Source: Candidatus Iainarchaeum sp.
GTDB taxonomy: Archaea > B1Sed10-29 > WALL01 > JAGHAM01
Length of the DNA stretch: 24,815 nt
NCBI GenBank assembly: GCA_021161465.1
Contig: JAGHAM010000008.1
Location: 1-24,815 of the forward strand
Reading direction: 5' to 3'
This document shows positions 1-24,815 of this stretch, piece after piece. The translations under genes and the position numbers were made by a program. Numbering within the stretch: position 1 is the stretch's first letter; each line of letters begins with the position of its first letter. Below the pieces are notes generated by a model. It had not been told where the DNA came from. It made no database searches and saw only the letters and a list, made by a program, of their open reading frames with translations.

Positions 1-236
1 ACCCTCGACCTCTCGCTCTCTCGAACCTGAGGCTTGCGCGAAGCGCAACCTCTAAAGCGCCAGCCGATTTTGCGGCTGTACCTGGTGCCCTTACGCGTAG
101 CGTAAGAAATCACTGGTACTTGGACAAAGTCCAGCGCCTGTTGTTCACATGGTGCTTGCGCGTAGCGCAACACCTAAAGCGTGAACCAATTTCGCGGTTC
201 TACGAGGCGAGCGCTCTACCTCTAAGCTACCGAGGC
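1..236 (-). tRNA. tRNA-Thr(CGU), 3' end cut by window edge, with 183-nt intron
   Basis: Read on the minus strand, position 236 begins acceptor strand GCCTCGG, followed by T8, a D-arm (stem GCTT/GAGC), anticodon stem CTCGC (211-207) and a loop with anticodon CGT (204-202). The matching anticodon 3' strand GCGAG is at 16-12, then variable AGGTC and T-stem strand GAGGG, and the window ends at T54. Bases 200 to 18 are therefore an intron at the canonical 37/38 position. The splice region forms a textbook bulge-helix-bulge: exon stem CTCGC/GCGAG, bulge AGA, four-pair helix CTCG/CGAG, bulge TAG, outer helix AACC/GGTT. A TATA-like run lies on the minus strand at about 258-272. The acceptor 3' strand and discriminator lie outside the window, so the acceptor stem cannot be checked. 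Confidence 0.88.
18..200 (-). other. Intron of tRNA-Thr(CGU), highly structured
   Basis: This 183-nt intron is long for an archaeal tRNA intron. It is nearly all hairpins. Two copies of a 50-nt two-hairpin module lie at 151-200 and 29-78. Between them are a perfect hairpin at 90-106 (CTTACGC stem, GTA loop on plus) and a short one at 121-133 (TGGAC / GTCCA). I see no convincing protein in it; the open frame crossing it is short and composed of stem sequence. Boundaries follow from the bulge-helix-bulge geometry. Confidence 0.82.
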
Positions 237-347
237 TTACGATAATTAGGGTTGACCTTATTAAAAAGTGTAGCCATGTTGTATGGTATATCATCGGGAA
301 AGATTTAGCTACAGTATCAACAAACAACCATACAGTATTAGTTAAAG

Positions 348-803
348 TCACTTAGGCTTCTTGTAGCCAGAAACTTTCTTCTCAAGACGACGTATCATAG
401 CCTTTATCTCATCCAAATCGCGTTGCATATCCTCTATCTCACGCTCTGCCTTCTTGTTTATTACATGGTCATGATGGGCCTTGGCATATTCTCTCTGCTC
501 TGCTCTGTTCTGGCTCATCATGATGATAGGTGCCTGCAGCGCTGCCAGGCACGAAAGGGTCAGATTTAAGAGAATGAATGGATAAGCATCGAAGGGTTTT
601 GAAAGTAGGTACAAATTGATAACTACCCACCCTACCAGAAAGGCTAAAGCAAAGATTATGAAACCCCAACTTCCCCCAAATCTTGCTACAACATCAGCTG
701 CTCTATCTCCAAAACTGGGTTTCTGGCGTGGTTCATACTCCATTATATATATCTTCCCGTGACCATCTTTTTCCTCTTTGAGTTTAACTTGCCTCTCACT
801 CAC
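348..803 (-). CDS. DUF1003 family membrane protein
   Basis: A 151-residue protein with a short polar N-terminus, then the motif F-G-D-R-A-A-D-x-V-A-x-F-G-G-S-W near residues 31-46, and two hydrophobic segments (about 47-70 and 76-96). The sequence L-S-C-L-A-A-L-Q-A-P-I-I-M-M-S-Q-N-R follows, then a charged coiled-coil tail to the C-terminus. This order is the signature of DUF1003, a widespread family of unknown function. The start is GTG at 803: a TATA-like element on the minus strand about 25-33 bp upstream (825-836) fits a leaderless transcript. It has its own promoter and is separated from ogg by 58 bp. No enzymatic role can be read from it; a small inner-membrane protein with a cytoplasmic coiled coil is the inference. 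Confidence 0.85.
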   Translation of the reverse strand: MSERQVKLKEEKDGHGKIYIMEYEPRQKPSFGDRAADVVARFGGSWGFIIFALAFLVGWVVINLYLLSKPFDAYPFILLNLTLSCLAALQAPIIMMSQNRAEQREYAKAHHDHVINKKAEREIEDMQRDLDEIKAMIRRLEKKVSGYKKPK

Positions 804-861
804 AATTTATAAGAAGGGGCAGTGGAATAAAAAGTTTTTGGTATGGGCAAACTTCTGAACA

Positions 862-1488
862 TCACTTCAGGACTTTACCTGTCTCTAAATACCACAAGTA
901 CAGGTCAAGTTCAGCCAAAGTAAGCCCTGCATCAACTGCAATCGACCTCAACAAGTTCTCAATCTCCAGGTATTTTCCCCTAGTGAGTGTTTTTGGTCTC
1001 TCGATTAGATTATACCTGCAAAGCAAATCAACTATGTGAAAATCAATTATGGCAAGATTCTCGTACCCTATGTTTCTAAGGAAGTGACTGGCCTCCTTGT
1101 AACCAAGCCCTTTAATGTTTTCAACCAGCCATCCCCTAGCATTCCTTTCATCATCGAATGAGGATATGGTGCTCTTGAGAGAAGGTGCATACTTTCTTAC
1201 ATTTACTATGTAATTCGCTCTCGTGTTTGGAAACCTATGTCCAAGTCTTTTAAGCTCGCCTGCTAGTTGCTTTCTGGAGAGAGCTAGAAAATCGCTACCA
1301 AGTTGCTCCTGGATTTTCATGCTTCTCTCAGCGCTAAAGTTGGCTGTCAGGATACAAAAACACAGTTCCTTGAACAACTCGCTACTTGATTGTTTTCCCA
1401 GACTTTTGAACTCCTTGACTCGCTTGTCTATGGTTTTCCCTACGTTGTTTTTCTTTAGCTTTGCAATAGACTTCAATAAATCCTCCAT
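862..1488 (-). CDS. ogg: N-glycosylase/DNA lyase, Ogg2-type 8-oxoguanine glycosylase
   Basis: A 208-residue protein of the helix-hairpin-helix-GPD DNA glycosylase superfamily, close in length to archaeal and bacterial Ogg2 enzymes. The HhH segment reads I-K-G-L-G-Y-K-E-A-S-H at 125-135, giving catalytic Lys131, and the conserved Asp is in A-I-I-D-F at 149. The family excises 8-oxoguanine paired with C and nicks the backbone by its lyase activity. The ATG at 1488 has a GAGGT Shine-Dalgarno five bases upstream, which supports this start. It lies 65 bp downstream of the desulfoferrodoxin gene in the same direction, with a hairpin between them, so it may be partly uncoupled from that operon. Its place beside peroxide- and superoxide-removing genes suits repair of oxidised guanine. 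Confidence 0.88.
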   Translation of the reverse strand: MEDLLKSIAKLKKNNVGKTIDKRVKEFKSLGKQSSSELFKELCFCILTANFSAERSMKIQEQLGSDFLALSRKQLAGELKRLGHRFPNTRANYIVNVRKYAPSLKSTISSFDDERNARGWLVENIKGLGYKEASHFLRNIGYENLAIIDFHIVDLLCRYNLIERPKTLTRGKYLEIENLLRSIAVDAGLTLAELDLYLWYLETGKVLK

Positions 1489-1545
1489 TCAATACCTCAA
1501 GCTCTCTTTTCTGTACACACCAGAAGGTCCCGCAAGAGATAAAGA

Positions 1546-1563
1546 AGGAGGGCTCATGCCCCC
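1546..1563 (-). terminator. Hairpin at the end of the desulfoferrodoxin gene
   Basis: A 7-bp stem with one mismatch (GGAGGGC / GCCCCCC on plus, loop TCAT) overlaps the desulfoferrodoxin stop codon. On the minus strand it is followed by a pyrimidine-rich stretch (TTCTTT). It may end or attenuate the three-gene operon before ogg. Archaeal termination relies mostly on T-runs, so the role of the stem is uncertain. Confidence 0.4.
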
Positions 1564-1928
1564 CAAAGTCCGTGGATACTGCAGTACTCCCTAGCTTCAA
1601 TCTTATCGGCCCTAATGCAGAACTCTGCTTCTGGGACTTCGCCTGGTTTCAGGAATTTTCTGTAGGCCTTTCCATCTGCTATTATCTCTATCCACTCTAT
1701 ATAGTGGTTCTCCTCCATTGGATGAGGAATAGAACCAACCTTAACTTTCACTCCTGTTTCTGTTTTCTCTATCACTGGAACGTGCTTTTCCAAGCCTTCC
1801 TCTCCGGTTTTCTCATCCAGCAATTTCATCGGCTGACCGCAGCATACTAGCTCTCCGGCACCAGAGTGCATAACCTCAACTATGTTTCCACAAATCTCAC
1901 ACTTGTAGACTCGCAATTTCTCCGTCAT
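1554..1928 (-). CDS. dfx: Desulfoferrodoxin (superoxide reductase, two iron centres)
   Basis: A 124-residue class I superoxide reductase. The N-terminal desulforedoxin-like domain has C10-x2-C13 and C29-C30 for the Fe(Cys)4 centre. The catalytic domain has E47-K48-H49, H69, H75, C116 and H119, matching the canonical positions for the square-pyramidal Fe(His)4Cys site. The enzyme reduces superoxide to hydrogen peroxide without releasing oxygen, usually with rubredoxin-type donors, in the cytoplasm of anaerobes. It is the last gene of an operon read leftward: its ATG at 1928 follows the peroxiredoxin stop by two bases. The neighbouring peroxiredoxin would consume the peroxide it makes. No key residue is missing. 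Confidence 0.96.
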
Positions 1929-1930
1929 GC

Positions 1931-2596
1931 TTACGCCCTCTTTACCTTCTTATGGCACAGCCACCAATCAAAGCAGCTTATCTTTCCCTTCCTCGCAGAC
2001 TGTAGTCTTGCCTTCTTGGTTTTTTCATCACTGGCTGGAGGCACTATTACATGGTCTCCAACTATCTCATTCTTCGGCCAGTTAGCTGGCATTGCAACCC
2101 TGTTCTTATCAGCAACCTGTAGGCCTTTAACTATCCTGAGTATCTCATCCATATTCCTGCCAAGCTCTTGTGGATAATACAGAATCGTTCGGATAACACT
2201 TTTTGGGTCCACCACGAAGATAGCTCTAACGGTGTTTGTACCCTTACCTGGATGTATCAAACCAAGTGTGTGTGCTACCTTACCTGTATCATCAGCTATG
2301 ATGGGGAACTTGATATCAATCTTCAAGTTCTCTTTTATCCACTCTGTCCACTTTATGTGCGAGAAAACCTGGTCAATGCTAAGTCCCATCAACTCACAAT
2401 TTAGTTTCTTGAATTTTGTATACCTTTTCTGGAACGCCACGAATTCTGTAGTGCATACTGGTGTAAAGTCTGCTGGGTGGCTAAACAAGATAAACCACTT
2501 ACCCTTGTACGCTTTTGGTAGCTGTATCTTGCCATGGGTTGTCTGGACTTCCATCTCAGGGAATTTATCGCCAAGCAGGGGCATCAATCCTTCCAT
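1931..2596 (-). CDS. Archaeal thioredoxin-type peroxidase (peroxiredoxin, Prx6-like)
   Basis: A 221-residue peroxiredoxin of the long archaeal Prx6-like type. The peroxidatic site is F-T-P-V-C48-T-T-E, with the conserved P41 and T45 before it. The C-terminal extension carries C208 and C214 in C-F-D-W-W-L-C, the arrangement used for the resolving disulfide in archaeal enzymes such as that of Aeropyrum. It reduces hydrogen and organic peroxides in the cytoplasm. It sits in the middle of a tight operon, 11 bp after bacterioferritin and 2 bp before desulfoferrodoxin, so the cluster can turn superoxide into water. ATG at 2596 is used; an alternative Met at residue 5 is possible but would remove little. 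Confidence 0.95.
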
Positions 2597-2607
2597 ATTT
2601 CCACCTT

Positions 2608-3027
2608 CTAGTTCCCCTCTAGAAGTCCAGTGAAAACGTCGTGATGCTCTTCCTCATCCTCAAGTATCTTCCTGAAGAGCCTCGCAGTAGTTGTATCTCC
2701 TTCCTTCTGGGCCAACTCTATCACTTTGTGATAAAGCTGTATAGCTCCTTCCTCTGCCTTCTTATCATTCTCTAACATCTCTTTCAGATTCTTCCCAACG
2801 AAGATTGGGTCTGGTTTAGTTGTTGGTTCACCACCGAGATAAGCTAGTCTTTCTGCTATCATTTCAGCATGTTTCATCTCGGCTATTGCTATTTTCTTAA
2901 ATTCGTCCTTAACAGCAAATCCATCCACACCTCTCCACAATATGTGTTGCCACATATACTGTATTGAGACCTGGATTTCACGGGCGATTGCTTTGTTTAA
3001 AAGTTCTTTTAATTCTTCACTTACCAT
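2608..3027 (-). CDS. Bacterioferritin-like diiron protein
   Basis: A 139-residue four-helix ferritin-like protein. The diiron ligands are E17, E50-x2-H53, E92/93, and E125/126 with H128/129 in E-D-E-E-E-H-H. M51 falls where bacterioferritin has its haem-ligand Met, so a haem-binding dimer is possible. It is about 20 residues shorter than classical bacterioferritin and seems to lack the short C-terminal helix, so a ferritin-like iron oxidase or Dps-like role is an alternative. It is the first gene of the operon with peroxiredoxin and desulfoferrodoxin. The ATG at 3027 has a strong GGGGGTG ribosome site seven bases upstream, and an AT-rich TATA-like run lies at about 3061-3072. The likely job is to bind iron and consume oxidant, limiting Fenton damage. 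Confidence 0.88.
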
Positions 3028-3171
3028 TTTTTTACACCCCCTCTAATTGAGGATATGTTAACTTTATTTAATAAATATTGATACTACACGTTACAATACG
3101 CAAAGCCACTTGTTCTTGAAGTTAGTTACCAGCACCGCAATGCAGGTAAAACTAATCATCAGGTGGCCTCT

Positions 3172-3196
3172 AAAAAGGTGTGCCAACAGGCACACC
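3172..3196 (-). terminator. Terminator-like hairpin downstream of rubrerythrin
   Basis: A perfect 8-bp stem GGTGTGCC/GGCACACC with a four-base loop is followed on the minus strand by TTTTT. It lies 60 bp downstream of the rubrerythrin stop, between that gene and the bacterioferritin promoter. A stem plus T-run this clean in a spacer suggests a transcription end. Confidence 0.65.
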
Positions 3197-3256
3197 CGTC
3201 TCTAGATTCCTCTCTAGGTTATCTTACAAATGCGCCTGCCTAAATACAGCAGTTAT

Positions 3257-3841
3257 TCAATACTCTTCGGACTGGAGCTCAAAATAACTCTTTGGGTGGC
3301 CACATGATGGGCATGCCTCTGGCGGCTCGGTGCCTTCATGGATGTAACCGCATTTCCTGCAAACCCAGTAAACTTTCTTCTCTTTCTTGAACACTGTATT
3401 GCCCTCCAGTTCCTTAAGCAGTTTCTTGTATCTCTCTTCATGATGCTTTTCTGCTACTGCTATGGCCCTTAACCTAGCTGCGATTTCTGGAAATCCCTCC
3501 TTCTCAGCAACATCGGCAAACTCAGGATACATCTCAGTGTTCTCATAGTTCTCACCAGCGATAGCCGCCTTTAGATTCTCAACAGTGTCACCAAGAGTCG
3601 TAGGCGCAACAGCCTCAACCTTAATCTCACTCAATTCTTCTCCACTTTTCTTCTCCAACTCGTTTATCAACCTGAAGAGCCATTTCGCGTGCTCTGTTTC
3701 GTTGTCCGCAGTAAGCATGAATATCTCAGCAATTTGTTCGTAACCTTCCTTCTTAGCGATTTTAGCATAAAATGTATATCTGTTCCTTGCCTGGCTTTCA
3801 CCAATAAAGGCTTTCGTTAGATTTTCAATTGTGTTGTTCAT
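3257..3841 (-). CDS. rbr: Rubrerythrin
   Basis: A 194-residue rubrerythrin. The N-terminal four-helix domain carries the diiron ligand motifs (E-S-Q-A-R near 15, E-x2-H near 50, E-N-Y-E near 97, and E-K-H-H-E near 130). The C-terminal rubredoxin-like domain has C-x2-C-G and C-P-S-C-G for a single iron. It reduces hydrogen peroxide with NAD(P)H- or rubredoxin-derived electrons in the cytoplasm of anaerobes. A GTG three codons upstream (3850) is open, but the ATG at 3841 has AGGTG six bases upstream and is chosen. A minus-strand TATA-like element lies at about 3870-3882. It is transcribed separately from the operon to its left, with a terminator-like hairpin between. Confidence 0.95.
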
Positions 3842-3910
3842 AATTAACACCTAGGATATTCTGACAGCAAGCATAAATAAAAGGAGGGGTTCTACGCATT
3901 TCCGAGAAAG

Positions 3911-4294
3911 TTAAAGCAGCCTTTTCTCACCTGTAAGTTTTTGTATTTGTGTTATGTCTTGCGTTGCCTCGATACACCCGAGGTATTTCCCATTTTCATC
4001 CCTAACCGGGAAATAACGTATTAGTACTTTCTTGCCATGCAGGTCAATCCAGAACTCAGCTTTGTCAAGGGTCCCTGCCCTGAAGCCATTTAGGATTTCC
4101 TCTACTTTGTCAAGGCTCTTTTTAGGATGGCAGTTCTGTACCTTCATCCCTATGACAGCAGGAGTCCTTGGGAAAATCCTGTTCCCCTCTCTATTGTAAT
4201 ACCTCACAGTATCCTCAGCATCAATGAAGGAAATCTCAATAGGGAGGCTATCAAAAATCGACTCGATAATTTCAGGCGGAATATTTTCAATCAT
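3911..4294 (-). CDS. Single PAS-domain protein (DUF438-type PAS)
   Basis: A 127-residue protein that is almost entirely one PAS domain. The landmarks are P-I-E-I-S-F-I-D-A-E-D near residue 20, R-I-F-P-R-T, V-Q-N-C-H-P-K-K-S near 55, R-Y-F-P-V-R-D-E near 94, and E-A-T-Q-D-I-T at the end. It matches the PAS module often fused behind DUF438 or hemerythrin-like domains; the Cys-His in Q-N-C-H-P is a possible ligand site for haem or metal. Here it stands alone, with no kinase or DNA-binding domain, so it would need a partner. ATG at 4294 is preferred over the GTG at 4303 because GGTG lies six bases upstream of the ATG. Being next to rubrerythrin, redox or oxygen sensing is a reasonable inference, not shown. 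Confidence 0.85.
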   Translation of the reverse strand: MIENIPPEIIESIFDSLPIEISFIDAEDTVRYYNREGNRIFPRTPAVIGMKVQNCHPKKSLDKVEEILNGFRAGTLDKAEFWIDLHGKKVLIRYFPVRDENGKYLGCIEATQDITQIQKLTGEKRLL

Positions 4295-4401
4295 CAAAAG
4301 CACCGAGAGGGTTAGAGGTGACTGATTATAAAATAGTGTTGGTATACGTGAGAACCCAAATGTTTATAAAGGCAAGATCCTTGGTGGTATTGGGGAAAGA
4401 A

Positions 4402-4653
4402 ATGAAAAAGATCAAATTGGTGTTGGTTGTTATCATGGTCATAGTAGCACTCGCTGTTTTCTTCTGGCCGAAATATTGTGGAGAGTGGAGAGAAGGACGT
4501 GTGGTAATGGCTACAAAATTTCCGGAGTGTGACTGCGATTGTATTGGGATAAAAGCAGGAAATGAAAAAAACTATGGGGATATAGCCTGTTATGGTATCC
4601 CATTCAATCACTATTGCTCAAAAACCTCCTACAATCTCCTACACACTGAATAA
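4402..4653 (+). CDS. Small secreted or membrane-anchored Cys-rich protein
   Basis: An 83-residue protein of no family I recognise. Residues 1-21 form K-K-I-K followed by a hydrophobic stretch ending F-F-W-P, which is a signal peptide or single membrane anchor. The mature part has six cysteines, including C-D-C-D-C, enough for three disulfides. The ATG at 4402 is supported by a TATA box at about 4360-4371 (GTTTATAAAGG) and a purine-rich GGGGAAAG just upstream; an earlier in-frame ATG at 4318 lies upstream of that TATA and is rejected. It is transcribed away from the PAS gene. A folded extracellular peptide is the inference; no function is assigned. Confidence 0.62.
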   Translation: MKKIKLVLVVIMVIVALAVFFWPKYCGEWREGRVVMATKFPECDCDCIGIKAGNEKNYGDIACYGIPFNHYCSKTSYNLLHTE

Positions 4654-4880
4654 AACATCATAGATTAAAGTGTACCAAGGTAATTCACGAGAGAGAACTA
4701 GAGTACAGTTTTCAAAAGCCAAAAGTTTTCATCATCAGTCCTCTTGAAAATTGTATAAAAGATACTTAACATCACTACTAGAAAAGAACACAACCTTACT
4801 AAAGTGGTAGGGGGCACAAATAGAAGCATAGAAGTGAGGGTAGTGTTTTAATCCAAAGGCGCGCTTCCGCTCTTGGTGCT
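4654..4880. other. Convergent intergenic region, no gene seen
   Basis: This spacer lies between the Cys-rich gene and the convergent EF-Tu-like gene. It holds one good TATA-like sequence on plus (TGTATAAAAGATA, about 4751-4763) with no convincing open frame behind it. A short untranslated RNA starting near 4790 is possible; otherwise I see nothing. Confidence 0.35.
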
Positions 4881-5807
4881 TTACTTTATTTCTCCCCATC
4901 CAATTATCCTTTGCTCTCCCGGTTTGGCAACGCGCGCGAATATGGCTTTCTGACCGGGCTCAGCGACGAGTGGCTTCTCAGACTTAACTATTGCAGTTCC
5001 ATCAATTTCCACTTCAACCTGTTTCCACTGCAACGCGGTGCATACGCGCATGAAGTTGTCTGTGAGCTTGTCCTTGAAAAAGGGGCTCCTCGTGAAGCTA
5101 ACAGGGAACTCGCTCTTGGGGGTTATGTCGCCCTCCATGCAAAGAATTGTCCCCCTTGGAACATCCTCCGGCTTGACACCCTTCAAAGCAAGACCAACCC
5201 TTGCTTTTGGACCTGCCATATCCTGATTTTTATCCTGCATCTGGATTGATTTAACCATACACTCATTCCCGGAAGGCTGCGCTACAAGCTTGTCGTAAGG
5301 CTTTATCTCACCCTGCAGAACAACCCCAAGCACAACAGTACCAACACTCTTAACCTCGAATGAATGGTCGATAAGCACTCTTGGGCTGCCATCCTTTGCC
5401 CCAATATCAAATTCCGAAAGCGTGGATTTTATCTCTGTTGCATTCTCAGGAACTTCCTTATAGTTTTCCACAACAGTACCCTTCACAACACGTGAAAGCA
5501 GGCTCCGGTCAACCAGTTCATCAACCACAAGGATGCCTTTGTCTGCATTCAACACGTTTAAGGTGAGTATAGTCTCGCCAAGTTTGTAATCCATCCAATC
5601 AGGAGTCACCTTAAGGATACAGACATCTGACATCATCGCAGGGAAGAACAAGCTTTGTATCTTATCGGGATAAGTCACTGGCTCAACGAAGGAGAATATG
5701 CCTTCATGGCTTGAATGGCTGTATAAGGCTATGTCTGTTTCCATATGTTTCTTTCCAAGTTCCCTTGCAATGGGCGCGCCGTAGCAGGCAGAGTTGATTG
5801 ACTGCAT
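4881..5807 (-). CDS. EF-Tu-like protein with degenerate G domain
   Basis: A 308-residue protein from ATG 5807. The first ~115 residues occupy the place of a translational GTPase G domain but have no P-loop (no G-x4-G-K-S/T) and no N-K-x-D. The middle part is a good EF-Tu domain 2: F-E-V-K-S-V-G-T-V-V-L-G-V-V-L-Q-G-E-I near 165-185, then P-R-G-T-I-L. The rest resembles domain 3. Such GTPase-dead EF-Tu/aSelB-like proteins occur across archaea and are usually annotated as EF-Tu domain 2 proteins; their role is not settled. Upstream in-frame codons to 5912 exist, but that stretch is low in conservation and contains a minus-strand TATA-like run (about 5828-5835), so the inner ATG is chosen. It cannot hydrolyse GTP in the ordinary way. 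Confidence 0.8.
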   Translation of the reverse strand: MQSINSACYGAPIARELGKKHMETDIALYSHSSHEGIFSFVEPVTYPDKIQSLFFPAMMSDVCILKVTPDWMDYKLGETILTLNVLNADKGILVVDELVDRSLLSRVVKGTVVENYKEVPENATEIKSTLSEFDIGAKDGSPRVLIDHSFEVKSVGTVVLGVVLQGEIKPYDKLVAQPSGNECMVKSIQMQDKNQDMAGPKARVGLALKGVKPEDVPRGTILCMEGDITPKSEFPVSFTRSPFFKDKLTDNFMRVCTALQWKQVEVEIDGTAIVKSEKPLVAEPGQKAIFARVAKPGEQRIIGWGEIK

Positions 5808-5972
5808 GCGTAGATTATATAACCTAACTAATTTATGAGCATCATTTAGCAGAGAACACCTGGAAGAGTTCCCAAAACAGCAGCTAGCGATATTCAAGTT
5901 AGAAAAAACCACATAAGCTCTTGGGAAACAAAACTACTGAAGATTGTTGTTGTAAGGCTTAAGCAATAGGGC

Positions 5973-6947
5973 TCACAACCGCCCAAAAGCGTACTTCACT
6001 GCGTTCTTGAACAACTTATCTTGTCCCACCTCTAATGGATTGTAAGCAAAGTAGATGAGCTTCCCCGTGTAGTTACCATCAACTTCATAGATTATCAATG
6101 CAGGAGCAGTATGCTCATTTCTCTCTTCATCAAACCACTCAAAATCTATGAAAGAATTTCTCTCAGATTCAGTGACACGCATGGCTCCTTTGAACTCTGG
6201 GTATTTTGAAGTATTCACAACCACAGATTGATTGAGTCCCCAAGGGCCATACCCGCCCCAAGAACCTTTAATCCAAAGGCGTTTCAGTATCGGGTGTTCC
6301 CTCTTGATTGGTTTTAGTCCAAATCCAAGGAAGTATTTGAACTCATATTTATCTCCCTCTTTTTTCGTCTCTCTGTAAAAAAATTCTTTTCTTGGGACCA
6401 TCACTTTACCTGTATCGCAATCACCTTGGCAATCTGGCGCGAATTTTAATACGTCTTTCATTTCGCCAACATTCCAACCAAAAGAGTGCGAGTCTATAGT
6501 TTTCCCGTCAGGTTCCAGATGCTTCAGCCCAGCACCTCTGATAAGTATCAAGTCTCCACCATTCTTTAGATACTCCGCTAATTTATCACGAATTTTAGAA
6601 GTAAGGGCAGTATCATCTCCACAGAGGATTACCGAAGGGTACGTATAGGCAACTAGAGACATGTTCTCTATCTTTTGAATATCCGTCTCTATCTCAGCAC
6701 CATCTATCGTTAGATAGTTAATGCTTTCCACAACTGCCTTGATTCGCTCGGCAGATTGCTCTTCTTTTTCATTGGTGATTATGAGTATACTGCGTCCTAT
6801 CAGATTTCTAGAAGACTGTGGGGTAGATTGATTAGCACTAGATTGTTTAGAGATATTCTGTTTGGTATCCTTATGCTGCACGTCCTCTCCAATGCACCCA
6901 ATCAGAAGGGCCAACATTACTAAAACAACAAACCAGGAGTTTTCCAT
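5973..6947 (-). CDS. Secreted lipoprotein with glutamine amidotransferase-like (ThuA/DUF4350-type) fold
   Basis: A 324-residue protein. The signal peptide ends in a lipobox-like A-L-L-I-G-C, with Cys18 the likely anchor, followed by a Ser/Gln/Asn-rich linker to about residue 50. The body begins S-I-L-I-I-T-N-E and has the alternating strand pattern of class I amidotransferase-like domains, including Y-P-S-V-I-L-C-G-D-D and L-K-N-G-G-D-L-I-L-I-R-G-A-G. No catalytic Cys-His pair is evident, so it is probably a non-enzymatic relative. The start at 6947 is leaderless, with TATA-like CTTTAAATACC on minus at about 6972-6982. Family assignment is tentative; the surface lipoprotein call is firmer. 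It is separated from the TA island by 150 bp. Confidence 0.7.
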   Translation of the reverse strand: MENSWFVVLVMLALLIGCIGEDVQHKDTKQNISKQSSANQSTPQSSRNLIGRSILIITNEKEEQSAERIKAVVESINYLTIDGAEIETDIQKIENMSLVAYTYPSVILCGDDTALTSKIRDKLAEYLKNGGDLILIRGAGLKHLEPDGKTIDSHSFGWNVGEMKDVLKFAPDCQGDCDTGKVMVPRKEFFYRETKKEGDKYEFKYFLGFGLKPIKREHPILKRLWIKGSWGGYGPWGLNQSVVVNTSKYPEFKGAMRVTESERNSFIDFEWFDEERNEHTAPALIIYEVDGNYTGKLIYFAYNPLEVGQDKLFKNAVKYAFGRL

Positions 6948-7054
6948 AAACCAACATTAAGAAAAAGAGGTATTTAAAGTTTTTTCAGGAAGGATTGGCA
7001 CAAAAACTTACAAAATGTATAACTTACACTGTCGGAGATTTTGACTTATGGTAA

Positions 7055-7092
7055 AGCGCTGGGGGTGCTGCGAGGAAGAACCTAGAAGCGCC
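7055..7092. repeat. 38-bp TA-island repeat, copy A
   Basis: First of three direct copies of a 38-bp element found between the toxin-antitoxin modules. The core on plus is GCTGGGGGTGCTGC. It matches copy C at 27 of 38 positions. It ends 8 bp before the abiEii stop codon. Its left end on the minus strand reads CCCCCAGCGCT, identical over 11 bases to the 3' end of the nearby tRNA-Ser gene. Confidence 0.75.
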
Positions 7093-7099
7093 AGTGAGG

Positions 7100-7858
7100 T
7101 CATTTACTTTTATAAGCAAACTCTTCTTGGATTTTCTTAATGACCGTAGTATAAGATACAGGTTTGTTCGTTAAATGATTGATATCTTCATCCCATCTCG
7201 AGTAGATCTTTCTAGCGTTTTTGAAGATCCTTTCGACATCAAAACTCTCGCCTGCTTCGGTCATTTTTTTATCAAGTAATCCTCTGTCGACATGGCATCC
7301 TTTTTCCAATAGATTATAGACATCGTAGTAGTCTCTGGGTTGGTTTCTCATTAGCATGGCTCTCATTTTTTCTGCTATTAGTTCTTCGGGGGAGATTGTC
7401 CTAATCTTAAAACCAGGGATTGAATCATAAAAGTGAGGTATTGTCTTTACTTCTGGTTTTCTGTGGACTGACGCTTTCCTGTTCACATCAAGAATAATAT
7501 GATTCTTCGAGAAACTGCTTTTATAAAAGATTTTCAGGCAGAAAAAGTTTTTTGTCTGGTTTTCGAATACGTAACCAGGAAAGATACTTTTGTTCTCATT
7601 TAAGATTTTGACTATTTCTCCCTTTGTCTTCTCTAAATTTCCGGTGCAAGTGAAATCTAGGTCTTCGCTGAGACGCGTGTGATTAAGGAATATTTTGTTC
7701 AGGGCGGTACCTCCCTTGAAGCAAATTCCGTCAACGTCCTTAAGCAGGTAGAGTAGTATTGTGAGGAAGTAGTCTTTCTCCAAGTAGATTAGATTGAACC
7801 CTGTCTTGCCTGCAAGGTGTTTTAGCTCCGACTTGCTAATCAACGTGATTTTAGCCAT
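7100..7858 (-). CDS. AbiEii/AbiGii-family nucleotidyltransferase toxin
   Basis: A 252-residue nucleotidyltransferase-fold protein. The active-site signature is K48-G-G-T-A-L-N-K followed by R-L-S-E-D66-L-D68-F, the paired aspartates that bind metal in this family. Members act as the toxin of type IV toxin-antitoxin or phage-abortive systems; relatives modify tRNA 3' ends with nucleotides. The gene overlaps the 3' end of its partner antitoxin by 19 bp, indicating translational coupling. Motifs and length look intact. It lies between repeat copies A and B, and its stop codon is 8 bp from copy A. The target in this organism is not visible. Confidence 0.92.
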   Translation of the reverse strand: MAKITLISKSELKHLAGKTGFNLIYLEKDYFLTILLYLLKDVDGICFKGGTALNKIFLNHTRLSEDLDFTCTGNLEKTKGEIVKILNENKSIFPGYVFENQTKNFFCLKIFYKSSFSKNHIILDVNRKASVHRKPEVKTIPHFYDSIPGFKIRTISPEELIAEKMRAMLMRNQPRDYYDVYNLLEKGCHVDRGLLDKKMTEAGESFDVERIFKNARKIYSRWDEDINHLTNKPVSYTTVIKKIQEEFAYKSK

Positions 7859-8337
7859 TTTTCAACCTTCTCTTTTGACAGTATCCTGAAAGAATGTCCC
7901 CCAATTTTTTTCTCCACAACTCCTTTCATGCTTTCTGGTCTTATTCTCTTGAAAACAAGGGTGAAACCAAAAATCTTTCTTTTCCCTTGCTTGTTTGTGC
8001 AAGCGACTTCTATCTGTGTGGGTATCTGGTCAACTAGACCCCAGTAATGGGCTGCGGATAATCCCTTGATAAAGTAGTTTTTCCCGTTGAAAATCTCGTC
8101 TGCGATTACGAAAGGGTGTTCTGCCCAGAATCCCCCTGAAGCTTTTACAGGAATGAGGAAGTACTTGGTTTTGTTAAGTTTCACTATTCGCTTTTTTTTC
8201 TTGAGTCTGTGCAGGTATACATTCATCTCGTTCTCGTTCTTGAAAAATTTTTTCGCGTCGTTTCGTGTGAAAAAGTATTTTTCTTTCAGTTCAAGAAAAG
8301 AAACAAGTCCTATTTCTTTACTTGAAATACCCTCCAT
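7840..8337 (-). CDS. AbiEi-type antitoxin / transcriptional regulator
   Basis: A 165-residue protein with an N-terminal winged-helix-like part (about 5-60: F-T-R-N-D-A-K-K-F-F, then basic K-K-K-K-R-I-V-K-L). The C-terminal AbiEi domain has the family landmarks S-A-A-H-Y-W-G-L and I-P-T-Q-I-E-V-A. These proteins silence the AbiEii toxin and repress the operon by binding promoter repeats. ATG at 8337 is chosen over the upstream TTG (8349) because GGTG sits six bases before it. A TATA-like run on minus is at about 8375-8390. It precedes and overlaps the toxin gene, the usual order. DNA-binding residues cannot be judged by eye. Confidence 0.87.
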   Translation of the reverse strand: MEGISSKEIGLVSFLELKEKYFFTRNDAKKFFKNENEMNVYLHRLKKKKRIVKLNKTKYFLIPVKASGGFWAEHPFVIADEIFNGKNYFIKGLSAAHYWGLVDQIPTQIEVACTNKQGKRKIFGFTLVFKRIRPESMKGVVEKKIGGHSFRILSKEKVEKWLKSR

Positions 8338-8410
8338 TTGATACACCAAAATTAACGTTTTTTTAATATTACTGTAACAAGTTTTATTTAATACTTTTGT
8401 TTATTATTTT

Positions 8411-8451
8411 CCTAGACCCCAAGCTGGGGGTGTTGCAAGACACTGTCTAGG
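8411..8451. repeat. Cruciform-forming sequence over repeat copy B
   Basis: Outer arms CCTAGA and TCTAGG enclose two small hairpins, CCCCA-AGC-TGGGG and GTGT-TGCAAG-ACAC. The whole can fold into a three-way junction. Only copy B of the 38-bp repeat has this extension. Confidence 0.5.
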
Positions 8452-8457
8452 AGCTCC
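8420..8457. repeat. 38-bp TA-island repeat, copy B
   Basis: Second direct copy, between the divergent AbiE and HicBA modules. It is identical to copy C over 23 consecutive bases (8421-8443) and matches 30 of 38 overall. Confidence 0.8.
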
Positions 8458-8468
8458 AAATCATTAAG

Positions 8469-8496
8469 CCTTAATTTAAGGGTAATTTTAAATATG
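8469..8496 (+). promoter_or_regulatory. hicBA promoter with upstream palindrome
   Basis: A 13-bp palindrome CCTTAATTTAAGG (8469-8481) lies directly upstream of a strong TATA box TTTTAAATATG (8486-8496). Transcription would start near 8516, leaving a short leader that holds the GGTG site used for hicB. The palindrome overlaps the place where transcription factor B binds and could be an operator for the HicB complex. Confidence 0.6.
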
Positions 8497-8528
8497 CTAT
8501 TACTGATAAGGTACTTGAAGGTGATTTT

Positions 8529-8804
8529 ACGGAACAAACTATACCATTACCAATAGTAATTACTAGAGAGGGTAAATGGTTTGTGGCATCCTGCCCAGTA
8601 TTGGATATAGCCACACAAGGCAAATCAGAGAAAGAAGTAAAAGAAAACATGGAAGACCTTATCAATGATTACATGAAGGACAAGGACACTCCAAAACCCA
8701 CTTTGAAAAAGATGATGTCAGTATCAGTATCATTAACTAATATCCCAATTTCTCTACCGGAGGTCGTTCATAATCGCAGGTCTTCGACAACTACCAAGGC
8801 ATAA
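8529..8804 (+). CDS. hicB: HicB-type antitoxin, apparent ACG start
   Basis: A 91-residue HicB-like protein: I-P-L-P-I-V-I-T-R-E-G-K-W-F-V-A-S-C-P forms the first strands and D-I-A-T-Q-G-K-S-E-K-E-V continues the partial RNase H fold that inhibits HicA. The reading frame is intact, but between the upstream in-frame TAA and the conserved strand there is no ATG, GTG or TTG. An ACG at 8529 stands five bases after GGTG (8520-8523), the same spacing as the ATG starts of neighbouring genes, and gives the expected N-terminus. The first canonical in-frame start, GTG at 8583, would delete the first strand. So the gene either starts on ACG or has lost its start (ATG to ACG). It is followed directly by hicA. 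Confidence 0.72.
   Translation, partial: TEQTIPLPIVITREGKWFVASCPVLDIATQGKSEKEVKENMEDLINDYMKDKDTPKPTLKKMMSVSVSLTNIPISLPEVVHNRRSSTTTKA
8759..8764 (+). promoter_or_regulatory. Strong Shine-Dalgarno site of hicA
   Basis: GGAGGT is a perfect anti-16S match and ends five bases before ATA at 8770. It decides where hicA must begin even though no ordinary start codon is there. Confidence 0.65.
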
Positions 8805-8991
8805 AGTAGAGAAAATCTTAAAAGACAACGGCTTCAAAAGAGTCAGGTCCAGCAAACACACTACCTACAAGAAAAAAGTATCAAGAAATAAAATCTTGAC
8901 TACATGGGTTCCGCACCACAAAACAGTCACTCTTTTTGTAATTCAACACATTATCAGGCAAACAGAAAAACCAAGGGAAGAATTTTACTAA
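8770..8991 (+). CDS. hicA: HicA-type mRNA interferase toxin, apparent ATA start
   Basis: A 73-residue HicA-like protein with the small double-stranded-RNA-binding fold. The sequence runs L-P-R-H-K-V-E-K-I-L-K-D-N-G-F-K-R-V-R, then S-K-H30-T-T-Y, with the catalytic His of the usual G-S-H motif, then W-V-P-H-H-K and I-R-Q-T. HicA cleaves mRNA at ribosomes or free RNA. It overlaps the end of hicB by 35 bp in the +1 frame. No ATG, GTG or TTG occurs in frame between the preceding stop and residue 46, yet an ideal GGAGGT stands five bases before ATA at 8770. The frame is otherwise undamaged. Its TAA stop is also the first three bases of repeat copy C. It may be silenced by a start mutation, or use ATA at low efficiency. 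Confidence 0.7.
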   Translation: MIAGLRQLPRHKVEKILKDNGFKRVRSSKHTTYKKKVSRNKILTTWVPHHKTVTLFVIQHIIRQTEKPREEFY

Positions 8992-9026
8992 GCTGGGGGT
9001 GTTGCAAGACACAACCTAATAGCGTC
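8989..9026. repeat. 38-bp TA-island repeat, copy C
   Basis: Third direct copy, overlapping the hicA stop codon at its left end and lying 5 bp from the relE stop at its right end. It supplies the stop of one module and the boundary of the next, so the array is packed without spare sequence. Confidence 0.8.
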
Positions 9027-9031
9027 AAAGG

Positions 9032-9280
9032 TTATTGTTTGTCCTTGTGGTATAAATCAAGAAAAACAACAGTGTCTTTGCTTGGGACATACAAATAGGA
9101 CAAACGGAAAGGAGCTACGTAAACTTCTCTGGTTCCTTTCCGTGAAAACCGCATCGGTTTTCCTATGCCAGGATTGGCAAGTATTTTAGCGATCTGTTTC
9201 TTGACTCTTTCTTTCAATGCTTTGTCTTTTATTTTCTTGACCCGTCTCTTGAAAACCGTGTCAAAAGCAACTTTTACCAT
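9032..9280 (-). CDS. RelE/ParE-superfamily toxin
   Basis: An 82-residue basic protein of the RelE fold. It opens with two charged helices (F-K-R-R-V-K-K-I-K, then A-L-K-E-R-V-K-K-Q-I), then has the strand set G-T-R-E-V-Y-V-A-P-F-R-L-S-Y-L and V-V-F-L-D-L-Y-H-K-D at the C-terminus. The R-L-S-Y and Y-H-K-D ends are typical of RelE-type ribosome-dependent mRNA interferases; ParE-type gyrase inhibition cannot be excluded. Its ATG overlaps the end of the AbrB-type antitoxin gene by 7 bp, so the two are translationally coupled. Its stop is 5 bp from repeat copy C. No residue is obviously missing. Confidence 0.88.
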   Translation of the reverse strand: MVKVAFDTVFKRRVKKIKDKALKERVKKQIAKILANPGIGKPMRFSRKGTREVYVAPFRLSYLYVPSKDTVVFLDLYHKDKQ

Positions 9281-9543
9281 GTTCCAAGCTCTTCCAAAAA
9301 CTCTTTTTTACTCATCTTCTTAAACTTACCTTTCTCATAGCGTTTAAGCACTTCTTCAGTTCGCTCAGCGAAACGAATGTCCTCAGCTATATTCTCCCCG
9401 AAGCCTTTGACACTCCTTAGGATGAACTTATTGCCACTCCTAATAACTATAAAGTCTTCTCCTTTCTTGAAACCCTTACGCATATCGCTAGGGATAACAA
9501 TCTGACCCTTTGAACTCATTCTGGTGACGCTAATATTAGACAT
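9274..9543 (-). CDS. AbrB/SpoVT-type antitoxin
   Basis: An 89-residue protein. The N-terminal swapped-hairpin AbrB domain reads S-V-T-R-M-S-S-K-G-Q-I-V-I-P-S-D-M-R-K-G-F and continues to about residue 46. A charged C-terminal helix (from 55) would bind and neutralise the toxin. AbrB-type antitoxins form dimers that bind palindromic operators and repress their own operon. The ATG at 9543 is leaderless, with TATA-like ATTTAAGG on plus at about 9568-9575 and a perfect 16-bp palindrome between TATA and start. It overlaps relE by 7 bp. It is the module nearest the tRNA-Ser gene. Confidence 0.9.
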   Translation of the reverse strand: MSNISVTRMSSKGQIVIPSDMRKGFKKGEDFIVIRSGNKFILRSVKGFGENIAEDIRFAERTEEVLKRYEKGKFKKMSKKEFLEELGTW

Positions 9544-9546
9544 GAA

Positions 9547-9562
9547 GTAAGATATATCTTAC
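9547..9562. promoter_or_regulatory. Palindromic operator of the AbrB/RelE operon
   Basis: GTAAGATATATCTTAC is a perfect 16-bp palindrome placed between the TATA box (about 9568-9575) and the ATG at 9543. Protein bound here would block RNA polymerase at the start site. Autoregulation by the AbrB-type antitoxin, with or without RelE, is the natural reading. Confidence 0.7.
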
Positions 9563-9625
9563 ATCATATTTAAGGCTTTCGCTGTATCTTTCCGAGAAAA
9601 AAGAATATGAGCGCTGGGGGCGAGA

Positions 9626-9687
9626 TTCTCCATCCCTCAAAGGAGAAGGGCTTATAAGGGAGGAGGGAACGTGTCCCTCCTCCTTAT
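9626..9687 (-). other. Second intron of tRNA-Ser(GCU), in the T-loop (about 59/60)
   Basis: About 62 nt interrupt the T-loop between TTCAAA and T60. The insert is dominated by a 14-15-bp hairpin (ATAAGG-AGGAGGGA against its complement, loop CACG) and a second stem TTCTCC/GGAGAA. The bulge-helix-bulge is weaker than at the anticodon site, with three pairs in the central helix, so the exact ends could shift by one or two bases. The purine/pyrimidine-rich hairpin with a T-run on plus also resembles a terminator, which I consider the lesser reading. Confidence 0.62.
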
Positions 9688-9719
9688 TTTGAACTCGCGT
9701 GAGCTAACGCTCACCGGCT

Positions 9720-9808
9720 ATCCATAACCGACGCTCATAACCGTGCACTCTTGAACCGTGCGCTTGAGCGAAGCGAAACGCACAAAGCGTTAACCGATTT
9801 TGCGGTTA
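9720..9808 (-). other. First intron of tRNA-Ser(GCU), position 37/38
   Basis: An 89-nt intron at the canonical site, bounded by bulges TAT and ATA and outer helix AACC/GGTT; the central helix is relaxed, with two wobbles and one mismatch. It carries one copy of the two-hairpin module (9758-9808) also present twice in the tRNA-Thr intron. CGGTTATG occurs twice in tandem near its 3' end. Confidence 0.78.
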
Positions 9809-9830
9809 TAGCAGGCCGGCGCAATACCGA

Positions 9831-9872
9831 GCTATGCGACCCCAGCTTGTGGAATCTTATGGAGAGTCTTGT
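9831..9872. repeat. 42-bp direct repeat, left copy (tRNA-Ser 5' end plus upstream)
   Basis: It comprises the first 16 bases of the tRNA-Ser gene and 26 bp of its upstream region. The right copy is at 12081-12122 in the same orientation, with 37 of 42 identical. The two copies bound a 2.2-kb segment holding two genes. Confidence 0.75.
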
Positions 9873-9946
9873 TTTTATTTGTTATTCTGGATGACTAAGA
9901 AACTCTTTTATACCCTTAGTGCAAAATTACTTAATGGTGGTAACAC

Positions 9947-10378
9947 ATGGGAGAAGAAGGTAATATTGATGTAGACATAAAGGAGATTGAGATGCCCCGC
10001 ACGGACATGGGGATTAGGCGGCTCATAAGAAAGCATGAAAAAGAAATGAAAAAAGCTAAAGAAATTGCCTCAAGGCTTGAAGCAAACAGGCTTGAACTGT
10101 CAAAAGGGAAATTGCCAAAAGACCTAAAGCATGTAAAATTCGTTAGAGACGAACATAATAAAATCACAGGCATACATATAGAGCTTGACGAGGCACTTAC
10201 GAGGGCCAGGAAGTTCAGAGGGGCAAGCGAAGAAGGCATAAATAAGGCGATAGACTTCCTGCTGGCATATCACAACAAACTTGCCAAGAGGAGAGATTTC
10301 CTAAGAGGGCACATAGAGAAGAAAGCTACTGCCAGTATGAAGAAGAGTATGAAGTATGTAAGGAAGGAAAAAAAGTAG
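9947..10378 (+). CDS. Hypothetical basic helical protein
   Basis: A 143-residue protein I do not recognise. It is highly charged and Lys-rich: predicted helices at about 20-60 (R-R-L-I-R-K-H-E-K-E-M-K-K-A-K) and 85-125, and a very basic C-terminus ending R-K-E-K-K. There is no signal peptide or membrane segment. The ATG at 9947 is well supported: GGTGG lies six bases upstream, and a TATA-like CTTTTATACCC at about 9904-9914. It stands alone on the plus strand, between the tRNA-Ser gene and a convergent lipoprotein gene, inside the segment bounded by 42-bp repeats. Nucleic-acid binding would fit its charge, but nothing more specific can be read. Confidence 0.75.
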   Translation: MGEEGNIDVDIKEIEMPRTDMGIRRLIRKHEKEMKKAKEIASRLEANRLELSKGKLPKDLKHVKFVRDEHNKITGIHIELDEALTRARKFRGASEEGINKAIDFLLAYHNKLAKRRDFLRGHIEKKATASMKKSMKYVRKEKK

Positions 10379-10402
10379 TGGTACTAATTTCCGGGAAAGG
10401 GT

Positions 10403-12025
10403 CTACACCAAGTATAACTCTTTTGCATATATGCCCTCATCGTCGTAGTAAAAGAGGTACCACTTGTTTTTGCCTGCTTCAGAGATGAACCACCTGTTTT
10501 CCTTAGAGTAGGGTAAGCTTATCTCATATTTCCAGGTTTGGTTCAGGGTGTCTGTATCAAAAGCCATCAGCTCAGTGCTCTCCAACAATAACAGTGAGTT
10601 CTCCAAGGATACACATTTCCTATTATGGCTAGACATGTAACTTCTCCAAGAGACGGATGCACCTGTCTTTGGATCAACTTTAGTTATATACCACCAATCA
10701 AGAAAGAGGGAGCCTAAGAATAGCGAGTCGTTGGTTTTACATATTAAATCACCTGAAGCATTTTCGTTGCGCCAGACAACGCTGCCATCATCCTTTGAGA
10801 AAGCGTATAAATCATCTTCTAGGGCTCCTGTTTTAAAAGAAGCGAAAACATTTTCCCCCATCTGGATAACTTTGGGTGCTACATAAAAGAAATGGTCCAT
10901 GTTGATTCCTTCAAGTGTTCTCTCCCATTTCACTTCACCACTCTTCCTATCAACTGCTTTTAAGGTGTCATCAAACACTATGAAGGATGCTTCATCATCA
11001 TAAACAATGGGAGGCAATTTTTCATGAGTCCTTTGTTCAAATCTCCATAGTTCTTTTCCTGTGCTTAAGTTAACGCCTATTACTAAGTGATCCTTTTTGT
11101 GTACTTCTGAGCTCGTGTAATCGTCTAATATAAGTAATAGTTCATCAGCGATGCCATGGCTTACCTTAGAAATATCACAGAAGTCACCATCACAATAATC
11201 TTCTACGTTCTTTTCAAAAATTGTTTCTCCTGTCTCAGGGTCTAGGACATGAACGACAAAAGACCCTGAGCTGTGTTTTCCTGATTTGGTGGAGCTCGTA
11301 GCTAGGATATAATCCCCACCAAGATGGGCATTTTTGGTTGTTCTGTTAAACTCCCATTCCACATCACCGGTGTTCATGTCCAAAGAAACAATCCTAGTCT
11401 TGTCGCATAAAGTCGCAAAGAGCTTGTTTCCCTTAGATCCAAATACCTCCACCCTTTTTTTACCACAGTACTCAGAAGAGTTAAGAGTCCAAAGCTCTTT
11501 CACGCTGGGAACTACCTCATAATCTTTCATTCTTAGGATGATTGTGTAACAGTCAGACCCCTGACAACAAGTAGGATCACCAATATCAAGTACCCTCACA
11601 GACAGATCCTTCATAAATCCTTTGTTATGGCTTGTGTGTTTTATCTCTTTGGAAGAAACATCGGCTCCCTCAAATAAGTCTTTAGCATGAGGAGGCACAT
11701 CTAGTCTTATACAAAGCTGGCTAAGGGGTATACCCAACTTAGAGGCCACCACGTCTTTTCTAATTATCACTTCCTCTGGTCCAAGTTCATAATCTCGGAC
11801 CGTAGTGCAAGTCCCATCGGGCTTAGCTTCATTGAAGCAATAAGTTAGGACATCTTCCGCGACTGTCATTTCTCCAACAGGTGTCTCTTCTTGCTCTTTA
11901 ATTGGCTCTGTTCCAACTTGGTTTCCTGTTGTTTTGTTGGCTTCATCAGCTGGATTAGTAGCACAACCAACCAGCAACAAGGAGCTCAACAGGAAGAGAG
12001 CCACTGCAACCTTAACCACAACCAT
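10403..12025 (-). CDS. Secreted lipoprotein with PQQ-like beta-propeller repeats
   Basis: A 540-residue protein. The signal peptide runs to L-L-L-V-G-C with Cys21 as the likely lipid-anchored residue, then a Glu/Thr-rich linker. Residues about 50-185 form a Cys-rich N-terminal region (including C-C-Q-G-S-D-C). From about 190 onward the PQQ-type blade signature repeats: T-G-D-V-E-W-E-F, G-K-E-L-W-R-F, S-G-E-V-K-W-E, D-G-S-V-V-W-R, and weaker blades after that. These propellers bind partners or act as scaffolds (BamB-like); enzyme residues for PQQ are not evident. The ATG at 12025 is used. It lies inside the 2.2-kb segment bounded by 42-bp repeats, converging on the basic protein gene. Confidence 0.85.
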   Translation of the reverse strand: MVVVKVAVALFLLSSLLLVGCATNPADEANKTTGNQVGTEPIKEQEETPVGEMTVAEDVLTYCFNEAKPDGTCTTVRDYELGPEEVIIRKDVVASKLGIPLSQLCIRLDVPPHAKDLFEGADVSSKEIKHTSHNKGFMKDLSVRVLDIGDPTCCQGSDCYTIILRMKDYEVVPSVKELWTLNSSEYCGKKRVEVFGSKGNKLFATLCDKTRIVSLDMNTGDVEWEFNRTTKNAHLGGDYILATSSTKSGKHSSGSFVVHVLDPETGETIFEKNVEDYCDGDFCDISKVSHGIADELLLILDDYTSSEVHKKDHLVIGVNLSTGKELWRFEQRTHEKLPPIVYDDEASFIVFDDTLKAVDRKSGEVKWERTLEGINMDHFFYVAPKVIQMGENVFASFKTGALEDDLYAFSKDDGSVVWRNENASGDLICKTNDSLFLGSLFLDWWYITKVDPKTGASVSWRSYMSSHNRKCVSLENSLLLLESTELMAFDTDTLNQTWKYEISLPYSKENRWFISEAGKNKWYLFYYDDEGIYAKELYLV

Positions 12026-12080
12026 TTAGATCACAGAATAAATTAAGGGGAACTCGTTAAAAAATATGTAGGTGAATCAA

Positions 12081-12122
12081 GCTATGTGGCCCCAGCTTGT
12101 AAAATCTTATGGAGAATCTTGT
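12081..12122. repeat. 42-bp direct repeat, right copy (remnant of tRNA-Ser 5' end)
   Basis: On the minus strand it reads as the upstream region of the tRNA-Ser gene followed by GCTGGGG and nine further tRNA-like bases; then similarity stops, with no D-stem partner, anticodon or 3' half. It is a duplicated fragment, not a tRNA. It lies just upstream of the uracil-DNA glycosylase gene. Confidence 0.72.
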
Positions 12123-12171
12123 CGTTCATTTTCCCAAACCACTAAAAACTAGTATGATAAAAATTAACTTG

Positions 12172-12750
12172 ATGGATGAGGTCAAAGGATTGGAAGGAAT
12201 TGCTGAAAAAATCAAACAGTGTACGCGCTGCAAGCTTCATGAGACACGAACTAATCCTGTGCCTGGCGCTGGTAGTTTAAACTCGCGCGTAGTTTTCATA
12301 GGCGAAGCCCCTGGGTACTGGGAAGACCAGAAAGGTGAACCGTTCGTCGGAGCTGCAGGTAGGATTCTGGATGAATTGCTTGGAAGCATCGGCTTAAACA
12401 GGGGAGATGTGTTTATAACCAACGTTGTCAAGTGCAGGCCGCCAGGAAACAGGGACCCGCTCCCGGAAGAAATCAAAGCCTGCAAGCCCTTCCTGGAAAA
12501 GCAGATTGAGGCAATCAAGCCGCGCGTAATCGTGACTCTTGGCAGGTTCGCCATGGAGTACATCTTCAAAAAATATGGCCTGCCGGAAGCAAAGATAAGC
12601 CAAGTGCATGGAAAAGATTTCAAAATACAAACCTTAAATGGGGAGATAAAGATTCTCGCGCTGTATCATCCCGCCTTTGCAACCCACAACCCAAACTACA
12701 AGGAAGTCCTTCTTGAAGATTTCAAGAAACTTGGCGAACTAATAAGATGA
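12172..12750 (+). CDS. udg: Family 4 uracil-DNA glycosylase (4Fe-4S)
   Basis: A 192-residue type 4 uracil-DNA glycosylase from ATG 12172. The Fe-S ligands are C17-x2-C20, C88 (V-V-K-C-R-P-P) and C104 (I-K-A-C-K-P-F). The catalytic motif G-E-A-P-G is at 44-48 and motif H-P-A at 166-168. It removes uracil produced by cytosine deamination as the first step of base excision repair. The frame is open upstream to ATG 12109, but those residues lack conservation and arise partly from the 42-bp tRNA-Ser repeat, so the inner start is chosen; ATG 12154 is also possible. It ends three bases before the convergent CBS-protein gene. Confidence 0.93.
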
Positions 12751-12753
12751 TTG

Positions 12754-13284
12754 CTATTTGCTATGGTAAACATCACCCAAAAGCTCGCTGCCAATGACAA
12801 CGCCAAGCCTCTTTCTCCTCGTGACACCAAAAAGCAAGTCCTTCGCGCTGAATATGCCAATAAGCTTGTTGTCCTTATCAACCACGGGAACACTGGTCAG
12901 CTCATGCTCAACAATCTTTCTCGCAGCATCCCCAACTGTCTCGTCAGGACTCAGAGTAACATGATAGCGCCTCATCAACTCCTCTGCACTCTTAGCGAAG
13001 TATCCAAAATCGAAGCCAGTTCCAAACACGTCATCGTGCTTTATATCTCTGGTATGGAAGAAGAGCTTCATCACATCGCTCTCCCTTATCTTCCCCAGGA
13101 GGCGCCCTTTCTTATCAGTAACAGGCAATATGTTAAGTTTTCTCTCAACGAATAAGGATACTATCTCGCCTATTTTTGTGCCGGGATGTACTGTAACAAA
13201 ATTAGTTTTCATCCAGTCTGCAACTTTCTCCTCCTTAACAGGCGCGAACAGCGCATCAACCCAATCTGACTGTGCATCCGTCAT
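12754..13284 (-). CDS. CBS-domain pair protein
   Basis: A 176-residue protein made of two CBS motifs. The first is about residues 20-78 (V-T-V-H-P-G-T-K-I-G-E-I-V, I-L-P-V-T-D-K-K-G-R-L-L-G-K-I). The second is about 108-165 (V-T-L-S-P-D-E-T-V-G-D-A, S-V-P-V-V-D-K-D-N-K-L-I-G-I-F). CBS pairs bind adenosyl ligands and regulate partner proteins; with no catalytic domain attached, this one would act in trans. The ATG at 13284 is chosen over ATG 13308 because a TATA-like TAATAAATATG on minus overlaps the outer ATG and lies at the right distance for a leaderless inner start. It shares a divergent 87-bp spacer with the next gene. Confidence 0.88.
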   Translation of the reverse strand: MTDAQSDWVDALFAPVKEEKVADWMKTNFVTVHPGTKIGEIVSLFVERKLNILPVTDKKGRLLGKIRESDVMKLFFHTRDIKHDDVFGTGFDFGYFAKSAEELMRRYHVTLSPDETVGDAARKIVEHELTSVPVVDKDNKLIGIFSAKDLLFGVTRRKRLGVVIGSELLGDVYHSK

Positions 13285-13371
13285 ACTAACCAATAGAGGG
13301 AAACGCATATTTATTAGTATCCATAAACCTGGAAGGATATATTTTTATAGAAAAGAGGTATATCAGTTTTC

Positions 13372-14358
13372 ATGAAATTTTGGGGAACTAAGATACCCTG
13401 GATTATATCAATATTAACCTTTGTGCCTCTCTTGGTAGGAGTAGTTTTAATTATCGCAAGTATCGTAGCGCCAGTAAGTATGATATTCACGGAAGCCCAC
13501 CAAAATCCGCATATGGACTTTCTAACAATATCAAAAGGAGCAACTTCCCTTGGTGAGATATTATTCTTTCTAGGCTTGATTAGTATTCTGGGTTCTGTTA
13601 TCTTAGTTCCATTTGGAATCGTCATCGCAGTTTTAAACTTCTTAGCGGTAAGGAGAAAACCAAAACCTGAAGACAAACTCTTACTCGATGAAACAGCAAG
13701 AAATCATTTTAGATTTGACGTCCGCGCAACAATCCCGGGAACCAAGATAAAAATGTACTATGTTCCACTCAGCAAGATTACTATTTATTATAGAGGAAAG
13801 AAAGCTGGTGAATTCAAAGTGAAAAAAGGCTTTAAGTTGCTCGGTGTGCCTTCCAATTACACTTTAGACATATTTGGGAGGGCATACACCATAGGTAGGA
13901 TAGTAGACCATGGGGACTTTAAGTTAAATGAAGTGTTGAACCAAGATGGGGAATTAATAGGCTACTATGGGTGGAACAAAAAAGAATTCGAAGAAGCAGC
14001 GAAGAAACACCTGCTTATACGCCCATTAAGTATTGCATACAAGCACCTAAAGTCCATTAATCGCATAAGACCTGTATACCCATTGGGTTACTATTGCTCT
14101 TACTACATATTTGACAAAGAAAAAAATATGAAAGGCATAGTGAAAGCACCAAACAAGATGGTATTATCAGTAAACTACTCAATAAAAGGGATTTACAAAT
14201 ACAACATCGTTGGCGAAAATGGGGCATCCAAAGGGGTGTTCTTGTTCGCTAATCCCCCAGTGATGAGGATAGATGATTTAAACAAAGAATCAGATGATTG
14301 GATTCCTTTCTTACTGGTAGCACTCCAGCATCAAATGAGATTTTACACAAAAAAATAA
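13372..14358 (+). CDS. Membrane protein with two N-terminal membrane segments
   Basis: A 328-residue protein of no family I recognise. Two hydrophobic segments are clear, about 10-38 and 60-93, and the rest (from 97) is a soluble, Lys- and Tyr-rich domain rich in predicted beta strands, repeating short Y-Y and I-Y-Y motifs. The positive R-R-K-P-K-P after the second segment places the long domain in the cytoplasm. The ATG at 13372 is preceded by a TATA-like ATATTTTTATAG (about 13337-13348) and a GAGGT some 11 bases upstream. It ends 44 bp before the nuclease gene, read in the same direction, so the two may be co-transcribed. Confidence 0.75.
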   Translation: MKFWGTKIPWIISILTFVPLLVGVVLIIASIVAPVSMIFTEAHQNPHMDFLTISKGATSLGEILFFLGLISILGSVILVPFGIVIAVLNFLAVRRKPKPEDKLLLDETARNHFRFDVRATIPGTKIKMYYVPLSKITIYYRGKKAGEFKVKKGFKLLGVPSNYTLDIFGRAYTIGRIVDHGDFKLNEVLNQDGELIGYYGWNKKEFEEAAKKHLLIRPLSIAYKHLKSINRIRPVYPLGYYCSYYIFDKEKNMKGIVKAPNKMVLSVNYSIKGIYKYNIVGENGASKGVFLFANPPVMRIDDLNKESDDWIPFLLVALQHQMRFYTKK

Positions 14359-14402
14359 GTAAACACGTTAGAGATTTAAGGCAACTTGAACAAAAGGTAG
14401 AT

Positions 14403-15158
14403 ATGCGAAAAACTCTTTTGATTTTGTTTTTGTTGTTAGTTTTCGGTTGCCTTGAAGCCCAGCCTAAGCTGGAGAGTGCAAGAGTTTCGCGCGTTATAGA
14501 TGGGGACACGCTTGTTCTGGAGGACAATCAGACTGTCAGGCTCATTGGCATCAATACACCCGAGAAAGGCCAGCCGGGTTACTCAGCTGCTAAGCAAGAG
14601 CTTGGATTCCTTACTGGTGAGAGAGTATTCCTAGAACGAGATGTGGCTGACAAGGATAGATACGGGCGGCTGCTCAGGTATGTATATCACAACGGCCTGG
14701 TGAACGCGTTGCTTGTGAGGAAAGGGCTTGCTCCAGTCTATCGTACGAACAACAAGAAACATTTAGGAGAACTCCTGGAAGCTGAGGATATCTCCAGGAA
14801 AGCAGGTAGGGGTATTTGGTCGAAGTCAAATATCAGCTGCCTCAGGGCTTACATCCACTGCGATGCAAAAGGAAAAGATGAAAAGAACCTAAACGATGAA
14901 TATGTGGTATTTGAGAGCCAATGTGACAGAGCAGTAAACATGACTCACTGGCTCTTGAAGGACGAATCAACGAACTCGTTCACCTTCCCAGCAGAAATGC
15001 TCTTTCCTGGAGGCGCGATTACAGTCAGAACAGGCAGGGGTCTGGCAAACACAACAGATATCTATTGGAACCGCTCAACGCCTGTATGGAACAACAACTA
15101 CGACCGGCTGTACCTATTTGACGAAGAGGGCAAGCTGGTGGTGTTCAAGGAATATTGA
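14403..15158 (+). CDS. Lipoprotein nuclease: SNase domain plus lamin-tail domain
   Basis: A 251-residue protein. The signal peptide ends V-F-G-C, with Cys16 the probable lipid anchor. The staphylococcal-nuclease domain spans about 24-150: V-I-D33-G-D-T-L, V-R46-L-I-G-I-N-T-P-E54, and D-R-Y-G-R89. It thus keeps the calcium site Asp and the Arg/Glu catalytic set; the middle Asp of the calcium site is Asn here, as in many relatives. The C-terminal part (about 165-251) looks like a lamin-tail domain (Y-V-V-F-E-S, then F-P-A-E-M-L-F-P-G-G-A-I-T-V). The pair suggests an extracellular nuclease held at the surface. ATG 14403 has AGGTAG just upstream; a longer frame from 14298 overlaps the previous gene and is rejected. 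Confidence 0.88.
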   Translation: MRKTLLILFLLLVFGCLEAQPKLESARVSRVIDGDTLVLEDNQTVRLIGINTPEKGQPGYSAAKQELGFLTGERVFLERDVADKDRYGRLLRYVYHNGLVNALLVRKGLAPVYRTNNKKHLGELLEAEDISRKAGRGIWSKSNISCLRAYIHCDAKGKDEKNLNDEYVVFESQCDRAVNMTHWLLKDESTNSFTFPAEMLFPGGAITVRTGRGLANTTDIYWNRSTPVWNNNYDRLYLFDEEGKLVVFKEY

Positions 15159-15167
15159 CTAGAAGTA

Positions 15168-15433
15168 GTGGACATGCTGGGATGGGAAGTTGCCGGGAAA
15201 ACAGCTTAGCCCCTAATGCCCCTCGATCCTGAACCCCTGAAAGCGCCCCAAGCATTCGATAGGGCTGCTCCCGTCAAGGCCTGACCCGATTCACGGATGC
15301 TCAAGACCAATCAGGACAGGATGTCAGCAGAGCAATAGGGAGCCATCCTCCAGACAACAACCTCTCCCAGCTTCACTCCCCCATAAGGCGGATTTGAGGT
15401 TACAGGAGACCGCCAACCTCCCAGCTAGTCCAC
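15168..15433 (-). ncRNA. ffs: SRP RNA (archaeal 7S RNA)
   Basis: About 266 nt on minus. The ends pair as archaeal helix 1: GTGGAC-TA-GCTGGGA with TCCCAGC-AT-GTCCAC. The Alu part shows the helix 3 stem GGCGG/CCGCC enclosing the conserved TGTAAC loop. The S domain has the helix 8 signature GGTCAGG ... GAGCAGCC with its asymmetric internal loop, the binding site of SRP54. A TATA-like GATTTAAAAAC on minus lies at about 15455-15466, the right distance for transcription. The apical loop of helix 8 is unusual (see findings). End positions are set by the helix 1 pairing and may be off by a few bases. Confidence 0.93.
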
Positions 15434-15598
15434 CACTAATTATTTTGTCTGCTTTGTTTTTAAATCTGATGTAGTGCTATCAAAGGCAATAGGATAGAAT
15501 TTCAATAAAAAATAGTGCCTAAAAGAGCGCGCATGGTTAAAATCGCTAAAGAGATTGCTCGAAACGGTTAGAAAAGCAAACTAAGCGCTTTTTTACAT

Positions 15599-15611
15599 AA
15601 GTATATATATG
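15599..15611 (+). promoter_or_regulatory. ftsZ TATA box
   Basis: AAGTATATATATG about 30-43 bp upstream of the TTG start at 15642. It places the transcription start near 15630 with a short leader carrying the GGTG ribosome site. Confidence 0.6.
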
Positions 15612-15641
15612 AAAATGCGGTAAATTAATGCGGTGATTAGC

Positions 15642-16712
15642 TTGGAAAACCTTGTGAGAGACGCCGTTTCTTATGAAAAAAACCTTCCAACCCACTCAAA
15701 TGAGGTTGAAGGTCCTAAAATAATTGTAATCGGTTGTGGAGGGGCAGGAAATAACTCCGTTAACCGATTAGCGCGAATAGGTATCTCCGGAGCAGAATTG
15801 GTGGCATTAAATACAGATAAACAGCATTTGACACTCATACATGACTCTGTTAAGAAGCTCTTAATTGGGCAAAGTGTTACCAAGGGTCTCGGGGCAGGGG
15901 GATACCCAGAAGTGGGAGCAAAATCTGCTGAAGTCAGCAGAGCCAGTATTGCTCAGGTTCTTGAGGACAGTGACTTGGTATTTTTAACTGCAGGTATGGG
16001 TGGAGGAACAGGAACAGGTTCATCCCCAATAGTCGCTGAAATAGCCAAGGAACAGGGAGCTATAGTGGTTGCAATGGTGACCTTCCCATTCATGCTTGAA
16101 AGGGCAAGGTTGCAGAAAGCTGAAGAAGGAATTGCAAAGCTTCAAAAGGTAACTGACACCGTCATCATCATAGACAACAACAGGCTTGTAGAGCTGGTAC
16201 CGAACTTACCCATAGAGCAAGCATTCAGTGTTGCCGATGAAGTTATTGCAAGAGCAGTTAAGGGAATCACCGAAACTATAACCGTTCCATCTCTCGTAAA
16301 CCTAGACTATGCTGATGTTAGGTCGATAATGAGTTCGGGGGGCGTCTCTCTCATCAGCGTTGGAGAGTCTAAGGGCCACAAGAGAGTGGATGAAGTTGTC
16401 GATGACACCTTGAAGAACTCTTTGCTGGACGTTGACTACACAGGAGCAAGAGGAGCTTTGATACACATAACCGGTGGACCAGACCTGACCTTAGGAGAAG
16501 CTAACGAGATTGGCGAGAGACTTACAGACGCTATCGACCCATCTGCCCAGGTTATCTGGGGGGCCAGAATAATCCCTGAGTACGAGGGAAAGATAGAAGT
16601 CATAGGTATCTTCACCGGAGTTAGAAGCCCACACATTCGCGGAAGTGTAGCAGGAGCAACAACCGAAAGAGAAAAGATGAAGACCGACTTGGGCATAGAC
16701 ACCGTCCTCTAG
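15642..16712 (+). CDS. ftsZ: Cell division GTPase FtsZ
   Basis: A 356-residue tubulin-superfamily GTPase that polymerises into the midcell ring. The nucleotide pocket shows G-C-G-G-A-G-N-N near 31-38 and the signature [10 protein letters not shown] near 118-127. The T7-loop residues N-L-D-Y-A-D-V, which complete the GTPase site of the neighbouring subunit, are near 222-228. It ends soon after the second domain, with a short C-terminal tail. TTG at 15642 is preferred because GGTG (15632-15635) stands six bases before it; GTG at 15633, inside that site, would add only three residues. It is followed by a strong terminator hairpin. Whether it is the FtsZ1 or FtsZ2 paralogue cannot be settled by eye. 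Confidence 0.96.
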
Positions 16713-16741
16713 GAATCTAGAGGACCCCCTTCTTATTTTTT
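16704..16741 (+). terminator. ftsZ terminator
   Basis: A perfect 9-bp stem GTCCTCTAG/CTAGAGGAC with loop GAAT, overlapping the ftsZ stop codon, then a pyrimidine-rich stretch ending in six T. This is the clearest stem-plus-T-run in the window. Confidence 0.75.
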
Positions 16742-16778
16742 CAAACCTTAACACTCTTAAAGGTTAGAATTCTTGATT

Positions 16779-18140
16779 CTACGCACAGCCTCCACCACCG
16801 GAAACAAAAAACAGAGGTGCGATGTTTATCAGCAATACAGCCAGCAGGAAATAAGCTAGAATCTTGGTAACTGTCTTTCCGTGCTTGCCAAACTTCTTCT
16901 CAAGGAAAGCCTCCACCATCAACCCACCATCAAGCGGATACAACGGAAGGAGGTTCATTATACCAATTGCCATATTGAAGAATATAACCAACCCTGTGAA
17001 TTTTATCAGATACCAGATTAAGCTAACATACAGAGGCATTGGCTTGTACCTCTGTTCCATCATCCTTATGCCTATGGCTGAGGAATTCGTTGTGTTAACC
17101 GTGAAATTCCCCTTATCTGTTTGCAGGAGTATGGACTCATTTGGCTTGAAGGACTTTTTCATATTGATTACATCATCCATGCTCCTGGTCTCATTCCCAT
17201 TAATTCCGATGAGTGTTATCCCATGGTCAAGGAACTTACCCATCTCATTGCACGCGCTTGTGCCATTGCTTAAATCCATGATTACAGGATGGTCATAGTA
17301 ATCCTCAAAGTTGATGCCAGTTGTCTGAAGAATGGTTGGAACTGGTATTAAAGCCAGCATAAGGACAAGAGCAAGAGCATAGTTAGCCATAGAGCCTGCT
17401 GCCAGAACCCTAAGCTTTGGTATAAGCGGAGCCGAAGCTAACTGCTCATCATCCGGCTCAACGAATGCCCCCATAGGTATAAAACCAAGGAGCATCAAGC
17501 CAGCTTCCTTAACTCTTATCTTACCAATTCTTGAGAGTATCCCATGTGACATCTCATGGACGAATATCAGTATCGGAAAAACAAACCACCCATACCATGG
17601 TATGAGCATGAAAGAGCCCCTGACGTAAACTCCGGGAATTGCAGGAGCAGCCCCAGCCATAACTGGCTGATGGAGAAGCAACCCGTTTACGATTATTGAA
17701 CCAGCAGTGAATAGTAGTAAGAGCGGTAGCAAAACTGCAAATCCAAAGAAGAACAGCATAATAGGGATAATATTGTAAAGGAAAGGTGGTATCAATGGGG
17801 AGGCTGTCAATGAAAAAACAAAGGGCGAGAAGAGTATAGCCGGAGCAAGGATAGATAAGGAAATCCTCACACCCAGTGACCGTTTCCTGAACACAAAAAG
17901 CGCGCCGGCAAAGCCAAAGGCCAGGACAACCCCAAGGTCTGCATAAAGCTTCCAGAGACCTGGAGCTGCATTAGCAATCTTATCGAGCACATTCAAACCT
18001 TTGCTGAACTTCCAGAGGACAGCTGGCCCCCAAATCTTCAAATTCTTGGAATCCCTCAAGAACGCGCCAAAGATTACCCAGAACAGTATCAGCTGAGCAA
18101 TTGCAAAGATAATCAAGTCCAGAAAACTAACTTCCAACAT
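16779..18140 (-). CDS. Site-2 protease family (M50) intramembrane metalloprotease with PDZ domain
   Basis: A 453-residue polytopic membrane protease. The zinc motif H-E-M-S-H sits in a hydrophobic segment near residue 208. A PDZ-like domain follows (about 285-350, with L-D-H-G-I-T-L-I-G-I-N-G). The second catalytic motif N-L-L-P-L-Y-P-L-D-G-G is near 398, with its Asp as the third zinc ligand. It cleaves membrane-spanning substrates such as anti-sigma-like or signal proteins; the target here is unknown. The C-terminus ends S-G-G-G-G-C-A, a curious exposed Cys. The ATG at 18140 is leaderless from a TATA element that is shared with the divergent gene. Confidence 0.9.
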   Translation of the reverse strand: MLEVSFLDLIIFAIAQLILFWVIFGAFLRDSKNLKIWGPAVLWKFSKGLNVLDKIANAAPGLWKLYADLGVVLAFGFAGALFVFRKRSLGVRISLSILAPAILFSPFVFSLTASPLIPPFLYNIIPIMLFFFGFAVLLPLLLLFTAGSIIVNGLLLHQPVMAGAAPAIPGVYVRGSFMLIPWYGWFVFPILIFVHEMSHGILSRIGKIRVKEAGLMLLGFIPMGAFVEPDDEQLASAPLIPKLRVLAAGSMANYALALVLMLALIPVPTILQTTGINFEDYYDHPVIMDLSNGTSACNEMGKFLDHGITLIGINGNETRSMDDVINMKKSFKPNESILLQTDKGNFTVNTTNSSAIGIRMMEQRYKPMPLYVSLIWYLIKFTGLVIFFNMAIGIMNLLPLYPLDGGLMVEAFLEKKFGKHGKTVTKILAYFLLAVLLINIAPLFFVSGGGGCA

Positions 18141-18162
18141 GGCGTAGTGTTTAATTCCGCAA

Positions 18163-18177
18163 CCTTTTTATTAATTG
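18163..18177. promoter_or_regulatory. Shared bidirectional TATA element
   Basis: One AT-rich block (CCTTTTTATTAATTG) lies midway between the start codons at 18140 (minus) and 18195 (plus), 54 bp apart. It is about 25 bp from each and reads as a TATA box in both directions. Both genes would be leaderless. Confidence 0.6.
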
Positions 18178-18194
18178 CGTTCATGAAACTAGTT

Positions 18195-19370
18195 ATGAGC
18201 AGGGACATAAACCCCAGGAAGGTCATTCTTGGCGGAATTGTTGGTGGGATACTGGGCTGTGTTTTCGTAATTATGGCAATTCAATCCAATATGCAAACCA
18301 TGAGCTCAAGCGCTGCCAGTGCACAAAGTGGGTTCTCTGAAATACTAACGATATTTGGCCTTCTTGCAGGAGGTTTCCTTGCAGGATACATCTCAGCGAA
18401 AAATGAAAAGGAAACATGGGGAACTGCAATATCCGCGTCTGTCATATCTGGGATTCTAGTGGCAACATTCCTAGTTGGTACCACCTTGTTCACCAATGAA
18501 AGCGCGCTTGCAACTATAATCCAAAGTGTGGATGACATCAGTGGATATATCTTATATCTTGGGGTATTCTCGGTTATTCTAACTGTAGTGTCTACAGTTG
18601 GTGGAATAGCATTCGCACTCGTAGCTGGTTCAAAGAAATCACTGATAGCCAAAACCATCAAAGAAACAGTAAAAAAATACAAGGCCAACCTTGTCATACC
18701 TATATTCATATTCCTTTCTCTATCCTTATTATCACAAGCTATCCCCTTATTCGTAGATCAGGGACAAAATGAGTACGTGATTTATTCTATTTATGGCATC
18801 TCAATAATCGCTTCGATTGCATTCCTTGCTTTAGCTTATAATGTATCGATAAACTCTGCAAAGAAGTCAAGCAACATCAGCCAGGCTTTCAGGGAGTCCA
18901 CAAACAACATTGGTAAAATATTCTCGGGTGTATTATTGCTTTGGGTTGTAGCCCCAATGGCCCTATCAATTGGTATATCACTGCTGGGTATTAAAATCCT
19001 CGAGAACACCACATCACTGGGTCTCTTCATAGGTTTCTTGTTTGGTTTAGCTGTTCTGGTAGCTTTGTACTTTTTTCTCGCTAGCTTTACCCCCCAGGCA
19101 ATTCGCTCAGAAGGTAGCTTGGTTAAAGGGACAAGGCAGGGTTTCTCATTCGTAAAGAAGAACTTCTTTATGGTTGTCTCCATGTACGCACTCCTTGCTA
19201 CAATGACCATTGCAATTGCTGTCATACTGGTAGCAGCACTATCCTTACTTGGGGAGGGAGGCGTCTTGGGGGAGGTCATCTGGGCAGGCACCCTAATGTT
19301 GATGCTGACGTTCTCAATAGAGTCACAAACTCTGCTTTACTTCAACCTTACAAAAGGTGGATTTAAGTGA
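18195..19370 (+). CDS. Polytopic membrane protein (DUF5518-like N-terminus)
   Basis: A 391-residue membrane protein with about nine hydrophobic segments in two blocks: residues 10-160 (Gly-rich G-G-I-V-G-G-I-L-G, G-G-F-L-A-G-Y-I-S-A) and residues 175-390. The first block resembles small archaeal DUF5518-type membrane proteins; the second resembles DUF4013-like multi-pass proteins. Both matches are by eye and tentative. The ATG at 18195 is chosen because the TATA element at about 18165-18175 fits a leaderless start there; ATG 18183 is the alternative. It overlaps the pilin gene start by four bases (GTGA), so the two are co-translated, suggesting a link to the pilin or its secretion. Confidence 0.75.
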   Translation: MSRDINPRKVILGGIVGGILGCVFVIMAIQSNMQTMSSSAASAQSGFSEILTIFGLLAGGFLAGYISAKNEKETWGTAISASVISGILVATFLVGTTLFTNESALATIIQSVDDISGYILYLGVFSVILTVVSTVGGIAFALVAGSKKSLIAKTIKETVKKYKANLVIPIFIFLSLSLLSQAIPLFVDQGQNEYVIYSIYGISIIASIAFLALAYNVSINSAKKSSNISQAFRESTNNIGKIFSGVLLLWVVAPMALSIGISLLGIKILENTTSLGLFIGFLFGLAVLVALYFFLASFTPQAIRSEGSLVKGTRQGFSFVKKNFFMVVSMYALLATMTIAIAVILVAALSLLGEGGVLGEVIWAGTLMLMLTFSIESQTLLYFNLTKGGFK

Positions 19371-19726
19371 AAGGCATCTCACCAGTGGTCTCAACGGTAA
19401 TCCTGATTTCAATTGCTGTAGTATCTGGTATGATAATTTATTTTTGGGTTATTGGGCAAAGCACTAATCAGGTCGGCCAACCAAATGAGAAATACAAGAT
19501 AGAAGTTAACAAGTTAAACTGGACTACAGGAGAATTCTTAATAAGGAACGTAGATTCACGCGATATGCCAGCCATGACCATCTCAATAGCACAAAACACG
19601 TCTAGGAGCTGCTCTATACCTGCATTATCGGCTGGAGAATCATATAACTGCACATTTGGGGGCGGGCTTTCGGGTGAGCTTACCTTCTATGGCACTAAAA
19701 CTACCACAGTAACTCTAAAGCACTAG
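19367..19726 (+). CDS. Archaeal type IV pilin-like protein
   Basis: A 119-residue prepilin. It starts M-K-G-I-S-P-V-V-S-T-V, the archaeal class III signal, with cleavage expected after Gly3 by the prepilin peptidase, then a hydrophobic helix to about residue 28 for filament assembly. The rest is a small beta-rich domain with two Cys (C-S-I-P and N-C-T-F) likely bridged outside the cell. N-x-S/T sequons (N-T-S, N-C-T) could be glycosylated. GTG at 19367 overlaps the stop of the membrane protein before it. It ends by overlapping the convergent MBF1 gene by four bases. Adhesion or surface pilus is the inference; no assembly ATPase is in the window. Confidence 0.85.
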   Translation: MKGISPVVSTVILISIAVVSGMIIYFWVIGQSTNQVGQPNEKYKIEVNKLNWTTGEFLIRNVDSRDMPAMTISIAQNTSRSCSIPALSAGESYNCTFGGGLSGELTFYGTKTTTVTLKH

Positions 19727-20172
19727 TGTTTCTTTCTCTTCTTGAGTAGGGCTAAATCACCAAGCGTTGGCTCTTCCTTCGGTCTGACTGGCAACTTTAC
19801 GTCCCCGCCAGATGGTTTTGTGAGCAGTGATAATCCCAAGGCCTTCTCCAGCTTCCTGGATATGCCTTCTGATGGGACCATTTTTCCCGTTTCAAGCCTG
19901 CTTATGACGCTCTCAGGCTCGTTTATCCTCCTTCCAAGCTCCTCCTGAGTCAGACCAAGAGCCTCTCTCTTGTCGTGAACCAGCTTTGAATAATCATCAA
20001 CCACTTCAAGAGTCTCCTGCTCTCGGGCTTTGTACTTCCTGGTATGTCTTGGTGAGCCAACTCGAAGTAACACGCCATATTTAGCGCATTTCTCGCACAC
20101 TCTAAGGACTGACCCCTCAACAGATATGACCCTGGGATGCTTTACTTCCTCGCCACAAATTTCACACTTCAC
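19723..20172 (-). CDS. mbf1: Multiprotein-bridging factor 1 (MBF1)
   Basis: A 149-residue archaeal MBF1. The N-terminal zinc ribbon has C3-x2-C6 and C26-x2-C29, a basic linker follows (P-R-H-T-R-K-Y-K-A-R), and a Cro-type helix-turn-helix covers about 65-120 (L-T-Q-E-E-L-G-R-R-I-N and I-S-R-L-E-T-G). The archaeal protein associates with the ribosome and influences translation; the eukaryotic homologue is a transcription coactivator. GTG at 20172 is leaderless, with TATA-like CTATTAAACC on minus at about 20196-20205. It diverges from the B3/4 gene and overlaps the pilin stop by four bases. Confidence 0.95.
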   Translation of the reverse strand: MKCEICGEEVKHPRVISVEGSVLRVCEKCAKYGVLLRVGSPRHTRKYKAREQETLEVVDDYSKLVHDKREALGLTQEELGRRINEPESVISRLETGKMVPSEGISRKLEKALGLSLLTKPSGGDVKLPVRPKEEPTLGDLALLKKRKKH

Positions 20173-20258
20173 AGATTTATTATGTTCAAAGAGGTTTAAT
20201 AGACTATACAGAAGAAGGCTACCAAAATTATTTAAAGAACGCCCTTGTTATCTGTTCA

Positions 20259-20876
20259 ATGCACATTGATGAAAAAGTGTGGCAAAGACACTCCGGGCTT
20301 TCAATTGCTGTTGCAACCATAGAGGGCATCAAGGTCAAGCCCCCCATGGACACGCATATAGTGCTTCCCTACTCACTGGAAGAGCTTGAAGATATGGAAG
20401 AGCTAAAGGCGCTTAAGTCCTTCAGCTGGAAGACAGGAAGCCCCTCACAGGGATTCATAAATGATATGGCTACGCGAGTATATGATGGGGAGAAACTTCC
20501 AGGGGATAACATTGTTTCAAGCATATGCAACCTTGCAGCCTTAAAATACCTTATACCAATAATCGCCATAGACCTTGAGAAGCTTAAAGACAGCATTACA
20601 TTTAGAATCGCTAGAAAAGGTGAAAAACTAAATGGAAAACCACTGACTGGGCGGGAGTTAATAGCGGTTGACAGCAAAAGGATTCTCTGTGCCTTTCCTA
20701 ACCAGGTAAACGAAAAATTGAAAATCGACCAGAAAACAAAAAAGGTGCTTATAATTGGCCTTGGTGTGCCTGGAGTCAAAAAAGAGTACATCGTTGACTG
20801 TATGGAAGAGCTATATAAATACTTGGTAAAAGAGTGTGGTGGCCACTATAAGGGATTAGTCCTTCTCACAAGGTGA
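20259..20876 (+). CDS. Solo B3/4-domain protein
   Basis: A 205-residue protein that matches the B3/4 domain of the phenylalanyl-tRNA synthetase beta subunit (COG3382-type). The landmarks are P-S-Q-G-F-I-N-D-M near 68, L-P-G-D-N-I-V-S-S-I-C-N-L-A-A-L near 85, then I-A-I-D-L-E-K-L near 106, and a closing G-R-E-L-I-A-V-D. In the synthetase this domain edits mischarged Tyr-tRNA(Phe). Free-standing versions are widespread but of unproven function; hydrolysis of mischarged tRNA or tRNA binding is an inference. ATG 20259 is leaderless from a TATA-like ATTATTTAAAG at about 20227-20238. It is divergent from MBF1 and convergent with the histone gene. Confidence 0.82.
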   Translation: MHIDEKVWQRHSGLSIAVATIEGIKVKPPMDTHIVLPYSLEELEDMEELKALKSFSWKTGSPSQGFINDMATRVYDGEKLPGDNIVSSICNLAALKYLIPIIAIDLEKLKDSITFRIARKGEKLNGKPLTGRELIAVDSKRILCAFPNQVNEKLKIDQKTKKVLIIGLGVPGVKKEYIVDCMEELYKYLVKECGGHYKGLVLLTR

Positions 20877-20881
20877 TGTGC

Positions 20882-21085
20882 TTATCCTCTAGCAGCCATC
20901 TTTATATCTTCGCCAGTTACTGTTTTTCTCTTAGCGTGATGGGCAAGCTTGATTGCCTGTGTAGATATGTCTTCGGATATGTCCTCAAGGATGTCGATGA
21001 GCTCATCCACAGCAGTATCAGAAACCCTGGTAGCTCCTGCCTTTCTTATAAGCCTTTCAACAGCCGCCCTTGGTAGTTCAGCCAT
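20882..21085 (-). CDS. Archaeal histone
   Basis: A 67-residue archaeal histone with the full fold: L-P-R-A-A-V-E-R-L-I-R-K-A-G (helix 1 and its DNA-contacting Arg), R-V-S-D-T-A-V-D-E-L (helix 2 start), and A-K-R-K-T-V-T-G-E-D-I-K-M-A-A (the K-R-K-T-V-x-x-x-D-I motif that binds DNA through loop 2 and helix 3). It has no N- or C-terminal tail. It dimerises and wraps DNA, compacting the chromosome. The ATG at 21085 has GGGTG five bases upstream and a palindromic TATA box TTTATAAA at about 21120-21127. Confidence 0.97.
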   Translation of the reverse strand: MAELPRAAVERLIRKAGATRVSDTAVDELIDILEDISEDISTQAIKLAHHAKRKTVTGEDIKMAARG

Positions 21086-21421
21086 AGTTACACCCCCATT
21101 TTATTAGGAAATCACATTATTTATAAATGTTTGTGCCAAAAAAGGTGTTTTCCTAACTCAGATAGCAAGAAAGAGGCTGCTATGTATTACAAATTGGAAA
21201 AAGGATTTAATAATAACTTATTGGTGGTTACATATTGGTCGCTCAATGCTTTCCATGGATTTAAGAAATAGTAGATGTGCGTGAACAGGAACTGGCAGTT
21301 TCAATGGTTCTGATAGATGTTGGACTGGCTTTTTAGCAGCAAGTGTATTGCTCTTGTGGCGTGTGCTACACAGCGCCACCAAAGGTAAGCTTTAAAGATT
21401 AGGAAGCAATAATGCTTATAG
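21086..21421. other. Divergent 336-bp intergenic region between histone and hef
   Basis: It holds the histone promoter (TATA 21120-21127), a second TATA-like GATTTAATAATAAC at about 21200-21213 on plus, and the hef TATA CTTTAAAGATT at about 21390-21400. A hairpin GTGGCG-TGTG-CTA-CACA-g-CGCCAC lies at 21355-21379. I find only tiny open frames (12 codons or fewer) and no tRNA or clear C/D or H/ACA boxes. A short untranslated RNA from about 21230 ending near the hairpin is possible. Confidence 0.5.
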
Positions 21422-23599
21422 ATGTTTGTAAATCACCCTCTCATTAAAGCGGGTACCATAGAGCACAGGGAGTACCAAGAGAACCTAGCTAAAATTGCCA
21501 TAGAGAATGGCAGGACCCTTATAGTTGCGCCAACCGCGCTGGGCAAAACCATTATAGCTGCACTTGTTGCAGTGCATTTTCTTGAGCGCGTGCCGGAGAA
21601 GAAGGTCTTGTTCCTCGCGCCTACCAAGCCCCTGGCGAACCAGCATCTTCACTCATTCGAGAGAATCCTTAAACTGAAAGAGCTTACTCTCCTGACCGGG
21701 GAAACCAAGCTAAAAGAAAGGAAGGGGAAGTGGGAAAACGCTAAAGTTGTGTTTGCAACGCCCCAGACCATAAAGAGCTGCATGAAGCAGGGCTGCGTAG
21801 ACCTGAGAGATGTCAGCCTGCTAGTGGTTGATGAAGCGCACAGGGCTGTTGGTGACTATGCATACGTGCCTGTCAGCAAAAGGTGCGCGTCTATTCCAGG
21901 AACTGCCATTCTCGCGCTAACAGCATCCCCAGGCTCAAGCAAGGAGAAGATAGATGAGGTTTGCAGAAACCTGGGTATAGAGCATGTAGAAATGAGGACA
22001 GAGGAAGACGTTGATGTGAAGCCATATGTACACGAGAAAAAAATAGAGTGGGTGAGAGTAGACCTACCTGCCAGTATGACAGAGGCAAGAGAACTTTTGA
22101 AGAAAGCTATGAAAAACATAGCTGAAAGACTAAAGTCAAAAGGCTTAATCGAAAACTCAACCCTGTCGAGATTGAGCCGCAGGAAATTACTTGATATTCA
22201 AAAAAGGCTATCCAAGATGAAAGAAAGAACACCACTGGCCTTCTCGGGCTTGTCAGATGTGGCAGAGCTCATGAAACTTCAGCATGCCTATCTGCTTCTG
22301 GAAACCCAAGGCATAAAACAGCTTAAAGACTACTTAAACCGTTTGGAGGAAGAAAAGACCCGGGCTGCAAGGAGGATAGTTGCAACTCCAGAGATTATAA
22401 AACTAAGACAGGTAATAAGCACCATGGTAGAGCAGGGTATTGAGCATCCAAAGATGGCCAAGCTCGTTGAGATAATTAAGAGAGAGGGCAAGCAGGGTAT
22501 AGTTTTCACGCACTACCGCTCATCAGCTTCCGAGGTTGAGAAACTGCTTAACGAAAATGGCATAAGGGCCAAAAGGTTCATAGGGCAGACTTCAAGGGAG
22601 GGCGAGAAGGGGTTTAGCCAGGCCGAGCAGCTTGAAATAATAAATCAATTCAGAAAGGGTAACTACCAGATACTGGTTGCCACAGCCATAGGCGAAGAAG
22701 GTTTAGACATACCAAGTGTTGACCTGGTTGTGTTTTATGAACCGGTCCCGTCAGCGATAAGAGACATACAAAGGGCTGGCCGCACTGGCAGGAAAGCAGC
22801 TGGCAAAGTCATAGTATTGATAACAAGAGGCACCGGCGACGAAGCTTACTACTGGTCAGGGAGGCATAAGGAAAGGGAAATGAAAAAGATAGTTAGCGAT
22901 ATGAGCTCTGGAAAACGCGAAAAGCAAAAGACACTGAGTGAGTTCGCAAAGCCAGGAAAAACTGTTGTATTTGTCGACAATCGTGAGGGGCATTCAGGCG
23001 TCATTGGAAAGCTTGAAGAGCTGGGGATGCTGGTTAAAAGGGAACAACTCCCTGTTGGTGACTTCCTCCTAAGTGATAGGGCAGTGGTTGAGAGGAAGAC
23101 CACCAAAGATTTTGTTAAGTCCATAATAGATGGCAGGCTTTTCAGGCAGGCACAGGAGCTTAAAAGAAACTTTGAACAGCCGATGATAATCGTAGAGGGT
23201 AGCAACCTGTTCAACAGCAGTAACGTGCACCCCAATGCAATACGGGGCGCGCTTGCAGCAGTAGTGCTTGACTTTGGCATACCTGTGATTTTCTCACAGG
23301 GGATTGATGACACCGCTGCGCTCCTGGCCGTAATGGCAAAGCGCGAGCAGGGTGACCTTGGGAGGGTTGCACGTCTGCGCGGTGAGAAAAAAACACTGAG
23401 CGACAGGCAAGAACAAATATTCATAGTTGAGTCCCTCCCGGGCGTAGGGCCGACTCTGGCTAGAGAGCTCCTTAAAAAATTTGAAAGTGTTGAAGGGGTT
23501 CTCAATGCAACAGAGCGAGAGCTAAAGCAAATTCCAAAAATCGGTGAGAAGAAAGCAAAGGAAATCAGAAGAATAATCAAGTTAAAGTATGAAGAATAA
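21422..23599 (+). CDS. hef: Hef: fused SF2 helicase and XPF-type nuclease
   Basis: A 725-residue replication-fork repair enzyme. The helicase half has motif I A-P-T-A-L-G-K-T near 36-43 (the usual Gly is Ala), motif II D-E-A-H near 137, T-A-S motif III near 167 and motif VI Q-R-A-G-R-T-G-R near 445. An inserted helical region for fork recognition covers about 225-340. The nuclease half has V-D-N-R-E-G near 518 and the ERCC4 core V-E-R-K-T-T-K-D near 557. A tandem helix-hairpin-helix (L-P-G-V-G-P-T-L-A near 669, I-P-K-I-G-E-K-K-A near 700) ends the protein. It remodels and cuts stalled or branched forks. ATG 21422 is leaderless from TATA CTTTAAAGATT at about 21390. All three enzymatic parts look intact. 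Confidence 0.96.
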   Translation: MFVNHPLIKAGTIEHREYQENLAKIAIENGRTLIVAPTALGKTIIAALVAVHFLERVPEKKVLFLAPTKPLANQHLHSFERILKLKELTLLTGETKLKERKGKWENAKVVFATPQTIKSCMKQGCVDLRDVSLLVVDEAHRAVGDYAYVPVSKRCASIPGTAILALTASPGSSKEKIDEVCRNLGIEHVEMRTEEDVDVKPYVHEKKIEWVRVDLPASMTEARELLKKAMKNIAERLKSKGLIENSTLSRLSRRKLLDIQKRLSKMKERTPLAFSGLSDVAELMKLQHAYLLLETQGIKQLKDYLNRLEEEKTRAARRIVATPEIIKLRQVISTMVEQGIEHPKMAKLVEIIKREGKQGIVFTHYRSSASEVEKLLNENGIRAKRFIGQTSREGEKGFSQAEQLEIINQFRKGNYQILVATAIGEEGLDIPSVDLVVFYEPVPSAIRDIQRAGRTGRKAAGKVIVLITRGTGDEAYYWSGRHKEREMKKIVSDMSSGKREKQKTLSEFAKPGKTVVFVDNREGHSGVIGKLEELGMLVKREQLPVGDFLLSDRAVVERKTTKDFVKSIIDGRLFRQAQELKRNFEQPMIIVEGSNLFNSSNVHPNAIRGALAAVVLDFGIPVIFSQGIDDTAALLAVMAKREQGDLGRVARLRGEKKTLSDRQEQIFIVESLPGVGPTLARELLKKFESVEGVLNATERELKQIPKIGEKKAKEIRRIIKLKYEE

Positions 23600-23648
23600 A
23601 ACTACAATACATTAGGCTAAACTTTGCAAAACACAGGAGGCCTGTAAC

Positions 23649-24815
23649 CTATTCTTTGCCAAGCTTCTTCTGGAACAGCCTCTTTATGACTTCAATCTCC
23701 TTCTTGGTGTAGCCTTCCTCCTTGAGTTCCTTCATTATGGTCTTGCTGGGTATCCCTGCCCTGGCTTCCTGTATCGCTTTGTCTGAACGCGCGTCCAATT
23801 CCTTTAAGTAATCATCTGTATTGAGCAGCGATTCCTGTATTTGCACTAACTCCTGCTGGTAGGCTTTCCTAGCTGAAATTTCGCCAGCTGTCAACCCTGC
23901 CACCTCCTTCTTTGCAAGCTCAGACAGTTTTTTGTTGAGTTCCTTCTTCCTTGCCTTAAGGTCGCTTATCAATTTCTTGCGGTCCTCTGCTTCCTTCTGC
24001 TTAAGCAGCTTCTTAGCTGTCTCCTCACCTGCCTTCTTGGCATAGAAATGGGTATGAACAAGGAAGATTACCATTAGCACTAGGATACCAACGATTATCC
24101 CAACCACCCACTCCACTGGGATTACCTTCTGAACCAGATTAAGTGCACTGTTATATGATGGTAGGTTGTCAGTTCTATTGGGGTAGGTGACAGGGCTGCC
24201 AGTCGACGGCACCACGGGCTGATTAGAAGTCACTCCTGTTGTATTTTGGGTAGCACTGGGCGCACTCGCAGATGGGTTTAAAACATTGAACTCACAAGTT
24301 GAGCCATCTGAGTAGTTTTTACCATCATAAGCTGAGACAATCCATTCATAATGTCCAGACTCAAAAGATATATTTGTTGGAGTGTAGCTCAACCCCTCTA
24401 TGTCCTTAGCAAAGGATGTGTCCAAATTTACAAAGTTATGGTTCTCCGTTTCTTTCGTGAACATGAGGAAATATGTCACATGGTCACCATCCTTGTCATA
24501 AGAGGGCCCCCATGAAAAAATTATGTTACCAGCTAGCATAGTTACATTGTCACACGGGCTTAAAGCAGCTGGAGTACTTGGTTTGGTATTCTTGATTGGG
24601 TTACCCGATGATCCGCCCTCATCGGTTTCACCTTGTTGGGCTTCTCCCGAAGTTCCATTTTCCCCCTCCTCCTGAGTAGTGGTGGGGGGAACTGTGTTAT
24701 TGGCCGTATTAGTATCTGAAGGTGTTCCAGTTGTGAAGTTCGTCTCATCGTTAGTTGGGGGTTGTTCAACACCGCTTGTGCCTCCTCCAGCTAGCTCAAT
24801 CACAAAACAATGTGG
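23649..24815 (-). CDS. Partial surface protein: Ig/Fn-like domain, membrane anchor, cytoplasmic coiled coil
   Basis: The 3' part of a gene whose start lies beyond the window; the frame is open to the edge, and GTG 24803 is only an internal codon choice. The visible 388 residues begin with a Ser/Thr/Gly-rich linker (about 1-75), then a beta-rich extracellular domain with fibronectin/Ig-like landmarks (P-C-D-N-V-T-M, S-W-G-P-S-Y-D-K-D-G-D, G-H-Y-E-W-I-V-S-A-Y-D-G-K), then a second linker. A hydrophobic segment near 235-255 (V-G-I-I-V-G-I-L-V-L-M-V-I-F-L-V) follows, then about 130 residues of Lys/Glu-rich coiled coil inside the cell. It looks like a cell-surface receptor-type or anchor protein. 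Convergent with hef. Confidence 0.75.
   Translation of the reverse strand, partial: PHCFVIELAGGGTSGVEQPPTNDETNFTTGTPSDTNTANNTVPPTTTQEEGENGTSGEAQQGETDEGGSSGNPIKNTKPSTPAALSPCDNVTMLAGNIIFSWGPSYDKDGDHVTYFLMFTKETENHNFVNLDTSFAKDIEGLSYTPTNISFESGHYEWIVSAYDGKNYSDGSTCEFNVLNPSASAPSATQNTTGVTSNQPVVPSTGSPVTYPNRTDNLPSYNSALNLVQKVIPVEWVVGIIVGILVLMVIFLVHTHFYAKKAGEETAKKLLKQKEAEDRKKLISDLKARKKELNKKLSELAKKEVAGLTAGEISARKAYQQELVQIQESLLNTDDYLKELDARSDKAIQEARAGIPSKTIMKELKEEGYTKKEIEVIKRLFQKKLGKE

Follow-up and report, generated by a model that had tools for sequence, protein, structure and literature searches.

Cassette Systems at tRNA Genes and Elsewhere

Additive flexible genomic islands with repeats of tRNA ends have been described in Candidatus Actinomarinales (PMC7771536) and, as fGI-2, in the Methylophilaceae (PMC10872708), and grow by repeated insertion. 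The locus considered here lies in a 24,815-nt stretch of a Candidatus Iainarchaeum sp. contig (the window) and resembles them in its complete tRNA anchor, in the same-orientation tRNA-end repeats at its boundaries, and in content that varies among relatives. It differs in being archaeal, with toxin-antitoxin (TA) modules as cassettes; in an apparently compound site, with a 29-bp palindromic core conserved in one family; and in that one and the same cassette is found behind different tRNAs, with a XerA-like integrase in one array.

In pdif sites, 28 bp in length, two inverted 11-bp arms enclose a spacer of 6 bp, and the sites on either side of a module point in opposite directions. Here, imperfect 11-bp arms lie 7 bp apart. 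The pdif/dif modules of Acinetobacter plasmids are similar to the present units in standing between short inverted-arm sites without a recombinase of their own, a Xer enzyme acting on them in trans (PMC6449649, PMC13141974); the sites here, in contrast, are unidirectional, GC-rich, and joined to a tRNA tail, and the window's genome yielded no Xer. In integrons and archaeal CALINs (PMC9668308), as at this locus, each cassette has a single recombination site, the sites are direct-oriented, the cargo consists of single genes or TA pairs, and the entry point is fixed, but here entry would be at a tRNA 3' end, with no intI and no attC boxes. Tandem archaeal elements at tRNA genes (reviewed in PMC8371274) likewise have a tRNA attB, tandem arrangement at one locus, and later loss of the integrase, whereas here each unit is one TA module of 0.5–1.4 kb without replication or virus genes. 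Tycheposons, as portrayed in PMC10872708, are 4–200 kb elements with their own recombinase; tRNA bounds, a tyrosine recombinase, and cargo genes are the points of likeness, while the array in the window has no recombinase and one in a relative, at tRNA-Thr, does.

Repeats, Genes, and tRNA Anchor

Three copies of a 38-bp repeat, all in one direction, part the abiE, hicBA, and parE/abrB units of the window, with the coordinates that an earlier reading of the letters alone (the sequence-only reading) had claimed (Table 1). The flanking genes do not share this direction, and copy B sits between two divergent gene starts. Copies A and B match C at 27 and 30 of 38 positions, respectively, and B and C have a run of 23 identical bases in common; the A–C figure and the run had both been given earlier and were reproduced. 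So were two of three gene contacts, C overlapping the hicA stop (TAA, 8989–8991) and ending 5 bp from the stop of parE (then called relE); from the end of A to the abiEii stop there are 7 bp, not 8.

Table 1. Positions of repeats, genes, and tRNA features in the window.
Feature	Position	Strand	Remarks
Repeat A	7055..7092	+	Putative compound site, outermost; GCGCTTTACC next in tRNA orientation, tRNA-trailer-like
AbiEii toxin gene	7100..7858	-	Pfam PF08843, 1.7e-31; PADLOC, 1.1e-42
AbiEi-like antitoxin gene	7840..8349	-	PADLOC, 2.2e-24
Repeat B	8420..8457	+	Putative compound site; abiEi on one side, hicB on the other
Putative HicB-like antitoxin frame	8475..8804	+	By position, and motif by eye
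HicA-like toxin gene	8773..8991	+	Pfam PF07927, 2.2e-6
Repeat C	8989..9026	+	Putative compound site; hicA on one side, parE/abrB on the other
ParE/RelE-like toxin gene	9032..9280	-	tRNA-proximal cassette; Pfam PF05016, 1.5e-5
AbrB/MazE-like antitoxin gene	9274..9543	-	tRNA-proximal cassette, with parE; Pfam PF04014, 2.5e-6
Proposed insertion site (attB)	9610..9620	+	tRNA 3' end and first trailer bases, AGCGCTGGGGG
tRNA-Ser(GCT) gene	9612..9846	-	Array anchor; ARAGORN once T-loop insert removed

Each copy is made up of a conserved, imperfectly palindromic 29-bp core and, in tRNA orientation, the last bases of the tRNA (eight, CCCCCAGC; 11 in copy A). The dyad is an imperfect 11+7+11, with a mean of 7.4 matches out of 11 compared to about three in shuffles. 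The 7-bp spacer varies among A, B, and C; in the relative G009, ACCWGGA is the spacer (loop) in six of seven array sites. There is potential for a hairpin, with mostly weak folding z-scores.

The sequence-only reading had named the rest of the genome as the place to look for further copies. No clear one turned up beyond the array: GCTGGGGGTGYTGCRAG occurs three times in the entire 976-kb assembly, always in the array, and a covariance model built from the copies (which it includes by construction) gave its next match in this genome only at E = 0.08, matches above about 0.1 being disregarded. In the genome-contig and viral-contig collections the repeat pattern had only chance-like matches, the trailer-hairpin pattern an in-gene chance match, and the G009-type repeat consensus none.

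The array starts on the 3' side of a complete tRNA-Ser(GCT) gene, the 3' end of which faces it. A tRNA gene had been placed at this end in the sequence-only reading; it is genuine, and it is more than an endpoint, namely the anchor and the source of the conserved end of the repeat. Its exons lie at 9846–9809, 9719–9688, and, the last, 9626–9612, separated by an anticodon-loop intron of 89 nt (9808–9720) and a T-loop insert of 61 nt (9687–9627). Plain ARAGORN and Rfam searches of the window missed the gene, which ARAGORN called once the insert was taken out. The tRNA-Ser(GCT) genes of the relatives G009 and G015 have no such insert. The proposed insertion site, which puts the tRNA tail, pointing the same way, at a fourth boundary of the array, has 8 bp in common with B and C and 11 bp with A, so that the tRNA-derived part of the sites is short.

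Profile searches bore out the proposed identities of abiEi, abiEii, hicA, parE/relE, and abrB, while none of Pfam, NCBIfam, and PADLOC had a match for hicB. An ordinary start codon is lacking in both hicB and hicA. At the amino acid level, the AbiEi-like antitoxin is 83% identical to its homolog in G009, 79% in G012, and 75% in G015; the ParE/RelE-like toxin is 84% identical to the G009 copy; and the AbrB/MazE-like antitoxin has 75–78% identity in G009 and G015 and 60% in G013.

The Same Cassettes in Related Genomes

The relatives compared belong to other genera or families (G009 to the same family, G012, G013, and G015 to others). Cassette boundaries in them were read with the motif already known, in MAG assemblies where repeats may be misplaced; the C48–C37 join is based on a 127-bp contig overlap. 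Read in this way, the interpretation as a cassette array holds, with TA units cut at the repeats recurring in different contexts. One G009 locus has the order EF-Tu-like gene – D1 – parE/abrB – D2 – Cdd1 and another DUF3795 – E2 – abiE – E1 – LDH – tRNA-Ser(GCT), where D1, D2, E1, and E2 are sites of the repeat type, and two further TA-like units in this genome have repeat sites. DNA homology between the window's genome and G009 ends at the sites (80% over 7099–8441, 78% over 8992–9602); the hicBA unit had no match in this comparison, though both flanking units did.

In other families, the abiE cassette lies behind tRNA-Thr in G012 and G015 (72–74% DNA identity), and homologs of parE/abrB occur in G013 behind tRNA-Ser(GCT) and in G015 behind tRNA-Ser(TGA), in each case near copies of the 3' ends of those tRNAs. 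An ARAGORN call of tRNA-Ser(CGA) at G009:C35 was set aside, its acceptor and anticodon loop resembling tRNA-Thr(CGT). The tRNA-Thr array of G015 extends over 28 kb and has 13 same-strand copies of the tRNA 3' end (13 bp each, with at most one mismatch) and none on the opposite strand, against a shuffle mean of 0.03; there are genes between most of them. Repeats of tRNA ends are about 22 bp long in G011, and about 6 kb of G009 is flanked by a direct repeat, roughly 48 bp in length, that consists of the 3' end of tRNA-Ser and its trailer. Solitary repeat copies are found at G009:C36:743 and G011:C6:1513. Gene content downstream of tRNA-Ser(GCT) varies among the window's genome, G009, G013, G014, and G015. 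Single-gene arrays with the same kind of boundary, which the sequence-only reading had suggested looking for, are present in relatives. The array type is not TA-specific, the cargo there including ATPases, Fic, a helicase, an isochorismatase, a carotenoid operon, and other genes.

Recombinase Genes

No integrase had been noticed in the window, and PF00589 had no match anywhere in the assembly of its genome, nor in that of G009 (~93 and ~88% complete, respectively). Serine recombinases and Y1 transposases (PF00239, PF01797) were absent from the five genomes searched. G009 keeps a truncated recombinase N-terminus. A gene for a XerA-like, zinc-ribbon tyrosine recombinase, a candidate by its sequence, lies within the tRNA-Thr array of G015 and encodes 389 aa. 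In G014, a second such candidate gene begins some 43 bp past tRNA-Ser(GCT).

Origin of the Array

The island in the window is probably a tRNA-anchored cassette array, built up in an integron-like manner by site-specific recombination at the tRNA 3' end. Cassettes that are small and encode no recombinase themselves (TA modules in this case) would have joined one by one at the 3' end of tRNA-Ser(GCT), through the presumed action of a recombinase that is most likely of the tyrosine type. In tRNA orientation the array reads tRNA – parE/abrB – C – hicBA – B – abiE – A – old trailer, each cassette followed by one site, which gives three cassettes and three sites. The 38-bp repeat would be a compound attachment site travelling with its cassette: the 29-bp core, in which two imperfect 11-bp arms are inverted, continues into CCCCCAGC, the 3' end of the tRNA itself. 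An insertion would keep the tRNA intact, as the tRNA tail forms the end of the site. A crossover point and a circular intermediate are presumed. Since the sites have diverged and no recombinase of the searched families was found, the array is probably now fixed, or mobile only through putative help in trans or homologous recombination between repeats; it may be a fossil or dependent on such help. Against this account stand the lack of a recombinase match in the window's genome and G009, the length of tRNA sequence in the sites (8–11 bp), and the unlike spacers of A, B, and C. Part of the differences in order could also stem from ancestral presence and later rearrangement, parE/abrB adjoining the EF-Tu-like gene in G009 and lying in that region in the window's genome too. 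The sequence-only reading had raised the prospect of TA modules being stacked in a new way, for which a variant of known cassette accretion at tRNA 3' ends is substituted here.

It is unlikely that the repeat belongs to no dedicated system, and that tRNA-inserted elements have decayed, their leftover repeats swapping, duplicating, or losing units by homologous recombination. The window's genome has no detected recombinase and G009 only the truncated gene; B and C look as if they had been homogenised in this genome (the 23-bp run), and the G009 sites are more alike among themselves than to those of the window. However, a 38-bp repeat offers little length for homologous recombination, the boundaries are precise, the same cassettes lie behind different tRNAs with different tails, and the G015 array holds a recombinase gene.

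The remaining alternatives are less likely still. Insertion of a mobile palindrome (REP, IS200/IS605-type hairpin, or MITE) between genes would fit the short, imperfectly palindromic, and sometimes solitary repeats, yet it is very improbable, as none of the five genomes searched has a Y1 transposase, only three to about nine copies exist per genome, and these fall at the limits of shared cassettes and bear the neighboring tRNA's tail. An attC cassette cluster without integrase (CALIN), as in archaeal MAGs, is scarcely credible: topology, TA cargo, and hairpin-forming sites are like those of integron cassettes, and CALINs with many TA genes have been reported from archaea (PMC9668308), but RYYYAAC...GTTRRRY boxes and a two-box folded stem are absent from the 13 copies inspected, the stem is single and short (7+2 bp), and the conserved end is a tRNA tail. 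On inspection of the copies, attC identity was rejected, in agreement with the sequence-only reading. Hairpin potential, with A and C right after stop codons, might suggest that the repeat serves the TA genes as a transcription terminator or structured RNA. This reading was dropped as barely tenable, since no base pair is altered on both sides among the copies and B lies between divergent starts; moreover, the copies are unidirectional where the genes are not, near-identical sites stand beside unrelated genes, and the loop bases are kept in G009.

With accretion by site-specific recombination as the preferred reading, tRNA tails seem to be docking sites for the piling up of single-gene cassettes. 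Additive tRNA islands are already known; this one looks like a variant of them, new in its compound site and in the passage of cassettes from one tRNA anchor to another. A bolder version can be put forward only tentatively, and is itself more doubtful than not: a functional analogue of the integron in archaea, in which a XerA-like zinc-ribbon integrase would capture circular cassettes, each a single gene or a TA module, at several tRNA 3' ends via the compound site (tail and core), with exchange between arrays across genera and families. The T-loop insert of the anchor may also represent a tie between tRNA introns and integration. If the proposal is right, a concrete, testable site and a candidate recombinase are at hand, and archaea with small genomes could gather TA and other accessory genes cassette by cassette.

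Repeats of the array and their tRNA anchor

The three 38-bp repeats, A, B and C, lie in one direction where the sequence-only reading had placed them, and its figures for them hold: 27 of the 38 bases are identical between A and C, and B and C share an unbroken run of 23 bases. Over their full length, B and C are identical at 30 of 38. A genome-wide search for a 17-base core pattern found it three times in the 976-kb assembly, always inside the array. Of the toxin-antitoxin (TA) genes it named between the repeats, abiE, HicA and parE/abrB have profile matches, but HicB has none in any library searched (Pfam, NCBIfam, PADLOC). The hicB and hicA frames show no ATG, GTG or TTG start at a plausible place, and either use rare start codons or belong to a decayed module.

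Plain ARAGORN and Rfam scans of the window returned no tRNA. Inspection by eye showed GCTGGGG...CCCCAGC on the minus strand, where 61 nt lie between the two T-arm halves, GCGAGTTCAAA and ATCTCGC; after deletion of these 61 nt, ARAGORN reports an 86-base tRNA-Ser(GCT) whose anticodon loop contains an 89-nt intron. The array lies on the 3'-end side of this gene. The tRNA ends in CCCCCAGC, and A, B and C share this sequence as their conserved end, in the same orientation as the tRNA. Copy A shares 11 bases with the tRNA end (AGCGCTGGGGG on the + strand), and the window has four occurrences of GCTGGGGG, one in each repeat and one at the tRNA end, vs. 0.86 expected. The tRNA-derived portion of the window sites is short. 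The tRNA-Ser(GCT) genes of a same-family relative (G009) and of G015, from another family of the order, lack the 61-nt insert; a mobile-element origin has been proposed for extra tRNA introns (PMC3293823).

In tRNA orientation, a site reads GGCGCTANTAG-N7-CTNGCAGCACC-CCCAGC. The 29-bp core contains two 11-bp arms that form an imperfect inverted repeat, matching at a mean of 7.4 of 11 positions vs. about 3 in shuffles (from P<0.001 to P=0.11 for individual copies). Six of the seven G009 array sites have ACCWGGA as their 7-bp spacer, while the spacers of A, B and C are unlike one another. TTTCCGCGGAAA adjoins four G009 sites, and versions of this palindrome, exact to varying degrees, occur close to boundaries in the arrays of G012, G013 and G015. 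To judge from sequence, arms, spacer and adjoining palindrome resemble recombinase sites.

At the contig start, an intron-rich tRNA, tRNA-Thr(CGT) as predicted from its acceptor and anticodon loop, leaves the contig within the T-arm; that the contig stops at a tRNA 3' end is a hint of more tRNA-end repeats past the break. Archaeal SRP RNA and tRNA introns support the archaeal assignment.

Coordinates of features in the window and in related genomes
Feature	Location	Strand	Remarks
tRNA-Thr(CGT), putative	window 1-236	-	5' part
C/D-box sRNA-like match	window 1119-1158	-	weak; Rfam sR24, 20.8 bits, below family gathering score
EF-Tu-like gene homolog	window 4881-5807		
Repeat A	window 7055-7092	+	
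Repeat B	window 8420-8457	+	
hicB and hicA frames	window 8475-8991		
Repeat C	window 8989-9026	+	
tRNA-Ser(GCT)	window 9846-9612	-	
T-loop insert	window 9627-9687		61 nt
Identity to G009	window 7099-8441		80% (DNA)
Identity to G009	window 8992-9602		78% (DNA)
tRNA-Ser(GCT) 3'-end copies	G015, L048: 3402, 5638, 6020, 7326		behind tRNA
tRNA-Thr(CGT) array	G015, C12: 74873-103110		28 kb; L061/L120/L118/L121
tRNA-Ser(GGA)	G014, L094: 4631-4880		3' end and trailer copied ~118 bp downstream; interval gene-less
tRNA-Ser(GCT) 3' half and intron end	G012, L098: 968-1107; L099: ~4625		again at C22 contig end, as expected from insertion or assembly break there

Arrays in related genomes

All comparisons are between incomplete assemblies and span genera and families, capturing no individual insertion or excision event. 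The sequence-only reading had suggested a search of related genomes for the repeat, and it is present also in G009. Contig C35 carries an EF-Tu-like gene (homologous to one in the window), repeat, parE/abrB, repeat and Cdd1-like gene; C37 carries repeat, abiE, repeat, LDH-family gene and tRNA-Ser(GCT). A covariance model built from seven copies found more on C48, where the order is repeat, three-gene unit (no Pfam match), repeat, VapB-like and PIN pair, copy of the tRNA-Ser 3' end and trailer, DEAD helicase, degenerate repeat, and ferredoxin/flavodoxin gene. C48 and C37 probably form a single array, since they overlap by 127 bp. The tRNA-end copy and the true tRNA-Ser end, which lie ~6 kb from each other, make a direct repeat of ~48 bp. 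The DNA identity that the window shares with G009 ends at or within sites, and the two genomes differ in order with respect to the EF-Tu-like gene and the tRNA.

In other families, the intron-less tRNA-Ser(GCT) of G015 is followed by 3'-end copies with ATPase and DUF523-type, small membrane protein and Fic genes between them; G011 has one copy, ~90 bp behind its own tRNA-Ser(GCT). AbiEi of the window has close homologs in G012 (79% amino-acid identity) and G015 (75%), with 72-74% DNA identity over the entire abiE unit, which lies behind tRNA-Thr(TGT) in G012 and within the tRNA-Thr(CGT) array in G015. Along the 28 kb of that array, CCTCCCGAGGCTC, the tRNA 3' end, recurs 13 more times on the same strand (shuffle mean 0.03) and never on the opposite one. 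Genes lying between these copies include isochorismatase, TFIIB-like, a CrtC/UbiA operon, AAA_14/DUF4143 ATPase, peptidase, a tyrosine recombinase and abiE, which has further genes alongside it; some intervals are gene-less. Homologs of parE/abrB lie behind tRNA-Ser(GCT) in G013; G015 has two copies behind tRNA-Ser(TGA).

Recombinase genes

The PF00589 profile matches in seven of 19 genomes searched, with no match in the window's own genome or G009. The G015 recombinase has N-terminal SAM-like, catalytic and zinc-ribbon domains; among NCBIfam models it matches archaeal XerA best, with a score of 131 bits that falls short of the model cut-off of 220. A relative in G014 (40% identity), incomplete at a contig end, starts ~43 bp behind tRNA-Ser(GCT). 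The G009 lineage probably once had a recombinase, because a gene preceded by a tRNA-Thr 3'-end copy still matches this family over its first 32 residues. No serine recombinases or Y1 transposases were found in five genomes searched.

Nature of the array

Read in the direction of the tRNA, the window array has the topology of an integron: three cassettes with three sites, and the tRNA end serving as entry point. Its way of working is that of an integron or a dif-module array, yet it is classed as neither, because the window's genome yielded neither an intI nor a Xer gene and, by inspection, attC boxes are missing, in keeping with the earlier view that the repeat is not an attC. Both the missing recombinase and the diverged spacers speak against activity of the array on its own; serial integration followed by integrase loss is known in archaea (PMC8371274). 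In additive islands, gene cassettes target tRNAs and leave tRNA-end repeats (PMC7771536, PMC10872708), and this is the closest described kind. As far as the literature was searched, what is new is the compound site, the use of TA cassettes as units and the presence of one cassette behind different tRNA genes.

Follow-up and report, generated by a model that had tools for sequence, protein, structure and literature searches.

What is the 62-nt stretch that interrupts the T-loop of a tRNA-Ser(GCU) gene in this archaeal genome, and how could a tRNA encoded in this manner be matured? A sequence-only reading of the locus had proposed that the stems of this tRNA all pair only if 62 nt are removed from the T-loop as well as 89 nt from the anticodon loop. 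It interpreted the T-loop insert as a second, non-canonical intron, argued that its removal needs a splicing endonuclease of broad specificity and considered this situation, described for this one tRNA, unexpected in such a genome. We followed up these claims in the window, i.e., the whole 24,815-nt stretch of DNA analysed, and in other parts of the genome and its relatives. As set out below, the 62 nt very likely represent an EndA/RtcB-type tRNA intron at position 59/60, which is one copy of a family that has spread into most tRNA T-loops of this genome.

Results

The tRNA-Ser(GCU) gene carries two inserts

Removal of both inserts restores a complete class II tRNA (Table 1). The acceptor stem (GCTGGGG, 9846-9840, paired with CCCCAGC, 9619-9613, with the discriminator G at 9612), the anticodon stem (CCGGC/GCCGG) and the long variable arm (GAGC-GTTA-GCTC) can all form, the T stem is perfect across the insert (GCGAG, 9698-9694, with CTCGC, 9624-9620), and exon 3 pairs with exons 1 and 2 without mismatch. 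Excision of the 89 nt (9808-9720) generates a normal 7-nt anticodon loop, CUGCUAA, with the anticodon GCU, whereas excision of exactly 62 nt (9687-9626) generates a normal T-loop, UUCAAAU, and places the insert at site 59/60. The claim that the stems pair only once both segments are removed thus held, and the coordinates assigned to the T-loop insert proved exact.

Table 1. Features on the minus strand of the window.
Feature	Position	Strand	Details
tRNA-Ser(GCU) gene	9612..9846	minus	Two introns; length 234 nt plus discriminator G; with the 89 + 62 nt removed, every stem pairs
Exon 1	9809..9846	minus	5' strands of the acceptor and anticodon stems, with the D arm between them; loop CUGCUA up to position 37
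Canonical 37/38 intron	9720..9808	minus	89 nt, anticodon loop
Exon 2	9688..9719	minus	3' strand of the anticodon stem, variable arm, 5' strand of the T stem, T-loop 54-59
T stem 5' strand GCGAG	9698-9694	minus	In exon 2
T-loop 54-59 UUCAAA	9693-9688	minus	In exon 2
Putative T-loop intron, site 59/60	9626..9687	minus	62 nt, family A
Exon 3	9613..9625	minus	U60, 3' strands of the T stem (CTCGC) and of the acceptor stem (CCCCAGC)
tRNA-Thr(CGU)	1..237	minus	Large intron in the anticodon loop; 5' end near 237; gene cut off by the contig end at T54, which is window base 1

Exon 1 is 80-92% identical to the tRNA-Ser 5' exons of relatives, and the 37/38 intron has homologues in the orthologous gene of the nearest relative (L018) and in tRNA-Ala genes of the same genome (contigs C33 and C28). 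An intact second tRNA-Ser(GCU) gene, which would have spoken against the intron reading, was looked for, and none was found in the 93%-complete genome; a BLAST search with the 5' exon (E<=0.001) returned no other match in the genome. The codons AGC and AGU make up 150 of the 6413 codons in the ORFs of the window. ARAGORN did not find any tRNA in the window, and Rfam at the gathering score also missed the gene, with the archaeal SRP RNA as its sole match in the window; RF00005 searched against the genome did not recover it either. These failures are expected because the intron sits in the T arm. Taken together, the interpretation as a second, non-canonical intron is supported, since the cloverleaf is exactly restored, a BHB-type central helix is available at the splice sites, the insert is missing from the orthologue and the search for a second tRNA-Ser(GCU) was negative; excision itself is inferred, without RNA evidence.

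A group I intron was ruled out as the identity of the insert, given its length of 62 nt, compared to a catalytic core of more than ~200 nt, and the lack of an Rfam match at the gathering score in the window. Elsewhere in the window, the SRP RNA gene (15166-15435, minus strand) is uninterrupted, as judged by its Rfam match. ORFs read by eye include a toxin-antitoxin-like AbrB-like and RelE/ParE-like pair adjoining the tRNA gene (9032-9543, minus strand) and an AbiEi/AbiEii-like pair, likewise toxin-antitoxin-like (7100-8349, minus strand).

T-loop inserts are found in most tRNA genes read

Our tRNA inventory of the 976-kb genome is partial. It comes only from targeted stretches, chosen around matches to the B box (GGTTCRAA), RF00005 matches and BLAST matches, so that tRNAs whose T-loops differ may have escaped it. 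The only requirements of the scan script were pairing in the acceptor and T stems, a match to the A-box pattern and the sequence UUCRA, and an insert in the T-loop was allowed. Of the 34 complete tRNA genes read in these stretches, 30 contain T-loop inserts, ranging from 13 to 321 nt, and the acceptor and T stems beside them are free of mismatches in 30/30 cases. The T-loop is uninterrupted only in the remaining four, specific for Asn, Tyr, Leu(UAA) and initiator Met. In addition, at least 30/34 genes contain additional sequence on the 5' side of the T stem, corresponding to anticodon or D-loop introns, and the intron total reaches at least 60 in the 34 genes. RF00005 detects 8 tRNAs in this genome, while four relatives from the same order yield 30, 37, 44 and 20.

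BLAST revealed copies of the 62-nt insert, 86-100% identical to it, within further tRNA genes of this genome. The insert is more than a chance occurrence, since homologous inserts share its T-loop position in many other tRNA genes. Its framing as an oddity of a single tRNA therefore failed, with T-loop inserts in 30/34 complete genes and related ones in sister genomes. The framing as unexpected in such a genome also needs correction: multiple tRNA introns have already been reported for ARMAN-1/2 (PMC4033280), so that membership in the DPANN group does not by itself make them unexpected.

Several contigs end at T-loops or within T-loop inserts (window base 1, C5, C25, C32 and C34). A 3' half matching tRNA-Thr(CGU), T-loop insert included, opens contig C32 (C32:1-160), and contig C5 (G000:C5:1-260; G000 being the genome under study) likewise ends in a tRNA-Thr(UGU) gene, with the start of C32 as the shared 3' half. 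tRNA-Ser 3' halves are located at the contig ends G000:C25:1-225, C34:6520-6844 and C20:1-122, and contain T-loop inserts of ~200 nt or more that differ in their internal units. Two further genes have peculiarities of their own. tRNA-Cys (L004:763-845, G000:C10) shows an unusual T arm, with TGCGACTGCGCAAGCAAAT in place of a 7-nt loop, which could conceivably be another T-loop intron with a changed loop. The initiator tRNA-Met (L005:170-265, G000:C30) has a D-loop that is ~15 nt longer than that of its counterpart in the nearest relative.

The inserts form families

Family A (UUCAAAAUAAGG...), which includes the Ser insert, is represented in 13 tRNA genes and family B (UUCAAAAAGAAGGGUUGCACCC... 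and variants) in 11, with the other 6 of the 30 T-loop inserts having other sequences. Multi-unit inserts, arranged in tandem or nested, are found in Met, Arg, Leu, Gly(CCC), Ile(UAU) and Arg(GCG) genes. Similar introns thus occur in different isotypes, with 86-100% identity between copies, which meets one criterion for transposition. Strong copies of the inserts lie inside tRNA genes, save for a few fragments just downstream of tRNA genes. The T stems flanking the inserts covary, as does the first hairpin of family A, in which 97% of the cells are paired, 7 pairs show two-sided changes (3.4 in shuffles), 17 cells are changed on both sides (6 in shuffles) and slid versions perform far worse; copies within family A, and within family B, are not independent. 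A pattern search of viral contigs returned 19 short matches to the family A core, and the family B hairpin had no match among the viral contigs searched.

Repeats were also observed at other intron sites. In the tRNA-Asp gene of the nearest relative (L275), the anticodon-loop intron contains the family B T-loop hairpin (AGAAGGGCTCCGCCCTTTCTAAACCC), which raises the possibility of an exchange between intron sites. A second repeat family (ACCGCAAAATCGGTTAACGCTTT or near variants) is present in anticodon introns of Ser, Ala and Thr and in the D-loop intron of Gly(GCC), with locations including window 9720-9808 (minus strand), L052 and L173.

Most inserts contain a complement to the near-invariant part of the T-loop

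All 30 inserts start after UUCAAA, UUCGAA or UUCAAG and end in U60. In 26/30, a 4-bp complement to UUCR (positions 54-57) is found together with a 3- or 4-nt bulge ending in U60, compared to a mean of 1.2 and a maximum of 7 in shuffles. In the Ser insert, two hairpins are followed by UGGA (9632-9629), the complement of UUCA 54-57, then by GAA and U60. When 43 T-loop introns from six genomes or contigs were compared with the register fixed on bases 54-56 only, base 57 covaried with its partner: opposite A57, the intron has U in 22 cases and never C; opposite G57, it has C in 7 cases and U in 1. We conclude that the complement to positions 54-57 corresponds to the central helix of a BHB motif in which the T stem acts as the outer helix.

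The splice site was placed after base 59 because G59 of tRNA-Met, present both in this genome (UUCAAG) and in the nearest relative (UUCGAGU), is kept while the base before U60 varies in this genome. Splicing of the Ser precursor at 57/58 or 58/59 would give an equal mature sequence, yet was rejected in favour of 59/60, since U60 is kept as well and the base preceding it varies freely.

The strict canonical motif (hBHBh', with 3-nt bulges and an adjoining inner helix) is not met in Ser, and most other inserts of this genome are similar. For 11 inserts of this genome, Ser included, the best 4-bp register requires a 3' bulge of 4 rather than 3 nt. An inner helix that directly continues the central helix is limited to 0-1 bp in 29/30 inserts (1 bp in Ser), with separate hairpins in its stead. 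Moreover, the full central helix is absent from the minimum-free-energy fold of the isolated arm in most of the 43 inserts, again including Ser. The splice motif of this genome is thus relaxed or forms a junction. In the Micrarchaeota contig L113 and in the relative G014, the direct inner helix comprises 4 bp and 7 bp, respectively, and the inserts look canonical.

The genome encodes an alpha-type EndA

The EndA of this genome was also classified. PF01974 and PF02778 identify a single locus, which encodes a 170-aa, alpha-type protein that keeps the Tyr, His and Lys residues of the catalytic triad. It aligns almost continuously with M. jannaschii EndA (1a79) over residues 3-169, without an inserted loop, and this alignment does not reveal any CSL- or ASL-type loop. 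A search of the genome with the N-terminal domain returned only the same gene, and neither a beta subunit nor a ~390-aa three-unit EndA was found in the 93%-complete genome, although the missing 7% could hide one. The same architecture is seen in relatives, including G001, G012 and G014. RtcB is also present in the genome.

The alpha4 enzyme of M. jannaschii is described as narrow in specificity, whereas (alpha-beta)2 and epsilon2 enzymes are broad and cleave relaxed BHB motifs (PMC6379350), with CSL or ASL loops being needed for this breadth (PMC12397907). The real surprise is therefore the enzyme: the sole EndA found is of the alpha type, and relaxed-BHB cleavage is assigned to the other two forms (PMC6379350). 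It is possible that alpha-type EndA is broader than the rule states, that the full precursor offers an acceptable motif or that another factor contributes.

T-loop introns predate this genome

The relatives named by FtsZ are Diapherotrites and Micrarchaeota MAGs. In the nearest of the genomes compared (G001, same family), tRNA-Ser(GCU) has a homologous anticodon intron and an intact T-loop, UUCGAAU, and the T-loops of at least 16 matching isoacceptors, Ser(GCU) included, are uninterrupted, as determined by matching the isoacceptors of the two genomes by eye. This comparison meets the transposition criterion of recent gain with absence from orthologues. The first survey of G001 was based on RF00005 matches and hence biased towards uninterrupted genes; BLAST searches with the inserts from the genome under study added 3 interrupted ones to the single case already noted. 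T-loop introns of G001 are found in Leu(CAA), Leu(CAG), Gly(CCC) and Arg(UCU) and are related to family B. The more distant G012 (same class) has its own T-loop intron family in two tRNA-Val and two tRNA-Pro genes, and others in Phe and Arg. Related T-loop inserts are thus present in the independently assembled genomes G001, G012 and G014, and their occurrence in G001 and G012 implies that T-loop introns are older than the genome under study. Family A had no BLAST match in the relatives and is so far known only from this genome.

Five tRNAs that carry family A or B introns have A57 where G001 has G57, whereas three with unrelated short introns have kept G57 (Fisher p = 0.018). This pattern fits either co-conversion of the exon flank with the intron or a compensatory change.

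Further observations concern tRNA-Ser genes in other archaea. Introns at 59/60 were seen in a distant archaeon (L034, G030; 34 nt) and in Micrarchaeota bin-2344 (L113; 21 nt, with a direct inner helix). In same-order relatives, the tRNA-Ser 3' end (CTCCCCCCCAGCGC or similar) is repeated 93-466 nt downstream (L022:1602/1720, L027:1574/1749, L038:1576/1669 and L019:1630/2096), an arrangement reminiscent of a duplication or an integration scar in the T arm. A relic of the 3' exon within the Ser intron, as predicted by an integration model, was not seen by eye.

Discussion

Our results show that the Ser insert lies at 59/60, that it has homologues in other T-loops and is absent from the orthologue, that complementarity and covariation exist at the splice site and that EndA and RtcB are present; its excision, the enzyme responsible and the mode of its spread are inferred. 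In the precursor, the T stem would provide the outer helix, and the near-invariant UUCR (54-57) would pair with YGRA near the 3' end of the intron to form a 4-bp central helix. EndA would then cleave after base 59 and ahead of U60, within the bulges on either side of this helix, and RtcB would join the exons. Nearly every tRNA supplies the same exon half of the motif, so that such an intron should be spliceable from any tRNA in which it lands and could therefore spread, with copying by recombination or conversion between T-loops as the likely route. A bolder reading, which we regard as no better than an open wager, holds that a plain alpha-type EndA removes relaxed, junction-bearing T-loop introns from nearly every tRNA and that these introns behave as selfish elements at the RNA level, with a splice motif based on the universal UUCRA of the T-loop, making any tRNA gene a safe landing site. 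It would contradict the rule that reserves the removal of relaxed introns for (alpha-beta)2 and epsilon2 enzymes.

Other explanations need to be considered. The interrupted genes could be decayed or silent and invaded by repeats, with functional tRNAs encoded elsewhere or imported from a host. DPANN archaea are often host-dependent, the inserts are repetitive and in some cases multi-unit, with up to 321 nt, and the genome is only 93% complete. However, the stems flanking the inserts are intact in 30/30 cases, an intact second tRNA-Ser(GCU) was not found, and most isoacceptors would be missing from the cell if the interrupted tRNAs were dead. Dead genes would also not keep splice-site complementarity and covariation, which leaves this scenario with very little likelihood. 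An assembly artefact, in which metagenomic repeats were misjoined into tRNA genes, can be practically dismissed. Repeats did disturb the assembly, as several contigs end at T-loops or T-loop inserts, but the inserts lie between the matching halves of many tRNAs with gene-specific flanks, base 57 and its intron partner match gene by gene, and the same kind of insert is found in the independently assembled G001, G012, G014 and L113.

It is also conceivable that the inserts are not removed by EndA acting on a BHB motif but, for instance, by self-splicing or another nuclease. In favour of this idea, the sole EndA found is of a type described as narrow (PMC6379350), and many inserts show either no contiguous inner helix or a bulge of 4 nt. 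On the other hand, group I and II introns are far longer than inserts of 13-67 nt, Rfam at gathering scores did not report any group I/II match in the window, the splice-site complementarity is exactly as expected for a BHB intron at 59/60, and both EndA and RtcB are present. We therefore hold this alternative to be highly improbable and favour removal by EndA and RtcB.

If the favoured interpretation is true, a DPANN group joins the hyperthermophilic Thermoproteales in displaying large-scale transposition of tRNA introns, and one internal tRNA site is shown to be almost saturated. The invariance of the exon half of the splice motif would suggest why T-loop introns can spread, and the link between EndA type and intron repertoire would become directly testable. 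The RF00005 counts (8 here, 20-44 in relatives) illustrate that standard tRNA searches can miss most tRNAs, which can mislead estimates of completeness and codon usage for such genomes.

Transposition of tRNA introns is known from Thermoproteales (2010 work, as described in PMC4090602 and PMC4033280). As in that group, very similar introns reside in unrelated tRNAs, with several per gene and at non-canonical positions, and the intron density is comparable to that of Pyrobaculum calidifontis, whose 71 introns in 46 genes (PMC8450103) represent the highest published density that we found. Unlike the Thermoproteales, which belong to the Crenarchaeota, the present genome is from a DPANN lineage with Micrarchaeota/Diapherotrites MAG relatives, its 59/60 site is almost saturated (30/34 genes), its inserts are two-hairpin or multi-unit, with up to 321 nt, and its EndA is of the alpha type. 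Archaeal introns at 59/60 have been described among scattered positions, mainly in Crenarchaeota and Nanoarchaeota (PMC4090602). The position and the need for a BHB or relaxed BHB motif for removal are the same here, but most of the tRNA set is affected. No report of T-loop introns in Micrarchaeota or Diapherotrites was found in the open-access literature searched.

ARMAN-1/2 are similar in being small DPANN-type archaea with multiple, non-canonical tRNA introns, which they combine with an epsilon2 EndA (PMC4033280, PMC6379350, PMC12397907). The ARMAN-2 enzyme is a 390-aa three-unit protein that needs its ASL for breadth, whereas the EndA found here consists of one unit of 170 aa and has no comparable insertion. 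Gain at the DNA level, as proposed here, has also been proposed for the tRNA-Thr intron of Caldiarchaeum, in that case via a mobile element (PMC3293823), but the present inserts are small and non-coding, and neither a recombinase gene nor a 1.8-kb element accompanies them. Thus, the 59/60 position, the transposition of tRNA introns and the multiple introns of ARMAN-1/2 were already known. What is new is the lineage in which they occur, that one site is nearly saturated, that inserts can be multi-unit and that the EndA type apparently does not match the introns.
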